The translations under genes were made by a program, and so were the position numbers. The notes under the pieces were generated by a model that worked only from the letters and a program-made list of their open reading frames with translations, did not search any database and was not told where the DNA came from. This document shows positions 1 through 64,000 of a stretch of 64,000 nt of DNA, one piece after another (within the stretch, counting starts at the first letter, position 1; the number at the start of each line of letters is the position of its first letter). The stretch comes from Polynucleobacter kasalickyi (lineage in GTDB: Bacteria > Pseudomonadota > Gammaproteobacteria > Burkholderiales > Burkholderiaceae): positions 1-64,000 of the forward strand of contig NZ_FWXJ01000002.1 of NCBI RefSeq assembly GCF_900176405.1. The letters are read 5' to 3'.

Positions 1-284
1 AAATAACCGACCAAGAAAAAGGTTAGGATTTAAAACACCCAACGAAGTTTTTATGCAGTCTGTAAAACGTGTTGCACTTCGTACTTGAATCCACGAAATA
101 TATTAACTGAAGTTTAAATCTAAATTACTCAATACGTTTCTTATTAAGGTTTCTAGGAAATAAGAATAATTGGTTTTTAAATTCTTTAAAGTTAATTAAT
201 ATGAATATTTAAGTATTACTTATCATTAATAAAGCTTTGAAGCCTAAAGGTTTTATTTAGGAAGTCACTAATTAAACTAATAAA
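1..284. other. AT-rich non-coding stretch at the window edge
   Basis: No open frame with coding character, RNA gene or convincing hairpin is visible. The stretch is very AT-rich and lies downstream of the RTX gene, which reads leftward and ends at 285. It probably holds the trailer of that gene and an intergenic spacer, but no clear terminator is seen. Confidence 0.5.
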
Positions 285-3200
285 TCAATATACAAAAATA
301 TCTTGAGCAGATAAGGAAGGATGGGTAGACACTCCCACAACTGCTATTTGAATTGGCATCACTCCATTTGCTGAATTACCATCTGCATCATAATAAAGTG
401 CCCCACTATTATTATCATAAATTATGTGTTGATCAATAGTGATTGTGGTATTTGATCCGAAACCTGATATAAAATCTTTATTTGATAAGTGAGAATTTAA
501 GTTGTTTTTTCCTAAGGCAGTAAAAATGGCTCTGTCTAACCAAATACTATCAGTTCCAATTTGAAAATCAGAAATGATGTCAATATTATGATCTGTTACA
601 GAGTCAAAGATAAATCGGTCTTGACCAGCTCCCCCTATTAAGAGATCATTGCCATCTCCGCCGATGATGCTGTCGTTACCATTGCCACCATCAATTGTGT
701 CATTTCCAGCTCCCCCTACAAGACTATTTCTTCCGGAGTTACCTATCATTGAAACATCGTAAGTTAGTACGCTAGCATCCACATTAATAGATGTTCCTGC
801 TGTAGTTATTGCACTAGAAGCATTACCTGTTCCAATAACAATTTTTTCAATTCCATATGTTGAATTGAGGACCACCAAAGTTCCTGCCGTTAGTAATGCG
901 ACTCGAAGTTCGTCTATATCATTTTGACCAGTTCCTGTGTCGTTCATTGTTTCACCTGTGGCATAGTCGGTTAGTCTAGTAACTGAATAGATATCTGAAC
1001 CGTTTCCACCGTTTAAAGTATCAGCGCCAGCGCCTCCGGTTAAAACGTCCTCTCCATCACCGCCAAATAAAATATCACCACCACCGCCACCACTTAATGT
1101 GTCATTGCCAGTGCCACCAGTTAATGTGTCAGCCCACATAGATCCTTTTAAGTTAGTCGCAGAACCCATGTTCGATATATTAAACCCAGTGGCACCAGAG
1201 ATTACTTTATCTAAGTCTACCGCCATTGAGTCAGTTATGATATTTACGATACCTCCATTGTTATAGGTTGCCGCAGTTGCTGTCCATGCCGAAGTTATAG
1301 TGGCATTCAATATTGCATTATTTGTTACATTGATAATATCTGCACCACCAGTTCCTAAGTCTAAAATACTATCAAGACCTGAGGTCGCTATGAATGTATC
1401 TTGACCAGCTCCTCCTATTAAGAGGTCATTGCCATCTCCGCCGATGATGGTGTCGTTACCATTACCACCATTAATTGTGTCATTTCCAGCCCCCCCTACA
1501 AGACTATTTCTTCCGGAGTTACCTATCATTGAAACATCGTAAGTTAGTGCGCTAGCATCCACATTAATAGATGTTCCTGCTGTAGTTATTGCACTAGAAG
1601 CATTACCTGTTCCAATAACAATTTTTTCAATTCCATATGTTGAATTGAGGACCACCAAAGTTCCTGCCGTTAGTAATGCGACTCGAAGTTCGTCTATATC
1701 ATTTTGACCAGTTCCTGTGTCGTTCATTGTTTCACCTGTGGCATAGTCGGTTAGTCTAGTAACTAAATAGATATCTGAACCGTTTCCACCGTTTAAAGTA
1801 TCAGCGCCAGCGTCTCCGGTTAAAACGTCCTCTCCATCACCGCCAAATAAAATATCACCACCACCGCCGCCACTTAATGTGTCATTACCTGAACCAGAGT
1901 CAATTAAGTTAGAAATGTCATTGCCAATTAATGTGTCATTAAATGAACTTCCAGTTAAGTTTTCAATATTGAGAAGTGTATCTACTCCCGCACCAATAGT
2001 GTTTTGAGCTAATTTTATTGCAAGACTTACTTTTACGCCGGCAGTTGCAATAATGTAGGATGCTGTATCTAGGCCCATTTCACCATCTAAATAAGTATTA
2101 CCAATCCCACTAATTAGCAAATCATTCCCAACTCCGCCTTTAATGGTATCCCTTCCAAGGCCCCCAGAAATTGTGTCGTTAAAAATTGATCCTTGAATTA
2201 TGGTACTGGCACCAGAGTTTGTAATTGAATAACCTAAACCATCAGTTATCTTCGATAAATCAATGCTAAATCCATTTGTATCGATAGTTACTGAACCATA
2301 GTTATTTGAGTTGGAATTAATCTCTAAATTGGATGTTGCATTGAAATTGGCTATTCCACCCTGAGCAATCGTAAACACAGCCCCATTTTCGATTGAAAAA
2401 TTATTTGAAATACCATATTTCAGGACATCCAATCGTCCTCCGGAGTGAATAAATCCATTATTTGCATATCCAGAGTAGAGTTCAAGTTTGCCGCCTGAAT
2501 TTATAGTCGCACCGTTAGATACTCCCAATAAATAGGGATCTAAACCATAACTACTTACAAAAAGAGCTCCCCCATTGTTGATTGTGGCGTAATTTGAAAC
2601 TCCTCCTTGAACATACTCGCATCCACTATTATTAAGAATAGTTCCAATAGATAACCCTGAATTACCAAGAACTCCACCATTTAAGATAGTATTTTTTGCC
2701 GAACCACCGGGTAAGATTCCAACATATCCACCATTGTTAACTGTGTCATTGGCCTCCCCACCAATTTGCATTGAACCAAGATTAACAATAGTTGAATTCG
2801 CTATTCCTCCATCATGCCATCCTGTGTAAATACTATAAGTTACTCCATCGACATTAACGGAACCACCATTAATTACCGTTCCATTTGAGACTCCAGCACC
2901 AGCGACAAGTTGTAAACCGCCAAAATTCACAACAGTATTATTTGCCACCCCTCCAATTGAATAGTTTGTATACCCAACATATTGTCTACCACTATCATTA
3001 ATGATGGTATTGTTTGCAACACCACCGGTGTTAACATATTGAATTCCTCCCACATTAAAGGAATATCCATTTCCTTCAACTAATCCGCCGTTAATGATGG
3101 TTCCATTCGCTATGCCACTAACCCCTTGTGAACCTGAAATAATGATAGTGTCATTTGCAACCCCTCCTAAAAAAACACCCTGAGAACCAGAGTAATTTAT

Positions 3201-3614
3201 CGTACTTCTATTTGCAACGCCTCCAGATTGAACATATTGCATTGAAGAAAAAGTCACATCATTAGAAATGCCACCATTAAGAATTTCTTCCATTGCTTGC
3301 GGAGGTGAAAAGTCACCTCCGTTAACAATTACACCATTCCCAACCTGAACGTAATGAAGAATTCCACCAGGATTGATAGTGATTCCAGGGAAATTATTTC
3401 CATAGTAGGTACCATCAGACAAGTGTAGGTCGAGGTAACCACCTGAATTAATTTGTATTCCGCTATAAAATGAGCCCCCCATAATGATTATTTCAGCACT
3501 TCCGTTTACACTAATGTTGCTAACAGTTCCACCGGCATAATTAATTATTAAATCACCATATTCAAGAGTTATATTTGATATTGATTCGCCAGATTGAATA
3601 TAGTAAGAAGTCAT
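285..3614 (-). CDS. Large secreted RTX protein with AIDA-like N-terminal repeats, type I secretion substrate
   Basis: About 1109 residues if started at the ATG at 3614, which has a GAGAAA ribosome-binding site seven bases upstream; the frame stays open to 3716, but those 34 residues look like translated leader. Residues ~1-480 are strand-loop-strand repeats of the type GGVANNTIIN-x-GG, as in AIDA/Ag43 passengers. The second half carries glycine/aspartate nonapeptides (GGxGNDxLxGG) that bind calcium in RTX proteins. The tail (LYYDADGNSANG followed by a hydrophobic DIFVY end) matches the C-terminal signal region of serralysin-type type I secretion substrates, and there is no Sec signal at the ATG start. 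Likely role: surface or extracellular adhesin-like protein. A 488-bp segment is duplicated inside the gene. No type I transporter gene is in the window. No enzymatic domain is recognised. Confidence 0.85.
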   Translation of the reverse strand: MTSYYIQSGESISNITLEYGDLIINYAGGTVSNISVNGSAEIIIMGGSFYSGIQINSGGYLDLHLSDGTYYGNNFPGITINPGGILHYVQVGNGVIVNGGDFSPPQAMEEILNGGISNDVTFSSMQYVQSGGVANRSTINYSGSQGVFLGGVANDTIIISGSQGVSGIANGTIINGGLVEGNGYSFNVGGIQYVNTGGVANNTIINDSGRQYVGYTNYSIGGVANNTVVNFGGLQLVAGAGVSNGTVINGGSVNVDGVTYSIYTGWHDGGIANSTIVNLGSMQIGGEANDTVNNGGYVGILPGGSAKNTILNGGVLGNSGLSIGTILNNSGCEYVQGGVSNYATINNGGALFVSSYGLDPYLLGVSNGATINSGGKLELYSGYANNGFIHSGGRLDVLKYGISNNFSIENGAVFTIAQGGIANFNATSNLEINSNSNNYGSVTIDTNGFSIDLSKITDGLGYSITNSGASTIIQGSIFNDTISGGLGRDTIKGGVGNDLLISGIGNTYLDGEMGLDTASYIIATAGVKVSLAIKLAQNTIGAGVDTLLNIENLTGSSFNDTLIGNDISNLIDSGSGNDTLSGGGGGDILFGGDGEDVLTGDAGADTLNGGNGSDIYLVTRLTDYATGETMNDTGTGQNDIDELRVALLTAGTLVVLNSTYGIEKIVIGTGNASSAITTAGTSINVDASALTYDVSMIGNSGRNSLVGGAGNDTINGGNGNDTIIGGDGNDLLIGGAGQDTFIATSGLDSILDLGTGGADIINVTNNAILNATITSAWTATAATYNNGGIVNIITDSMAVDLDKVISGATGFNISNMGSATNLKGSMWADTLTGGTGNDTLSGGGGGDILFGGDGEDVLTGGAGADTLNGGNGSDIYSVTRLTDYATGETMNDTGTGQNDIDELRVALLTAGTLVVLNSTYGIEKIVIGTGNASSAITTAGTSINVDASVLTYDVSMIGNSGRNSLVGGAGNDTIDGGNGNDSIIGGDGNDLLIGGAGQDRFIFDSVTDHNIDIISDFQIGTDSIWLDRAIFTALGKNNLNSHLSNKDFISGFGSNTTITIDQHIIYDNNSGALYYDADGNSANGVMPIQIAVVGVSTHPSLSAQDIFVY
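619..1106 (-). repeat. Internal gene duplication, C-terminal copy (partner at 1399-1886)
   Basis: This 488-bp segment recurs at 1399-1886 with a fixed 780-bp offset and only about ten differences by eye. It encodes two short RTX blocks flanking a non-RTX domain that contains VALLTAGTLVVLNSTYGIEK. The 292 bp between the copies are not duplicated at this similarity. Confidence 0.9.
1399..1886 (-). repeat. Internal gene duplication, N-terminal copy (partner at 619-1106)
   Basis: Near-identical partner of the 619-1106 segment, in the same orientation and frame. One difference changes a Gly codon to Asp (VLTGDAG here, VLTGGAG in the other copy) and another changes Ser to Leu (IYLVTR here, IYSVTR there). 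Such closeness suggests recent duplication or ongoing gene conversion. Confidence 0.9.
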
Positions 3615-3927
3615 TATGTTTCTCAAAATTTGATAAAGAAGTTTATTGATTTTTTTACGGATTAATAAAATCAAAAGTAAAAACTTATTTTTAATCATAC
3701 AAGCATCGAGGCTCAACGCCTGAGCTTTTCATGAGTCTAAAAAAAATTTGGACTTAACGAGCAAAAAATAAAGGTTTTAATTTGTTATATGTGGTTCGGT
3801 AATTGGGTTGGAAGAACTAAAAGAGTTAGGACAAGCTGACATAATTTATTTGGCATACATTTTTGGCCATGGGTAATTGCTAATTTAAAAAAAATACAAA
3901 GTCAGTTATTGTGAATAATCACTATTC

Positions 3928-5610
3928 ATGATTAAGAAGATCTTCATGCCTAAATTTACTAAAATTGCTTTTTTATTCCTTTGCCTTCCTCTCGTATCTT
4001 GTACTAGCCTGATTCAAGATACACAAAAATCGGGTGCCGATTTAGTCGTTATTAATGCCAAAGTGATTACCTTAGATGCGAGTCACAAAGAGGCACAGGC
4101 GGTTGCAGTACGATCTGGGAAATTTATTAAGGTTGGTAGTAATGACGAGATCCAAGCCCTGATCCAAACAGGCACCAAGGTGATTGATGCCAAAGGTAAA
4201 ACACTGATTCCGGGTTTGAACGATGCCCATATTCATATGGTTAGAGCAGGAATGTACTGGAAGTATGAAGTTCGCTTAGATGAAGCGACTTCCATCCCTG
4301 AAATCCTAAAACTGATTAGTGAACGTGTACAAAAAACACCCAAAGGGACTTGGATTTTGACCCTCGGTGGATGGCATCCTAGTCAAATAAAAGAGCGCCG
4401 CATGCCGACTCTCGAGGAATTAGACCGTGTAGCCCCGAATCATCCGGTGTATCTTCAAGCCCTAAGAGATGTCGGGCAAATGAATACGGCGGCCATTCAA
4501 CAAAGTAAAATTACCGCTCAATCTGAACTACCCGGTGGCGTGACTATTGGCAAAGATGCTACAGGAAATTTTAATGGATTCATTAAAGGGTTTAACGGTC
4601 AAGTGTTAGCCTTAAAAGCATTCCCAACGCCTAGCTTAGAAGAGAAAATTACAGGACTCCAACTGGTGATGCGCGACTTTAATCAAGCGGGACTAACGAG
4701 CGTAGGAGAGACCTTTGGCATTGGCGTAGATGAGCCTGATTATCAAGTCTTATTTGAAACCTGGCGTCGTAAAAAAATGAGCGTACGTGTTGGCCTGCAT
4801 TTTCCGACGGGCAGTCAAAATGAAGCTAAAAAATGGATTGCGTCTACTACCAGCGCTTCGAGTGATGAGATGCTGTTATTCAATGGCCTTGGCGAAGGCG
4901 TTCTAAATAGTATGGGAGATGGGTATCTTCCCAAACAATTTCCGATTAGTAATCAGGCAAAAGAGGAGCTTGCAAAGATTGTAGCGCTTGGTGCTGACAG
5001 TAAAATTAACTTTCAGTTTCATGCGACTTTAGAAACCACCATGAATGCCATGTTGGATTCCTTAGAGGCAGTCCATCAGACTTCACCGATCAATGATTTA
5101 CGAATTACTTTTTTACATGCTGAGCAAATCACTCCTAGCATTATGGCGAGAATGAAAAAATTGGGCATGGGTGTGCAAATGCAAAATCGCCAATCACTCG
5201 GTAGTGATCTGATGCAGACCAATTGGGGTGATCGTGCGCAGGATATACCACCCGTCAAAACCGTCTATCAAAGTGGTCTGCCAATTGGTGGTGGGACGGA
5301 TGGCACGACCTCTTCTTCTTATCGACCTTTCATTTCGATGCACTGGCTCATCTCCGGTAAAAATTGGCGCGGCGATGTTGTTAGACCTACCGAGAAATTA
5401 ACGAGAGAAGAAGCATTAAGAATGTACACCCAAGGCAGTGCTTGGTTTACTTGGGAAGAAAATAAGAAAGGCACAATCGCCAAGAATAGGTTGGCAGATT
5501 TCTTGATACTCGATAAAGACTATTTCACCGTGCCTGAAGACGATATCCGTTGGTTAAAACCTGTTACGACGGTTGTTGGTGGTAATGTCGTTTATCAAAT
5601 GCAGGATTGA
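3928..5610 (+). CDS. Lipoprotein amidohydrolase of the YtcJ/amidohydrolase-3 family
   Basis: 560 residues. The N-terminus is a lipoprotein signal with lipobox LVSC (Cys25), so the enzyme is predicted to be membrane-anchored facing the periplasm; an ATG at 3946 (MPKFTK) preceded by AGAAG is an equally good start. Metal-site motifs of the amidohydrolase superfamily are visible: DAHIH at residues 99-103, a LHAE motif in the middle, and GTDG with Asp458 near the end. It is a metal-dependent hydrolase of C-N bonds; the substrate cannot be named, since YtcJ-like enzymes vary widely. It is convergent with the BKACE gene and ends at a hairpin. A lipid anchor on this family is somewhat unusual. Confidence 0.85.
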   Translation: MIKKIFMPKFTKIAFLFLCLPLVSCTSLIQDTQKSGADLVVINAKVITLDASHKEAQAVAVRSGKFIKVGSNDEIQALIQTGTKVIDAKGKTLIPGLNDAHIHMVRAGMYWKYEVRLDEATSIPEILKLISERVQKTPKGTWILTLGGWHPSQIKERRMPTLEELDRVAPNHPVYLQALRDVGQMNTAAIQQSKITAQSELPGGVTIGKDATGNFNGFIKGFNGQVLALKAFPTPSLEEKITGLQLVMRDFNQAGLTSVGETFGIGVDEPDYQVLFETWRRKKMSVRVGLHFPTGSQNEAKKWIASTTSASSDEMLLFNGLGEGVLNSMGDGYLPKQFPISNQAKEELAKIVALGADSKINFQFHATLETTMNAMLDSLEAVHQTSPINDLRITFLHAEQITPSIMARMKKLGMGVQMQNRQSLGSDLMQTNWGDRAQDIPPVKTVYQSGLPIGGGTDGTTSSSYRPFISMHWLISGKNWRGDVVRPTEKLTREEALRMYTQGSAWFTWEENKKGTIAKNRLADFLILDKDYFTVPEDDIRWLKPVTTVVGGNVVYQMQD

Positions 5611-5632
5611 AAAAAATCGATCCAGTAATCAA

Positions 5633-5667
5633 GGCATCTATTCAGCATCGAGTTCTGAGTAGATGCC
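5633..5667. terminator. Hairpin between convergent genes
   Basis: A 13-bp stem with one G-U pair (arms 5633-5645 and 5655-5667) closes a 9-nt loop between the amidohydrolase and BKACE stop codons. There is no strong U-run on either side, so it may act as a bidirectional but weak terminator. Confidence 0.55.
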
Positions 5668-5696
5668 CTTCAAGTAATTGTTACTGAAATGAGTAT

Positions 5697-6578
5697 TTAA
5701 TTCGTTGGTTTGAGTTTGAGAATTTCTCTCGCATCATTGGAAGAAGCTAACTCACCCCCTAAGTCTTCCACAATCCGTTTCGCACGTTCGACTTGTTGTG
5801 CATTGCTTTCGCACAAGACACCTTTGGACATATAGATATTATCTTCAAGGCCAACACGAACACCACCACCTAACAATAAGGATTGGGCAACGGTCGGGAA
5901 GGCCGCACGACTAATACCAAAGGCTGCCCATTTAGCACCATGTGGTAATTGATTACGCATATACATGAGTGTTTGTGGATCGGTGTTGAGAGCGTACTTC
6001 ACACCCAACACAAAGGTGAATAGACCGGGACCTTCAAGAGTGCCTTCTTTCATTAAGTCTTTCGCAAGATTTAAATCACCAGTATCAAATATTTCTAGTT
6101 CAGGCATCACTCCTGCATCGCGAATCACTTTAGCCATGACACGGACAGAAGCAGGCGTATTGACAGCAATTTCATTGACCGTATTCATGGTGTTTAAATC
6201 CAATGAACAAATATCTGGTTTTAAAGCCGTAATATGTTCAACCCTTCTGAGAGGATGACATAAGCTTGTGCCAGGTGCAAACACCTTTGGATCATCTGCT
6301 GATGGAATGAAACGCGCACCGACACCAGTGGTCAAATTAATCACGACCTCACGATTGCGCGCCTTAATTAGATGCAGCACTTCGGCATAGTGAGCCAATT
6401 CCATGGATGGTGTGCCTGTTTCAGGATTGCGTACATGCAGATGAACAACCGCCGCACCAGCATCGGCAGCTCTTAGCGCAGACTCAGCAATTTGAGCAGG
6501 CGTAATGGGAAGATAAGGTGTCATATCCGGTCTAGTCAAGCTACCAGTAATCGCGCAGGTCAAGATAGTTTTACTCAT
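5697..6578 (-). CDS. BKACE-family beta-keto acid cleavage enzyme (DUF849)
   Basis: 293 residues, full length for the family. BKACE enzymes are zinc-dependent and condense a beta-keto acid with acetyl-CoA to give acetoacetate and a CoA ester; the founding member is the 3-keto-5-aminohexanoate cleavage enzyme Kce of lysine fermentation. Visible support: the N-terminal CAITGSLT strand, the metal-binding HLH pair (His46, His48) followed by RNPETG, and the conserved GLEDN motif near the end. The start has a strong AGGAGA site. It is divergent from a Bug receptor gene at 6766, which may import its substrate; that link is inferred from position only. The precise keto acid cannot be predicted here. 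Confidence 0.9.
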   Translation of the reverse strand: MSKTILTCAITGSLTRPDMTPYLPITPAQIAESALRAADAGAAVVHLHVRNPETGTPSMELAHYAEVLHLIKARNREVVINLTTGVGARFIPSADDPKVFAPGTSLCHPLRRVEHITALKPDICSLDLNTMNTVNEIAVNTPASVRVMAKVIRDAGVMPELEIFDTGDLNLAKDLMKEGTLEGPGLFTFVLGVKYALNTDPQTLMYMRNQLPHGAKWAAFGISRAAFPTVAQSLLLGGGVRVGLEDNIYMSKGVLCESNAQQVERAKRIVEDLGGELASSNDAREILKLKPTN

Positions 6579-6765
6579 GAGTGTCTCCTTTTTTTATAGA
6601 TAAATTTTTTCTATTATGAAGCCAAGTAACAGAAATTACAGTAGGGACTTTATCGGGATATACCCTAGCAAGAGAACTTTTTGCGTAAATTTCGATTAGA
6701 CTAATTCTCGAGACAAGTCGGTAAATAAAATTTTATAACTAAGATTTACATTGAAAGATTGCAAC

Positions 6766-7749
6766 ATGAGCAAATTTTTAAATGGATTTTTTTGTACGGT
6801 ATTTTTATTTTCAAGTAACGCCTTCGCCCAATCTACGCAATCCGCTACTAGTTATCCTAGTAAACCGATTCGCATTATTGTGCCTTTTGCGGCCGGTGGA
6901 GCGGGTGATACAGCAGCGAGGGTCTTATCCCAAAAACTCAGTTCGATTTTGAATCAATCCGTATTGATTGAAAACAAGCCAGGAGCTGGAGCGCAAATTG
7001 GTACACAGTTTGTCGCGAGTTCACCGCCAGATGGTTATACGATTCTCGCCGGCTCATCAGCCATCGTGGTGAATCCCGCCTTGAATGCCGCGACTGCTAC
7101 CTATCAACCCGAAAAAGATTTCGCACCGATTGTGATTGGCGCTACCCAACCGATGGTGATTGTAGTCAATCAAGCCTTGGGTGTGAAAAACTTTCATCAA
7201 CTCAAAGAAATTGCCGGCAAGGAAAAATTGTCATTTGCTTCTGCTGGTGCTGGGACGCAGCCACACGTTGCATGTGAGCGCATCTTTAATGGTCTGTGGA
7301 AATTAAATATTCCGCATATTCCCTACAAAGGAATTTCGCCAGCCATTACCGGTTTGGTTGGCGGGGAAGTGCCCATTTACTGTGGTGCACCAGTTGGAGT
7401 TGGACAGTTTGTCAAACAAGGAAAGCTACAAGTATTGTTAGTCACGAGTGAGACACGTGTGCCTAATTTTCCGGAGGTGCCGACGGTCATCGAGTTAGGT
7501 TTACCAGAAATGAAGGATGATATTTGGCAAGGTTTTTTTGCGCCCGCAAAGACACCTCCAGCCATTATTCAAAAATTAAACTTGGCATTAAATCAAGCGC
7601 TTAAATCACCTGAGGTGATTGAAAAATTAGAACAAAATGACTTTGTGATGTTGGGCGGAACGCCTAAGCAAGCATCAGACTTTATTTCTTCTGAGGTGGT
7701 TCGTTGGGGAAAAATTGCGACTGAGGTCAGTGCATTACCGATGCAGTAA
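6766..7749 (+). CDS. Bug/TctC-family periplasmic solute receptor 1
   Basis: About 327 residues from the ATG at 6766; an in-frame TTG at 6751 is less likely because the signal peptide starts cleanly at MSKFLNGFF. The Sec signal ends near NAFAQ. The mature part opens with SYPSKPIRIIVPFAAGG, the family hallmark of the first ligand loop, and continues with the usual two-lobe fold (EKDFAPI, VPTVIELG). Bug proteins bind carboxylates or related small metabolites in the periplasm, for tripartite tricarboxylate transporters or for sensing. No TctA/TctB genes are near. It is followed at 33 bp by an alpha/beta hydrolase and then another Bug gene, so the three are probably one operon. Confidence 0.9.
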   Translation: MSKFLNGFFCTVFLFSSNAFAQSTQSATSYPSKPIRIIVPFAAGGAGDTAARVLSQKLSSILNQSVLIENKPGAGAQIGTQFVASSPPDGYTILAGSSAIVVNPALNAATATYQPEKDFAPIVIGATQPMVIVVNQALGVKNFHQLKEIAGKEKLSFASAGAGTQPHVACERIFNGLWKLNIPHIPYKGISPAITGLVGGEVPIYCGAPVGVGQFVKQGKLQVLLVTSETRVPNFPEVPTVIELGLPEMKDDIWQGFFAPAKTPPAIIQKLNLALNQALKSPEVIEKLEQNDFVMLGGTPKQASDFISSEVVRWGKIATEVSALPMQ

Positions 7750-7782
7750 AGCAACATTAAAAATACAATTAAGGGAGACAAG

Positions 7783-8703
7783 ATGTCAGTAATTCAGGCA
7801 AGCGTGGAAGGCCAAACGCACTGGGCTTATAAAGAGGAGGTCAAACTTTTTCTTTGGCAGAAAAAACGCTTTGCAAATACGAACTACCGAGGAACCATAT
7901 TATTTATACATGGATCCTCTTGGTGCTCACAACCCACCTTTGATTTACAGGTTGATGGGAGATCTTGGTCTTCAGTCATGGATTTCTTTGCATCGAAGGG
8001 CTATGACACATGGTGTCTAGATAACGAGGGCTATGGTCGTTCCGATAAGAGCCGGGATATTAACTTTGGGGTTGAAAATGGCGCGCAAGATATTGTTGCC
8101 GCTACTGACTATATTCTGAAACATGATGCTATTCAACAAGTGCTTTTGTACGGGATTTCTTCTGGCGCATTGAAGTCTGCCTTGTTTACGCAGTGGTATC
8201 CAGAGCGGGTATCTCGTCTGGCTCTTGACGCTTTTGTCTGGACGGGTGAGGGGAGTCCCACGCTTGTTGAGAGAAGAAAAATGTTACCAAATTTAGTGGG
8301 GGTGAATCGTCGACCTTTTAACCGTGAAGTAATTCAAAGTGTCTTTGACCGAGATCACCCTGGTACTGCAGATCAAAAAATGATTGATGCCTTTGCTACA
8401 GCATCTTTAGAACTCGATGATTCAGTTCCTACTGGCACTTATGTGGATATGTGTACGAAATTACCAATGGTCGATCCATTAAAAGTCACCGTTCCGACCA
8501 TCATGATGCGTGGTGAATATGATGGTATTGCCGGTATTGATGATTTGATTGAGTTTTTTAGACGTCTGCCTAATACCGATAAACACTTTGCTGTGATGCC
8601 AGGTGTGGCACATGCTAGTTTTCAACAAACGAATTATTTGTTGGTTTACGACGTGCTACTCGCCTTCTTTAGTCAAACTCCAGCAGTATTTTTGGCAAAA
8701 TGA
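7783..8703 (+). CDS. Alpha/beta hydrolase
   Basis: 306 residues, no signal peptide, so cytoplasmic. The oxyanion-hole HGSSW motif is near residue 44, and the nucleophile elbow is G-I-S-S-G with Ser126. A late Asp (GEYDGIAG) and His (GVAHASF) complete the triad. It has a GGGAGA ribosome-binding site, and its stop overlaps the ATG of the next Bug gene by four bases (ATGA), implying translational coupling. Such hydrolases beside Bug receptors often process an imported ester or lactone, but the substrate is unknown. Confidence 0.85.
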   Translation: MSVIQASVEGQTHWAYKEEVKLFLWQKKRFANTNYRGTILFIHGSSWCSQPTFDLQVDGRSWSSVMDFFASKGYDTWCLDNEGYGRSDKSRDINFGVENGAQDIVAATDYILKHDAIQQVLLYGISSGALKSALFTQWYPERVSRLALDAFVWTGEGSPTLVERRKMLPNLVGVNRRPFNREVIQSVFDRDHPGTADQKMIDAFATASLELDDSVPTGTYVDMCTKLPMVDPLKVTVPTIMMRGEYDGIAGIDDLIEFFRRLPNTDKHFAVMPGVAHASFQQTNYLLVYDVLLAFFSQTPAVFLAK

Positions 8704-9689
8704 ACCATCCTTACCTAAAACCCGGCCAATGGCTTGCGGCCCTGCTTTTGTCCTTGGGACTGATGGTGTCTGCCCTTTTGCAGGCTCAATCGGCCTACCC
8801 GAACAAACCCATCAAAATTATTGTGGGCTTTGCCCCAGGTAGTTCCTCTGATGTGGCGGCGCGCGTGATTGGCGATAAGATGGGGCAGGTTTTAGGTCAA
8901 TCAGTGATCGTTGAAAATAAACCGGGAGGTAGTTCTGGGGTTGCTGCCAAATTGGTTGCATCCCTCCCACCCGATGGTTATACCTTGTATTTGAGTACGG
9001 TGGCCAACGTAATCAATACAGTTGCTAAGGGTGCTGCCGAAACAGATTTATCGAAAGATTTAACGGCGGTTAGTATGATCGGTAGTGTGCCTAATATTTT
9101 AGTGGTTCACCCCTCATTGAATGTGAATTCGCTGACTGAGCTGATTCAGTTATTAAAATCAAAGCCCAATGAAATTGCTTATGCCAGTGCTGGTAACGGA
9201 ACAGCTTTACATATGGCGGCGATGTTGTTTTCGATGATGGCGGATGTGAAAATGATTCATGTTCCTTATCAAGGTAGCAATGCTGCGATGGCCGATTTAT
9301 TAGCAGGTAGGACCTCGGTGATGTTTGTACCAGCCTCGACTGTCATGCAGCATGTCACTTCCGGAAAATTAAAGGCCTTAGCCTCCACCGGACTCAAAAG
9401 AAGTTCCATTGCTAGTGACATTCCTACCTTAAATGAATTAGGACTGACTGGTTTTGAATCAACGGTCTGGTTTGGTTTAATGAGTCCCAATGGCCTGCCA
9501 GAATCGATGGATGCAAGCTTAAACAAAGCGATTGCCCAAGCGATTCAATCGCCAGAAGTACAACAGCAATTTAAATCGCAAGGGATTGAGAGTTCTTATT
9601 TAAATAGCAAAGATTTCGCGACTTATATTAGGTCTGAAAATGACAAGTGGACGAAAGTGATTAAAAACTCAAATATCAAATTGTATTGA
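8700..9689 (+). CDS. Bug/TctC-family periplasmic solute receptor 2
   Basis: 329 residues. The signal peptide has a long hydrophobic core (LAALLLSLGLMVSALLQAQ) and the mature start is AYPNKPIKIIVGFAPGSSSD. Full-length family member. It overlaps the upstream hydrolase by ATGA and ends before a 114-bp spacer. It is the third gene of the probable operon 6766-9689. Ligand unknown. Confidence 0.9.
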   Translation: MNHPYLKPGQWLAALLLSLGLMVSALLQAQSAYPNKPIKIIVGFAPGSSSDVAARVIGDKMGQVLGQSVIVENKPGGSSGVAAKLVASLPPDGYTLYLSTVANVINTVAKGAAETDLSKDLTAVSMIGSVPNILVVHPSLNVNSLTELIQLLKSKPNEIAYASAGNGTALHMAAMLFSMMADVKMIHVPYQGSNAAMADLLAGRTSVMFVPASTVMQHVTSGKLKALASTGLKRSSIASDIPTLNELGLTGFESTVWFGLMSPNGLPESMDASLNKAIAQAIQSPEVQQQFKSQGIESSYLNSKDFATYIRSENDKWTKVIKNSNIKLY

Positions 9690-9803
9690 GCAGCTTGAGA
9701 TTGTTGGAGGGCGTTTTTACTGACTGCACCGTTTTATATAAAAATTCTAAAAAAAACATCACTACTGTATTAAACTCTTCAAATACAACTTTGGAGACTA
9801 GAA

Positions 9804-10790
9804 ATGTACAATCCATTTCAATATATCGTTAAAACTAAATCAATCCTCATGATTGGTCTCATCTGTGGCCTATTTAGCCAGATGGCATCTGCGCAAACAG
9901 AATGGCCAAAAGCGAAAAACGTGACAATTTACGTAGCTTTTGCACCTGGTGCATTTACGGACGTCATTGCTCGAATTGTGGGCCAAGAGCTTGCTAAAAC
10001 GACGGGTGGTAATTTTGTGGTCGAAAACAGACCCGGTGCTGGCGGCAACATAGCGACGCAGTTTGTTAAAAGAGCCCCTGCAGATGGTTACTCTATCTTG
10101 GTTCATAGCGTGGCCTACGCAGTGAATCCTTCCTTGTATACCAATGCTGGCTACGATGCGCTGAAAGACTTTGCGCCTCTAGCATTAGGACCACGTACCC
10201 CAAACATCATTACGGTCAATCCGAAGGTGCCTGTCAAAGATCTTAAAGAGTTAATCGATTTAGCCAAAAAAGAACCAATGAGCTACGCCTCTTCTGGTAT
10301 TGGCACCACAACCCATTTGTCGATGGAGCGCTTAAAGACGGCTGCGCACGTTGATATTACCCATGTGCCGTATCAACCTGCCCAAGCAGTGGGTGCTGCA
10401 GTTGCTGGTCATACGCAAATTTCTTCCACTTCCATGCCACCAGCTGTCCAACAAATTAAAGCCGGTAATGTGAGAGCGATTGCAGTAACAAGTTCGAAGC
10501 GTTCTGTTTTATTACCAGATGTACCAACAGTTGGTGAGTTTGGTTACAAAGATTTTGATGACTACACTTGGGTTGGTTTCTTCGTGCCGGTTGGTACGCC
10601 ACCAGCCTTAGTAGATCAAATGAACGCTGCTATTAATCGTGCGATGGAAACACCGGAAGCCAAAGAAAAGTTTGTCCTTCAAGGCATGGAATCTACCAAA
10701 AATACTTCCGCACAGTTCGGTACTTTCTTACAAAGCGAAGTGAAGAAATGGGCTGGCGTTGTAGTGAGCTCTGGCGCTAAGGTAGAGTAA
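9804..10790 (+). CDS. Bug/TctC-family periplasmic solute receptor 3
   Basis: 328 residues with a GGAG ribosome-binding site. The signal peptide ends near ASAQ. The mature domain starts TEWPKAKNVTIYVAFAPGA, a divergent version of the usual PxKPI opening. It shares long near-identical stretches with the receptor at 16389 (YQPAQAVGA, VAGHTQISSTSMPP, SSGIGTTTHL), so the two are recent paralogues and may bind related ligands. No transporter partner is adjacent. Confidence 0.9.
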   Translation: MYNPFQYIVKTKSILMIGLICGLFSQMASAQTEWPKAKNVTIYVAFAPGAFTDVIARIVGQELAKTTGGNFVVENRPGAGGNIATQFVKRAPADGYSILVHSVAYAVNPSLYTNAGYDALKDFAPLALGPRTPNIITVNPKVPVKDLKELIDLAKKEPMSYASSGIGTTTHLSMERLKTAAHVDITHVPYQPAQAVGAAVAGHTQISSTSMPPAVQQIKAGNVRAIAVTSSKRSVLLPDVPTVGEFGYKDFDDYTWVGFFVPVGTPPALVDQMNAAINRAMETPEAKEKFVLQGMESTKNTSAQFGTFLQSEVKKWAGVVVSSGAKVE

Positions 10791-10837
10791 TAACAAAATG
10801 AATCAGTCAGTTCTTGTCAATTAAAGGCAAGAGCTGA

Positions 10838-11065
10838 TTACTGTTCAGACTGGTCGTACACACGGTTCATCCAATTCTTTTTCCAGGAATTAAACAGTAC
10901 CGTTCCTAATAGAAGCACCGCCATATACGTAGTGAATTCGGTAGTGCCTTTATTCTCTAGTGGCCAAATCCAATAGGCCAAACCAAAAATCAGCATAAAA
11001 AATAAACCGTGTGCAAGATAGTGCTCGATTTTGAGAGCGAGTGTGGAATCAGAAGGAGGCGTCAT
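10838..11065 (-). CDS. Small two-helix membrane protein, unknown function
   Basis: 75 residues. Two hydrophobic segments (~18-34 and ~47-59) are separated by a polar loop, followed by a basic tail with KKNWMNR. No recognised family. The ribosome-binding site is weak. It lies alone on the minus strand between a Bug gene and the channel gene. Coding status rests on the clean membrane-protein pattern. Confidence 0.6.
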   Translation of the reverse strand: MTPPSDSTLALKIEHYLAHGLFFMLIFGLAYWIWPLENKGTTEFTTYMAVLLLGTVLFNSWKKNWMNRVYDQSEQ

Positions 11066-11189
11066 TGTCTTGTTTTTTTATTAAGATAATGTCCTTTATA
11101 ACAAATTTATGGCAAAAATGCGAATCATTCCCCTAGCTACAGTAGTCTTATTTTTCCGGACGTAAAAACAGAGACGGCAAAGGAGTTTT

Positions 11190-11225
11190 GTGCGTATACT
11201 TTGCATGTTCAATAGCTACTTTTAG
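11190..11225 (+). CDS. Short upstream ORF (11 codons) before the potassium channel
   Basis: A strong AAAGGAG site precedes GTG at 11190. The frame runs 11 codons and stops at TAG 11223-11225, 27 bases before the channel ATG and in the same frame. The channel ATG itself has no visible ribosome-binding site. It could be a leader peptide that feeds translation by reinitiation, or the former N-terminus of the channel cut by a nonsense mutation. Not proven to be translated. Confidence 0.4.
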   Translation: MRILCMFNSYF

Positions 11226-11252
11226 GTCTTTCTCCTATTTAAACGATTCGAT

Positions 11253-12164
11253 ATGCTGCAGAAAAATAAATTTAGTCAGGTCCTGCGAACTAACTTTAAA
11301 GAAAAGTATCGTTCTGAAGGATTTGATTTTTATCACGGGACCCTCAAGAGTTCCCTCACCAAATTTATTGGTACCTTTGTGCTGATCTTTTTGGGCTTAA
11401 ATGCCATCTTTGGTTTTTTATACTATCTTCAGCCCAACTCCATTGCTGGAGTACCTACACATAATTTTTTAGACTGTTTTTTCTTTAGCGTGCAAACCAT
11501 GGGTACGATTGGTTACGGTGCCTATACGCCGCAAACGATTTATGCCCATACTTTAGCGACGCTGGAAGTGATGATTGGCTTAGTCGGAATCGGGACTTTT
11601 GCGGCCTTAACCTTCGCTCGTATTTCATTGCCAAGTGGGCGCTTAAAGTTTAGTGAGCAGTGTGTGATCAATGTAGATGATGGCGTGCCCAAGCTCATGT
11701 TTAGAGTCGTACACTTGCGTAATAACATGATCATGAATGCCAAGATCAGCTTACAACTCTTGATGCCGACTACCAACTCTCATGGTCAAGTAGAAATTTG
11801 CTTAGTAGATATGCCTCTGGAGAATAATTACTATCATGTCATGACGGCGAGTTGGGTGGTGAAGCATGAGATTACCAATACGAGTCCGATTTTCAATAAA
11901 ACGCAGGCCGACTTAGCTGCCGAGAAGTGCTGTTTAATTGCGACAATTACCGGGATTGATGGCACGATTTCTCAAAACGTGAATCACGTCTATTCCTATT
12001 TGCCAGAAGATATTTTGTGGGATCGGCGGTTTAAAAGCGTGATTCAGTTTGATGCCGAGCAGGGGGAGCATGTGATTGACTTAAATATGGTCAATGATCT
12101 AGAAGAGGCTTTTACTCAGCAACCAGGTTTCAAAAAAATCTTATCCGGTTTGATGAAAAAATGA
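11253..12164 (+). CDS. KirBac-type inward-rectifier potassium channel
   Basis: 303 residues. An N-terminal cytoplasmic stretch and slide helix lead to TM1 (LTKFIGTFVLIFLGLN), then a pore helix and the potassium selectivity filter TIGYG at residues 85-89. TM2 (LEVMIGLVGIGTFAALTFA) is followed by the C-terminal immunoglobulin-like Kir domain, starting about residue 130, with the typical FR-x-VHLRNN motif. Bacterial Kir channels are inner-membrane tetramers gated by lipids and pH. The stop overlaps the next small ORF by ATGA. Translation initiation is odd (see the upstream ORF). Confidence 0.92.
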   Translation: MLQKNKFSQVLRTNFKEKYRSEGFDFYHGTLKSSLTKFIGTFVLIFLGLNAIFGFLYYLQPNSIAGVPTHNFLDCFFFSVQTMGTIGYGAYTPQTIYAHTLATLEVMIGLVGIGTFAALTFARISLPSGRLKFSEQCVINVDDGVPKLMFRVVHLRNNMIMNAKISLQLLMPTTNSHGQVEICLVDMPLENNYYHVMTASWVVKHEITNTSPIFNKTQADLAAEKCCLIATITGIDGTISQNVNHVYSYLPEDILWDRRFKSVIQFDAEQGEHVIDLNMVNDLEEAFTQQPGFKKILSGLMKK

Positions 12165-12466
12165 AAACAGTCCCTCATTTATTAACGCTTTTAGATCCAA
12201 CGGGTAAACCTTTTTATGTCTATCACCGCAAAATTCCTAAGGATCTTCAAGCAACTGTTGGGCGAGACGATCTAAAAATTTCCTTAGGCTCTTCTTTAGA
12301 AGAAGCGAAGGTGCGGATTAGTCATTTGAGTCAGCAGCATAACTCCTTGTTTCATCTGTTGCGAGATCCGAAGAAAGTCGGTCATGCTGAAGCTAAAGCC
12401 TTACTGATTGCCCATCATGTGCAGTTTGATGATGTCTTGCCGGGTAATGATTCTAAGAGTGTTTAA
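12161..12466 (+). CDS. Integrase N-terminal-like fragment (101 residues)
   Basis: The opening (GKPFYVYHRKIPKDLQ, then a SLGSSLEEAKVR segment) resembles the arm-type DNA-binding N-terminus found in many phage-type tyrosine recombinases (DUF6538-like: IPKDLQ followed by SLGT-x-x-x-EA). No core-binding or catalytic domain follows, and the three forward frames downstream to 12748 show nothing recognisable. It is either a broken integrase remnant or a small stand-alone DNA-binding protein. Its ATG overlaps the channel stop, so it could still be translated. The family link is from pattern memory only. Confidence 0.5.
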   Translation: MKTVPHLLTLLDPTGKPFYVYHRKIPKDLQATVGRDDLKISLGSSLEEAKVRISHLSQQHNSLFHLLRDPKKVGHAEAKALLIAHHVQFDDVLPGNDSKSV

Positions 12467-12484
12467 CGCATTGGCAATAAAAAA

Positions 12485-12501
12485 GACTCCTTACGGGAGT
12501 C
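12485..12501. other. Short hairpin downstream of the integrase-like fragment
   Basis: GACTCC and GGAGTC arms with a 5-nt loop, preceded by an A-run and followed by a weak T-run. It could be a small terminator. The rest of 12467-12748 holds no recognisable gene. Confidence 0.35.
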
Positions 12502-12748
12502 AATCGGTTTTGCCCAGAAGTTCAAGGAAGCTAGAGCATAGCTGTTTACCTCTTGCATCACTGACACGGTTATGTTTCCACTCACTAGTCCACTCATGCC
12601 TAACCACTAGTTACCGATACGCAATCTCAAAACACATCGATCTATTGATTCTAGTGAACAAAGAATTCCCAAAATGTCAGACGTATCTGAAAGTGTTGTC
12701 AGTAAAATCTGATAGTAAATCCTTAAGTAAATTCTTATTAATCGCCCA

Positions 12749-13342
12749 ATGAACCACCTCATTATTTTTTTTCATGGCTATGCCTCTAGCCCAAAGGCTG
12801 AAAAGTTTCAAAAGTTAGCTGCCTATTTTGGGCCCAACCAGGTATTTGCCTTTGCCGCCGACCTTGATCCCGAGCGCTCTTTAGTGGAGGTGCTGGCAAA
12901 TATTGAAGCAGTGATTGCTGGCAAAAAACAAGAAGCGCCTGTCACTGGCGCAGAGTCGGAGCGCATCGGTTTGATTTTGGTGGGCAGTTCAATGGGCTGT
13001 TGGTTGGCTAGTCGGTTAAGTCAGAAGCTTGGATTGGATTATCCCTGTCAATTAGTATTAATCAATCCCTGTTTAGATCCGGCCCATGTGCGCGCCCAGC
13101 ATCCTGAGCATGCTGATGTATTAGCCAAGTATCAAGCGGTGGAGCCGCTCCCCAAGGCACATTACTTTATCTCTCGTCATGACGAGGTGATTGATCATAC
13201 GAAGATCATCGAGGAACTAACGGGAAGTGAGGTGGGAAATACGGCGATATCTATTTTTGAAGATGCTGATCATCGTTTTAATGGACCAGAGTTTTCGAGT
13301 GTCTTGCGCTATATTGAACAGCTACTGAAGACCCAAGAGTGA
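12749..13342 (+). CDS. YqiA/UPF0227-like small esterase
   Basis: 197 residues, compact alpha/beta hydrolase. FFHGYASSP near the start is the oxyanion region, and the nucleophile elbow is G-S-S-M-G with Ser81. Asp in SRHDEVI and His in EDADHRF complete the triad. Length and motif order match YqiA-like cytoplasmic esterases, whose physiological substrate is poorly known. A convergent hairpin follows. Confidence 0.8.
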   Translation: MNHLIIFFHGYASSPKAEKFQKLAAYFGPNQVFAFAADLDPERSLVEVLANIEAVIAGKKQEAPVTGAESERIGLILVGSSMGCWLASRLSQKLGLDYPCQLVLINPCLDPAHVRAQHPEHADVLAKYQAVEPLPKAHYFISRHDEVIDHTKIIEELTGSEVGNTAISIFEDADHRFNGPEFSSVLRYIEQLLKTQE

Positions 13343-13357
13343 AGAATGTCTAATCAA

Positions 13358-13391
13358 GCGTATTTAGCTAACAGAGTTTCGCTAAATACGC
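13358..13391. terminator. Hairpin between convergent genes
   Basis: An 11-bp perfect stem (GCGTATTTAGC with its complement) around a 12-nt loop, between the esterase stop and the end of the minus-strand binding-protein gene. No long U-run. Likely a shared terminator. Confidence 0.6.
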
Positions 13392-13402
13392 CGATTTCTA
13401 CA

Positions 13403-14137
13403 TTAATCTAGGGGAGCTAACATGGCACCTTTAATTTGATGGCGTACCATGGACTCAGAAACAAATCCTGAACGTTTCATTCTAGACACAAAATCCGACA
13501 TAAATGCCTGGGTTGCAGCTGAAGTGGTTTTATGCACACCCATCGCTTGACGAATCTCCATAAATTTACCAGGTAACAAACGTAAACTAGGGTTCTGGAT
13601 GATGTCAGATTCTAGTTGTTGCTTCACGCCAGCTGCAACTTCATAGTTACCTTCGAGGAAGAGCTTGACGACCGTTGGTGAAGTTTCAGCACGAATGAGT
13701 TGGGCTTGTTTGATTTCACGGGTAAGGTATAAGTCATAAGCACTTCCTTTACCAACTACAATGCGGTTCGGTGCTTTATCTACTTCTTCATTTGCTCTGA
13801 GTGGTGAATTATTCTTTACTAAATAAGCACCTTCAATCACGATATATGGCGCTGTAAAGAAGATCTCTTTGCCACGCACAGGATCTACTGCAAAAAAGCC
13901 AAAATCAGCATTTTTATTGGACACTGCTTCCACCGACTTACCCGCGGCTTCAAAAACCACGAGTTCGACTTCAGTATTGAGTTCTTTACCTAACTGATTG
14001 GCTAAATCAATTGAAACACCATAGGGGAGAGAACCAACTGCATCTCTTTTTGCCAAAATAGGATTGCCAACGTTAATAGAAGCTCTCAGTTTGCCAGTAG
14101 GGGCTAAGTCTTTCAAAATCTCTTGTATGTTTGCCAT
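13403..14137 (-). CDS. Leaderless amino-acid-type solute-binding domain protein (SBP_bac_3)
   Basis: 244 residues from the ATG at 14137, chosen for its GGAGA site; the frame is open to 14167. The fold pattern is that of ABC-type polar amino acid binding proteins: GKLRASINVGNP opening, PYGVSIDLANQLGKELN, the ADFGFFAVDPVRGKEIFFTAPY hinge region (shown in part) and a late QAMGVHK segment. Unlike transporters of this family it has no signal peptide, lipobox or Tat motif and should stay in the cytoplasm. No permease or ATPase is nearby. It may be a soluble sensor or scavenger, or an enzyme-like derivative (cyclohexadienyl dehydratase shares this fold). Confidence 0.8.
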   Translation of the reverse strand: MANIQEILKDLAPTGKLRASINVGNPILAKRDAVGSLPYGVSIDLANQLGKELNTEVELVVFEAAGKSVEAVSNKNADFGFFAVDPVRGKEIFFTAPYIVIEGAYLVKNNSPLRANEEVDKAPNRIVVGKGSAYDLYLTREIKQAQLIRAETSPTVVKLFLEGNYEVAAGVKQQLESDIIQNPSLRLLPGKFMEIRQAMGVHKTTSAATQAFMSDFVSRMKRSGFVSESMVRHQIKGAMLAPLD

Positions 14138-14271
14138 GTTTGCTATCTCCTCATTGTTATTGATCAATCCATTTTAATGAATAATTTTGAAGACCCCAAA
14201 TTTATTCAATTGAAAACAGTTTCGGTTATGCTATTAAATTATTAGCAATTCCTTTTGAGACATTCGTAGTT

Positions 14272-14937
14272 ATGCAAGAGACTTCTTTAAGCGATTCACA
14301 ACCAACGCAACAACATTCAGGGAATGCGCGACCTGAGAGTGCAAAAGCCCTGTTTTGGGCCTTGTCGATGCTTGCCCTGAAAGGCTTTGGTGGTGTTTTT
14401 CCGATTGCTCGTCAGGTGATTGTGGAAGAGCGCAAGTGGTTAACGAATAAAGAATTTTTAGAAGAGTGGGCGGTTGCACAGGTCTTACCTGGTCCTAATA
14501 TTGTCAATTTATCCGTAATGCTCGGTAATCGCTGGTTTGGTGGCCTAGGTGCTTTTTTAGCAGTTTCTGGTATTTTTTTCTTTCCATCGATTGTTTTAAT
14601 CCTAGTGGCTATCTTTTTTGAACATATTAAAGATTTACCTCTCGTGGCGGGTGCGCTCAAGGGCATGGGGGCAGTTTCTGCGGGATTAATTGCAGGTTCT
14701 TCGATTAAATTAGCTACGGGCCTCAAGACCCATCCAATTTCTTTATGGGGCGCACTGCTCTTTTCCTTTTTTGCTTTTCTAGGTTTAGTCATTTTTCATT
14801 TGAAATTGATTGTTTTACTGTTAACTCTTGCGCCTATTTGTATTTACTTAACTTATTTGCGGATTCGGGAATTACCTGGTAAGCAAGCAGATACTTCCTC
14901 AGAAGCTCAGTCTAAGCATTCGGAGCACCAATCATGA
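14272..14937 (+). CDS. Chromate transporter, N-terminal-half subunit (short-chain CHR)
   Basis: 221 residues. CHR-family signature: ALKGFGGVFPIARQVIVEER early, EEWAVAQVLPGPN, then several hydrophobic helices. CHR proteins of about 200 residues work as pairs encoded by adjacent genes and export chromate from the cytoplasm. The stop overlaps the ATG of the second subunit (ATGA). Confidence 0.88.
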   Translation: MQETSLSDSQPTQQHSGNARPESAKALFWALSMLALKGFGGVFPIARQVIVEERKWLTNKEFLEEWAVAQVLPGPNIVNLSVMLGNRWFGGLGAFLAVSGIFFFPSIVLILVAIFFEHIKDLPLVAGALKGMGAVSAGLIAGSSIKLATGLKTHPISLWGALLFSFFAFLGLVIFHLKLIVLLLTLAPICIYLTYLRIRELPGKQADTSSEAQSKHSEHQS

Positions 14938-15518
14938 TGCTTGGCTTAACGGATTGGTTCCATGTCGCGTGGCAATTTGCGAGCGTTTCTTTATTTGCGA
15001 TTGGTGGTGCGATTGGGCTCTTGCCAGAAATGCATCAGTTTTTCGTGATCGAAAATAAATATATTACCGAGGACCAATTTACGAACGGAATTGCCTTGGC
15101 TCAGGCTTCACCGGGCCCCAATGCGTTAATGATGGCGATGCTCGGTTGGGGCTTTGGGGTGAATGCCACACCAGTGGGTCACTCGACCATTCCCTATGCG
15201 GTGATTGCCTTTGTCATGTCGATGTTTTGTATCCTATTACCATCTTGCTTATTAAATTTCACGGCCACAAGGTGGGTGCATAAAAATAATGAACGCATGA
15301 TTGTGAAGTCCTTTAAGAAGGGGGTAGCGCCCGTCGTGGTGGGCACGATGCTGGCTTCCAGTTGGATTATTGTTGCTCATGACATGAATGTCGCGGTTTA
15401 CTGGCCAACGTGGTTACTCGCTTTCGTATCTGTTCTTTTAGTGGTATTCACCCGCTTACATATTCTGGCCTTATTGGGCCTCGGCGCTCTTGTCGGGATG
15501 ACCGGCTGGATCGCTTAG
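14934..15518 (+). CDS. Chromate transporter, second subunit (short-chain CHR)
   Basis: 194 residues. The mirror CHR signature is visible: SLFAIGGAIGLLPEMHQFFV, then GIALAQASPGPN and several membrane helices. It begins within the upstream stop codon, which implies coupled synthesis. With the preceding gene it forms a two-protein chromate exporter with opposite half topologies. Confidence 0.88.
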   Translation: MMLGLTDWFHVAWQFASVSLFAIGGAIGLLPEMHQFFVIENKYITEDQFTNGIALAQASPGPNALMMAMLGWGFGVNATPVGHSTIPYAVIAFVMSMFCILLPSCLLNFTATRWVHKNNERMIVKSFKKGVAPVVVGTMLASSWIIVAHDMNVAVYWPTWLLAFVSVLLVVFTRLHILALLGLGALVGMTGWIA

Positions 15519-15576
15519 TTTCATCACTTCTTTCCATTTCATTGAGCGGTAGGCAAGACTGAGCTAAGCCCAAGTG

Positions 15577-15810
15577 ATGCTAGTGCCTGACGAGTTAAAG
15601 GCTTTTTATTACGAAGCAAAATCTGTACAACCCGGAAAACATACAGCGCTCAGTATTCAAGACTGGTTTTGGTTTGAAACTACTGCAGGGGAAGTTTTCC
15701 TTGAATTAAAAGAGCAAGTTTCTCAATTAGAGGAGACTTCTTTTAAGGGTTTAGCAACAACTAGCCTTGTGCCAAGGGTGATTCAACAGCGTATCGTTAG
15801 TCCAACATAA
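15577..15810 (+). CDS. Small hypothetical protein
   Basis: 77 residues from the ATG at 15577 (a GTG lies just before it). Soluble, no motif recognised; composition is ordinary for a protein (SIQDWFWFETTAGEVFLELK). It sits 58 bp after the chromate transporter pair with no clear ribosome-binding site. It may be a small downstream partner or a chance frame. Confidence 0.4.
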   Translation: MLVPDELKAFYYEAKSVQPGKHTALSIQDWFWFETTAGEVFLELKEQVSQLEETSFKGLATTSLVPRVIQQRIVSPT

Positions 15811-15848
15811 AAGATGTATGCGAGAAGGACTAATCGCTTTCATCAGCA

Positions 15849-15893
15849 CCCATAGGTTTAAATAAAATTTAAGCCTATGGGGAATCCCCTAGG
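15849..15893 (+). other. Overlapping alternative hairpins upstream of the YCII gene
   Basis: A 15-bp stem (arms 15849-15863 and 15867-15881, 3-nt loop, one G-T mismatch) is followed by an alternative hairpin in which part of the second arm (15874-15882) pairs with CCCCTAGG at 15886-15893. The two cannot form together. A weak T-run (TTTGTTTT) follows. It could be a terminator for the upstream genes or an attenuator-like switch. Confidence 0.4.
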
Positions 15894-15981
15894 TAGCATT
15901 TGTTTTAGTTTTGTATATATTCAATAGTTGATTACAAAAAAGATTCGAGAATAATGAATCGCCAAACAAACAGGAGACAAG

Positions 15982-16374
15982 ATGAATGCCCCATCAGTAA
16001 CTAAGGCGGATATTCTGCAGGCATGCAAAGACATGCTTTGTAAAGAACTTTACGTGGTTTTTACAACACCAACGAATGGTTTAGGTCCGGTGATGGAACA
16101 CCTAGAAAAGCATTTGGAGTTTCAAATTGGTTTAGAAAAGTCAGGTGTGATGTTTGGGGCTGGACCCTTTTTTGCCGAGAATGAGTCCGATTGGAATGGC
16201 GAGGGAATGGTGATTATTCGGGCTAATTCCTTAGAGCATGCCCAAGAAATTGCAGCTAAAGATCCAATGCATCAATCTGGCGCTAGAACATTTAAGGTGA
16301 GACCTTGGTTACTGAATGAAGGCACGATTACGATTCAGTTGAACTATTCAGACCGTTCACAAAAAATACTTTAA
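15982..16374 (+). CDS. YCII-like domain protein
   Basis: 130 residues with a strong AGGAGA site. The central region is YciI-like: KHLEFQIGLEKSGVMFGAGPF, then GMVIIRANSLEHAQEIAAKDP and RTFKVRPW. YCII proteins are small ferredoxin-fold proteins, some with dechlorinase or lactone-acting activity, many of unknown function. It lies 14 bp before the Bug gene at 16389 and is probably co-transcribed. Confidence 0.8.
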   Translation: MNAPSVTKADILQACKDMLCKELYVVFTTPTNGLGPVMEHLEKHLEFQIGLEKSGVMFGAGPFFAENESDWNGEGMVIIRANSLEHAQEIAAKDPMHQSGARTFKVRPWLLNEGTITIQLNYSDRSQKIL

Positions 16375-16388
16375 GAAAGGAATTGGAT

Positions 16389-17384
16389 ATGCTGTTGCAA
16401 TCAAGAAAGTTCTTATTTTCGAAAGTGAAGAGTTGGCAGGGTCTTATTATTGTGCTTTGTGCATTCGTCAGCAGTATGAGCTTTGCGCAAAGCGATTTTC
16501 CTAAACAAAAACCGATCAACTTGATTGTGGCTACTGGTCCGGGTAGTTCAACCGACTCGATTGCCCGTTTGGTTGCAGCCAAGTTAACTGAAACTTTAGG
16601 CTGGAATGTCGTCGTCGAAAACAAGTTAGGAGCGAGTGGCAATATAGCTTGTGTCTATGTGAAAAGATCGAATCCCGATGGCTATTCCATTTTGGTACAT
16701 AGTGTGTCTTTCGCCATTAATCCTAGTATCTATAAAAATGCTGGCTATGATGCTATCAATGATTTTGAGCCGGTTGCATTAGGAGCAAGTTCCCCCAATG
16801 TGATTGGTATTAATGTCGCTTTACCCGTGAATAACCTCAAAGAACTAGTCAGTTACGGAAAAAAAGAAAAGTTGAGTTACTCATCCTCTGGTATTGGCAC
16901 GACGACGCATTTGACGATTGAGCGCTTTAAAAAAATGACGGATTCTGATTTTGTGCATGCTCCCTATCAACCTGCTCAAGCAGTAGGTGCAACGGTTGCA
17001 GGTCATACACAAATATCAAGTACCTCGATGCCACCAACCATTCCGTTTATTAAAGCCGGCAAATTAAAAGCCTTAGCGGTGACGAGTGCGCAGCGCTCAG
17101 CAGCCCTCCCAGATGTGCCAACGATGGCAGAGCAAGGATTTCCGGAGTTTGACGATACCACTTGGTTTGGTTTCTTTTCAGCTAGCAAAACACCGCCTGA
17201 TGTTTTAGCGAAATTAAATGCTGAAATTAATCGAGCCATTGAGTCGAAAGATATCAAAGAGAAGCTGACCGGTTTAGGACTCGATACCAAATCCTTATCC
17301 GCTAGTGAGTTCAAGCAGTATGTCAAAGCGGAAGTCCCCAAATGGGCAAAAGCTGTTAAAGAGTCTGGGGCTACCGCTGAATGA
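16389..17384 (+). CDS. Bug/TctC-family periplasmic solute receptor 4
   Basis: 331 residues from the ATG at 16389 with AAGGA eight bases upstream (an in-frame TTG lies at 16383). The signal peptide ends near MSFAQ. The mature start is SDFPKQKPINLIVATGPGSS. It is closely similar to the receptor at 9804, sharing YQPAQAVGA, VAGHTQISSTSMPP and SSGIGTTTHLT. The pairing with an upstream YCII protein suggests an uptake-plus-enzyme module. It is convergent with the GST gene, only three bases apart. Confidence 0.9.
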   Translation: MLLQSRKFLFSKVKSWQGLIIVLCAFVSSMSFAQSDFPKQKPINLIVATGPGSSTDSIARLVAAKLTETLGWNVVVENKLGASGNIACVYVKRSNPDGYSILVHSVSFAINPSIYKNAGYDAINDFEPVALGASSPNVIGINVALPVNNLKELVSYGKKEKLSYSSSGIGTTTHLTIERFKKMTDSDFVHAPYQPAQAVGATVAGHTQISSTSMPPTIPFIKAGKLKALAVTSAQRSAALPDVPTMAEQGFPEFDDTTWFGFFSASKTPPDVLAKLNAEINRAIESKDIKEKLTGLGLDTKSLSASEFKQYVKAEVPKWAKAVKESGATAE

Positions 17385-17387
17385 GGA

Positions 17388-18158
17388 TTATTTTTTGGGT
17401 CTTAAATGTGCTAAGTGAGGATATTTTTCGGTGAGTAAAGAACCGGAATAGTAGGTCTTCTGAAAAACTGGGTGCCCTTGAATATTTTCTAACCAGGCGC
17501 TGATGAGTGGCTTATCTGCCCAAGCAGCGCTGAGATTAATATCTTCCATCCGCACAATCACTGGCATCACGGCGATATCCACCAGACTCAGTTGATCACC
17601 CATGATCCAAGGACCTTTGTTTTGGGTAATCCATTCATTCATTCTGATCACCGTACGATTCAGTTTATCTAAGGCTTGATCCATTTCTGCCTTTGGAAAA
17701 CCAGTTCTGCCCATCGTCAGTAAAAACTCTTTACGAAGTGGTTTGGAATTGGCTAAGTCAAGGAAAGCTTCCTCGGTCATTTGCTGAAAATGGGGCAGGA
17801 AAGCAAGATTGTAAGAGGGGACCCGAATAGCCGGCGCCGGAATTTCGTCGACATAGCGCATCATCCAGCGCATCAAGGCTTTTTTTTCTGGCTGGGATGG
17901 ACTGAAGCAAACTTCCTCACTTGCCACTTCATCCAGATATTCGACGATGACTGATGAGTCTAAGATGGTATGTCCGTTATGAATGAGTGCTGGTACCACT
18001 GCATTTGGATTAATCGCCAAGTATTCAGGCTTTAATTGATCTCCAGAAAAAAGGTCTAATTTATGTTCAGTAAAGGGTATGTTTTTTGCATTGAGAACAA
18101 ATCGAACGCGTTGGCTACAAGTTGATTGCGGCGCGTTATACAGAATAAACTCAGCCAT
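17388..18158 (-). CDS. Glutathione S-transferase family protein
   Basis: 256 residues. An N-terminal thioredoxin-like GST domain opens LYNAPQSTCSQRVRFVLNAK, with Ser/Cys at the usual catalytic site, the cis-Pro in AVVPALIHNG and the DSSVIVEYLDE glutathione-binding segment. An all-helical C-terminal domain follows (MGDQLSLVDIAVMPV). Good GGAG site. It conjugates or reduces via glutathione; the substrate is unknown. Cytoplasmic. Confidence 0.88.
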   Translation of the reverse strand: MAEFILYNAPQSTCSQRVRFVLNAKNIPFTEHKLDLFSGDQLKPEYLAINPNAVVPALIHNGHTILDSSVIVEYLDEVASEEVCFSPSQPEKKALMRWMMRYVDEIPAPAIRVPSYNLAFLPHFQQMTEEAFLDLANSKPLRKEFLLTMGRTGFPKAEMDQALDKLNRTVIRMNEWITQNKGPWIMGDQLSLVDIAVMPVIVRMEDINLSAAWADKPLISAWLENIQGHPVFQKTYYSGSLLTEKYPHLAHLRPKK

Positions 18159-18288
18159 ATGTCTCCAAAAATTATTTTTTTATGATATTTTTGTTTTATT
18201 CTATCCTAATTCAAGATCGATTTTAGGTAGAGGTGAAAGTATTCTTTTGGACACTTCCGGTAAACATTTATTTTCTTAAGGAATTTAA

Positions 18289-19242
18289 TTGAAAGCAGCT
18301 GTCATTATTGATAAAGAGCAAGCCCCAATTTACGCCGATTTTAAAGAACCTGAGCGAGAAATTGGTCATCAACTTGTGCGTGTACAAGCTTCCTCCATTA
18401 GTCAAATAACCAAAGCCAGAGCCTCAGCGGCTCACTATAGTTCTGATAATGAAGTTCCCTTTATTCCGGGGTTTGATGGGGTAGGAACCCTTGAGGATGG
18501 CTCCAGAGTTTATTTTTTACTCCCGCGTAATCCATTTGGGGCAATGGGTGAGTATTGCTCTGTGCCGCAAGAGCATTGTCTACGAATTCCTGATACCTTA
18601 AGTCCTGAAGTGGTAGCTGCGATGGCTATTCCTGGAATGTCGTCTTGGGCAGCACTGGTAGAACAAGCGCAAATGCGCACAGAAGATACCGTCTTGATTA
18701 ATGGCGCAAACGGCATATCAGGTCGACTGGCGATTCAAATTGCAAAATATTTAGGAGCAAAAAAAATCATCGCCACCGCAAGACGTGCTAGTACCTTTGA
18801 CGACTTGTATGCGCTTGGTGCTGATCACTGTATTTTGTTGTCAGAAAAGATGAATGAGATGGAAACTTCTTTTCAAGCTGAGTATCAAGAGGGGATTGAT
18901 ATTGTTCTAGATTATTTATGGGGGCCAAGCGCGCTTTGTCTAATTCATCTTGCCGCAAAAAATCGTCCATTAAGCAAAAAAATCCAATTTGTACAAATCG
19001 GTTCTATTGGTGGTGCAAGTATCCCATTCCCAGCTTCGGCACTGCGTTCTAGTGGTTTACGGTTAATGGGTAGCGGACTAGGTAGTCTTTCCATTGCGCA
19101 GATGTTGAATTCAGTCCTTCAAGTCTTAACCTACGCACCTGTAGCAGGATTCAATGTAAAGGTGCAAGCAACACCTGTTTCTGAGGTATCTCAAGCATGG
19201 AATACGACATCTTCTGAGACTAGAACAGTCCTTCTTGTTTGA
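18289..19242 (+). CDS. MDR-family quinone-oxidoreductase-like dehydrogenase
   Basis: 317 residues with TTG as the start codon (18289) and AAGGA eight bases upstream; the N-terminus MKAAVIIDK matches the usual start of the family. GroES-like N-terminal domain (PFIPGFDGVGTLEDG), then a Rossmann domain with INGANGISGRLAIQIAKYLGA, the nucleotide-binding AxGxxG variant. Zinc-binding residues are absent, as in quinone oxidoreductases. Expected to be NADPH-dependent. Confidence 0.85.
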   Translation: MKAAVIIDKEQAPIYADFKEPEREIGHQLVRVQASSISQITKARASAAHYSSDNEVPFIPGFDGVGTLEDGSRVYFLLPRNPFGAMGEYCSVPQEHCLRIPDTLSPEVVAAMAIPGMSSWAALVEQAQMRTEDTVLINGANGISGRLAIQIAKYLGAKKIIATARRASTFDDLYALGADHCILLSEKMNEMETSFQAEYQEGIDIVLDYLWGPSALCLIHLAAKNRPLSKKIQFVQIGSIGGASIPFPASALRSSGLRLMGSGLGSLSIAQMLNSVLQVLTYAPVAGFNVKVQATPVSEVSQAWNTTSSETRTVLLV

Positions 19243-19298
19243 ATTGTGATCGTTTTAGATAATGTAGTTCTTTAAGCTGAAACTTGAGTTTTCGGTGA

Positions 19299-19528
19299 AA
19301 TGAAGTTCCCATTTCTGATGAGAAAATTGTGCAACGGGTCGTTGCACAATTACCATGGGGTCACAACATAGAACTACCGAGCTCAAAACTTAAAAGTCAA
19401 GAAGAGTGGCTTTGGTATGCTCATGCCAATAAATTGGTATGATTTTTTGCCGCAGTAAAAATAATGTGATTGTAGAGTATGCACTTAGGGATTCTAATCG
19501 AGCGATAGGCGTTACTCGAACATCTTGA
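19299..19528 (+). pseudogene. Decayed DUF1016 (YhcG-like PDDEXK nuclease) gene remnant
   Basis: Two pieces of one family survive. Reading from 19299 gives a fragment with IVQRVVAQLPWGHNIEL and EEWLWYAHA, the conserved core of the DUF1016 N-terminal domain, ending at a stop at 19440. From 19448, in a shifted frame, RSKNNVIVEYALRDSNRAIG matches the C-terminal end of the nuclease domain, ending at 19526. The middle, including most of the catalytic region, is missing. So the gene suffered a large internal deletion plus frameshift. The perfect 11-bp inverted repeat at 19325-19351 lies within this coding relic. Confidence 0.7.
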
Positions 19529-19805
19529 AGCTGAAAAAACACGAGGTACTATGTAAATCTTGAATTTAGTGCTTTATGTTTTCACCTAGGGTTTAATAGG
19601 GGGGTAAATATAAATCCTATCTCTCCTATCGAAGGTTTAGCTAGCTGGGAGTGCGTCCAATTCTTAGACGAGAACAGTACTTCTGATTAGAAAGAATAGG
19701 CAAATTTATTTTAAACATTACAAAAAAATAAGTTTAACGCTAGTGGTTATTTGGGTAAATCTATGTTCGAATTTACTATTATTTGAAATGATGAGGTGAT
19801 CAAGC
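19529..19805. other. Spacer upstream of the formate-module transporter
   Basis: No gene is visible. It presumably holds the promoter of the transporter gene, whose ribosome-binding site is GAGGTGA before 19806. No operator is identified with confidence. Confidence 0.4.
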
Positions 19806-21425
19806 ATGTTTGATATGTTAGCAAAAGAAAACACTATCGCTGGTAAAGGGTTTAATCGTTGGTTAGTACCACCGGCAGCACTAGCCATCCATTTATGTAT
19901 TGGCATGGCTTACGGTTTTTCCGTATTTTGGTTACCTTTATCTAAAGCACTTGGTGTTACTGAGCCTATCAAATGTGGTCCAGAAATTGGATTTTTTCAG
20001 GAACTATTCGTTACTAACTGCGATTGGAAAGTCTCTACTTTGGGTTGGATGTATACCCTGTTTTTCGTATTTTTAGGTTCTTCTGCTGCGATTTGGGGTG
20101 GTTGGTTGGAACGTTCCGGTCCACGTAAAGCTGGCGTGGTGGCTGCTTTTTGTTGGTGTGGCGGCATGCTGTTTTCAGCACTTGGTATTTATACCCACCA
20201 GTTTTGGATGATGCTACTTGGTTCCGGTGTGATTGGTGGCATTGGTCTAGGTCTTGGCTATATTTCTCCTGTTTCAACTTTAATTAAATGGTTCCCCGAC
20301 CGTCGTGGCATGGCAACTGGGATGGCAATTATGGGCTTTGGCGGTGGTGCCATGATTGGCTCACCTTTAGCGGCACTCTTGATGAAGCATTTCGCCACGC
20401 CCACTGATGTCGGCGTAGTGCCAACTTTTATTGTGATGGCCCTAGGTTACTTTGTATTTATGATGGCTGGCGCCTTTGGTTACCGAGTACCAACCACGGG
20501 CTGGAAACCTGAGGGTTGGACTGCCCCTGCAGTGGTGGAAGCAAATGCCATGATTACCAAAAAACATGTGCATGTAAAGAATGCTTTTAAGATTCCACAA
20601 TTTTGGTTAGTTTGGGTTGTCTTGTGTATGAATGTTTCAGCAGGGATTGGTGTGATTGGGATGGCTTCCCCCATGCTGCAAGAGATTTTTGGTGGGTCGT
20701 TAATTGGAGTGTCAGGAGCACTGACTGCAGAAAATAAAACAGCCATTGCCGGAATCGCAGCTGGCTTTGCTGCGCTGTTGAGTTTGTTTAATATTGGAGG
20801 CCGCTTTTTCTGGGCAAGTATCTCGGATAAATTAGGTCGTCGTTTAACTTATACGATCTTTTTTATCTTAGGTGGGATCTGTTACTTTAGTATTCCTTCG
20901 AGCGCCTTGAGTCACAACATCTTTTTATTCGTAACAGCTGTTTGTATCATTTTAAGTATGTATGGTGGTGGTTTTGCGACAGTACCTGCCTATCTCGCTG
21001 ATTTATTTGGTACACAAATGGTTGGTGCGATTCATGGTCGTTTATTAACGGCTTGGGCAACTGCAGGGATTTTAGGCCCAGTGGTCGTGAACTACATGCG
21101 GGATTATCAATTAAGTATTGGTATTCCAAAAGATCAGGTTTATAACCAAACGATGTATATCTTAGTTGGGATGTTAGCCATCGGTTTAATTGCAAATCTG
21201 CTGATCAAGCCAGTGGCTGATAAATGGTTTATGAGCGAGGCTGAACTAGCAGAAGAAAAGCGCTTAGCTCACGAAAAATCTGAAAAATCTGTACTCGAAA
21301 ATAATTCGGGTGAAACATCTTCTAGCTCAACACTCGTCGTTGTTTTAGCTTGGACGGCGATTGGTATTCCTTTAGCGTGGGGAACTTATAAAACGATTGT
21401 TACGGTTGGCAAATTTTTTAATTAA
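19806..21425 (+). CDS. MFS transporter of the oxalate/formate antiporter (OFA) family
   Basis: 539 residues, twelve-helix MFS protein. The OFA pattern is clear: CIGMAYGFSVFWLPLSKALG at TM1, WMYTLFFVFLGSSAAIWGG, the GPRKAG loop, GLGLGYISPVSTLIKWFPDRRG with the conserved DRRG, and SDKLGRR in the second half. A longer than usual insert after TM1 contains two Cys residues. OFA members exchange oxalate, formate, lactate or similar monocarboxylates. The gene directly precedes formate dehydrogenase genes, so formate uptake or oxalate/formate exchange is a reasonable inference. No oxalyl-CoA decarboxylase is in the window. Confidence 0.87.
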   Translation: MFDMLAKENTIAGKGFNRWLVPPAALAIHLCIGMAYGFSVFWLPLSKALGVTEPIKCGPEIGFFQELFVTNCDWKVSTLGWMYTLFFVFLGSSAAIWGGWLERSGPRKAGVVAAFCWCGGMLFSALGIYTHQFWMMLLGSGVIGGIGLGLGYISPVSTLIKWFPDRRGMATGMAIMGFGGGAMIGSPLAALLMKHFATPTDVGVVPTFIVMALGYFVFMMAGAFGYRVPTTGWKPEGWTAPAVVEANAMITKKHVHVKNAFKIPQFWLVWVVLCMNVSAGIGVIGMASPMLQEIFGGSLIGVSGALTAENKTAIAGIAAGFAALLSLFNIGGRFFWASISDKLGRRLTYTIFFILGGICYFSIPSSALSHNIFLFVTAVCIILSMYGGGFATVPAYLADLFGTQMVGAIHGRLLTAWATAGILGPVVVNYMRDYQLSIGIPKDQVYNQTMYILVGMLAIGLIANLLIKPVADKWFMSEAELAEEKRLAHEKSEKSVLENNSGETSSSSTLVVVLAWTAIGIPLAWGTYKTIVTVGKFFN

Positions 21426-21507
21426 TGTCAAAACAAGAACTTTTAAAGACTGTTAGAATTTTCCAAATATTTAACTATGATGGTCAACTTTTAGGATCTG
21501 AACTCGA

Positions 21508-23280
21508 ATGAATCAAGTTGCAATTGGTACTGTAGAAGATTTTAAAAATCAACTGCGTAAGAAAACTCAAATGAAAGGTCGTAAAGCTGACGACCTTTCT
21601 TTGCGAGAAGTTGAAAGCCTCGTTGGTGAAGGGGTCCTGCGCAGAGATCTGTTAATAGAAAATCTTCACCGTTTAAATGACGCGTTCAATGGTTTGCCTG
21701 AGCGTCACTTAGTTGCGTTGGCACAGCTCATGAAAATCTCGATGGCCGAAGTATATGAAGTGGCCACTTTTTACCATCACTTCGAAGTATTGAGAGACGG
21801 CGTTGAAAACCCTGAAATGACGATTCGGGTCTGCAATAGTGTTTCCTGTGAAATGGCTGGTGCCAATGATTTACTGGAGCGCTTGCCACAGATTCTCAGT
21901 CGTCCTGATGTGCGAGTAGTCCCGGTGCCTTGTATCGGTCGATGTGAACAAGCCCCGGCAGTGGTGATTCATCAACATCCAGTCCCTTTAGCCAATGTCG
22001 ATCAAGTGAGCTCTTTGGTTGAGATGCAAAAAATATCGCATCCAAAAGCAAAGGATGCCAAATTCTTTAATCCCTTAGATGTGGTAGAAAAAAGTGTTAC
22101 GAAGATTCATGAACTTGAGGTTTCACCTGAATACTGTGGTTATGCAACTTATCAAGAGCATGGTGGCTATCAACTACTACAAGCGGTGGTTGCTGGCCAG
22201 GTAGCGCTAGAAACCGTATTAAAAAACATGGAAGATTCTGGCCTCCGCGGTCTTGGCGGAGCAGGTTTTCCGGCTGGTCGTAAGTGGCGGATCGTGCGTG
22301 ATCAACCCGCACCCCGACTCATGGCCGTCAATATCGATGAAGGTGAACCTGGGACCTTTAAAGACCGTACCTATCTAGAGCGCGACCCTCACCGGTTTTT
22401 AGAAGGGATGCTGATTGCTGCGCATGTTGTAGGGATAAATGCTTGCTATATTTACTTGCGCGATGAGTACCATGGTTGTCGTGAGATTCTAGAAATCGAA
22501 CTAGCTAAATTAAAGGCTAGTCCACCATGTGAATTACCACTGATTGAACTTCGGCGTGGCGCTGGTGCCTATATTTGTGGTGAAGAATCGGCCATGATCG
22601 AAAGTATCGAGGGTAAACGTGGGGAGCCAAGAATGCGTCCACCTTATATTGCTCAGATTGGGCTATTTGGACGTCCTACCTTAGAACATAATTTTGAAAC
22701 CTTGTATTGGGTACGAGACATCAATGAGCAAGGCCCTAGCTGGTTCAGTGGTTTTGGTCGCAATGGCCGTCAAGGTCTGAGAAGCTTTAGTGTTAGTGGC
22801 AGAGTCAAACTACCTGGAGTCAAACTGGCTCCAGCAGGGATTACTGTGCAAGAGTTGATTGATGAGTATGCCGGTGGTATGCAAGAGGGTCATACTTTTT
22901 ATGCTTATCTACCAGGCGGAGCTTCCGGTGGTATTTTGCCAGCCTCATTGAATCAAATTCCGCTAGATTTTGATACTCTTCAGCCGTATGGTTGTTTTAT
23001 TGGCTCAGCAGCAGTGATGATTTTGAGTGAGGCCGATCAGGCGAAAGGCGCGGCCCTGAATGTAATGCGTTTTTTTGAGCATGAGAGTTGTGGACAATGT
23101 ACTCCTTGCCGAGTCGGCACCTCTAAAGCAGCTACTTTGATGGCTTCTACCACTTGGGATCATGCCACTTTAGATGACTTATCGAATGTGATGATAGATG
23201 CCTCGATTTGTGGGCTTGGCCAAGCCGCACCGAATTCGATTCGTTGTGTGCAGAAATACTTCCCACAGGAGATTGTGTAA
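21508..23280 (+). CDS. NAD-dependent formate dehydrogenase, fused gamma-beta subunit (NuoE-NuoF type)
   Basis: 590 residues. Residues ~1-165 are NuoE/FdsG-like with the four [2Fe-2S] cysteines in CNSVSCEM and CIGRCEQ. Residues ~200-590 are NuoF/FdsB-like: FMN/NADH site GLRGLGGAGFPAGRKW, GAGAYICGEESA, and the [4Fe-4S] ligands SCGQCTPCR plus CGLG. In Cupriavidus-type enzymes FdsG and FdsB are separate; here they are one chain. It passes electrons from the molybdenum subunit to NAD. The stop overlaps the next ATG by one base (TAATG). Confidence 0.92.
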   Translation: MNQVAIGTVEDFKNQLRKKTQMKGRKADDLSLREVESLVGEGVLRRDLLIENLHRLNDAFNGLPERHLVALAQLMKISMAEVYEVATFYHHFEVLRDGVENPEMTIRVCNSVSCEMAGANDLLERLPQILSRPDVRVVPVPCIGRCEQAPAVVIHQHPVPLANVDQVSSLVEMQKISHPKAKDAKFFNPLDVVEKSVTKIHELEVSPEYCGYATYQEHGGYQLLQAVVAGQVALETVLKNMEDSGLRGLGGAGFPAGRKWRIVRDQPAPRLMAVNIDEGEPGTFKDRTYLERDPHRFLEGMLIAAHVVGINACYIYLRDEYHGCREILEIELAKLKASPPCELPLIELRRGAGAYICGEESAMIESIEGKRGEPRMRPPYIAQIGLFGRPTLEHNFETLYWVRDINEQGPSWFSGFGRNGRQGLRSFSVSGRVKLPGVKLAPAGITVQELIDEYAGGMQEGHTFYAYLPGGASGGILPASLNQIPLDFDTLQPYGCFIGSAAVMILSEADQAKGAALNVMRFFEHESCGQCTPCRVGTSKAATLMASTTWDHATLDDLSNVMIDASICGLGQAAPNSIRCVQKYFPQEIV

Positions 23281-26147
23281 TGAACGCACCGAATAGTAAG
23301 TCGAATCTGGTGATTGAGGAAGTTGAATTGGAGTTAAATGGTCAAGCTATTAAAGGCTGGAGTGGTGAAACCATTTTGCAAGCAGCCAAAAGGCATGGCG
23401 TAGAGATTCCGCATTTATGTTTTAAGGAAGGCTATCGTCCGGATGGTAATTGCCGAGCTTGCGTAGTTGAAATCAAAGGTGAGAGAACTTTAGCGCCTAG
23501 TTGTTGTCGTCATGTCACAGCGAACATGGTGGTGTCCTCTGATAGCGAGCGGGCTACGAAGAGTCAAAAGATGGTTCTTGAGTTACTACTATCTGATCTG
23601 CCAAAAGATGGCTTTAAATGGATGGAGGGGCAGGAAGACGCACCGCACGGTGAACTCTCCGACTGGGCAAATCGACTACAAGTCACCGTCCGACCGGAAT
23701 TAGAATCTTTAAAGCGTCCCAGTATCCCCTCAGATGCGAGTCATCCCGCAATGCTGGTCAATTTAGATGCGTGTATTCAGTGTAATCGTTGTGTGCGAGC
23801 CTGCCGTGAAGAACAGGTCAATGATGTGATTGGTTATGCGATGCGCGGAGCCCACAGTGAAATTGTGTTTGATTTAGATGTTGCAATGGGCGACAGTACG
23901 TGCGTAGCTTGCGGTGAATGTGTCCAGGCTTGCCCAACGGGTGCCCTAATGCCTAAAACCCTCGTAGGTAATCAAGTGGTGGATCGTGAGGTGGATTCGG
24001 TCTGCCCATTCTGCGGGGTTGGTTGTTTACTCACTTATCAAGTCAAAGATGAAAAAATTGTGAGTGTCACTGGTCGAGATGGCCCTGCTAACCACAATCG
24101 TTTATGTGTCAAAGGTCGTTTTGGTTTTGATTATGTGGAGCATGCACAGCGTTTGACCAAGCCCTTAATCCGCAAAGCCGGAGTACCGAAAGACAGTCAT
24201 GAAATATCAAAACCGGGTCATTGGAGTGAGGTGTTTCGGGAGGCTAGTTGGGAAGAAGCACTGATGCTTGCCGCCGGAAAATTAAGTAGTTTAAAAGCGC
24301 AATATGGCAACAAAGTACTAGCTGGCTTTGGCTCCGCCAAAGGCACCAATGAAGAAGCTTATCTTTTCCAAAAGTTAGTACGCATCGGTTTTGGGAGTAA
24401 TAACGTAGACCACTGTACGCGCTTGTGTCATGCATCGAGTGTGGCCGCTTTACTCGAAGGAGTCGGGTCAGGTGCTGTGAGTAACCAAGTCAATGATGTC
24501 GAACACGCTGGTCTGATTATTGTGATTGGCTCCAACCCTACCGCGAATCATCCCGTTGCAGCGACTTGGATGAAAAACGCCGCCAAGAATGGCACCAAAA
24601 TTGTTTTAATGGATCCGCGGATTACCGATATCGGGAAGTACGCTTGGCGGACCATGCAATTTAAACCCGATACCGATGTCGCACTCTTAAATGCCATGCT
24701 CTTCACCATCGTGGAAGAAGGTTTAGTGGATCAAGAATTTATTGAGAAACGAGCGAGTAATTTTGAAGCTTTGCGTGAAAATGTTAAAAATTACTCCCCT
24801 GAAAAAATGGCATTGATTTGTGGTGTATCTGCATCAGTCATTCGAGAAGTTGCCCGTGCTTATGCGACTTCAAAAGCCTCCATGATTTTATGGGGCATGG
24901 GTGTGAGTCAGCACGTGCATGGCACCGATAATGCCCGCTGCTTGATTGCACTAGCGAGCGTGACAGGGCAGGTGGGTAAACCAGGTTCTGGCTTACATCC
25001 TCTGCGGGGTCAAAATAATGTGCAGGGTGCCAGTGATGCAGGCTTAATCCCGATGATGTTCCCTAATTACCAACGGGTAACGGATGATAGCGCCAGAGCG
25101 TGGTTTGAAAACTTCTGGGCAAGCCCTCTCGATAAAGATCCTGGTTATACCGTCGTAGAAATCATGCATCAGATTTTGGCAGATGATAGCGATCCGCATA
25201 AAATTCGGGGCATGTACATCATGGGTGAAAATCCGGCGATGAGTGATCCTGATTTGAATCATGCACGTCATGCCTTAGCTTCACTCGAACATTTAGTGGT
25301 CCAAGATATCTTCATGACGGAGACAGCGTGGCTCGCCGATGTGGTGTTGCCGGCGAGTGCTTGGCCTGAAAAAACCGGGACTGCATCTAATACAGACCGG
25401 ATGGTACAAATGGGGCGGCGCGCTTTAAACCCGCCTGGAGATGCCAAACCTGACTTATGGATTATTCAGCAAATTGCACAACGCATGGGGCTCAATTGGA
25501 ATTATGCAGGAGCAGAGAGTGGCGTGGCAGCAGTCTATGAAGAAATGCGCCAAGCGATGCATACGGTGATTAGCGGGATTTCTTGGGAACGTTTAGAACT
25601 CGAGTCGAGCGTGACTTATCCATGTTTAACGGCGGATGATCCTGGTCAACCAACGGTATTTATTGAACACTTTGACACTAAAGATGGGCGTGTTCATCTC
25701 GTGCCCGCTGATATTGTTCCGGCGCATGAACGTCCTGACGAGGAGTTTCCTTTTGTGTTGATTACCGGTCGACAATTAGAACATTGGCATACGGGGAGTA
25801 TGACGCGTCGCGCAACGGTATTAGATGCGATTGAACCGATTGCAACGGTATCGATGCATGGCGAGGACATTGCCAAACTGGGGATTGAAGCGGGTGCGGT
25901 GGTGACCGTCCAGTCTAGGCGTGGCGAGGTGGCAATTCATGTGCGGCGAGATGATGGTACACCGGTTGGGGCGATTTTTATACCATTTGCATACTATGAA
26001 GCGGCAGCTAATTTAATGACCAACGCTGCCTTAGACCCTTTTGGCAAAATTCCGGAGTTTAAGTATTGTGCTGTGCGTGTAATAGTAGGTGGAGATATAT
26101 TCAAAAAGCCTGGCTATGACACAAATAAATCAGTCTTTCATTTCTAG
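23280..26147 (+). CDS. fdsA: Formate dehydrogenase alpha subunit, molybdopterin type
   Basis: 955 residues from the ATG at 23280 within the upstream stop; the frame extends back to 23208, but that part overlaps the previous gene. Order of domains: plant-type [2Fe-2S] (CFKEGYRPDGNCRAC), His/Cys cluster segment, two [4Fe-4S] ferredoxin motifs (CIQCNRCVRAC, CVACGECVQAC), the molybdopterin N-terminal [4Fe-4S] motif CPFCGVGC with later CVKGR, then the bis-MGD domains. The molybdenum ligand is Cys (HCTRLCHASS), not selenocysteine. C-terminal cofactor-binding motif TGRQLEHWHTGSMTRR. It oxidises formate to CO2 in the cytoplasm. FdsC/FdhD-type maturation and FdsD genes are not found nearby. Confidence 0.95.
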   Translation: MNAPNSKSNLVIEEVELELNGQAIKGWSGETILQAAKRHGVEIPHLCFKEGYRPDGNCRACVVEIKGERTLAPSCCRHVTANMVVSSDSERATKSQKMVLELLLSDLPKDGFKWMEGQEDAPHGELSDWANRLQVTVRPELESLKRPSIPSDASHPAMLVNLDACIQCNRCVRACREEQVNDVIGYAMRGAHSEIVFDLDVAMGDSTCVACGECVQACPTGALMPKTLVGNQVVDREVDSVCPFCGVGCLLTYQVKDEKIVSVTGRDGPANHNRLCVKGRFGFDYVEHAQRLTKPLIRKAGVPKDSHEISKPGHWSEVFREASWEEALMLAAGKLSSLKAQYGNKVLAGFGSAKGTNEEAYLFQKLVRIGFGSNNVDHCTRLCHASSVAALLEGVGSGAVSNQVNDVEHAGLIIVIGSNPTANHPVAATWMKNAAKNGTKIVLMDPRITDIGKYAWRTMQFKPDTDVALLNAMLFTIVEEGLVDQEFIEKRASNFEALRENVKNYSPEKMALICGVSASVIREVARAYATSKASMILWGMGVSQHVHGTDNARCLIALASVTGQVGKPGSGLHPLRGQNNVQGASDAGLIPMMFPNYQRVTDDSARAWFENFWASPLDKDPGYTVVEIMHQILADDSDPHKIRGMYIMGENPAMSDPDLNHARHALASLEHLVVQDIFMTETAWLADVVLPASAWPEKTGTASNTDRMVQMGRRALNPPGDAKPDLWIIQQIAQRMGLNWNYAGAESGVAAVYEEMRQAMHTVISGISWERLELESSVTYPCLTADDPGQPTVFIEHFDTKDGRVHLVPADIVPAHERPDEEFPFVLITGRQLEHWHTGSMTRRATVLDAIEPIATVSMHGEDIAKLGIEAGAVVTVQSRRGEVAIHVRRDDGTPVGAIFIPFAYYEAAANLMTNAALDPFGKIPEFKYCAVRVIVGGDIFKKPGYDTNKSVFHF

Positions 26148-26568
26148 TAAGCTAGCACTTTATTTCGCAAGCTAGGCAGTGACGCTTCTATCTAGCTGAT
26201 GCCAGCTTCCTTGCTGTGCCCCAAAATAGTTACCTAGCGTTGATTTGGTGCATTGGGGGTGTTTGCAACCACATGCCTTGTTTTATATTGAAATCAAGGG
26301 GTATAAGCGTTCAGCTCGATCAACTACCTTGTTGACGAGTAGGAAATTGCCACCGACAGTAACTGCCTTTTATGAGACGGTTGGGTTGGTGTGCATGTAA
26401 TCAATCCAAGTCTTGTAATGGCGTTCTCAGATCAATTGACGTTCAGGGAGTCCAATGCCTTTGCTATTAATCAAAAGTAAGAGCTGGATACAAGCCGACG
26501 AAACCTTAGGCTCTGCGGGGTTAGTACTGGCGTTGATGGATGATCTTCACTCTTACTGAAAGCGATGC
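26148..26568. other. 421-bp spacer, no recognisable gene
   Basis: All three forward frames are broken by stops; a 34-codon frame (ATG 26456 to a stop just before 26569) has no recognised relative. It sits where an fdsC or fdsD gene could have been, but no similarity to either is seen. No good terminator hairpin after the formate dehydrogenase gene. Confidence 0.45.
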
Positions 26569-27939
26569 ATGTCAACTATTCTTATTCAGCAAGCGAGCGC
26601 TGTTTTAACCGGTAATGATCTTACTGCTGGCGCGTTAACTAATATTGATATTCTGATTCAAGATGACAAAATTGCCCAGATGGGGCAAATCGCATCCGGT
26701 CCAGACATGACAATCATCGATGGGCGGGGCAGTGTGGTCTATCCTGGCTTCGTCAATACCCATCATCATTTGTTTCAATCCATGTTAAAAGGGGTGCCAG
26801 AAGGCTTAAATGTCCCTCTGTTCGAATGGTTACAGGCAGTGCCTTATCGCTATGGACCGTATTTTGATGAAGAAACCATTGAGGTCTCAGCAACGATTGG
26901 GATGGTAGAACTTTTATTATCTGGTTGCACGACGGTCGCGGACCATCATTATTTATATGGCCAAGGGGTGCACTTTGATCCGAGCGAAATCCTGTTTCAT
27001 GTCGCAGAAAAATTAGGGATGCGGTTTGTCTTACTAAGGGGTGGTGCTACGGTATCAAGAACCTTTGCGACCTCTGAGCGTCTGCCGATGCCGACCGAGT
27101 CGATGGATGAATTTTTAAGTTCGATCACGCAAACCACCCAAAAATATCATGACCCAGGTCCTGCTGCATTTCGTAAAGTGGTACTTGCCCCTTCAACGCC
27201 GTTTTATTCATGCACGCCTTCCGAGTTAAAACTAATGGCTCAGGAGGCCCGTCACTTAGGTATCCGTTTACATACCCATCTTTCAGAAACAGTGAACTAT
27301 GTTGACTATGCACGAGATGTTTTCAATGATTATCCCGTGCACTGGTGTGCGAAGCATGATTGGATTGGTCCCGATGTCAGTTTTGCCCATATGGTGCATC
27401 TGAACGACGCTGAAATTGCCTTATGTGGTCAGACCAAAACTGCGATTGCGCATTGCCCCCAAAGTAATGGGCGGCTGGGTAGCGGTATCGCCCCCTTGTT
27501 AAAGCTCATGTCAGCGGGTGCTACGGTCGGTATTGGCGTTGACGGCGCTGCTTCCAACGAGGCGGCAGATATGATTTCGGAATTACACGCAGCTTGGCTC
27601 ATTCATCGCAGTATCCATGGTGCTGGGTCCCTCTCCGTGGAGACCTTAGTGCAGTGTGCTAGCGCCAATGGGGCAAAAATTCTTGGCTTAGATCAGGTTG
27701 GCGTATTAAAGCCTGGGATGCAAGCAGATTTAGTAATGTATCAAATCGACCACCCTAGGTATTTAGGCAACCACGATCCTGCAACGGCCATTATTACTGC
27801 GGGTGGTGCCCCCCAGATTCAGCATGCCTTTGTGGCAGGAAAAGAAGTGGTACGCGATGGTGTAATCCCCGGCCTCGATCTCGAGCGTTTGGTGGCACAG
27901 TCAAATGCCATCCTCAAAAAACTAAAGAAGCACTATTAA
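26569..27939 (+). CDS. Cytosine-deaminase-like amidohydrolase (8-oxoguanine deaminase/TrzN type)
   Basis: 456 residues. Amidohydrolase superfamily, ATZ/TRZ branch: FVNTHHHLFQ is the metal HxH, with later metal or substrate residues in HTHLSET, FAHMVHL and the catalytic Asp in GIGVDGAASNE. Family members hydrolytically deaminate purines, pterins or triazines. The long RYGPYFDEE segment and HLFQSMLKG match 8-oxoguanine deaminase-like enzymes, but the substrate is not certain. It starts a likely operon with a quinone oxidoreductase and a Rieske oxygenase. Confidence 0.85.
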   Translation: MSTILIQQASAVLTGNDLTAGALTNIDILIQDDKIAQMGQIASGPDMTIIDGRGSVVYPGFVNTHHHLFQSMLKGVPEGLNVPLFEWLQAVPYRYGPYFDEETIEVSATIGMVELLLSGCTTVADHHYLYGQGVHFDPSEILFHVAEKLGMRFVLLRGGATVSRTFATSERLPMPTESMDEFLSSITQTTQKYHDPGPAAFRKVVLAPSTPFYSCTPSELKLMAQEARHLGIRLHTHLSETVNYVDYARDVFNDYPVHWCAKHDWIGPDVSFAHMVHLNDAEIALCGQTKTAIAHCPQSNGRLGSGIAPLLKLMSAGATVGIGVDGAASNEAADMISELHAAWLIHRSIHGAGSLSVETLVQCASANGAKILGLDQVGVLKPGMQADLVMYQIDHPRYLGNHDPATAIITAGGAPQIQHAFVAGKEVVRDGVIPGLDLERLVAQSNAILKKLKKHY

Positions 27940-27968
27940 ATGCCAGAGCAAACATTGAGGACTCGCCG

Positions 27969-28553
27969 ATGAAAGTATTAGTGATTTTTTGTCATCCCGT
28001 TGAAACCAGTTTTCATGCAACCCTACATCAAGATATCCTCACGTCCTTAAAGGCTGCTGGGCATGAGGTCGATGACTTTGACTTGTATGCGGAAAATTTC
28101 AATCCGGTCTTGTCGCGTGAAGAACGACTTGGTTATCACGAAGTACCGAGCAATCGCATCCCCGTAGAGCCTTATATCCAAAGATTATTAGCCGCAGAAG
28201 CGCTAGTTTTTTGCTTCCCGACTTGGTGCTTTGGTTTACCCGCGATGTTAAAAGGCTTCTTCGATCGCTTACTCATGCCAGGGATTGCCTTTGATATTTC
28301 TGATCCTAAAAATGTCCGACCGGCGCTCACCCATATTCAAAAAATCTCTGCGGTCGTTACCTACGGCCGACCGCGTTGGATGGCTCTATATATGGGCGAT
28401 CCACCGCGCAAAGTCATTACACGGTATTTAAAAGTGTTGACGGGTGCTGGCACCAAAGTAACGTATCACGCGCAGTATCACATGAATGTGGTCACCCCAG
28501 AAAAGCTCGGTAAATTTCGCGAAAAAGTCAAAAAAGCAATGCTTCATTTTTAG
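27969..28553 (+). CDS. NAD(P)H dehydrogenase (quinone), flavodoxin-like fold
   Basis: 194 residues. The opening KVLVIFCHPVETSFHATL is the FMN-binding loop of the NQO1/MdaB/KefF group, and FCFPTWCFGLPAMLKGFFDR is the second hallmark. Two-electron reductase of quinones using NAD(P)H, cytoplasmic. It lies 29 bp after the amidohydrolase and 14 bp before the Rieske oxygenase; it may supply reducing power or act on a quinone product. Confidence 0.85.
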   Translation: MKVLVIFCHPVETSFHATLHQDILTSLKAAGHEVDDFDLYAENFNPVLSREERLGYHEVPSNRIPVEPYIQRLLAAEALVFCFPTWCFGLPAMLKGFFDRLLMPGIAFDISDPKNVRPALTHIQKISAVVTYGRPRWMALYMGDPPRKVITRYLKVLTGAGTKVTYHAQYHMNVVTPEKLGKFREKVKKAMLHF

Positions 28554-28567
28554 TCAGGGAGTCTTCG

Positions 28568-29632
28568 ATGTTAGTTACTCAACAAGCAATCTTCAGAAAA
28601 TTTTGGCATGCGATCATGCCTTTGTCGGAATTAAAGGATGGCCCACGTCCCTTCAAATTATTGGGCGTGGAGATGGTACTCTTTTTAGATGAGAGGGGAG
28701 CGCCTGCGGCACTTCGAGACAGGTGCTGTCACCGTACCGCCAAATTGTCGAAAGGCTGGTGCATCAATGGGGAAGGTCAAGCCTGTTCTCAAGGCAATAT
28801 CCGCTGTGGCTATCACGGTTGGGTCTACGATCGGACCGGTCAGGTGAAGTTAATCCCGCAACTCGATGCTAGTCGCACGATTGCCCCCGAATATAAAACC
28901 ACCGCTTATTTTTGCCAAGCGAAGTATGGCTATGTCTGGGTTGCACTCGAGGAACCGATGGCCGAAATTCCGCCAATCCCAGAGTTTGAGGCTGAAGGTT
29001 GGCGCACCATCTATCAGTTTTACGAAACCTGGGCTACTAGCCCGCTGCGCGCTTTAGAAAATAGTTTTGATAATTCGCACTTCAGTTTTGTGCACCGGGC
29101 TACCTTTGGTGTCGCTGCTTCGCCAAAACCGAGTAAATATGAGTTGGTTGAAAATGAGCAGGGCTTTTATGCGGAGACGATAATCGACGCAGTGAATCCA
29201 GAGGCCTTTAGAAAAATTAGTGGGGTTAGCGACCCCATTACCACCCGTCATATGCGCAACGAATATTTTCAGCCCTTTTCAAGACGCTTAGATATTGAGT
29301 ATCCGTCAGGAATTCGGCACGTGATTATCAATTGTTTTACGCCGATTGATGATGAGCATATTCAACTCTGCCAATGGTTATTTAGAAACGATAAGGAAGA
29401 AGATTGTCCGGAGGCGATGCTGGTGCATTTTGATCAGGTCATCACGCGTGAAGATAAGGATATTTTAGAGTCAACTGACCCCGATGCTTTTGTGGATGTG
29501 CGGCGTAGGGGGGTGGAGTATTCCATGGAGTCAGACAAGCCTGGGATGCTGATTCGTAAGTACCTCATGAAGTTGCTAGTGGAGAATGGCGAGCAAGAAA
29601 TGTATCGGGGCCTGCTCAAGTCGACCCTCTAA
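28568..29632 (+). CDS. Rieske non-heme iron oxygenase, alpha subunit
   Basis: 354 residues. Rieske cluster ligands are Cys53/His55 (CCH) and Cys80/His83 (CGYH), with a longer than usual spacing between the pairs. The mononuclear iron site appears as N-S-F-D-N-S-H-F-S-F-V-H, giving His171 and His176 with Asp168 as the electron-bridging residue. Length fits the vanillate-demethylase/phenylpropionate group. It hydroxylates or demethylates an aromatic or heterocyclic substrate. The dedicated reductase is not obvious; the adjacent quinone oxidoreductase or the rubredoxin fusion at 32916 might serve, which is conjecture. Confidence 0.88.
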   Translation: MLVTQQAIFRKFWHAIMPLSELKDGPRPFKLLGVEMVLFLDERGAPAALRDRCCHRTAKLSKGWCINGEGQACSQGNIRCGYHGWVYDRTGQVKLIPQLDASRTIAPEYKTTAYFCQAKYGYVWVALEEPMAEIPPIPEFEAEGWRTIYQFYETWATSPLRALENSFDNSHFSFVHRATFGVAASPKPSKYELVENEQGFYAETIIDAVNPEAFRKISGVSDPITTRHMRNEYFQPFSRRLDIEYPSGIRHVIINCFTPIDDEHIQLCQWLFRNDKEEDCPEAMLVHFDQVITREDKDILESTDPDAFVDVRRRGVEYSMESDKPGMLIRKYLMKLLVENGEQEMYRGLLKSTL

Positions 29633-29784
29633 CGAGGCGACTGCACCAAGAGGAAGCATGAGGGTGGTGCATCTGATTCAAGTGTGATGAATGATGGTGC
29701 AGACCTCGGTAGAAACCTTCAAAAGTTGTTGAAAATGGTTCATCAGTTTTACTTTACTAATTTATTACTTTAGGAAAAAGAACG

Positions 29785-31149
29785 ATGACTATTCACCGCC
29801 CATTTGATCCAGATCAAGCGCTATTTTCTTCCGCATGTAGTTGTGGGAAGCATGCGAGTGCTGCTGAACATGATTTAGAAATTCAAAAAATGGATGCCCA
29901 AGACCTTGGTGCAAATTTTATTGAGGCCAGTTTAGTCAAAGCCTTATTTCCCAGCGAAATCAAAAGAAGAGCCTTCCTCAAAGCCGTAGGTTCTGGCAGT
30001 GCGCTCAGTGTTCTGAGTACTTTTTTACCGATTGATGCGATTCAAGCGATGGCGCAAGAAAAAGGTCCTCTCGAAAAGAAAGATCTGAATATTGGCTTTA
30101 TTCCAATCACTTGTGCGACCCCATTGATTATGGCGGAGCCACTGGGCTTCTACAGAAAACAAGGCTTGAATGTCTCTTTAATGAAGACAGCAGGTTGGGC
30201 GTTAATCAGAGATAAGATGATTAATAAAGAATTAGATGCGTCTCATTTCTTATCGCCAATGCCCCTCTCGATCTCGATGGGTTTAGGCTCTAATCCTTCG
30301 CCAATGCGCGTGGCTACGGTGCAAAATGTGAATGGACATGCGATTACTTTGGCCAATAAACACAAAGAAAATCGTGATCCAAGCAAATGGCGGGGCATGA
30401 AGTTTGCGATACCTTTTGAGTATTCGATGCATAACTTTTTACTCAGATACTATTTGGCCCAACATGGCTTAAATCCAGATAAGGATGTGCAACTGCGCGT
30501 GACACCTCCGGCGGAAATGGTGGCAAATTTAAGAGCTGGAAATATTGATGGCTTTTTAGGACCTGATCCATTTAATCAACGTGCAGTTTATGACGAAGTT
30601 GGCTTTATTCATATTCTTTCGAAAGATATTTGGAATGGTCATCCTTGTTGCGCGTTTGGTACTTCTGAGGAATTTATTAAACAAAATCCGAATACCTTTG
30701 CAGCACTGTTTCGTGCTGTGTTGAACTCCTCGACGATGGCTAGAGATCCGGCCAATCGTCCATTAATTGCAAAAGTGATTTCTCCACAAAATTACGTCAA
30801 CCAACCAGAGGCAATTTTGATGCAAGTCTTGACGGGTAAGTTTGCGGATGGTTTGGGTAACGTCCAAAACGTACCAGATCGCGTCGATTTCAATCCGATT
30901 CCTTGGTACTCCATGGCAACTTGGATTTTGACGCAAATGCAACGTTGGGGCTACCTCAAAGGCGATGTCAATTACAAAGATATTGCTGAGAAAATTTTCC
31001 TGATGACAGATGCTAAAAAGTACATGGGTGAAATTGGTATTAATGTGCCGGCCCAAGCAAAAACTGGCTATCAAAAAGTCAGCATTATGGGTAAAGAGTT
31101 TGATCCACTGCAACCAGCAGCGTATCTCAAATCTTTTCCAACAATTTAA
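29785..31149 (+). CDS. Tat-exported NrtA/SsuA-like ABC substrate-binding protein
   Basis: 454 residues. A long 60-residue leader with a CSCGKH motif (Cys18, Cys20, His23) precedes a twin-arginine signal (RRAFLKAVG, Arg61-62). The mature domain is of the NMT1/nitrate-sulfonate-bicarbonate class: LNIGFIPITCATPLIMAEPLGFYRKQGL, LRAGNIDGFLGPDPFNQRA, and a GHPCC segment. Such receptors deliver nitrate, cyanate, bicarbonate or sulfonates to an ABC transporter. No permease or ATPase gene follows; instead come OsmC, flavoprotein, rubredoxin and rhodanese genes. The ligand is unknown; a sulfur compound is a guess from context. Confidence 0.87.
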   Translation: MTIHRPFDPDQALFSSACSCGKHASAAEHDLEIQKMDAQDLGANFIEASLVKALFPSEIKRRAFLKAVGSGSALSVLSTFLPIDAIQAMAQEKGPLEKKDLNIGFIPITCATPLIMAEPLGFYRKQGLNVSLMKTAGWALIRDKMINKELDASHFLSPMPLSISMGLGSNPSPMRVATVQNVNGHAITLANKHKENRDPSKWRGMKFAIPFEYSMHNFLLRYYLAQHGLNPDKDVQLRVTPPAEMVANLRAGNIDGFLGPDPFNQRAVYDEVGFIHILSKDIWNGHPCCAFGTSEEFIKQNPNTFAALFRAVLNSSTMARDPANRPLIAKVISPQNYVNQPEAILMQVLTGKFADGLGNVQNVPDRVDFNPIPWYSMATWILTQMQRWGYLKGDVNYKDIAEKIFLMTDAKKYMGEIGINVPAQAKTGYQKVSIMGKEFDPLQPAAYLKSFPTI

Positions 31150-31179
31150 TTTTTTTTACATTTATTAACGAGAGCAATT

Positions 31180-31716
31180 ATGACAATAGAAACTACAGTA
31201 AATTATTTACGTCCAATCGACCGAGAAGGTCTCTTGAAGTTTGCAGAAGCAGGTCGTGCCAATCCAGAGCGTCGTGGCACGAATAAAGTCAAAACTGTCA
31301 TGCAAGGCGTGTTTCGTTCATGGAGTTTTGTTGGAGTACATAACCCAGTTGTAGTCGATGAGCCACCCCACCTAATGGGCGAGAATTCAGCACCCGCACC
31401 AGGCGAGATCGTGCTTTCTGCACTTGGTGGATGCCTTGGCGTTGGGATTACTGCGGTTGCTACATTACGCGAAGTAAAACTTTCCAAATTAGAAATTCAT
31501 CTAGAAGGTGATATTGGTAACTCTGCTGCTTGGGGTGCCAATGGCGCTGAGCGTACACCGGAACAAATGGGCTTTCAGGCAATTCGCGTGAAGGTTGATA
31601 TTGAGGGTGATGCGACTAAAGAAGAGTTAGATGACATCGTTACTCATGCGAATTATTTTTCACCGGTTGCCAACTCAATGCGCAATCCGATTGCTTTTGA
31701 AATTAGTACGATCTGA
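31180..31716 (+). CDS. OsmC-family protein
   Basis: 178 residues. The conserved first cysteine is in SALGGCLGVG (Cys85). The second cysteine, usually in a CPVS-like motif, is replaced: the sequence reads YFSPVANSM. A one-Cys OsmC homologue is unlikely to be a classic thiol peroxidase and may have another thiol role. It lies 30 bp after the binding-protein gene and 21 bp before the flavoprotein gene, so it is probably part of one operon. Confidence 0.85.
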   Translation: MTIETTVNYLRPIDREGLLKFAEAGRANPERRGTNKVKTVMQGVFRSWSFVGVHNPVVVDEPPHLMGENSAPAPGEIVLSALGGCLGVGITAVATLREVKLSKLEIHLEGDIGNSAAWGANGAERTPEQMGFQAIRVKVDIEGDATKEELDDIVTHANYFSPVANSMRNPIAFEISTI

Positions 31717-31737
31717 AAAATTTGAGGATATACATTC

Positions 31738-32901
31738 ATGGAATTGACGCTAGAACAGCCTGCCCAAGAGTTATCAATGAGCGCAAAACGATTGGCAATA
31801 CTTGAAAAAGTGAAGTCCATTGCTCAAAAAGATTTGGCTTTAGTAGTGGATGCTTGTGACCGCGAAGGTTTCTATCCTGAAGCGGTTCTAAAAGACTTAG
31901 GTGCTGCAGGTGCTTTTGGTGCCCACCTTGGTCTTGATCAGGAGAACATGGATTTTGGTTTAGCCATTCAGTGTATGGAAGAGGTCTCTCGGGTTTGTGG
32001 TGCTACAGGCTTTGTGGTCTGGTGCCATGATGTTTGCGGCGTGTATATGCAAGCCTCTAAAAATCCAGCGCTCACGGGTGAGGCATTACAGAAGCATGCC
32101 CAAGGAATTACGCTGGGTGGTACCGGCATGTCCAATCCCATGAAAACTTTTTCTGGCATCGAAACCATGATGCTCAAAGCAAAAAAAATTGAGGGTGGTT
32201 ATTCTGTCAGTGGCACCCTGCCATGGGTGAGTCACATTGGCCATCATCATTATTTTGGTACGGTCTGTGCAGTGCTCGATGATCAAACTGGTGAGGTAAA
32301 TCCTGATCATCAGATCATGTTTATTTTGCCATGTGATCGTACTGGTGTGACTCTCAAAGATTGTCCTTCTTTTTCTGCGATGGAAGGCACCTCTACCTAC
32401 GGTTTACATCTGAAAGATGTGTTGATTACGGCCGATGATATTGTGGCGGATCCCGCGAAGCCTTTTATTAAAAATATTAAGGCGTCCTTCATTTTGTTAC
32501 AAACCGGGATGGGACTTGGGGTTGCGCAAGGCGCGATTGATTCTATGTGGGAAGTCGAGACGCAACTTGGGAAAGTGAATCAATTTTTAGAAGATCGGCC
32601 AGTTGCCTTGCAGCATGAACTGGATGATCTGAGAAACCGAATTATGGTGTTGGCACAAACCCCGTATGAATCTTCTGATGAATACGTGCTCAAAGTATTA
32701 GATGTGCGAGCGCATGCTTCTGAGATTGCTTTACGTGCCGCCCAATCAGCACTTTTACATCAAGGAGCGCGTGGTTATTTACTGAGCTCAGCAGTACAAC
32801 GTCGGGTTCGCGAGTCGCACTTTGTGGCTATCGTGACCCCAGCTCTCAAACATCTTCGTTATGAAATGGCGAAGTTAAAAGGTCAAAGCTTTTTAAATTA
32901 A
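31738..32901 (+). CDS. Acyl-CoA-dehydrogenase-like flavoprotein
   Basis: 387 residues. The three-part fold is visible: helical N-terminal domain, central beta domain ([31 protein letters not shown]) and C-terminal helices ([27 protein letters not shown]). The usual catalytic Glu of the YEGT motif near the C-terminus is not seen; [15 protein letters not shown] takes its place. That fits the flavin monooxygenase side branch (DszC/SfnC-like) or another non-dehydrogenase role. The neighbouring rubredoxin reductase and rhodanese favour sulfur chemistry, by inference. Confidence 0.8.
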
Positions 32902-32915
32902 GGGTGAACTTAAAA

Positions 32916-34277
32916 ATGAATTCCGCAGTGATTGCAACAACAACTGACTGGCTGACATACATCTGTAAAGCCTGCGGACTTCTCTATAAGGAAGAGGAGG
33001 GGGATCCAGATAGTGGTCTTGCTCCTGGGACTCGCTTCGAGGATATTCCAGACGATTGGTACTGTCCCTTGTGTGGCGTGACTAAAGCTGACTTTGTATT
33101 GCATGTCGTGATCGATAAAAAACAATTTGCCAAGCAGTCAACTTCCGCTGAAAAGAGTTTTTCTAGAAGCAACTATAGTGATGTAGTCATTATTGGTGCG
33201 GGTAAGGCTGGTTGGGAGGCTGCCAAAGCGATTCGAGCAATCAGTGATGATCTCTCGATTTCAATCGTGACAGGTTGCGATGGTGAAGTGTATGAAAAAC
33301 CCCAGTTATCCAATGCCCTCTTAAAGAAAATTAAAGTTGATCGCTTGGTGTTGCAAAGTGGAGAGCAAGCAGCTCAGCAACTCGGTATCAAGCTCTTTCC
33401 TGCTACCCATGCTGTACATATTTCGCATGCCTCCCAACAACTCCGCACGACCAAAGGCGTATTTAAATATAAATACCTCGTGATTGCGCATGGTGCTAAA
33501 CCGATTCGCCATCCACTCTTATCGGCACAAGATTGTTGGCATGTAAATCACTTAAGTGTCTACCGTGAATTGCGTAAATCCTTGGAGGGTAAAAAATCCT
33601 CCATTGCCATCGTTGGCGCTGGTCTAATTGGCTGTGAGTTAGCGAATGATTTGGCCTTAGCCGGGCACCAGATCGCCTTACTCGACGCCGCACAACGGCC
33701 ACTAGCACACTTGATCCCAGAAGCTGCTTCAGAAGCCCTGATGCAGTCTTGGGAAGCCTTAAAGATTCAGTTTTATGGTGAGCAGCAAATTGTGCAGATG
33801 ACTCACCAAGACGGCCAAAAGATCCTATCGATGCAATCGGGCCTAGCGTTAAAGATCGATGAAATCGTCCTTTGTATGGGCTTGCAACCAGATAGTGCAC
33901 TTGCTAAGTCTGCGGGCATTGAATGGAATCAAGGTATCTCCGTCGATCCTAAAACCTTAAAAACCAACATAGAGAATATTTTTGCCCTAGGTGATTGCAT
34001 CAGTGTCGAGGGCAAGGTGAGCCGTTACATTGAGCCGATCATGCGCCAAGCACAAGTGATTGCGAGTCAGATAGCCGGTGATCAATCTATCTTGTTTTCG
34101 GCTAGTAGTTTACCTATCCGGATTAAAACCAGCTCCCTACCAATGCGCCTCGAGGGGGTGATCGAGAAGCAAGGTGAGTGGCGAATTTCAAAAGCAAAAG
34201 AAGAGCAGCTCCAGTCCAAATGGCAAATGACCCATTGGTCCCAAAACCAAGTGAGCGCTTTACTTGAATTAGGTTAG
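32916..34277 (+). CDS. Rubredoxin fused to an FAD/NAD(P)H rubredoxin-type reductase
   Basis: 453 residues from the ATG at 32916 (AGGGTGA site eight bases upstream; GTG at 32904 also possible). Residues ~10-65 are a rubredoxin with two knuckles, CKACG and CPLCG, binding one iron. A linker leads to a pyridine-nucleotide disulfide oxidoreductase domain: [17 protein letters not shown] (FAD), [15 protein letters not shown] (NAD(P)H), and the late ALGDC FAD motif. The fusion makes a self-contained electron delivery chain from NAD(P)H to rubredoxin. Likely acceptor: the neighbouring flavoprotein or an oxygenase; the partner is not proven. Confidence 0.9.
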
Positions 34278-34320
34278 TTTTTTAGTTTTTATTTTTTTAA
34301 TTTTTAATAAGGGAAATCGT

Positions 34321-35184
34321 ATGGCAAACATGATGGCATTACCAATTTTAGTTTCTCCAGCAGATTTATCAAAACAAATGGCTGAAGTTCCAATGGTCAT
34401 TATTGACACTAGAGATGCTGATACTTACGCAGCTGAGCATCTTCCAGGTGCCGTGAATCTGCGTGAGATTTTTACCTATCTTGCAACTTCATCGACTGAA
34501 GGCTTAGAAGCTTTGAAAGAATCTTTTTCTGCTCAATTAGGTGCGATTGGCTTGTCTGGCGAAGAAACAGCAGTATTTTATGAAGACTCCCTCAATAGTG
34601 GTTACGGTCAATCCTGTCGCGGCTACTTCTTGTTAACTTGGTTAGGTTATCCAAAGATTCAAGTCCTCAATGGCGGTTTATCTGCATGGAAGGCAGCAGG
34701 TCTGCCAACTACGACTGAAATCCCAACACCTACTCCTACGGTATTCCCGACTAGTACGGCGGGTAGTGGCGTGATGGTTACGCTCGAAGATGTTAAACAA
34801 AAGCTTGGTAGTGCTGCCGTTCTCATGGATGTAAGAGATGTCGATGAGTGGATCGGTGATAGTTCTTCTCCTTATGGTAAGGACTTTGCCCCAAGAAAAG
34901 GTCGTTTGCCAGGTGCTAAATGGTTGGAGTGGTATCGCTTTATGAAGCCATCAGGAGCGGGCCCAGTATTTAAGAGCCCTGATGAAATTAAAGCAGAATG
35001 TCAGACTGCTGGGATTAAAACCAATGATGAAATTATTCTTTATTGCTTTAAAGGTGCCAGAGCTTCTAATACTTACTTAGCGCTTAAACAAGCGGGCTTT
35101 GATAACGTGAAGATGTATTTTGGCTCATGGAATGAGTGGTCAAGAGATCCAGCTTTACCGATTGAAACAGGCCTACCTGCTTAA
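34321..35184 (+). CDS. Two-domain sulfurtransferase (rhodanese)
   Basis: 287 residues with an AAGGGAAA site. Two rhodanese domains: the N-terminal one (VIIDTRDADTYAAEHLPGAVN) lacks the catalytic cysteine, the C-terminal one carries it at Cys242 in the loop CFKGARAS. The loop differs from mercaptopyruvate sulfurtransferases (CGSGVT-like) and is closer to thiosulfate types. It transfers sulfane sulfur from a donor such as thiosulfate to an acceptor thiol or cyanide. No signal peptide, so cytoplasmic. End of the 29.8-35.2 kb block. Confidence 0.9.
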   Translation: MANMMALPILVSPADLSKQMAEVPMVIIDTRDADTYAAEHLPGAVNLREIFTYLATSSTEGLEALKESFSAQLGAIGLSGEETAVFYEDSLNSGYGQSCRGYFLLTWLGYPKIQVLNGGLSAWKAAGLPTTTEIPTPTPTVFPTSTAGSGVMVTLEDVKQKLGSAAVLMDVRDVDEWIGDSSSPYGKDFAPRKGRLPGAKWLEWYRFMKPSGAGPVFKSPDEIKAECQTAGIKTNDEIILYCFKGARASNTYLALKQAGFDNVKMYFGSWNEWSRDPALPIETGLPA

Positions 35185-35238
35185 ATCTGACGAGTGCCCT
35201 AGATTCAGGTATTGGGTCTAGGTTTCTTGGGACATCAT

Positions 35239-35272
35239 AAAAAAACCAAGAGCCAGTTTACTGGCCTTGGTT
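35239..35272 (-). terminator. Intrinsic terminator for the small secreted-protein gene
   Basis: On the minus strand a 12-bp bulged stem (AACCAAG and CCAG arms, TAAA loop) is followed by a run of six T. It lies about 85 bases after the stop of the gene at 35358-35717. Confidence 0.75.
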
Positions 35273-35357
35273 GACAGTCATTGCAAAAGAGTATTTCTCG
35301 GTTACAAAATACGCCACTGCAAAACACTACGAATCGGCATGATTTAGGTTCTCACAC

Positions 35358-35717
35358 TTATGCTGGTGGAGGAACAATCACTACTGGAGCAGGTTCACTA
35401 CCTTTCGTATTTACATAACCACCACTGACACCAAATAAATTATTCAATACATCATAGCTGGCAATCCCGCCAACATTGACCCCTTGATAACCGGCACCTA
35501 CATCAATGCCATACCGAACTTTTTCACCAAAAGGATAAACCGTCGCACCGAGGGCGGCCACCCCTTTATTTTCTTCCCGGCTAGATAATGCTTTGACAGT
35601 CAATCCTAGACCGCCACTATCGCCGAAAGCATAGGTGATGCCAGCAAAGAATCCGACTTCGGCAGTTGCTACGCCACATGCAGATGATAAAAGTACTGCT
35701 GCAAGAATTTTCTTCAT
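35358..35717 (-). CDS. Small exported glycine-rich protein
   Basis: 119 residues. Sec signal MKKILAAVLLSSACGVATAE with an AAGGA site. The mature part is glycine- and aromatic-rich with alternating strand patterns (GFFAGITYAFG, YGIDVGAGYQGVN), like a short outer-membrane beta protein, and ends PAPVVIVPPPA. Function unknown. Confidence 0.75.
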   Translation of the reverse strand: MKKILAAVLLSSACGVATAEVGFFAGITYAFGDSGGLGLTVKALSSREENKGVAALGATVYPFGEKVRYGIDVGAGYQGVNVGGIASYDVLNNLFGVSGGYVNTKGSEPAPVVIVPPPA

Positions 35718-35948
35718 GATTGAATCCTTTTTGAGATAAAACGTTAATCTGAGTTACTAAGTTGATAGTAGCGCCAGGTTGGATTCAATCAGGTACGGAA
35801 ATTTGACATTCATCAATATATCAAAAGATATATGAAATTATCCGGCTTTGAGGACGAAGACGAAGGGATCTGATAACAGAAATGTGGGGAAATCCTAATG
35901 CGTGAATATTGTCGAGCAGTGACCTGAACGTTTCTGGTGAAAGACCAG

Positions 35949-36506
35949 TTATTGCAGCGCTCGATATTTTTGGATAACTCGGGCCAGTCTAGGGGCAGTG
36001 AGTTCGCTCATGGCAAACCATTGGTTCTGTTCTAAATCAGAAGCGGCGCGCAGTTCGACGGGAACTAATAAATACGCAAAATCAATATGCCAGTGTTCAG
36101 GTTCATTTTTGATGGGATTGGCTGGAATTAAATGTGCATCAATATCCAGTGGTACTAGTGGATTAGGGTTAGTTGGGCTTGCTATGGTCAGCCAACCGGT
36201 TTCCTCTTCAATTTCTCGCAGAGCCGTTTGAAGTGGGTTTTCACCCGGATCTACATGGCCGCCTGGCTGAAACCATTCTTTAATATAACGGTGGTGAATG
36301 AGCAACATCTCCTCACCTTGGATGACAAAGCCACTACCAGTAATATGACCTGGTAGGTTGCTCCGAATAAAAGGATCAGTAGCGTTTGCAATAAATGAGC
36401 ACAAGGGCGCTAAGACAGCTTTTTCTGCTGGATATTGCAAATAATAGCTTTGTAAAAGTTCATCCATGGCTTGCCCAGGGGATGTTGCTGAAGTGGCGTC
36501 AGACAT
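35949..36506 (-). CDS. NUDIX hydrolase
   Basis: 185 residues. The NUDIX box spans residues ~83-105 (GHVDPGEN, then REIEEETGW), matching GX5EX7REUXEEXGU with all catalytic glutamates. It hydrolyses a nucleoside diphosphate linked to another moiety. Cytoplasmic. Located just downstream of ygiQ on the same strand. Substrate unknown. Confidence 0.88.
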   Translation of the reverse strand: MSDATSATSPGQAMDELLQSYYLQYPAEKAVLAPLCSFIANATDPFIRSNLPGHITGSGFVIQGEEMLLIHHRYIKEWFQPGGHVDPGENPLQTALREIEEETGWLTIASPTNPNPLVPLDIDAHLIPANPIKNEPEHWHIDFAYLLVPVELRAASDLEQNQWFAMSELTAPRLARVIQKYRALQ

Positions 36507-36547
36507 TGAGAACTTTAAATCCTGTAGTGATTGATTGAGTAGTTGAG

Positions 36548-39037
36548 TTACTTCATTTTTTTACTCGGCCGAGTAGACCTTGGTGGCAAGCCAGTATGTT
36601 GGGTCAGAATTTGGCCTTTTACTGGTGAGTTGGTTCTGCCTGCCGTGGTTCTCGCTGCGGTGGTTCTAGAACCAGTAGTTCTCGCTGGCGTAGCTGTTTT
36701 ACTAGTCAACCCAGAACGTGCAGCACCCTTCACACCAGGTCTGGCTGGTTTGGAGTCGATATTGTTGCCAGGCAAGGTGAAGTCTCTGGGATTATTCACG
36801 AGCTTAGTACTCACTCTAGTTGGTGAGCGTGGATTGGCCGCTGAGACCGGAAAGCTAGCACTAGATGAGTTTTTACGACGCGCACTTTGATAACTACCAT
36901 CGGTTTGTGGTTGATAGCTCGGAATTAAATGGTGCTTACCATTCCCTATCAAATCAGCGCGACCCATTTTTTTCAAGGCCTCCCGCAATAACGGCCAGTT
37001 GTTGGCATCGTGATAGCGTAAGAAAGCTTTATGTAAACGACGACGTTTTTCACCGCGCACAATATCAACGACTTCACTATCTCTAGTTACTTTGCGCAGG
37101 GGATTCTTATTTGAGTGATACATCGCCGTAGCGGTTGCCATCGGGGAAGGATAAAAGGTTTGAACTTGATCGGCTCTGAAACCATTTTTCTTGAGCCACA
37201 TCGCCAGATGCATCATATCTTCATCACTGGTACCAGGGTGAGCTGCAATAAAGTAGGGGATCAGGTACTGTTCTTTACCTGCTTCTTTAGAGTATTTATC
37301 AAACAACTCTTTGAAGCGATCATAACTACCAATTCCTGGTTTCATCATCTTTGATAATGGGCCACCTTCGGTGTGCTCAGGAGCAATCTTGAGATAACCA
37401 CCGACGTGATGCGTTACCAATTCTTTAATGTATGCTGGGGCCTTCACAGCAAGGTCGTAGCGTAAGCCTGAACTGATTAAGATCTTCTTCACACCTTTGA
37501 GCGTACGAGCACGGCGGTAGAGCTGAATGAGTGGCGTGTGGTCGGTATTTAAGTTCGGACAGACATCTGGGTAAACACAAGAGGGTTTACGGCAATGGGC
37601 CTCGATTTCTTTGGATTTACAAGCAATCCGGTACATATTGGCCGTTGGTCCACCTAAGTCAGAAATGACGCCAGTAAAGCCAGGGACTTTATCTCGAATG
37701 TCCTCAATCTCACGAATAATGGAATCGGAAGAACGGTTCTGAATAATCCGTCCTTCATGTTCAGTAATCGAACAGAAAGTACAACCACCAAAACAGCCGC
37801 GCATGATGTTGACGGAAAAACGAATCATTTCCCAAGCAGGAATCTTCGCATCACCATAACTTGGATGCGGAGCACGAGCATATGGTTGATCAAACACGAA
37901 ATCCATCTCTTCAGTAGTGAGTGGAATTGGTGGCGGATTTAACCAAACATCACGCTTGGATGGACCATCACCATGTTGCTGGACCAGTGCACGCGCATTA
38001 CCTGGATTTGTTTCCAAGTGCAAAATACGACTCGCATGCGCATACAAGACTGGGTCGCGTTTGACGGTCTCATAACTTGGTAAGCGGATAACGGTGTTAT
38101 CTCGACTCAAGCGTTGCTTAGGAGATAAGGAAATTTGTACCGGCGTAAAAACAGGTTTCGTCATCGAAACAGCGGGAACTTCGGTATTTATAGTACTGGC
38201 AAGATTGGCATCTTCTTTAGCGCAAGATTCACCTTGTGCTGCGGCTTGTTCATCCGGCATTAAATACGGATTAATCGGCGGGTCAATTTTGCCTGGTTCA
38301 TCGACTTCGGTCGAATCAATTTCTAAATAGCCTTGGGCTGAACTTCTTCGAATGAATGCAGTTCCGCGTACATCGGTAATGTCGCCAATGGCTTCACCAT
38401 TCGCTAAACGATGGCTGATTTCAACGAGGGCACGTTCCGCATTACCGTACAACAAGATATCAGCTTTAGCATCTACCAAAATGGAACGACGTACTTTATC
38501 TTGCCAATAATCATAGTGGGCAATTCGACGCAATGAAGCTTCGATACCACCCATGACGATTGGCACACCAGGATATGCTTCTTGGCAGCGTTGGGCATAC
38601 ACTAAAGAGCATCGATCCGGACGTTTGCCACCTTCGCCACCAGCTGTATAAGCGTCATCTCGGCGGATTTTATGATCGGCGGTGTAGCCATTAATCATCG
38701 AATCCATATTGCCAGCCGTTACCCCAAAATAGAGGTTCGGAGCACCAAGAATCTTAAATGGGTCAGCGGATTGCCAGGCTGGTTGAGAAATAATCCCAAC
38801 TCTAAATCCTTGTGATTCGAGCAGGCGACCAATAATAGCCATACCGAAACTAGGGTGATCCACATAAGCATCACCAGTAACGATGATGATGTCACAACTA
38901 TCCCAACCCAGCTCATCCATTTCTTGACGACTCATCGGAAAGAAAGGTGCGCGACCGTAACACTCTGCCCAGTATTTAGGGTAAGAGTTCAGGGAAGGTG
39001 CTGAAGGTATTGAGAAAGGTATTTTTGGTTCGCCCAT
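36548..39037 (-). CDS. YgiQ-family radical SAM protein
   Basis: 829 residues from the ATG at 39037 (an upstream TTG at 39070 is less likely). The N-terminal domain is of the cobalamin-binding-like type ([18 protein letters not shown]). The radical SAM motif CFGGCTFC has Cys415, Cys419 and Cys422 to hold the [4Fe-4S] cluster, followed by [12 protein letters not shown]. Then comes the YgiQ C-terminal region with the [11 protein letters not shown] motif. The last ~120 residues are a basic, low-complexity tail with repeated RTT units that looks disordered. The YgiQ reaction is not established. Confidence 0.92.
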
Positions 39038-39165
39038 AATTAGTGTCTGATTGTAGGGGATTTCGCCCAAGTTTGCTTGTTTAATATTGACTTTAAGCCT
39101 GAGTATTCGGCTTGAAGAGAAAGTTTTGTGTAATTTACACGGAACTACATCGAAAAATACCGGTT

Positions 39166-39201
39166 AAAAACAAAATCCACAAGGGGAGTACCTTGTGGAT
39201 T
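39166..39201 (-). terminator. Intrinsic terminator for the glycine-zipper lipoprotein gene
   Basis: A perfect 11-bp stem (AATCCACAAGG and its complement, 6-nt loop) followed on the minus strand by TTGTTTTT. It lies 28 bases after the stop at 39229. Confidence 0.8.
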
Positions 39202-39228
39202 AGGTATTGAAGAATAGTAGTGATTGTC

Positions 39229-39723
39229 TTAGCGTGGCGTATATCCAGGTGGCGGTGGCGGCGGATTCATCGGTGCTGGAGCAGGTGTGTGCGATTGGGT
39301 ACGGTAGCCAGGAATTTGATTCCCTTTGCTGTACATACACTGTTGATAGGCGATGTCATAACGTCGTTGCACATCATCGGATGATTTAGAGCCAGCCCCA
39401 GTCCCAGCTAGCGTGCCACCGACGAGGCCAATGCCTGCACCTGTAGCGGCAGATCTGCCACTATCACCCATGAGCACACCAGCAACTGCGCCAATGGCAG
39501 CGCCAATTGCTGCAGTCTTGGCGGTATCTCTTGCAGCAGTATCGTTTGCATTCATATTTGTGGAAGATTCCGCATATTGACGGCATTCATAATCTTCAAA
39601 CTTAAATACCTCGAATGGTTTACCTGCGCCTGGCATGACGGCCACACTGGGTCCAGAAGGCTTGGTTGCGCAGGCAGATAAAGTAGCTAGGAGTGCTAAA
39701 GCAATAACGGTTTTATTCATCAT
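39229..39723 (-). CDS. Glycine-zipper lipoprotein
   Basis: 164 residues. Lipobox LSAC at residues 15-18 anchors it to a membrane. A central glycine zipper (AAIGAAIGAVAGVLMG, then GAGIGLVGGTLAGTGAG) is the kind found in YMGG-like and 17-kDa antigen-like envelope proteins. The C-terminus is proline-rich (PPPPPPGYTPR). Probably a small structural envelope protein; function unknown. Confidence 0.85.
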   Translation of the reverse strand: MMNKTVIALALLATLSACATKPSGPSVAVMPGAGKPFEVFKFEDYECRQYAESSTNMNANDTAARDTAKTAAIGAAIGAVAGVLMGDSGRSAATGAGIGLVGGTLAGTGAGSKSSDDVQRRYDIAYQQCMYSKGNQIPGYRTQSHTPAPAPMNPPPPPPGYTPR

Positions 39724-39785
39724 GAAACATTCTTTCTAAAAATAGGTCAATCAACTTACTACTCTAAAGCGTCTATGATTAATTT

Positions 39786-40166
39786 TCAATTAGGTCTTGG
39801 TGCTTGTGGTTGGGAAGGTACTGTTTTCCAACCTTCAGCACATTCTTTTACGTAAGGATAATAGGTGTTTGTGCTTTGACAGAAGTACCAATTATTGGCT
39901 GCTTGCGCCGGTTGAATATAGGTGGGTGCAGCTTCCTGAATAATGACAGGCGCTGGATTTACAGGCACCACTGTTGGGCCATAATAAGGATAAGCATAGC
40001 CTGGATACGCAGGCCCGTAGTATGGGTATGGGCCTAAATTGATCCCAACACCAAAACGTGGCCCACCCCATCCACCATGATAGTGACCGTAGTAGCCATG
40101 CGCGCTAGCATTGCTCACTGATAAAACAGCAACAATAGTTAACAAAAGTAATTGTAGTTTTTTCAT
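39786..40166 (-). CDS. Exported Tyr/Gly/Pro-rich small protein
   Basis: 126 residues from the ATG at 40166, which has GGGAG just upstream; the frame begins at 40178. Sec signal ending NASA. The mature part is rich in Tyr, Gly and Pro (YYGHYHGGWGG, YPYYGPAYPGYAYPYYG), then a C-terminal motif WYFCQSTNTYYPYVKEC with GWKTVP, seen in many betaproteobacterial envelope proteins of unknown role. The two cysteines may pair in the periplasm. Confidence 0.8.
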   Translation of the reverse strand: MKKLQLLLLTIVAVLSVSNASAHGYYGHYHGGWGGPRFGVGINLGPYPYYGPAYPGYAYPYYGPTVVPVNPAPVIIQEAAPTYIQPAQAANNWYFCQSTNTYYPYVKECAEGWKTVPSQPQAPRPN

Positions 40167-40490
40167 ACGCACTCCCATCGATTGATGTTTTGATACTAAA
40201 TTCGTAACGTTAACTCAAATTCACTAAATAAAACCCTAGCTAAAGAACGATTCATACAATTCATTGAGTATTGGTTATTTTGACCAACCATACTGCAAAA
40301 TACTTACGAAAAATCAAAAAGTAGTTCAATTGATCGAATCGCTTTTAGCAAAAATATCAGTTGTAGTTAATTAACGCACCAGTAGTTTAAAAGAAGACAT
40401 CTGGAGGAAGATTTATTGCGGCATAAAAAATGCCACGGGATTAGCCAAGAAGTTTTGTCGTGAATCGTCTAATGAAATAGACCAAAGAGC
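40167..40490. other. Intergenic region between the exported protein gene and lexA
   Basis: No gene is visible. It contains the promoter region of the minus-strand exported protein gene and a small perfect inverted repeat around TTGGTTATTTTGACCAA near 40270. No operator can be named. Confidence 0.4.
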
Positions 40491-40528
40491 AAGTATTTCC
40501 ATTCAGTGTTTGCTAACCGGAAATACTT
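40491..40528. terminator. Hairpin after lexA
   Basis: A 10-bp perfect stem (AAGTATTTCC and its complement) with an 18-nt loop, 13 bases beyond the lexA stop. No U-run on the minus strand; assigned as a likely terminator by position. Confidence 0.45.
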
Positions 40529-40541
40529 TTAACAACTGCTT

Positions 40542-41210
40542 TTACAGACCATTTGGTCGAATTAAGCCAACGGCTAAGCCTTCAATCGCAAAATCCACCC
40601 CTTCGTTGACGATGATTGGATCAAAATCTGGGTTTTCAGCAATTAACTGAATTTGAAGCCCTTGTGGGGTTTTAAGTTTTAGCCAGCGTTTGACGGTGAC
40701 TTCTTCTTCAATTCTGGCAACTACAATATCGCCATTGCGTGCTTCATGTGCTTTTTTGACCGCTAAATAATCGCCATCTAAAATACCAGCATCGCGCATA
40801 CTCATACCGCGTACTTTGAGTAAATAGTCAGCGCCTTGCGAAAACAAGGAAGGATCGACGGGGACTTGTTTTTCGACATGTTCGACCGCAAGAATTGGCG
40901 AACCAGCCGCTACTCGACCAATTAAAGGCAGGGTCAATTGTGCAAAGGCTTGCGATGGCAAGGTCATCTGCTTGGCAACTTGTCTGAGGCGCTCAGATAA
41001 ACGAATCCCTCGAGACGTTCCCGGACTCAGTTCTAAGTAACCTTTTTTTGCCAAGGCTTTTAAATGTTCCTCTGCAGCGTTGGCAGATGCAAAGCCGAAT
41101 TGTTGTGCAATTTCAGAGCGGGTCGGTGGGGCACCAAATTCCCGAATAGAGTCCTCTACTAATTTTAAGATTTCAGCTTGCCTAGGCGTTAATTTTGGTA
41201 AATCAGTCAT
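40542..41210 (-). CDS. lexA: LexA SOS-response repressor
   Basis: 222 residues. N-terminal winged helix-turn-helix ([41 protein letters not shown] in two parts). Autocleavage site Ala102-Gly103 in RVAAGSPIL, catalytic Ser137 in RGMSMRD and Lys153 in LAVKKAHE complete the peptidase S24 dyad. It represses DNA-damage genes as a dimer until RecA filaments trigger self-cleavage. Two LexA-box-like sites lie in its own upstream region, so it is very likely self-regulated. Confidence 0.96.
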
Positions 41211-41227
41211 GAGCTAGCCCACTTTCT

Positions 41228-41243
41228 CTGTTGATATATACAT
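41228..41243 (-). promoter_or_regulatory. LexA-box-like operator, proximal
   Basis: CTGT-N8-ACAT on the plus strand, one base off the gammaproteobacterial/betaproteobacterial consensus CTGT-N8-ACAG, with an alternating AT core. It is 18 bases upstream of the lexA ATG. Confidence 0.65.
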
Positions 41244-41244
41244 G

Positions 41245-41260
41245 GTGTGATTCTATACAG
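41245..41260 (-). promoter_or_regulatory. LexA-box-like operator, distal
   Basis: GTGT-N8-ACAG, also one base from consensus, directly next to the proximal site (1-bp gap). A tandem arrangement also occurs at E. coli lexA. Confidence 0.6.
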
Positions 41261-41392
41261 TTTTAAAAGTAAACACAATACTTTCCATTACGATTTTTGC
41301 GTATTATCCTTAGAGTAATTCCCAGAATAAAATGAACCATCTTTTAAGGAGTCTTTTTCTGGGACCAGGATCATGGTGGGGAGACACTAGCG

Positions 41393-42409
41393 TTGAAAAA
41401 TATTTTAATCATTGGCATGGGCGGCACGATTGCGGGGATCGCTCCTGACCCAGAGGTTGATCCTTTAAATTATGCTGCTGGGCAAGTAGGGGTTGCTGAT
41501 CTTTTAAAAAATAGTTTGCCACCTCAACTTAGTGGGTTGGTCCACCTTAAAACCTTACAACTAGCCAATATTAATAGTGGCGATTTAACGGAAGATTTAC
41601 TTTCTAAATTGGGGCAAACCGTGGGCGATGCCCTACGACAACGTCAATATGACGGCATCGTCATTACACATGGGACGGATACGATCGAAGAAACTGGCAT
41701 CTTTTTGCATTTGGCTTTTTCTAGATTGGCAAGTCGTCTAGGCAAGGCGGTCGTTCTGACTGGGGCAATGCTACCTTCCAATGTGAGTGGAGCTGATGGT
41801 CCCCAAAACTTATCGAATGCGGTGGAGCTTGCTGCATTTTTAGGCGTCTCTTTTCAACCGAAGCTGCGATTGTCGGGAGGTGTTTATGGGACCTTTGCGG
41901 GCAAGGTCATTTTTGCCAAAGATTATCTGAAAAGAAGCTCAAATCAGATGAATGCGCCGGTGATGGATAGTCTGGATTTATCTGCTAATCCAAGCATGTT
42001 GCCACCAAAAAGTACTGAGTTTGCGCTGAATTTTCCGAAGAGTGGTGAGGCTTGGCCATGGGTCGAAATCTTAACTAGCCATGCTGGAGTTCGCCCAGAT
42101 GTTTTTAAATTCCTTTTAAAACAAGGGGTTGAAGGTGTTGTGTTGGCAGGTACTGGGCAGGGGAATGTACATGAGAATTTAATGGAGAGTTTGTTGCTTG
42201 CGAAAGGGCAACAACTGCCGATGGTGCGTGCCTCACGTACCTTGCTTGGGGATATTCGTCCTGAAGTGCCTGTGAGTGATCAATCTTTAGGCACGGTGGC
42301 GGCTAGAAATTTGTCCCCCGCCAAAGCCAGGGTTGCTCTGCAATTATTCATCTATTCGCAGGGAGCCCAAAAGGATTTTGATTTAAGGCATTTATTTGAT
42401 ACAATCTAA
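41393..42409 (+). CDS. Asparaginase
   Basis: 338 residues. TTG start at 41393 with GGGGAG eight bases upstream; it gives KNILIIGMGGTIAG, the expected N-terminus with the nucleophilic Thr12. The second signature, ITHGTDTIEET, holds the other catalytic Thr-Asp pair, and GAMLPSNVSGADGP follows. No signal peptide, so a cytoplasmic enzyme hydrolysing L-asparagine to aspartate and ammonia. It precedes the rpsF cluster by 124 bp. Confidence 0.9.
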   Translation: MKNILIIGMGGTIAGIAPDPEVDPLNYAAGQVGVADLLKNSLPPQLSGLVHLKTLQLANINSGDLTEDLLSKLGQTVGDALRQRQYDGIVITHGTDTIEETGIFLHLAFSRLASRLGKAVVLTGAMLPSNVSGADGPQNLSNAVELAAFLGVSFQPKLRLSGGVYGTFAGKVIFAKDYLKRSSNQMNAPVMDSLDLSANPSMLPPKSTEFALNFPKSGEAWPWVEILTSHAGVRPDVFKFLLKQGVEGVVLAGTGQGNVHENLMESLLLAKGQQLPMVRASRTLLGDIRPEVPVSDQSLGTVAARNLSPAKARVALQLFIYSQGAQKDFDLRHLFDTI

Positions 42410-42533
42410 GGCTACCCTTTGCAAGTTGCAGGATTTCCTCTTTTTGTAAAGTTTTTTGTTGTCCCCCTTGCTACACTGACAAATCTCATTGAGGTTTGGA
42501 CGCCCAGGTAGCTTTTACCACAAGGAGTGTTTG

Positions 42534-42902
42534 ATGCGTCATTATGAAATCGTATTTATCGTCCATCCGGACCAAAGCGAGCAAGTGCCCGCGATGATCG
42601 ATCGTTACAAGGCTACTTTAAGTGCCGCTAACGGTAAAGTCCATCGTGTTGAAGATTGGGGTCGTCGTCAGATGGCTTACATGATCAACAAATTAGCCAA
42701 AGCCCATTATGTATGTATGAATATTGAGTGTGATCAGGCTACTTTGTCTGAGCTCGAGCATGCATTCAAATTTAACGATGCAGTTTTACGTCATTTGATT
42801 ATTCAAATGAAAAAAGCTGAAACTGAACCTTCGATCATGATGAAAGAAGTTCAGCGTGAAGAATCTCGCAAAACTCAGCAAGTGGAGGCGCCTGCTGCTT
42901 AA
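42534..42902 (+). CDS. rpsF: 30S ribosomal protein S6
   Basis: 122 residues from the ATG at 42534, which has AAGGAGTG upstream; the open frame extends to 42489 but the S6 N-terminus is [18 protein letters not shown]. Core S6 motifs [17 protein letters not shown] and a charged C-terminal extension. It binds S18 in the 30S platform. First gene of rpsF-priB-rpsR-rplI-dnaB; the stop overlaps the priB ATG (TAATG). Confidence 0.97.
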
Positions 42903-43210
42903 TGGTTGAACCTAGTCTGAACTTAAATTCTTTCAGATTAACGGCTCGCCTCAGTTCTAAAGAAGCTATTCGATATTCCCCTGCGGGACAAGCAATACTG
43001 AAATGTGAATTACAACATTCAGGTACTGTGATGGAAGCAGAGAAAATGAGAAAAGTGGAAATGAATTTGATGGCAATTGGGGTAGGACAGATAGTCAATG
43101 TCTTAGACCAGTTAGAAATAGGTCAGTTAATTGATGCATCAGGATTTATGGCACAGATGGGATTTAATCGTAAAGCACTCGTCTTTCATATAACAAACAT
43201 TAATACCTAA
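42902..43210 (+). CDS. priB: Primosomal replication protein PriB
   Basis: 102 residues, OB-fold protein related to single-strand binding protein (NSFRLTARLSSKEAIRYSPAG, then KVEMNLMAIG). Takes part in replication restart with PriA. Located, as in enteric and betaproteobacterial genomes, between rpsF and rpsR. Confidence 0.93.
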   Translation: MVEPSLNLNSFRLTARLSSKEAIRYSPAGQAILKCELQHSGTVMEAEKMRKVEMNLMAIGVGQIVNVLDQLEIGQLIDASGFMAQMGFNRKALVFHITNINT

Positions 43211-43231
43211 TAAATACATTAAGGAAATATC

Positions 43232-43507
43232 ATGGCCTTTGGCAAAAAAAATGTAGATTTTAAGAAAAAGCCGGCACAAAACCCGCTATTTAAGCGTAAG
43301 CGTTTTTGCCGTTTCACAGTAGCAAACGTTGATCAAATCGATTACAAAGATGTCGAGACATTGAAAGACTTCGTTGGCGAAAACGGTAAAATTACTCCTG
43401 CACGTCTAACTGGTACAAAAGCAAAGTATCAACGTCAGTTAGATACAGCTATCAAGCGCGCTCGTTTTTTAGCGTTCTTGCCGTTCACTGATCAACATAA
43501 ACACTAA
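43232..43507 (+). CDS. rpsR: 30S ribosomal protein S18
   Basis: 91 residues. S18 core: [21 protein letters not shown], then [21 protein letters not shown] (in parts). The GGCAAAAAAAATGTAG opening gives a basic N-terminus. Binds S6 and 16S rRNA. Confidence 0.97.
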
Positions 43508-43521
43508 TTGGAGAAATATTC

Positions 43522-43974
43522 ATGCAAGTCATTCTTCTTGAAAAAGTAGCCAATTTAGGCAATCTAGGTGATGTAGTTCGTGTTAAAGATGGTTTTGCAC
43601 GTAACTTTTTAATTCCACAACGTATGGCTCGCCGTGCAACTGAATCAGCAATTGCTGATTTTGAAGCCCGTCGTGCAGAACTAGAAAAAATTGCAGCTGA
43701 AAAACTCGCGCAATCACAAGCTGTTGGCGAAAAATTAGCAGGTCAAGTGATTGAGATCAGCCAAAAAGCTGGTGTTGATGGCCGTTTGTTTGGCTCTGTA
43801 ACAAATCACGATATCGCTGCAGTTTTAATTGGCAAAGGTTTCACTATCGAAAAAGGTGCTGTTCGTCTCCCGAATGGTCCATTAAAAGCGGTTGGTGAGT
43901 TCCCAGTAGCGATTGCACTTCATACTGATGTAGTAGTTGAAGTCAACGTCAAGGTTACTGGCGAAGCTGCTTAA
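43522..43974 (+). CDS. rplI: 50S ribosomal protein L9
   Basis: 150 residues, typical L9 length. N-terminal domain [17 protein letters not shown] with [15 protein letters not shown], long connecting helix, C-terminal RNA-binding lobe ([13 protein letters not shown]). Last ribosomal gene before dnaB. Confidence 0.97.
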
Positions 43975-44004
43975 GTCTTAATCTTCAACTATTAAAGATT
44001 GAAG

Positions 44005-46911
44005 ATGCCAAGTACAGATCCGCTCCCATCTCTAACCCCTACGGGTGAGGTGGATCGGGCTGTACAAGGTCTCAAAGTTCCCCCCCATTCCGTAGAAGCA
44101 GAACAATCTGTTTTAGGTGCATTGTTACTCGATAACAGTACTTGGGATTTTATTGCGCCTATTTTGCGCGAAGTCGATTTCTACCGAACTGAACATGCGG
44201 TTATTTACCGTACGATCGGTAAACTGGTCAATGAAAATAAGCCAGCCGATGTACTAACCGTCCATGAAGAGTTAAAGTCTACTGGTTTAGCCGAAAATTT
44301 TGGTATTACCTATTTAAATCAGCTCAGTAACAATACTCCAAGTACTGCGAATGTTCGCGGCTATGCACAGATCATTAATGATCGTAGTATTTTGCGCCGA
44401 CTGATCCAAACTGCCGATAGTATCGCTAATTCAGCATTTGATCCTGAAGGGAAAGCGGTTCGAACTTTATTAGATGAAGCCGAGTCACGTATTCTTGCCA
44501 TTAGTGAAATAGGTGGTAGTTCCGCTGAGTATTTCGAAATGGAAGAATTGATGACTGAGGCGGTGTTAAGGATTCAAGAGTTGCAAGCCAGAGGTGGATC
44601 GAATGACATTACTGGCGTTGCAACTGGTTTTATTGATCTCGATAAACAAACGAGTGGCCTGCAAAAAGGTGACTTAATTATCGTGGCAGGCCGCCCAAGT
44701 ATGGGTAAAGCCCAACCGCTAGATGCTCAGATTAAATTGTTATCTGGTTGGAAGCGTATGCAAGATCTGATGGTTGGCGATGCACTTGCCTCCATTGATG
44801 GCCAACCCTCCTTGGTGACGGGTATCTTTCCGCAAGGCTTGAAAGAGATTTATCAAGTGGTTTTTTCAGATGGTCGAACTACCCAATGTTGTGCTGAGCA
44901 CTTATGGCGAGTAGCCCATCCTGAGTGGTCGGTTGCAAGAGTACTATCGACTGGTGAAGTTTCGACTTATTTAGCTGACCCAAGGTATCAAGGTCAACTA
45001 TCTATCGATGCGATTACAGGTGATTTCGGTAACCCACAAATCTTACCGATGGAGCCTTGGTTAATGGGTGCTTTGCTCGGTAGCGTGGAGCAAGTCGTTG
45101 CCGATGAACTGGTTTTTAAACGTCTACAAGAGCCATTTGTTCAGCAGTTGCAACAAGCCATCGTTGGTGCCTTCCCTGAGTGGAGTGCGACCAAGCAGAA
45201 CGCTTTCTCTCAAAATGCTGATGGCCAGTGGCAATGGCAAGGTGTTTCGCCAGTTCTATTGCAAGTCAATGCGCCGCATTGCAAAGCTTCCTGCCCAGTA
45301 GTAGAAAAACTAACTCGAATGGGTTCCTTGCAGAGTGTCGAAAGCAATACTCACCGACCAAGTATTCCTGCGTTATATTTAGAAGCGCCCAAGTCAGAAC
45401 GTCAAGCACTTTTGACGGGTTTAATACAGGGACTATCCCAAGCAAGCTCCCCAACAACCTCATCAGATCGGATTACCCTGCAAGTTGCTAGCACTGAGTT
45501 GGCTCAGCAGGTCACGCAGCTCGTTAGGTCTTTAGGGGGTACTTGTCAAACTCTTGAGCAGCATCCTGCACAGAGTTCGCCTATTTGGCAATTACAGCTG
45601 GAATTACCAAGGGAAGATTTTGTGCCCTGCGTTACTTTTGCTAGTATTCGTCTGGTGCGACGTGCGCAAGCACAGTGTATTGCAGTTAGCCATCCGACCA
45701 GAACTTATCTGACCGATGATTATGTGGTGACCCACAACACGTCCTTTGCGATGAACATTGCTGAGCACGTAGCGATTAAAGAAGGCCTCCCCGTCCTCGT
45801 GTTCTCCATGGAGATGGGCGCTTCCCAATTAGCGACCAGAATGTTAGGCTCGGTCGGGAGGGTGAATCAAGGTCGACTCAAAACGGGTAATCTGAACGAT
45901 GAAGAATGGAGTCGTTTTACCAATGCAATTGGTTTGCTAAATAAAGCGCCCATGTTAATTGATGAAACGGGTTCCTTAAGTTCTTTAGAGTTACGGGCGA
46001 GAGCCAGAAGAATGGCACGTAAGTACGGCAAAGTTGGTTTAATTGTGATTGATTACCTCCAATTAATGGCGGGTAAAGGGACCAGTTCGGGCGATAACCG
46101 GACGACTGAGATCTCAGAAATATCTAGGTCGCTCAAATCACTTGCGAAAGAAATGGGCTGTCCAGTCATTGCCTTATCGCAGTTAAATCGTAGCTTAGAA
46201 AACCGCGAAAATAAACGACCCATCATGTCGGATTTACGTGAATGCGTTATTGGTAGTACGCTAGTTCTGTTGGCCGATGGCACGCAACGGCCGATTCAAG
46301 AATTAGTCGGTACCACCCCTTTAGTCGTTGCGATGAACGCACAACAAGAGCTTGTCCATGCGGTGAGTGATTGTATCTGGTCAGTGGGCGTTAAACCTGT
46401 CATGCGTATTCAAACTCAGCATGGTTTAGACCTCACTGCCACTGAAAATCATCGTATCTATACCCAAAAAGGTTGGTTAAGACTTGGAGAGTTACAGGTT
46501 GGTGATACCGTGGCAATCGCCATGGATCAAGTTGCTGGGGCCGCATCATCAATCACTTGGGATCTTGTCACGACCAAAGAAGTAGCAGGTGAAGCAGAGG
46601 TATATGATTTAACTGTACCTAGCCATGCATCTTGGTTATCTGGCGGCATTGTGAGTCATAATTCCGGGGCGATTGAGCAAGATGCCGATGTGATTATTTT
46701 CATTTATCGTGATAGTGTTTATCACCCAGAAACCGAGCGACCAGGGGTTGCAGAAGTCATTATTGGTAAACAACGAAATGGTCCAATTGGTACGGTGGAA
46801 CTTTCTTGGCAAGGCGAGTTCACTAAATTTGATAATTTAGCGCATGGTTATCAAGCCAATCCATTTGGCGGTAGCTCTGGTGGATCCAGTTCTAACAACG
46901 TACCCTTCTAA
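44005..46911 (+). CDS. dnaB: Replicative DNA helicase DnaB, interrupted by two inteins
   Basis: 968 residues from the ATG at 44005 (a TTG at 43999 is also in frame). Removal of the inteins (residues 236-578 and 747-886) leaves 485 residues, normal for DnaB. N-terminal domain: PPHSVEAEQSVLGALLLDN. The RecA-like ATPase domain has Walker A reconstituted as GRPSMGK-T across the first splice junction, Walker B (LIVIDYLQLM), SQLNRSLE, and the SDLRE-SGAIEQDAD motif across the second junction, then the KQRNGP motif. The tail is Gly/Ser/Asn-rich ending VPF. DnaB unwinds DNA at the fork as a hexamer. Since the first intein cuts the P-loop, unspliced protein cannot bind ATP normally, so splicing should control helicase supply. 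Confidence 0.96.
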   Translation: MPSTDPLPSLTPTGEVDRAVQGLKVPPHSVEAEQSVLGALLLDNSTWDFIAPILREVDFYRTEHAVIYRTIGKLVNENKPADVLTVHEELKSTGLAENFGITYLNQLSNNTPSTANVRGYAQIINDRSILRRLIQTADSIANSAFDPEGKAVRTLLDEAESRILAISEIGGSSAEYFEMEELMTEAVLRIQELQARGGSNDITGVATGFIDLDKQTSGLQKGDLIIVAGRPSMGKAQPLDAQIKLLSGWKRMQDLMVGDALASIDGQPSLVTGIFPQGLKEIYQVVFSDGRTTQCCAEHLWRVAHPEWSVARVLSTGEVSTYLADPRYQGQLSIDAITGDFGNPQILPMEPWLMGALLGSVEQVVADELVFKRLQEPFVQQLQQAIVGAFPEWSATKQNAFSQNADGQWQWQGVSPVLLQVNAPHCKASCPVVEKLTRMGSLQSVESNTHRPSIPALYLEAPKSERQALLTGLIQGLSQASSPTTSSDRITLQVASTELAQQVTQLVRSLGGTCQTLEQHPAQSSPIWQLQLELPREDFVPCVTFASIRLVRRAQAQCIAVSHPTRTYLTDDYVVTHNTSFAMNIAEHVAIKEGLPVLVFSMEMGASQLATRMLGSVGRVNQGRLKTGNLNDEEWSRFTNAIGLLNKAPMLIDETGSLSSLELRARARRMARKYGKVGLIVIDYLQLMAGKGTSSGDNRTTEISEISRSLKSLAKEMGCPVIALSQLNRSLENRENKRPIMSDLRECVIGSTLVLLADGTQRPIQELVGTTPLVVAMNAQQELVHAVSDCIWSVGVKPVMRIQTQHGLDLTATENHRIYTQKGWLRLGELQVGDTVAIAMDQVAGAASSITWDLVTTKEVAGEAEVYDLTVPSHASWLSGGIVSHNSGAIEQDADVIIFIYRDSVYHPETERPGVAEVIIGKQRNGPIGTVELSWQGEFTKFDNLAHGYQANPFGGSSGGSSSNNVPF
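44710..45738 (+). mobile_element. Class 3 intein in the DnaB P-loop, with degenerate LAGLIDADG domain
   Basis: 343 residues between Lys and Thr of GRPSMGK/T. It starts with Ala rather than Cys or Ser and ends THN before Thr+1. The three residues that define class 3 inteins are present in the right blocks: Trp66 (block B, two after the conserved His in CCAEHLW), Cys323 (block F position 4, AQCIAV) and Thr341 (block G, VVTHN). Class 3 inteins splice through the block F Cys, not residue 1. The central region resembles a LAGLIDADG endonuclease, but both motifs are eroded: LMGALLGSV (118-126) and LLTGLIQGLSQ (from 234) lack the metal-binding acids. So splicing is expected to work but homing is not. 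Confidence 0.88.
46243..46662 (+). mobile_element. Class 1 mini-intein in DnaB
   Basis: 140 residues between SDLRE and SGAIEQDAD. Block A begins with Cys1 (CVIGSTLVLLADGT), block B has LTATENHRIYT with the conserved Thr and His, block F is AEVYDLTVPSHASWLSGG (within the usual D-L-T-V pattern) and block G ends VSHN with Ser+1. All residues needed for standard splicing are there. It is too short for a homing endonuclease and none is seen. Confidence 0.92.
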
Positions 46912-46923
46912 ATTTCATCATGG

Positions 46924-46969
46924 TTCAAAGTGGGGCAGTTTGATGGTGTCTGTGCTTCAAAGTGGGGCA
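46924..46969. repeat. Direct repeat of TTCAAAGTGGGGCA
   Basis: The 14-mer occurs at 46924-46937 and 46956-46969, spaced 32 bp, just after the dnaB stop. Tandem short repeats of this sort occur at the ends of some insertion sequences (IS21-type termini were brought to mind), but no transposase is present. Could be a relic end or chance. Confidence 0.4.
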
Positions 46970-47128
46970 ATTGGCTGATTGGCTAAGCATCTGTGCGATT
47001 GGATGATTGCAATGTGTTGTTAAATGACTAATTACATTACCATTTCATGAATGAAGTGCAATATATACGGTTATAGTGCTATGCCTCGTCTTCTTTATTC
47101 AACGCTCTTTAATTCTGATTCCTAAATT

Positions 47129-50100
47129 ATGTCTATCCATGTTGCTTTAAATCACGTCACAGAATATAAATATGATCGGATGATTAACTTAGGTCCGCAA
47201 GTTGTGCGCCTAAGACCTGCACCGCATACCCGCAGTAATATTATTTCCTACTCTCTCAAGATTGAGCCAGAGACACATTTTGTGAACTGGCAGCAAGACC
47301 CCTTTGCAAATTACCAAGCACGCCTCGTATTTCCAGAAAAAACCAATATTTTTAAAGTCACTGTGGACCTTGTGGTGGAAATGGCTGTGTTTAATCCCTT
47401 TGATTTTTTCTTAGAAAAGCATGCGGAGAAATATCCTTTCTCTTATACAGCGAGTGAAAAAAAAGAACTCCTGCCTTATTTAGAACTCATTGAGCTATCA
47501 CCCAACTTTAAGAAATATCTTGCCTCGGTTGACCGTTCTGAAGTACGGACGATTGATTATTTGGTGAAGTTAAATCAGAAATTACAAAACGATATTAAGT
47601 ACCTGATCCGGATGGAGCCAGGGGTCCAAACACCTGAAGAAACCTTGACGCTGTGTAGTGGTTCTTGTCGTGACTCTGCTTGGCTAATGGTGCAACTATT
47701 AAGACATTGTGGCTTGGCTGCACGTTTCGTTTCTGGCTATCTCATCCAATTAAAAGCGGACGTTATGGCTTTAGATGGACCTAGTGGCACAGATATCGAC
47801 TTTACCGATTTACATGCTTGGTGTGAAGTGTTTTTACCCGGAGCTGGCTGGATTGGCTTGGATCCGACCTCTGGCCTTTTAGCTGGTGAAGGTCACGTAC
47901 CGCTTGCTTGTACGCCAGATCCTAGTGGTGCCGCACCGATTGAAGGAGCGGTCGATAAATCAGAGGTTGAATTTGCCCATCACATGCAAGTGACCCGTAT
48001 TTATGAATCTCCACGCGTCACTAAACCCTATACCGATGAGCAATGGACGCAGATTAATGCACTGGGCGACCATGTTGAAAAACAACTCGTTGAAGGTGAT
48101 GTCCGTTTGACCATGGGCGGTGAACCGACGTATGTATGTATTGATAATCTAGATGAGCCAGAGTGGAATACCGAGGCGCTTGGACCAACCAAAAGAGGCT
48201 ATGCGACGGAGTTAGTTGGGCATCTTTACGAACAATATGGCAAGGGTGGCTTCTTACATTTTGGTCAAGGTAAGTGGTACCCTGGTGAGCAATTGCCACG
48301 TTGGGCTTTGTCCATTCATTGGCGTGCTGATGGCGAAAAAGTGTGGAGTAAGCCAGAGTTGTTTGCGGATGAGCGCGACGACTTACATTACACCAGCGAA
48401 GACTCCAAAAAGTTCATTTATGGACTGACTAAAAATTTAGGCTTAACGGATGAGTTTATTCGACCAACCTATGAAGACGTCTTTTATTACTTATGGCGTG
48501 AGTCTAAATTACCTGTTAACGTCGATCCGTTTGAATCGAATTTAGAGGACCCTTTAGAGCGTCAACGCTTAAAGCGCGTGTTTGAACAAAAAAATGATGC
48601 AGTGATTGGTTATGTACTGCCTATTAGCGCTCAACCAAGTCCTGCCTTATCTGAAACTACTTGGTCTACGGGTCCTTGGTTGATTCGTGACGACAGAATG
48701 TATTTGTTACCAGGTGATTCACCTATGGGTTACCGCTTGCCGTTGAATTCCTTACCTTGGGTATCTAAAGAACAATACCCCTATCTGATTGAGGAAGATC
48801 ATTTTGCACCGAAAGCCCCATTGGCTTCTCATTCTCAAATACGTCAACAGTTAGATGATCAACATTTCCCACCAGGAATGCATGCGGTTACCTTCGGTGC
48901 TTCGAAGACTGATCCACGTCGCAAAGAGTTCGAGATCAGTGGCAAACAGTCTGAGATGACGGCTGTGACAGGTCCGGGTAAAGTTACCAGCAAGATGGTC
49001 ACCGACATTCGTAAAGTACCAGATTTTCAGGAATCCGCCCACTGGATTACTCGCACCGCCTTGTGTGTGGAAGTGCGTGACCCAATGCGTGCCAATGGAC
49101 CTGATGCAGTAGCAGAGTTTGGCGGTAAAAATGGCGTGATGTACGTCTTTATGCCCCCACTTTCACGCCTTGAAGATTATTTAACGCTCCTCGCGGCAAT
49201 TGAAAAAACAGCTGATCAGTTAAAGTACAAGATTGTTTTAGAAGGCTATCCGCCGCCGAAAGATTTCCGCCTGAAGACCCTCAGCGTAACGCCAGATCCT
49301 GGAGTGATCGAGGTCAATATTCATCCAGCGTATAACTGGACAGAACTCAAGGATAATACGGAGTTTTTATACCAAGCGGCCTTTGAATCACGTTTAACTG
49401 CTGAAAAATTCATGATGGATGGACGCCACACTGGTACAGGTGGTGGTAACCACTTTGTGATGGGTGGTGCCACACCTGCCGATAGTCCATTTTTGAGAAA
49501 ACCAGAACTACTTGCCAGCTTGATTTTATTTTGGCATAACCACCCAAGTCTTTCTTATTTGTTCAGTGGTATTTTCATTGGTCCAACGAGCCAAGCGCCA
49601 CGAGTCGATGAAGCAAGAAATGATCAACTCTACGAATTAGAAATTGCAATTAAAGAAATTTATGCGAATCGTCAGAAATATGGCACGCAAATGCCTCCTT
49701 GGTTAGTGGACCGTTCCCTCCGAAATATTTTGATTGATGTGACCGGAAACACTCACCGTAGTGAGTTCTGTATTGATAAGCTGTATTCGCCCGATAGCTC
49801 AACTGGTCGTTTAGGTTTGTTAGAGTTGCGTGCCTTTGAAATGCCGCCTCATGCGCGCATGAGCATTGTGCAACAGTTGTTACTCAGAGCCCTGATTGCT
49901 AGATTCTGGGATGCGCCTTATCTTGCACCAGCGACTCGCTGGGGTACGGAATTACATGATCGCTGCTTATTGTCCTCTTTCGTGAAGGCAGATTTTGCGG
50001 ATGTGATTCAAGAGTTAACAACGGCTGGCTTTGCCTTTGATGTAGAGTGGTTTGCACCGCATTTTGAGTTCCGCTTCCCATTGATTGGTAAAGTACAAAC

Positions 50101-50617
50101 CATGGGTTGTGAAATGGAACTGCGGACAGCTCTTGAGCCTTGGCATGTGATGGGTGAAGAAGATGGCGGTACAGTGCGCTATGTAGATTCTTCCTTAGAG
50201 CGGATTGAAATCCTAGTGCGTGGTTTGAACCAAAGTCGTTATGTAGTGACTTGTAATGGTCAAGCTGTGCCGTTGATGTCCACGGGTCGGGCTGGTGAGT
50301 TCAGTGCTGGGGTACGATATAAGGCCTGGAATCCACCATCTAGTTTGCATCCAAGTATTGGGATTCATTCACCACTTACCTTTGATTTGATTGATACTTG
50401 GACTAAACGCTCGGTCGGTGGTTGCCAGTACCATGTGATTCATCCAGGTGGTACGAATTACTCGGGCTTCCCAATTAATGCCTATGAAGCTGAGGCGCGT
50501 CGCTTATCTAGATTCTTTAGGATGGGTCATACGCCAGGAGTTTCTTTGCAGACGATTCCGAATATTGAATTAGCGGGTAGTAAAGAGTTTCCTTTTACCT
50601 TAGATTTACGCCGCTGA
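47129..50617 (+). CDS. Transglutaminase-like protein with DUF2126 C-terminal region
   Basis: 1162 residues. Residues ~1-100 are the bacterial transglutaminase-like N-terminal domain (LNHVTEYKYDR, LGPQVVRLRPAPH). The papain-like core follows with a complete triad: Cys180 (GSCRDSAW), His229 (DLHAWCEV) and Asp245 (GLDPTSG). The rest (~300 to the end) is DUF2126, starting around LTMGGEPTYVCIDN. No signal peptide. First gene of an operon with an ATP-grasp/alpha-E protein and a second transglutaminase; comparative work (amidoligase surveys) predicts that such clusters make or cleave a peptide-like bond, but the product is unknown. Confidence 0.9.
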   Translation: MSIHVALNHVTEYKYDRMINLGPQVVRLRPAPHTRSNIISYSLKIEPETHFVNWQQDPFANYQARLVFPEKTNIFKVTVDLVVEMAVFNPFDFFLEKHAEKYPFSYTASEKKELLPYLELIELSPNFKKYLASVDRSEVRTIDYLVKLNQKLQNDIKYLIRMEPGVQTPEETLTLCSGSCRDSAWLMVQLLRHCGLAARFVSGYLIQLKADVMALDGPSGTDIDFTDLHAWCEVFLPGAGWIGLDPTSGLLAGEGHVPLACTPDPSGAAPIEGAVDKSEVEFAHHMQVTRIYESPRVTKPYTDEQWTQINALGDHVEKQLVEGDVRLTMGGEPTYVCIDNLDEPEWNTEALGPTKRGYATELVGHLYEQYGKGGFLHFGQGKWYPGEQLPRWALSIHWRADGEKVWSKPELFADERDDLHYTSEDSKKFIYGLTKNLGLTDEFIRPTYEDVFYYLWRESKLPVNVDPFESNLEDPLERQRLKRVFEQKNDAVIGYVLPISAQPSPALSETTWSTGPWLIRDDRMYLLPGDSPMGYRLPLNSLPWVSKEQYPYLIEEDHFAPKAPLASHSQIRQQLDDQHFPPGMHAVTFGASKTDPRRKEFEISGKQSEMTAVTGPGKVTSKMVTDIRKVPDFQESAHWITRTALCVEVRDPMRANGPDAVAEFGGKNGVMYVFMPPLSRLEDYLTLLAAIEKTADQLKYKIVLEGYPPPKDFRLKTLSVTPDPGVIEVNIHPAYNWTELKDNTEFLYQAAFESRLTAEKFMMDGRHTGTGGGNHFVMGGATPADSPFLRKPELLASLILFWHNHPSLSYLFSGIFIGPTSQAPRVDEARNDQLYELEIAIKEIYANRQKYGTQMPPWLVDRSLRNILIDVTGNTHRSEFCIDKLYSPDSSTGRLGLLELRAFEMPPHARMSIVQQLLLRALIARFWDAPYLAPATRWGTELHDRCLLSSFVKADFADVIQELTTAGFAFDVEWFAPHFEFRFPLIGKVQTMGCEMELRTALEPWHVMGEEDGGTVRYVDSSLERIEILVRGLNQSRYVVTCNGQAVPLMSTGRAGEFSAGVRYKAWNPPSSLHPSIGIHSPLTFDLIDTWTKRSVGGCQYHVIHPGGTNYSGFPINAYEAEARRLSRFFRMGHTPGVSLQTIPNIELAGSKEFPFTLDLRR

Positions 50618-50642
50618 TTGTCACCTTAGGTGATAATAAGGT

Positions 50643-53264
50643 ATGGCCCAATCTCAAAGTCAAACGAGCTTTTTTAAAGATCTGTTGCAGCAACCAACGC
50701 AGCAGCAGTCTTTGCCGCAACAGTACTCATCTGTCACGAAGGCAGATACGACGCATTATGATGAGTTGTATCCTGCTGAGCAGGTGAGTGGGGCTGCGTC
50801 CGAGATGCGTCAACATTGGCGTGATTTCTTCGGCTATTTACAGCCCAAGGGCTTGAGCGACTTTAATGCTCGTACCAAAGAAATTGAACGACAAGTTCGT
50901 GATAACGGTATTACCTACAATATTTATGTCGACGAAAATGGCCCAAAGCGTCCCTGGACCATTGATCTCTTTCCGCTCATTATTCCGCACGACGAATGGC
51001 TAGTGATTCAAGCGGGTATTTTGCAACGTGCTACTTTGCTCGAAGCCATCATGCAAGATGTCTATGGAGAAGGTACTTTGCTCAAAGAAGGGTTGATCCC
51101 ACCCGCATTAGTGAATGGTCATCCTGGTTATTTGCGGTCGATGCACCGAGCGATTCCCAAAGACAAAAAGCACTTACATATCATGGCGTTTGATTTGGCG
51201 CGGGGGCCCGATGGTAATTGGTCTGTTTTGTCGCAACGTACCCAAGCACCATCAGGTCTAGGCTATTTGTTAGAGAATCGTAATTTACTCTCCAAGCAAT
51301 TCCCGAAGGCTTATGAACAAATGCGTATTGAGTCCTTGACCAGTGCGTATCGTGGCTTAGTTCAGTCCTTAAAGCGCGAGAGTAAAGCCGGGCAAAATGC
51401 CCACATTGTTCTGCTCACACCAGGTCCCTATAACGAGACTTATTTTGAACATGCTTATTTAGCAAGATATCTCGGCTTAACTTTAGTTGAGGGGAACGAT
51501 CTCACGGTACGTAATCAGTGTGCTTATTTACGGACGATTAATGGCTTAGAACCCGTCCATGTAATTATTAAACGGCTGGATGATACCTTCCTTGATCCTT
51601 TGGAACTGAAAGAAGATTCAACCCTTGGGGTCCCCGGCTTAATGCAAGTCATTCGTGCTGGGAATGTCGTGATTGCGAATGCACCAGGTAGTGGCTTTTT
51701 AGAGTCACCAGGGATGTTGGCATTTTTACCGAGTATTAGTGAGCGTTTATTGGGTCAACAACTCTTATTGCCCGCCATGAATACTTGGTGGTGTGGAGAA
51801 GATGCTGCCTTTGCATCCGCTCAAGAAAATCTGGTCAATAGCGCGGTGAAGGCAACCTATCCATCCTTAGATGGACATCAGCATTTTGCGTCTTATTTGG
51901 TTAAAAACCTGAGTCCAAAAGGCTATTTAGAGTTGTTAGAAAAAATCAAAAAATCGCCTGACGATTATACGATTCAGTCTTATCTGCCACTGGCACAAAT
52001 TCCGACGTGGCAATCTGCGAATGGGACCAGTGCCGAGCAATGTATTGAGCCTCGCTCCTATATGTTGCGCGTGTTTGCGATGAGTGATGGTCTTGGCAAC
52101 TCTTGGCAGATTTTGCCGGGTGGCCTAGCAAGAATTGCGGCTAATCCTGACGGAATTGCTTCGATGCAACGCGGCGGCAGTAGCACGGATGTGTGGGTGC
52201 AAGGTCAAAGCTATACCCAGTTGCCTATTTTGTTTCCTACGCCAGCCACGCCGATGGGTAAAGCCCACCGTGACCGTGTGATCACGAGTCGTTCTGCCGA
52301 AAACTTATATTGGTTTGGTCGGTATACCGAACGCAGCGAAAATACCGTCGCTCTTGCGACCATGTATCTAGAAAGTTTAAACAGTGAGAACTCGCATTCG
52401 GAAGTGCTCTGGAATTGGCTAGATAAATTGTGTCAAAAAAATAGTCTGATGCCCTATGTGTTTGCGAATGAATCGCTACCTACTGAAGATGCCGAGCATC
52501 GTGATGAAAAAATGCTCTTATCGAATTTGAACTCGGGCCATATCATGAGTGTCGGTTATAACTTACGAGCCTTGCAGTTAGCAGCTTCGAAGATTCGAGA
52601 ATCACTCTCGACCGACTTATGGTCCATGATTAATCGTTGTGTAGAGCGTTTTGAAAAAGATTGCCAAGCGATGAAGATGGGTGAAGATTATTCTGTCACG
52701 CTTGCACTTCAAGGACTTTCCACAGCAAATCAGTTTTTATCAGCGATTACCGGGGCTCAAAACGATCGTATGACCCGTGATGCCGGTTGGACATTACTCA
52801 ATATTGGCCGCTTGATTGAACGTTTACAGTTCTTCTCGAGTGTGTTGGAGAACGCCATTGAAGAGGGTGTGTTAGCGAGTCCTTTTAACGATACCTCGGG
52901 ATTCAATACGCTGCTTGGACTTTTTGATAGCACCATTACCTTCCAGGCACAACATCAGCAAAGTAGGGACTTAAATGCGCTATTGGAGTTGCTCGTATTT
53001 AATAAAGAAAATCCACGTTCGATTGCTTGGATTAGCCGTAAATTAAAAAATCGCCTTGCAAAATTAACGAATTCCGAAACACGGGATGAGTTTAGTCATG
53101 TCGATGTATTAGTGCATTTAGCCCCGCAGGTCAAAGAAGTGGATTTCGCAGATTTATTAGCGTGCGTCAAAAATTGCATCCGTCAAGCATGGACGATTTC
53201 TGACGAAATCACTGGGCGATACTTTACGCATATCAAAAATAGTGAATATAGAATTCAGAGGTAA
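50643..53264 (+). CDS. Circularly permuted ATP-grasp protein fused to an alpha-E domain
   Basis: 873 residues. Residues ~80-480 form the circularly permuted ATP-grasp domain (COG2308): DLFPLIIPHDEWLVIQAGI, LLTPGPYNETYFEHAYLAR, LEGNDLTV-like segment, and PGSGFLESPGMLAFLPSI. The remaining ~330 residues are the all-helical alpha-E domain (COG2307; SRSAENLYWFGRYTERSENTV). The ATP-grasp part should ligate an amine to a carboxylate using ATP; the alpha-E part is thought to be a peptide- or nucleotide-binding partner. It starts 26 bp after the first gene and ends 2 bp before the third. Confidence 0.9.
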   Translation: MAQSQSQTSFFKDLLQQPTQQQSLPQQYSSVTKADTTHYDELYPAEQVSGAASEMRQHWRDFFGYLQPKGLSDFNARTKEIERQVRDNGITYNIYVDENGPKRPWTIDLFPLIIPHDEWLVIQAGILQRATLLEAIMQDVYGEGTLLKEGLIPPALVNGHPGYLRSMHRAIPKDKKHLHIMAFDLARGPDGNWSVLSQRTQAPSGLGYLLENRNLLSKQFPKAYEQMRIESLTSAYRGLVQSLKRESKAGQNAHIVLLTPGPYNETYFEHAYLARYLGLTLVEGNDLTVRNQCAYLRTINGLEPVHVIIKRLDDTFLDPLELKEDSTLGVPGLMQVIRAGNVVIANAPGSGFLESPGMLAFLPSISERLLGQQLLLPAMNTWWCGEDAAFASAQENLVNSAVKATYPSLDGHQHFASYLVKNLSPKGYLELLEKIKKSPDDYTIQSYLPLAQIPTWQSANGTSAEQCIEPRSYMLRVFAMSDGLGNSWQILPGGLARIAANPDGIASMQRGGSSTDVWVQGQSYTQLPILFPTPATPMGKAHRDRVITSRSAENLYWFGRYTERSENTVALATMYLESLNSENSHSEVLWNWLDKLCQKNSLMPYVFANESLPTEDAEHRDEKMLLSNLNSGHIMSVGYNLRALQLAASKIRESLSTDLWSMINRCVERFEKDCQAMKMGEDYSVTLALQGLSTANQFLSAITGAQNDRMTRDAGWTLLNIGRLIERLQFFSSVLENAIEEGVLASPFNDTSGFNTLLGLFDSTITFQAQHQQSRDLNALLELLVFNKENPRSIAWISRKLKNRLAKLTNSETRDEFSHVDVLVHLAPQVKEVDFADLLACVKNCIRQAWTISDEITGRYFTHIKNSEYRIQR

Positions 53265-53266
53265 AT

Positions 53267-54196
53267 GTGAAACTCGATATTTTGCATGAGACCGTGTACG
53301 ACTATGATTTTCCGGTGGATATCACGCAACATTTGGCGCATTTAAAACCCAATGATTGTCTTGGTCAGCGCGTTCTATCGACGCGTGTAACGGTCAGTCC
53401 TGAACCCGATTATTTTGAGGATCGCACCGATATCTTTGGCAATATTAATACGTTTTTTTCGATTGGTTCAAGACATACACGTCTCAAGACGGTGGCTAAA
53501 AGCTTGATTGAAACCGACTCGGCGAATGCAACGGTACCCCAAGATCTATTCAGCCCTAGTTGGGAAGAAGTGCGTCACCATCACCGTTATCATGCGCATC
53601 AACCGATTGTTGCAGCAGCTGACTTTATCTTTGCTTCGCCAATGATTTTGTTTCATGATGATTTTCTTGATTTTGCTAAAGATTGTTTTACAGCCAAGGC
53701 CTCTATTTTGGAGGCGACTGTGGCGTTGATGCAGAAGATTCACCATGAGTTGCAATATGAAACGGCGGCAACGGATGTAACCACACGAGCGATTGACTCT
53801 TTAAAAAGCCGTCAGGGAGTTTGCCAGGATTTTGCGCACATTATGATTTCCTGTTTGAGAATGTTAGGCTTACCTGCGCAGTATATTAGCGGTTATATGT
53901 TGACCCATCCGCCACCAGGTAAACCAAGATTAATTGGTAGTGATGCTTCTCACGCTTGGGTGGCGACTTACATACCACCGATGAATGGCTTTATGCAAGC
54001 TGGTTGGTTTCATTTTGATCCAACCAATAATCGCTGGGGACGTCATGCTCCTAGCGAGGAATATGTTATCTTATCAAGAGGTCGGGACTATGCTGATGTC
54101 TCCCCGATTCGGGGCGTGATTCATGGTGGTGGTAATCATCGTTTATCGGTAGCTGTCACTGTATTACCCGTGAACGATAAATTATTATTTGTTTGA
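53267..54196 (+). CDS. Transglutaminase-like peptidase
   Basis: 309 residues, GTG start at 53267 with AGAGGT upstream. N-terminal transglutaminase-like beta domain (LHETVYDYDFPVDITQHLAHLKP opening, in parts), then the core with Cys186 (GVCQDFAH), His229 (SHAWVATY) and Asp251 (FDPTNN). C-terminal RGRDYADVSPIRGVI is typical for this family. No signal peptide. Third and last gene of the operon. Confidence 0.9.
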   Translation: MKLDILHETVYDYDFPVDITQHLAHLKPNDCLGQRVLSTRVTVSPEPDYFEDRTDIFGNINTFFSIGSRHTRLKTVAKSLIETDSANATVPQDLFSPSWEEVRHHHRYHAHQPIVAAADFIFASPMILFHDDFLDFAKDCFTAKASILEATVALMQKIHHELQYETAATDVTTRAIDSLKSRQGVCQDFAHIMISCLRMLGLPAQYISGYMLTHPPPGKPRLIGSDASHAWVATYIPPMNGFMQAGWFHFDPTNNRWGRHAPSEEYVILSRGRDYADVSPIRGVIHGGGNHRLSVAVTVLPVNDKLLFV

Positions 54197-54215
54197 TTGG
54201 TGTTGAGGAGATTTT

Positions 54216-54623
54216 ATGCAGGAATATGTAGGTTCTTGTTTGTGTTCTGGCGTCCATTACAAAATTACGAATCAACTTGGACCCATCGTGTATTGTCATT
54301 GCACGCGTTGTCAGAAAGCCAGCGGCTCGGCAGCAGTCAACTCGGTAGAAATTTTACGCAGTGATTTTGCCATTACCCAAGGGGCTGACTTAGTGCAGTG
54401 TTATGAAAACCCCGGACAGGTGAACCGCTTTTTCTGCCGCCACTGTGGTTCCCAACTCTTTAGTCAACGTGATGCTACTCCGGATACGATGCGGGTGCGT
54501 TTGGGTACTTTAGATACGAAAATTGATAAAAAAGTGGGGTTCCATATTTTTGTGGACTCAAAGCCCGCTTGGGCGGATATTTTGGATCAGGCTCCACAAT
54601 ACCCTGCGAGACCTGGCGACTAG
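54216..54623 (+). CDS. GFA/Mss4-like zinc-binding protein
   Basis: 135 residues. Family named after glutathione-dependent formaldehyde-activating enzyme: CLCSGV, CHCTRCQKASGSA and CRHCGSQLF supply the zinc-binding cysteines. Most members have no proven enzymatic role. It lies 19 bp after the transglutaminase gene with its own GAGGAG site and may be read with that operon. Confidence 0.87.
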   Translation: MQEYVGSCLCSGVHYKITNQLGPIVYCHCTRCQKASGSAAVNSVEILRSDFAITQGADLVQCYENPGQVNRFFCRHCGSQLFSQRDATPDTMRVRLGTLDTKIDKKVGFHIFVDSKPAWADILDQAPQYPARPGD

Positions 54624-54666
54624 TAACTAGTGGTGACCGTCTAGTACGAGATTATCAGTGAGGCAT

Positions 54667-54706
54667 AAAAAAGGGGAAATGGTTTGCACCATTTCCCTTT
54701 GTTTTT
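54667..54706. terminator. Bidirectional intrinsic terminator
   Basis: A perfect 9-bp stem (GGGAAATGG with complement, TTTGCA loop), A-rich on the left and TTTGTTTTT on the right, lies between the convergent GFA and Bug genes and can serve both. Confidence 0.85.
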
Positions 54707-54732
54707 ATGGACGGTATTAAGCGGTTCGCGGT

Positions 54733-55755
54733 TTAATCTACCGTGATCTTTGCATCATCCACTACTTTTTTCCAACGAATCGATTCTTTTTTCACGAAGG
54801 CAGCTAATTCGTCAGGTGTCGTGGTTTCGACATCAGCACCTTGTTCTTCGATTTTCTTCTCGACTCCTTTATCGTGCAAAATATCCACGAGTACTTTATT
54901 GAGTTCGGTAATAATTGCTTTCGGAGTACCTGCCGGGGCAAACATGGCATACCACTGATCGACTTCGACGTGCTGGATACCTTGTTCATTGAGGGTCGGG
55001 ACATTCGGTAAGACAGCCGATCTTTTTTTACCAGCAATCGCGAGTGCTTTGAGCTTGCCACCCTTGACTTGTGGGTAAGCAGTAAATAGGCTAGGGAACA
55101 TAATTTGCGTCACACCAGCCATGGTGTCGACAATCGCGGGTGAAGAGCCCTTGTAGGGGACGTGCAACATGTCGGTGCCCGTATTTAACTTAAATAACTC
55201 GCCAGATAAATGGGGCGCTGTTCCTTTACCAGCAGAGGCATAACTAAATTTACCTGGTTGCGCTTTGAGTAAAGTAACTAATTCTTTGGCGGTATTCACG
55301 TTCACATTGGGATTGACCACCACGAGGGTTGGTGACGTGGCGACCATCGTGATTGGTTCAAAGTTCTTAATGGGGTCGTAACGTAATTTTTGTAAAACTG
55401 GATTGATGCCGTGGGTCCCAATATAACCAAACATGAGGGTATAACCATCTGGGTTGGCGCGCGCAACAAATTCACTGGCAATCGCGCCATTGGCGCCTGC
55501 TTTGTTATCCACAATCACTGGCTGACCTAATTTGGTACTGAGGTTTTGCGCAATGATCCTAGCCATCGCATCATTGGCCCCACCCGGTGCAGTTGGGACG
55601 ACAATCGTAATCGATTTATTGGGGTAAGTTTGAGCTTGTAACGGGACACTGAAGCCCAGAGCTGCAATACAAACACCAATCAGCGGCAGTGCCTGCAAGT
55701 TGAAAAAACTTAAAAGATGTTTTTTTAACATCAACGATGTAAATGTTTTTTTCAT
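54733..55755 (-). CDS. Bug/TctC-family periplasmic solute receptor 5
   Basis: 340 residues with a GAGGGA site. Signal peptide LQALPLIGVCIAALGFSVPLQAQ, mature opening TYPNKSITIVVPTAPGGAND. Standard downstream motifs (ADGYTLMFG-like NPDGYTLMFG, VPTLNEQG). Divergent from the receptor at 55854, 98 bp apart, so the two share a promoter region. Ligand unknown. Confidence 0.9.
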   Translation of the reverse strand: MKKTFTSLMLKKHLLSFFNLQALPLIGVCIAALGFSVPLQAQTYPNKSITIVVPTAPGGANDAMARIIAQNLSTKLGQPVIVDNKAGANGAIASEFVARANPDGYTLMFGYIGTHGINPVLQKLRYDPIKNFEPITMVATSPTLVVVNPNVNVNTAKELVTLLKAQPGKFSYASAGKGTAPHLSGELFKLNTGTDMLHVPYKGSSPAIVDTMAGVTQIMFPSLFTAYPQVKGGKLKALAIAGKKRSAVLPNVPTLNEQGIQHVEVDQWYAMFAPAGTPKAIITELNKVLVDILHDKGVEKKIEEQGADVETTTPDELAAFVKKESIRWKKVVDDAKITVD

Positions 55756-55853
55756 AGAAATCCCTCGAATCAGAACATTTATTATAAGTGATAGAGGGAA
55801 TCCTAATTTGTTACAGATACAATACTATTCATCACCCATTTATTAGGATCACT

Positions 55854-56831
55854 ATGTTGCCTCAATCATTGAAATTACTAGCCTTCCTTGGCATTTTTGC
55901 CTTTGGAACTGGCACACATTTAGCCGTGAATGCACAAGCCTACCCGAATAAGCCGATCAAAATCGTTGTCGGATTTTCCCCTGGTGGTGGCCCTGATATT
56001 ACTGCTCGGGTACTTGGACAGAAATTCTCGGAAAAGTGGAACCAAAGCGTTGTGGTTGAAAACAAGGTCGGAGCAGGCGCCAATATTGCTTCGCAATTTG
56101 TAGCTAATTCAAAGCCAGATGGTTATACCTTATTGTCGGTTTCCAATGCTTTTTCTATTTCACCGGCGATTTACCCCAAATTACCCTTTGACGCCATGAA
56201 AGATTTTGATGGCGTGACCTTAACTGCGACAGGTCCGGCACTCTTAATTATTTCCCCGAAGCTCAAAGTCACTACCGTTGCAGAATTGATTGCACTCGCC
56301 AAGAAAAATCCTGGCCAAATGACCTATAGCTCTGCTGGTGTTGGTAGTGGCTCTCATTTTGCAGCAGAAATTTTGCGCGCCAAGGCTGGACTTGATTTGT
56401 TACATATTCCGACCAAAGGTATTCCAGACGGTTTAACAGAAGTGATTTCTGGACGTGTGGATTTCTTTATCAGTCCATACGCGAGTGCAATTGCAATGGT
56501 AAAAGATGGCAAAGCAAAAGCCATCGCCATCACTTCTTTGAAGCGTAACAAAGAATATTTGGACTTACCGACTATTGCCGAGACTGTACCCGGTTATCAA
56601 TGGCAATTTTGGTATGGCTTACTAGCCCCAGCAGGCACTCCGAAAGAAATCTTGCAACAAATTGCAGCTGAAGTGAAGCGCATTAACGATCTACCGGATG
56701 TCAAAGAACGTTATGCCAATATTGGTATTGAGCCAATTTCCGATACCCCAACTCAGTTTGATACTTTCGTGCAGACTGAGATAAAAGAATTTACGGCAAT
56801 TGCAAAATCTGCAAAAATCATGGCTGAGTAA
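55854..56831 (+). CDS. Bug/TctC-family periplasmic solute receptor 6
   Basis: 325 residues from the ATG at 55854 with AGGA six bases upstream; the frame opens at a GTG at 55788, but the signal peptide begins at MLPQSLKLLAFLG. Mature opening AYPNKPIKIVVGFSPGGGPD. Followed after 23 bp by a lactonase-like hydrolase, likely one operon. Confidence 0.9.
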   Translation: MLPQSLKLLAFLGIFAFGTGTHLAVNAQAYPNKPIKIVVGFSPGGGPDITARVLGQKFSEKWNQSVVVENKVGAGANIASQFVANSKPDGYTLLSVSNAFSISPAIYPKLPFDAMKDFDGVTLTATGPALLIISPKLKVTTVAELIALAKKNPGQMTYSSAGVGSGSHFAAEILRAKAGLDLLHIPTKGIPDGLTEVISGRVDFFISPYASAIAMVKDGKAKAIAITSLKRNKEYLDLPTIAETVPGYQWQFWYGLLAPAGTPKEILQQIAAEVKRINDLPDVKERYANIGIEPISDTPTQFDTFVQTEIKEFTAIAKSAKIMAE

Positions 56832-56854
56832 AAAAAGATAACTAGGAGAAAAAG

Positions 56855-57634
56855 ATGCAGGGAACAGCAAAAAACGGTATTTATTATGAAATCGAGGGCG
56901 AAGGTCCTTGGATGACTTTATCCCATTCACTCGCTTGTGATATTCATATGTGGGACCCACAAATGGAGTTACTCACTAAACACTTTAAAGTATTGCGTTT
57001 TGATACCAGAGGGCATGGTAAAAGTGTAGTACCACAAGGCCCTTACACGATGGAGCAATTAGCCGATGATGTATATGAGCTTCTCACTGAGTTAGGGATT
57101 AGTCAAACGCATTGGATGGGGCTTTCCATGGGGGGTATGATTGGCCAAACCTTAGCTCTCAAGCATCCAGAAGTCTGCGCTTCTTTAGTACTGGCAGATA
57201 CCACGAGTCGTCGCCCAGAAAATGCTTTAAAGATGTGGGGTGACCGGATTGTTACGGCACGAGCAGAAGGTATGCAAGGCGTGCTTGAAAGTACCATGAC
57301 TCGTTGGTTTACTGAGCCATTCCGCACCGCTAATTCACCAGCATTCCAAGCAATTGCGCAGGGTGTATTAGATACACCAGTAGAAGGTTTTGCTGGCTGC
57401 TGCGAAGCGATTGCCAGAATCGATACTTTTGATCGCTTACCAGAATTAAAGTGTCCAGTATTGATCATGGTCGGTAGTGATGATCATGGCACTCCGCCTG
57501 AGATGGCAAGAAAAATTCATGCCCAAATCCCACAATCTGTTTTACACATTATTGATCAAGCTTCGCATATTTCAAATGTGGAACAAACAGCAGTTTTTAA
57601 TCAACACTTAGTCAGTTTTTATCAGTTGAGTTAA
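56855..57634 (+). CDS. Alpha/beta hydrolase, 3-oxoadipate enol-lactonase-like
   Basis: 259 residues with an AGGAGA site. The family pattern of PcaD-like lactonases is clear: SHSLACDIHMWDPQM, FDTRGHGKS, nucleophile elbow G-L-S-M-G-G, and late Asp (VGSDDHGTPPEM) and His (ASHISNVEQ). PcaD opens the enol-lactone ring in the beta-ketoadipate pathway; here no other pathway genes are adjacent, so the substrate could be another lactone or ester imported by the preceding receptor system. Confidence 0.85.
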   Translation: MQGTAKNGIYYEIEGEGPWMTLSHSLACDIHMWDPQMELLTKHFKVLRFDTRGHGKSVVPQGPYTMEQLADDVYELLTELGISQTHWMGLSMGGMIGQTLALKHPEVCASLVLADTTSRRPENALKMWGDRIVTARAEGMQGVLESTMTRWFTEPFRTANSPAFQAIAQGVLDTPVEGFAGCCEAIARIDTFDRLPELKCPVLIMVGSDDHGTPPEMARKIHAQIPQSVLHIIDQASHISNVEQTAVFNQHLVSFYQLS

Positions 57635-57658
57635 TTACTAAAGTGTAGGCTACACCAT

Positions 57659-57698
57659 AAAAAAACCACGAGGTTTAATCAACTCGTGGTTTTTTTTG
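57659..57698. terminator. Bidirectional intrinsic terminator
   Basis: A perfect 12-bp stem (AAAAACCACGAG with complement, 10-nt loop) flanked by A and T runs lies between the convergent hydrolase and Bug genes. Confidence 0.9.
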
Positions 57699-57760
57699 AA
57701 ATATAACTATTAATAAATCAGGTTATTTGAGTAATGCGCGTAGTTTTTTAATACAAATAT

Positions 57761-58774
57761 TTACTCAGGTTTGAGACCAGAAGCATCAATCACACGCTTC
57801 CAATGAATTTTATCTTTGACTAAGAACGCCTTAAATTCACTCGGACTGTTACCGACGGTAATTGCACCTAAATCATTCAAACGTTTTTTGATGTCTGGTT
57901 TTGCCATTGCGATTTGCATGGCGTTATAGATTTTTTGCACGATCGGTGCTGAAGTACCTGCTGGCGCTAACATGCCAACCCAGGGAGCTGTCGCTTCGAA
58001 TCCTTTGAAGCCTAATTCTTCCATAGTTGGTGTGTTCGGGAAATCAGGATGACGTTTCACCGTTCCCACCGCAAGAGGAATTAAACGTTTTTGGGCCACC
58101 TGATCGGCAATGCCGATAATTGGATAAAAAATAAAGTTCACATTACCTGACATGACTTCAGTCAGCGCTGGAGCATTGCCTTTGAATGGCACATGGGTTA
58201 ACTCTACCTTGGCATCAGTTGATAACAGGGCACCTGCTAAATGTGACGAGCCAGCATTGCCAGAGGAGCTATAACTGATCGTCCCTGGTTTTTCTTTGGC
58301 GACTTTTAAAAATTCTGGCAAGGTTTTATAGGGAGAGTTATAACCAGTCACCAAAATCATGGGTAAATCAGCGACTAAAGAAATCGGCTCAAAACTACCA
58401 ATCGGATCATACCCCGGTTTTTTCATCATGATCGAATTCACGTTATGCGAGAGTGATGCAAATAAGAGGGTATAACCATCGGGCTGCGCTTGTGCCACAT
58501 ATTCAGTCGCAATTTTTGCATTAGCACCAGGCTTGTTGTCTACAATGACCGACTGTCCGAGGGTAGCCGTCATATCCTGTGCGAGGACTCGAGCAATCAC
58601 ATCGGTTGGGCCACCGGCCGCAAAACCAATAATCACTTTAATCGGTTTTTCCGGATAGTTGGCTTGTGCTTGTGCATGCCCTGTGAAGACGGTCGATATA
58701 CTCAAAGCACACAACAGGGTAGTCGTGAGGAGAGATGATGGAAGTAATTTGCTAGTCAATGGAAATCGTTTCAT
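57761..58774 (-). CDS. Bug/TctC-family periplasmic solute receptor 7
   Basis: 337 residues. Signal peptide with a long core ending HAQAQA, mature opening NYPEKPIKVIIGFAAGGPTD. Full-length family member. It lies 49 bp downstream of the TauD-type dioxygenase gene on the same strand, so receptor and oxygenase probably form an operon. Confidence 0.9.
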   Translation of the reverse strand: MKRFPLTSKLLPSSLLTTTLLCALSISTVFTGHAQAQANYPEKPIKVIIGFAAGGPTDVIARVLAQDMTATLGQSVIVDNKPGANAKIATEYVAQAQPDGYTLLFASLSHNVNSIMMKKPGYDPIGSFEPISLVADLPMILVTGYNSPYKTLPEFLKVAKEKPGTISYSSSGNAGSSHLAGALLSTDAKVELTHVPFKGNAPALTEVMSGNVNFIFYPIIGIADQVAQKRLIPLAVGTVKRHPDFPNTPTMEELGFKGFEATAPWVGMLAPAGTSAPIVQKIYNAMQIAMAKPDIKKRLNDLGAITVGNSPSEFKAFLVKDKIHWKRVIDASGLKPE

Positions 58775-58823
58775 GCGGCGTCTCTTTGCTTGTTGAGGTA
58801 GTTGTAGAAATAAAGGTAATCAC

Positions 58824-59696
58824 TTAGTTCGCTGGAAAAAAACGACTTGCGGCCACTTGGAAGCGTTGGATAAATCGATGTTCATGTGGTGCATAATCTG
58901 CCACGGCATTATGAATCGTCCCCATGTTGTCCCACATTAAAACACTTTTTTCTTCCCATTTAAAAGCATACCGAAATTCTGGGCGGAGTTGGTGTGCAAA
59001 TAAATACTCTAGTAGTTCATCGCTGGCTGCTTGATTGAGTTCATTGATCCGCATGGAGTAACCCGGATTGGCGTACAAGACTTTCTTACCAGTAATAGGG
59101 TGAATCATAATTGCTGGATGAGATACCGGTGGCTTTGCGCGCAACTGTTCTGGCGTTAACGGTGGTCTACTACTGCCTTTTTCGCGGCGCATCTTTTCCC
59201 AAAACTTATTAAAGTCATGGGTAATGGTTTTACCTTCTAACTCTTGCGCAATATCTTTTGGTAGGCCGTCGTACGCAGCGTGCATATTACTGAACTCCGT
59301 ATTACCTAATGGTTGACCATCGCGCATGGGAATTTTGATACCGTACAAAATATTCGCAAAGGCAATCTGTTTACTGTATGACATATCGGTATGCCAATCC
59401 TGACCCGCATCGGACAAACCCAAGGGTTGACCATTTTCAACCATATTGGATAAGGTCATCATTTCAGGGATCGCAGGATCTTGCGCAACTTTTGCGACAT
59501 TAATTTCAAGCTCGCCAAAATTACCACTAAAAGCTTTTAATTGTTTTGGGGTAATTTCTTGTTGGGGTATCGACAGCACGCCATACTCTCCCAACCACTG
59601 AATGAGTTGATCGCACTGCGCAGTGTCGATCCCCTGACTTAAATCTAAATCAAGTATTTTGGCACCCAGTGCTTGTGAACCAGGGATTAATTTCAT
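58824..59696 (-). CDS. TauD/TfdA-family alpha-ketoglutarate-dependent dioxygenase
   Basis: 290 residues with an AAGGGGCGAG site. Iron ligands: His and Asp in WHTDMSY and the distal His in GTIHNAVADY, with the 2-oxoglutarate-binding Arg in HRFIQRFQ. TauD/TfdA enzymes release sulfite from taurine or cleave aryloxyacetates by hydroxylation. Substrate not determinable here; the downstream Bug receptor suggests an organic acid taken from outside. Confidence 0.9.
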   Translation of the reverse strand: MKLIPGSQALGAKILDLDLSQGIDTAQCDQLIQWLGEYGVLSIPQQEITPKQLKAFSGNFGELEINVAKVAQDPAIPEMMTLSNMVENGQPLGLSDAGQDWHTDMSYSKQIAFANILYGIKIPMRDGQPLGNTEFSNMHAAYDGLPKDIAQELEGKTITHDFNKFWEKMRREKGSSRPPLTPEQLRAKPPVSHPAIMIHPITGKKVLYANPGYSMRINELNQAASDELLEYLFAHQLRPEFRYAFKWEEKSVLMWDNMGTIHNAVADYAPHEHRFIQRFQVAASRFFPAN

Positions 59697-59771
59697 TGTC
59701 TCGCCCCTTTATGATTGCGGTATCCCCCGAACATGGGATAAACTCCATGTAATTATATTAAACTATTCAGC

Positions 59772-60929
59772 ATGTTATCAGTAAATGAACTCTATTCTAT
59801 CGAGGAATTACGTCTAAGGGCGAAGGCAAGATTGCCAAAGGCGATTTTTGATTTTTTTGATGGTGGAGCAGAAGACGAAATTACGCTAAATGCGAATCGC
59901 CAAGCTTTTAAAGATCAGTTTATTGTGCCCCAGGGGTTAAATGATGTGAGTCACGTTGATACCTCAACGATGATTCTCGATCACTTTTTCTCCTTTCCTT
60001 GTGCGATTGCGCCTACCGGTGCGGTCGGTTTTGGTTGGCGCAATGGCGACTTGGCGATTGCCAGAGCGGCGTCTGATCATCATATTCCTTATACACTATC
60101 AACTACCGCTACCGCCTCGATTGAGAAAATTGCTCGTTTCGTACCCGGGCGTTTATGGTTTCAGGCCTATGTTTTAAAAGACCAAGATTTCTTCTTTAAA
60201 TTATTGCAGCGAGCCTATCATTGCGACTATGAGGCCATCATGATCACCATTGACCTGCCGGTAGGTGGCAAGCGTGAGCGTGATTTAAGAAATCATTTTT
60301 CGGTACCTTTTAAATTTACTTCGCGTAATCTCAGCGATTTTGCGACCCGTCCTCGCTGGGCCATTCCGATGTTACTTGGCGGTATACCCAAGTTCGAAAA
60401 CTTGGTAGGCATGCGCAATACGTATCATCAAGATGCCAATCAGACCTCCTCCGTTGGTAAATACTACGATCCCTCATTTGATTGGGATGCTTTAAAAAGA
60501 GTAAGAGATTACTGGACGCGTAAATTAATTGTTAAAGGGGTACAAAGCCCCATTGATGCACAGCGATTAGTGGAGTTGGGCGTCGATGCGATCGTAGTCT
60601 CCAACCATGGCGGCAGACAATTAGACGGTGCGCAAGCTACCCTACGTGCCTTACCTGCGATCTTAAAAATAGTGGATGGTAAAATTCCAGTATTTGTGGA
60701 CGGTGGTATCCGCCGCGGTAGTGATATTTTCAAAGCCTTGGCGATGGGTGCTCAAGGCACTTTAATTGGCCGCGCCACCTTATATGGCGCCTTAGCTGGT
60801 GGGAACGAAGGGGCTAATCGAGCCTTGGATATCTTACAAGATGAGTTCAAACGCACGATGCAACTCTCAGGAATGCGCACGATTGGCGAAATCCATCATT
60901 ATGGGACGTATCTCTTAGCGAATAAGTAA
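59772..60929 (+). CDS. FMN-dependent alpha-hydroxy acid oxidase/dehydrogenase
   Basis: 385 residues. LldD/glycolate oxidase/mandelate dehydrogenase family: AKARLPKAIFDFFDGGAEDE start, FMN and substrate segments (IAPTGAVGF, LSTTATASIEKIA), catalytic His in VVSNHGGRQLDGA, and the phosphate-binding FVDGGIRRGSDIFKALAMGA. Oxidises a 2-hydroxy acid such as lactate, glycolate or mandelate. No clear ribosome-binding site at the ATG. Divergent from the dioxygenase gene. Confidence 0.92.
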   Translation: MLSVNELYSIEELRLRAKARLPKAIFDFFDGGAEDEITLNANRQAFKDQFIVPQGLNDVSHVDTSTMILDHFFSFPCAIAPTGAVGFGWRNGDLAIARAASDHHIPYTLSTTATASIEKIARFVPGRLWFQAYVLKDQDFFFKLLQRAYHCDYEAIMITIDLPVGGKRERDLRNHFSVPFKFTSRNLSDFATRPRWAIPMLLGGIPKFENLVGMRNTYHQDANQTSSVGKYYDPSFDWDALKRVRDYWTRKLIVKGVQSPIDAQRLVELGVDAIVVSNHGGRQLDGAQATLRALPAILKIVDGKIPVFVDGGIRRGSDIFKALAMGAQGTLIGRATLYGALAGGNEGANRALDILQDEFKRTMQLSGMRTIGEIHHYGTYLLANK

Positions 60930-60988
60930 AGCAAAGTAAGGAAACCCAATTAAGGAAACCGAATGAGGGGAACTTTCAGGAGCGCACT

Positions 60989-61528
60989 CTATAGTGAACC
61001 CATGGTGGAAATCCGACGAGCCTCAGTAAACCGAGAGGACCAATACGGTTTTTGCAGTTCTTCTAAACGTACCGTACCACCACTATTGGGTGCGTGGACA
61101 AAGCGACCTTTACCAACATAGATGCCGACATGTGAGTACGGGGTACCTAGGGTGTTGAAAAAGACTAAATCACCTGGTGCTAATGGCGTATCTTCGACTA
61201 AAGCACTGACTCTAGGCATTTCTACCGTTGTTCTCGGGATGTTCTTGCCACGAGCGCTAGCAAAGACATAAGCAATCAGACCACTGCAATCAAAACCACC
61301 CTCTGGATTATTACCACCCCAACGATAAGGGGTGCCAATCAGTCCAATCGCAGTGACCGAAATATCTTCTTGACCCACGCTAATATCTGTCGATAAGTTC
61401 GGCAGTCGGCTAGATCCACTAGGTTGCCAAGCAAAAGGATTGCTTGGCTTCAGCTCTTTAGTACTACACCCAACGAGCAATAACAGGCAAAGTGTAGCGC
61501 AGAAGGTCTTAGAGGATTTCAGCCGCAT
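60989..61528 (-). CDS. NlpC/P60 (C40) cell-wall peptidase lipoprotein
   Basis: 179 residues. Lipobox LVGC (Cys21). Peptidase triad Cys81 (FDCSGL), His133 (SHVGIYVG) and His145 (FVHAP). Such lipoproteins cut gamma-glutamyl-diaminopimelate bonds in peptidoglycan turnover. Its ATG lies inside the end of the PhoH gene (20-bp overlap), so the two are coupled. Confidence 0.92.
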   Translation of the reverse strand: MRLKSSKTFCATLCLLLLVGCSTKELKPSNPFAWQPSGSSRLPNLSTDISVGQEDISVTAIGLIGTPYRWGGNNPEGGFDCSGLIAYVFASARGKNIPRTTVEMPRVSALVEDTPLAPGDLVFFNTLGTPYSHVGIYVGKGRFVHAPNSGGTVRLEELQKPYWSSRFTEARRISTMGSL

Positions 61529-63245
61529 GATCTGCTAAACGGGAACGTTCACCCCGCGCTAAAGTCACATGTCCACCATGACGCCAACCCTTAAAGCGAT
61601 CCACGACATAGGTCAAGCCAGAAGACCCTTCCGTTAAATAAGGGGTATCAATCTGGGCAATATTCCCTAGGCAAATCATCTTTGTTCCTGGGCCTGCTCG
61701 AGTAATTAAGGTTTTCATTTGTTTGGGCGTTAAATTTTGCGCTTCATCGATAATTACAAATTTAGCAACAAAGGTTCTTCCCCGCATAAAGTTCATGCTC
61801 TTAATTTTGATCTTCGAGCGAATCAGTTCTTGCGTTGCAGCGCGACCCCATTCACCAGCCCCATCATCATTCCGATGCAGGACTTCTAAGTTGTCATCAA
61901 ATGCGCCCATCCACGGTTGCATTTTCTCTTCTTCAGTACCCGGTAGAAAGCCAATATCCTCCCCAACTGGTACGGTCGCACGGGTGATGATGATTTCGTT
62001 ATAACGTTTACTGTCCAAGACCTGTTCGAGGCCCGCAGCCAATGCTAACAAGGTCTTACCGGTACCTGCTTGGCCTAGTAAAGAAACAAAATCAACCTCA
62101 GGACTCATCAATAAGTTGAGCGCAAAATTTTGTTCACGGTTACGAGCCGTTACGCTCCACACATTGTTTTTCTGATGCGAGAAATCTTTTAGGGTTTGTA
62201 GTAAAGCAGTTTTACCATTAATTTCTTTAACTTGGGCATAAAAGGGCGTACTACCATCGCTGTTTTCTTGGTAAACAAACTGATTTACCATCATCGAGTT
62301 GACGAGAGGACCTGTGACCCGGTAAAACATCGTGCCTGATTTACCATCCGCCCAACTTTCCATTCCTTTGCCATGCTTCGGCCAAAAATCAACCGGTAAT
62401 TGCAATACGCCAGCGTACATCAGATCACGATCTTCTAAAACTTGATCATTAAAGTAATCTTCAGCTGGTAACCCAAGCGCGCGGGCTTTAATCCGCATAT
62501 TGATATCTTTAGATACCAGGACTACTTCTTTATCCGGATGGGTCTCTTGCAACGAACGGACCACACCCAAAATCATATTATCGCCTTTACCCTCTGGTAA
62601 ACCTTCTGGCAATTTGAATTCTTTTAAGTCGGTTTGGAAAAATAATTTACCAGTGGCATCTTTGTTCCCTAATTTATCTAAGGGAATCCCTTCATTGAGC
62701 AGTCCACTGGTAGTGTCGACGAGACCGTCTAAGGCACGACTGACAGAACGGGCATTTCTAGCAACTTCACTCATCCCTTTTTTATGATTATCTAATTCTT
62801 CCAAGGTGGTCATTGGTAAATAAACATCATGCTCTTCAAAACGGAACAATGAAGACGGATCGTGCATCAGTACGTTCGTGTCGAGGACAAACAGGCGTTT
62901 TTTAGTTGAAACCGTGGTACTCACTCTGGCTCTGGAAGAGCGAGGAGTTTCTTGACGTGGCGCCTTATTGGTCTCTTTTGGAAATGATTTTGCTATTTTG
63001 GTGGCGGCATTCTCGGTCGATTTTCTCGGCGAAGTATGTTGCGTGTTCTTTGGCAAATTGTGCGGCGTTTGATGTGGCGCAGTATGTGGCATCGCTTCTT
63101 CTGGCTCAAAAGTAGCCAGGAAGCTTTCGTCATCCTCAACTACTGCCACCACTTGAGGCTTTGGTGGTTTTTTGAGTTCAGGTTTACGCATGCGGGGTAA
63201 ATTGAGTTCATCAGCTGCTTGGTTGGGTGCTGGGGGCAAAGGCAT
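61509..63245 (-). CDS. PIN-domain PhoH-family ATPase
   Basis: 578 residues. A ~110-residue charged, Pro/Lys/Thr-rich N-terminal region is followed by a PIN ribonuclease domain (VLDTNVLMHDP, TTLEELDNHKKG, LVSKDINMRIKA) and a PhoH/RhaPAT ATPase domain with Walker A GQAGTGKT and Walker B FVIIDEAQNLT. PhoH2-type proteins unwind and cut RNA. AGGAG site seven bases before the ATG. Downstream on the same strand is the overlapping NlpC gene. Confidence 0.93.
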   Translation of the reverse strand: MPLPPAPNQAADELNLPRMRKPELKKPPKPQVVAVVEDDESFLATFEPEEAMPHTAPHQTPHNLPKNTQHTSPRKSTENAATKIAKSFPKETNKAPRQETPRSSRARVSTTVSTKKRLFVLDTNVLMHDPSSLFRFEEHDVYLPMTTLEELDNHKKGMSEVARNARSVSRALDGLVDTTSGLLNEGIPLDKLGNKDATGKLFFQTDLKEFKLPEGLPEGKGDNMILGVVRSLQETHPDKEVVLVSKDINMRIKARALGLPAEDYFNDQVLEDRDLMYAGVLQLPVDFWPKHGKGMESWADGKSGTMFYRVTGPLVNSMMVNQFVYQENSDGSTPFYAQVKEINGKTALLQTLKDFSHQKNNVWSVTARNREQNFALNLLMSPEVDFVSLLGQAGTGKTLLALAAGLEQVLDSKRYNEIIITRATVPVGEDIGFLPGTEEEKMQPWMGAFDDNLEVLHRNDDGAGEWGRAATQELIRSKIKIKSMNFMRGRTFVAKFVIIDEAQNLTPKQMKTLITRAGPGTKMICLGNIAQIDTPYLTEGSSGLTYVVDRFKGWRHGGHVTLARGERSRLADHAAEIL

Positions 63246-63504
63246 GCATTAACTCCTATAGGGTTCGTTGTAAACGGTGAATCGATGTGAGATAAAAATA
63301 GGAGAGAGATTCCCGTTAAAAATTCTAGCGGGATCCACTTGACTGAATCTTGGTTGATTGGAGGTGTTTCGATAAATCAGAAACTGCAGAATACTTCGCA
63401 AATCTTTTGGGGGTAATGCTCTGTCTTGAGAAAGTACATCAAGAATGTTGGTAAATGAGGGCTTACAACGTTTTCTTCGCATTAAGAATACATTAGCCCA
63501 AATT

Positions 63505-63972
63505 TCAAGACAATGCAACCACTGTTTTTAAAACCTCTTCCACATGACCTGGGACTTTGATACCACGCCATTCATGCTGTAAAACACCTTTAGAATCAAA
63601 CAAGAAAGTACTTCTCTCGAGGCCTCTTACTTGTTTACCGTACATATTTTTCATTTTCATGACGGCGAAGATGTTGCATAAAACTTCCTCTACGTCCGCC
63701 ACTAATTCAAAGGGTAATTCATGCTTCAATTTAAAGTTTTCGTGGGATTTTAAGGAATCGCGTGATACGCCGACAATGACAGCATTCGCTTGGGTAAACG
63801 CTTCAATCGTGTCTCTAAAATTACCTGCTTCTACCGTACATCCCGGTGTAGCATCTTTCGGATAAAAATATAAAACAAGCTTTTTGCCAAGAAAAGAATT
63901 TGGTTCAAAGACCAAACCTGAAGTCGCTGGAATAGCACACTGGGGGATTGCTTCGCCAATTTTCACTGTCAT
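63505..63972 (-). CDS. bcp: Thiol peroxiredoxin, BCP/PrxQ type
   Basis: 155 residues with an AAGGAC site. Peroxidatic Cys45 in KDATPGCT with the conserved Thr and Pro. The resolving cysteine usually five residues later is Gly50 here; another Cys in VLCNIFAV may replace it, or the enzyme is one-Cys. Reduces peroxides with thioredoxin-like partners in the cytoplasm. Confidence 0.92.
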   Translation of the reverse strand: MTVKIGEAIPQCAIPATSGLVFEPNSFLGKKLVLYFYPKDATPGCTVEAGNFRDTIEAFTQANAVIVGVSRDSLKSHENFKLKHELPFELVADVEEVLCNIFAVMKMKNMYGKQVRGLERSTFLFDSKGVLQHEWRGIKVPGHVEEVLKTVVALS

Positions 63973-64000
63973 TTTTAAGTCCTTGTTGAATTAATTAAGC

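Follow-up and report, generated by a model that had tools for sequence, protein, structure and literature searches.

A two-intein DnaB precursor in Polynucleobacter kasalickyi whose P-loop intein is class 3 by sequence and lacks the acidic residues of its endonuclease

Through analysis of a 64,000-nucleotide stretch of Polynucleobacter kasalickyi DNA (the window), a dnaB gene has been identified whose product is read, with a probability of about 0.8, as a helicase precursor with two inteins. The intein in the P-loop (intein b) is predicted to be of class 3 and to splice via Cys323, and its endonuclease region has lost its acidic motif residues and has likely become an immobile, inherited intein part. 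The new point is that, as far as the aligned sequences go, the precursor belongs to a clade of ten two-intein DnaB proteins, in which the acids of the P-loop intein are lost at both motifs in nine members and at at least one in the tenth.

The gene is a single open frame of 968 codons with an ATG at 44005 and an upstream in-frame TTG at 43999; 968 amino acids is also the length of the protein's database copy. It is preceded by an rplI-like frame in a genome of 2.91 Mb. Two in-frame inserts are present, and their removal leaves a DnaB of 485 residues. The features of the gene and of its two inteins are:

44005..46911, plus strand: dnaB, intein-containing precursor of 968 aa, extein of 485 aa (open reading frame; Pfam DnaB N and C domains)
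44689..44709, plus strand: first part of Walker A, GRPSMGK, on the N-extein side of site b
44710..45738, plus strand: intein b, class 3 by sequence, 343 aa, splitting Walker A after GK and before T
44710..44712, plus strand: Ala1, without an N-terminal nucleophile (Ala in 37 of 37 site-b inteins)
44887..44892, plus strand: Cys60-Cys61, within block B; Cys61 paired in the alignment with Asp62 of M. smegmatis DnaBi1
44905..44907, plus strand: Trp66, block B, W of the triad
45676..45678, plus strand: Cys323, block F, proposed first nucleophile (alignment to 6bs8)
45730..45738, plus strand: Thr341, His342 and Asn343, block G
45739..45741, plus strand: Thr+1, final Walker A residue, proposed C-extein nucleophile
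46243..46662, plus strand: intein a, class 1 mini-intein, 140 aa (Cys1, HN, Ser+1), after DLRE

Just 3' of dnaB, at 46924-46969, two direct copies of TTCAAAGTGGGGCA stand 32 bases apart. An extended form of the TTCAAAGTGGGGCA pattern had no other match in the genome; in shuffled sequence, two matches (at most 2 mismatches) were no rarity, arising in 18 of 100 cases.

A preliminary description of this DNA had placed an intein at 44710..45738, splitting Walker A between GK and T, and the exact junctions can indeed be read: 343 codons in frame, with GRPSMGK directly before and TSFAMN directly after. The insertion, GRPSMGK/T, falls between Lys and Thr of Walker A, which is the DnaB-b (P-loop) site. 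The comparison with relatives that had been proposed there uncovered empty sites, the two nearest empty-site genomes reading GGTAAG/ACA and GGGAAG/ACC at the same place (slash, point of insertion).

Intein b reached the cut-off of none of the Pfam and NCBIfam intein models and therefore needed tests of its own. It displays the characteristic features of class 3; (i) no Ser, Thr or Cys at position 1; (ii) Trp at B:12; (iii) Cys at F:4; (iv) Thr at G:5. Ala1, Trp66, Cys323 and Thr341 all stand where the preliminary description had put them, as do His342 and Asn343. A profile of the splicing halves against the M. smegmatis DnaBi1 structure (PDB 6bs8) pairs Trp66 with Trp67, Cys323 with Cys118, Thr341 with Thr137 and His64 with His65, and so sets Trp66 and Thr341 on the triad, in blocks B and G; the roles of these residues in 6bs8 are taken from the available text of PMC6195587. 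The hedgehog/intein splicing fold was also recognised in intein b, but this fold is common to all intein classes and does not by itself decide the class, the PI-SceI and Prp8 inteins scoring slightly above 6bs8. The Ala, Trp, Cys, Thr, His and Asn are retained in all 37 site-b inteins compared (35 from the genus, two from the order), which were delimited by their GK and HN junctions only, so that the conservation of Ala1, Trp, Cys and Thr among them is not by construction. The assignment of intein b to class 3 by sequence is thus well supported.

In the proposed sequence of events, Cys323 would attack the bond before Ala1, the N-extein would pass to Thr+1, and Asn343 would cyclise, joining the Walker A parts. 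Intein a would leave by the ordinary class 1 route through Cys1 and Ser+1. Both inteins would splice after translation, and the resulting 485-residue DnaB would then be able to bind ATP. Because ATP binding needs the Walker A parts to be joined, only spliced DnaB could work. A second DnaB-type helicase gene was not found in the genome (rated 99.94% complete), where the other match reads RadA-like, and both splicing steps would consequently have to work efficiently in the cell. The preliminary description had put helicase activity under direct control of splicing. The P-loop site, together with the sole DnaB-type helicase found, implies that splicing would have to precede helicase activity; splicing as a regulatory control of DnaB may be suggested by analogy with M. 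smegmatis DnaBi1, within what the available part of PMC6195587 describes.

The second intein, like the loss of the endonuclease acids, was absent from the preliminary description. Intein a sits in the C-terminal domain of DnaB, is detected with intein models from both Pfam and NCBIfam, and is matched by the NpuDnaB intein 4o1r with an E-value of 3.9e-30. It has Cys1, Thr67 and His70 (the TxxH of block B), His139-Asn140 and Ser+1, and contains no endonuclease, as in a class 1 mini-intein. Site a is occupied in three of the 82 readable genomes of the genus, the window's included. Another locus (L043:2710-3972) encodes a site-a intein of full length, 421 residues, with splicing parts similar to those of the window's mini-intein.

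NCBIfam PRK07773, which we take to be the mycobacterial intein-bearing DnaB, matches unbroken across the junction between extein and intein a, and site a is probably the second intein site of M. smegmatis. The DnaB of that species (6bs8; PMC6195587, in the part available) likewise contains two inteins, a class 3 intein in the P-loop and a class 1 intein with Ser+1, and its DnaBi1 shares Ala1 and the W/C/T triad. However, M. smegmatis has its mini-intein at the P-loop and an endonuclease in its class 1 intein, whereas in the window the class 1 intein is the mini-intein and the class 3 intein holds a dead endonuclease. On structural alignment the identity is about 29%, and Cys61 of intein b places a thiol at the position of Asp62 of DnaBi1.

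The class 3 assignment made in the preliminary description has stood, while its view of such an intein as a notable find in a betaproteobacterium is not supported. Rarity is rejected on account of the genus counts, with site b occupied in 36 of 83 Polynucleobacter genomes (the window's included; one of the 36 cut by a contig end), the 207 related stretches described below, and work from 2016 in which a class 3 intein in IcmO of Burkholderia vietnamiensis was demonstrated to splice (PMC5222942, available in part). The IcmO mini-intein of strain G4 resembles intein b in being betaproteobacterial and of class 3, but it resides in a different host protein and lacks an endonuclease. In a survey, as far as its text was available (PMC7891396), the tally of class 3 inteins in public proteins stood at 1701, of which 82.5% had LAGLIDADG motifs, and the window's intein therefore belongs to an already known kind. 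A literature search, which did not cover Tori and Perler 2011 or Novikova 2016, found no paper on both Polynucleobacter and inteins; a jumbo-phage survey was its one match for inteins, DnaB and Betaproteobacteria together.

The genus counts stem from 90 genomes searched besides the window's, of which 83 matched and seven did not; 82 were fetched, and one (G029), with a single weak match, was left out. Two loci cut by contig ends (L044 and L073) were left out of the trees and of the 81-genome count. On the extein tree of these 81 genomes the state of site b changes 19 times, compared with a mean of 26.5 (range 20 to 33) in 200 shuffles; the occupancy is less scattered than chance, yet far from a single gain. 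In addition, species with 99.8% identical DnaB differ in occupancy, so that in most of the genus intein b comes and goes like a mobile element. A scan of named genomes, which overlaps with the genus set so that the counts are not additive, gave 207 stretches encoding relatives of intein b, and the best 80 of the 207 come from Limnobacter, Ramlibacter, Burkholderia and Roseateles, among others, and from single bins of further groups, Caulobacterales and Rokuibacteriota being examples. A viral scan gave 199 matches; among the best 80 of these, many contain an intein after a Walker A-like GK with flanks unlike DnaB. Both scans were keyed on block B, block G or the intein start. Class 3 DnaB inteins thus extend beyond mycobacteria and their phages.

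The other P-loop inteins of Polynucleobacter and Burkholderiales occupy the same site as intein b and share its triad, an AQPLDA-type start and a CC-EHLW block B. In contrast, the window's intein has lost the acids of both endonuclease motifs, and its identity to them does not exceed 63% over the splicing part and is about 21% over the endonuclease region. The features of the latter are:

45022..45630, plus strand: LAGLIDADG homing endonuclease region, intein residues 105-307, both motifs without acids (limits set by the authors; fold matches)
45067..45087, plus strand: first LAGLIDADG motif, GALLGSV; relatives GALLGDG
45415..45450, plus strand: second LAGLIDADG motif, TGLIQGLSQASS; relatives QGLMDTDGW; no D or E under any alignment

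Neither motif (GALLGSV, GLIQGLSQASS) ends in the acid of an active endonuclease, and the two-repeat LAGLIDADG fold is recovered through structure-model matches. Among 161 distinct class 3 inteins aligned, the window's alone has lost both acids, a few viral ones having lost one; because HLW and a Cys close to the C-terminus were demanded when this set was extracted, Ala1, Trp, Cys and Thr are there partly by construction, and 13 of the 160 fetched loci were dropped as their intein was not delimited by the pattern. The other inteins of the genus keep the acids of both motifs; four of their first motifs missed the search pattern, with no loss in the alignment. The identity of about 21% to other DnaB inteins in the endonuclease region compares with about 45% in pairs of the same splicing-domain identity. 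At columns conserved in 97% of 98 other inteins, the splicing part of the window's intein agrees at 46 of 50 and its endonuclease at 19 of 37; restriction to strictly invariant columns narrows the contrast, to 32 of 35 against 11 of 15. WhiA has a non-cutting, reused LAGLIDADG domain. It appeared among the structure matches (8dy7, 3hyi) and, by the entry titles, has the same fold, but it is a free transcription factor outside any intein, the likeness being one of fold only.

A search of 5.8 billion proteins gave 1472 matches, and the clade was drawn from the 120 of them that were listed. Among these, nine close two-intein relatives of 963-995 residues (P0002-P0010) form one clade with the window's protein (P0001), with values of 98 in the extein tree and 100/99 in the intein tree. 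P0001-P0009 lack the acids at both motifs; P0010 lacks those of the second, its first motif being ambiguous in the alignments. Intein a is a mini-intein of 137-153 residues in all ten. Those listed proteins that do not belong to the clade retain an acid in one motif position or more, according to an aligned count of 117 proteins (three of the 120 dropped for want of a readable start), in which only Ala1 is by construction and which replaced a stricter text-pattern count with 14 proteins lost at both. Among 399 sampled genomes of the order, no DNA like the clade's turned up besides the window; the next best match by E-value had 43% identity over residues 3-283, and shorter matches reached at most 52% over residues 1-125. 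In the sister genomes G045 and G077 both sites are empty, while G003 and G025 carry intein a alone.

The position of the window's intein within the genus differed between trees. It fell outside the other Polynucleobacter inteins in a first tree, beside them with support 74 in a thinner set, and outside again in a third tree to which the clade had been added. A single Polynucleobacter clade is not rejected on the splicing columns (AU p 0.1) but is rejected on the full-length intein (p 0.002), where long branches meet. Two pairs within the ten-member clade, P0006/P0008 and P0007/P0009, have identical extein proteins, and their intein-b endonuclease regions are only 89% and 82% identical.

Because the acidic residues of the endonuclease are lost, intein b likely no longer spreads. 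The endonuclease would have stopped cutting, and the intein pair would have become fixed and inherited. Endonuclease degeneration is expected once an intein is fixed, as the end of the homing cycle (PMC10643990, available in part), and it is conceivable, though less than an even bet, that plain decay is all that has happened here: the endonuclease died at fixation and is now drifting, held in frame only for the translation of dnaB, its likeness to relatives being leftover history. The region does contain deletions relative to relatives, and for 29 of the 36 clade pairs that could be compared, conservation of the dead domain falls below that of every intact pair matched for extein identity, so that its decay is real. 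Against drift alone, divergence of the endonuclease is below the neutral expectation in 45 of 45 clade pairs, a comparison in which dS was borrowed from genus genomes, a value of 3.0 stands in for saturated dS and the pairs are not independent. Moreover, all ten members retain one and the same set of 16 conserved columns and lack another set of 15, the acids included; losses common to all ten also touch the splicing part, at three of its 54 conserved columns.

The shape of the dead domain therefore appears to be kept by selection, and the fold is most likely retained because splicing leans on it: after homing ended, it would have been kept since the halves of the splicing domain fold around it. 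In a haloarchaeal PolB intein splicing is reported to be sensitive to endonuclease mutations (PMC10643990, in the part available). A model of the clade-only structure was poor overall (pLDDT 43.5), and the LAGLIDADG fold may be familiar to AlphaFold from its training data. A DNA-binding role, or a redox one, is conceivable. Taken further, intein b might be domesticated, with the dead endonuclease as a working part, either an indispensable splicing scaffold or a non-cutting DNA-binding sensor tying DnaB maturation to DNA, and with both inteins fixed and co-inherited; this extension is put forward tentatively.

It is rather improbable that intein b serves as a regulatory element, in which oxidation or another signal would hold back splicing and pause replication, sensed by the dead domain or by Cys60-Cys61. 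The analogy would be M. smegmatis DnaBi1, at the P-loop, in which a disulfide formed by the catalytic Cys halts splicing (PMC6195587, available in part). The Cys60-Cys61 pair is present in every one of the 37 inteins from genus and order, and 113 of 117 DnaB proteins have it. However, the M. smegmatis partner, Cys48, lies elsewhere in the sequence than the window's pair, and the pair, which is widely kept and just as often where the endonuclease motifs are intact, does not mark a special adaptation of the clade.

That the endonuclease still cuts with substituted residues and intein b still homes would agree with the recognisable fold and the better than neutral conservation, but is very improbable given the loss of both motifs' acids in nine members and of the second motif's in the tenth, the 15 conserved columns lost throughout, and the result of a search of the same genome, in which no second copy or donor of intein b was found. 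Least probable of all is an inactive intein at the P-loop with DnaB function supplied from elsewhere, for although an Arthrobacter class 3 pseudo-intein without Cys at F:4 is on record (PMC3196547, available in part), the window keeps the triad, His64, His342, Asn343 and most conserved splicing-domain columns, with no second DnaB-type gene found in the nearly complete genome.

Under the preferred reading, of a splicing class 3 intein with a dead and likely immobile endonuclease, a clade whose cutting residues are gone and whose domain is seemingly held lets the dependence of an intein on its endonuclease fold be asked directly. The genus offers a contrast set within one gene: empty sites, inteins with intact motifs, and dead ones.

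Further observations concern other P-loop inteins. In viral contigs (L181-L252), class 3 inteins starting with AQPLDA follow a Walker A-like GK in numerous frames that differ in appearance, some of them very long, which gives the impression of a single intein family aimed at the P-loop as such. Among the named genomes, three loci (L134, L162 and L171) hold DnaB frames apparently with both a class 3 P-loop intein and a site-a intein, and the dnaB frame of Brachymonas chironomi (L147) runs to 1539 codons, far beyond one intein's worth.
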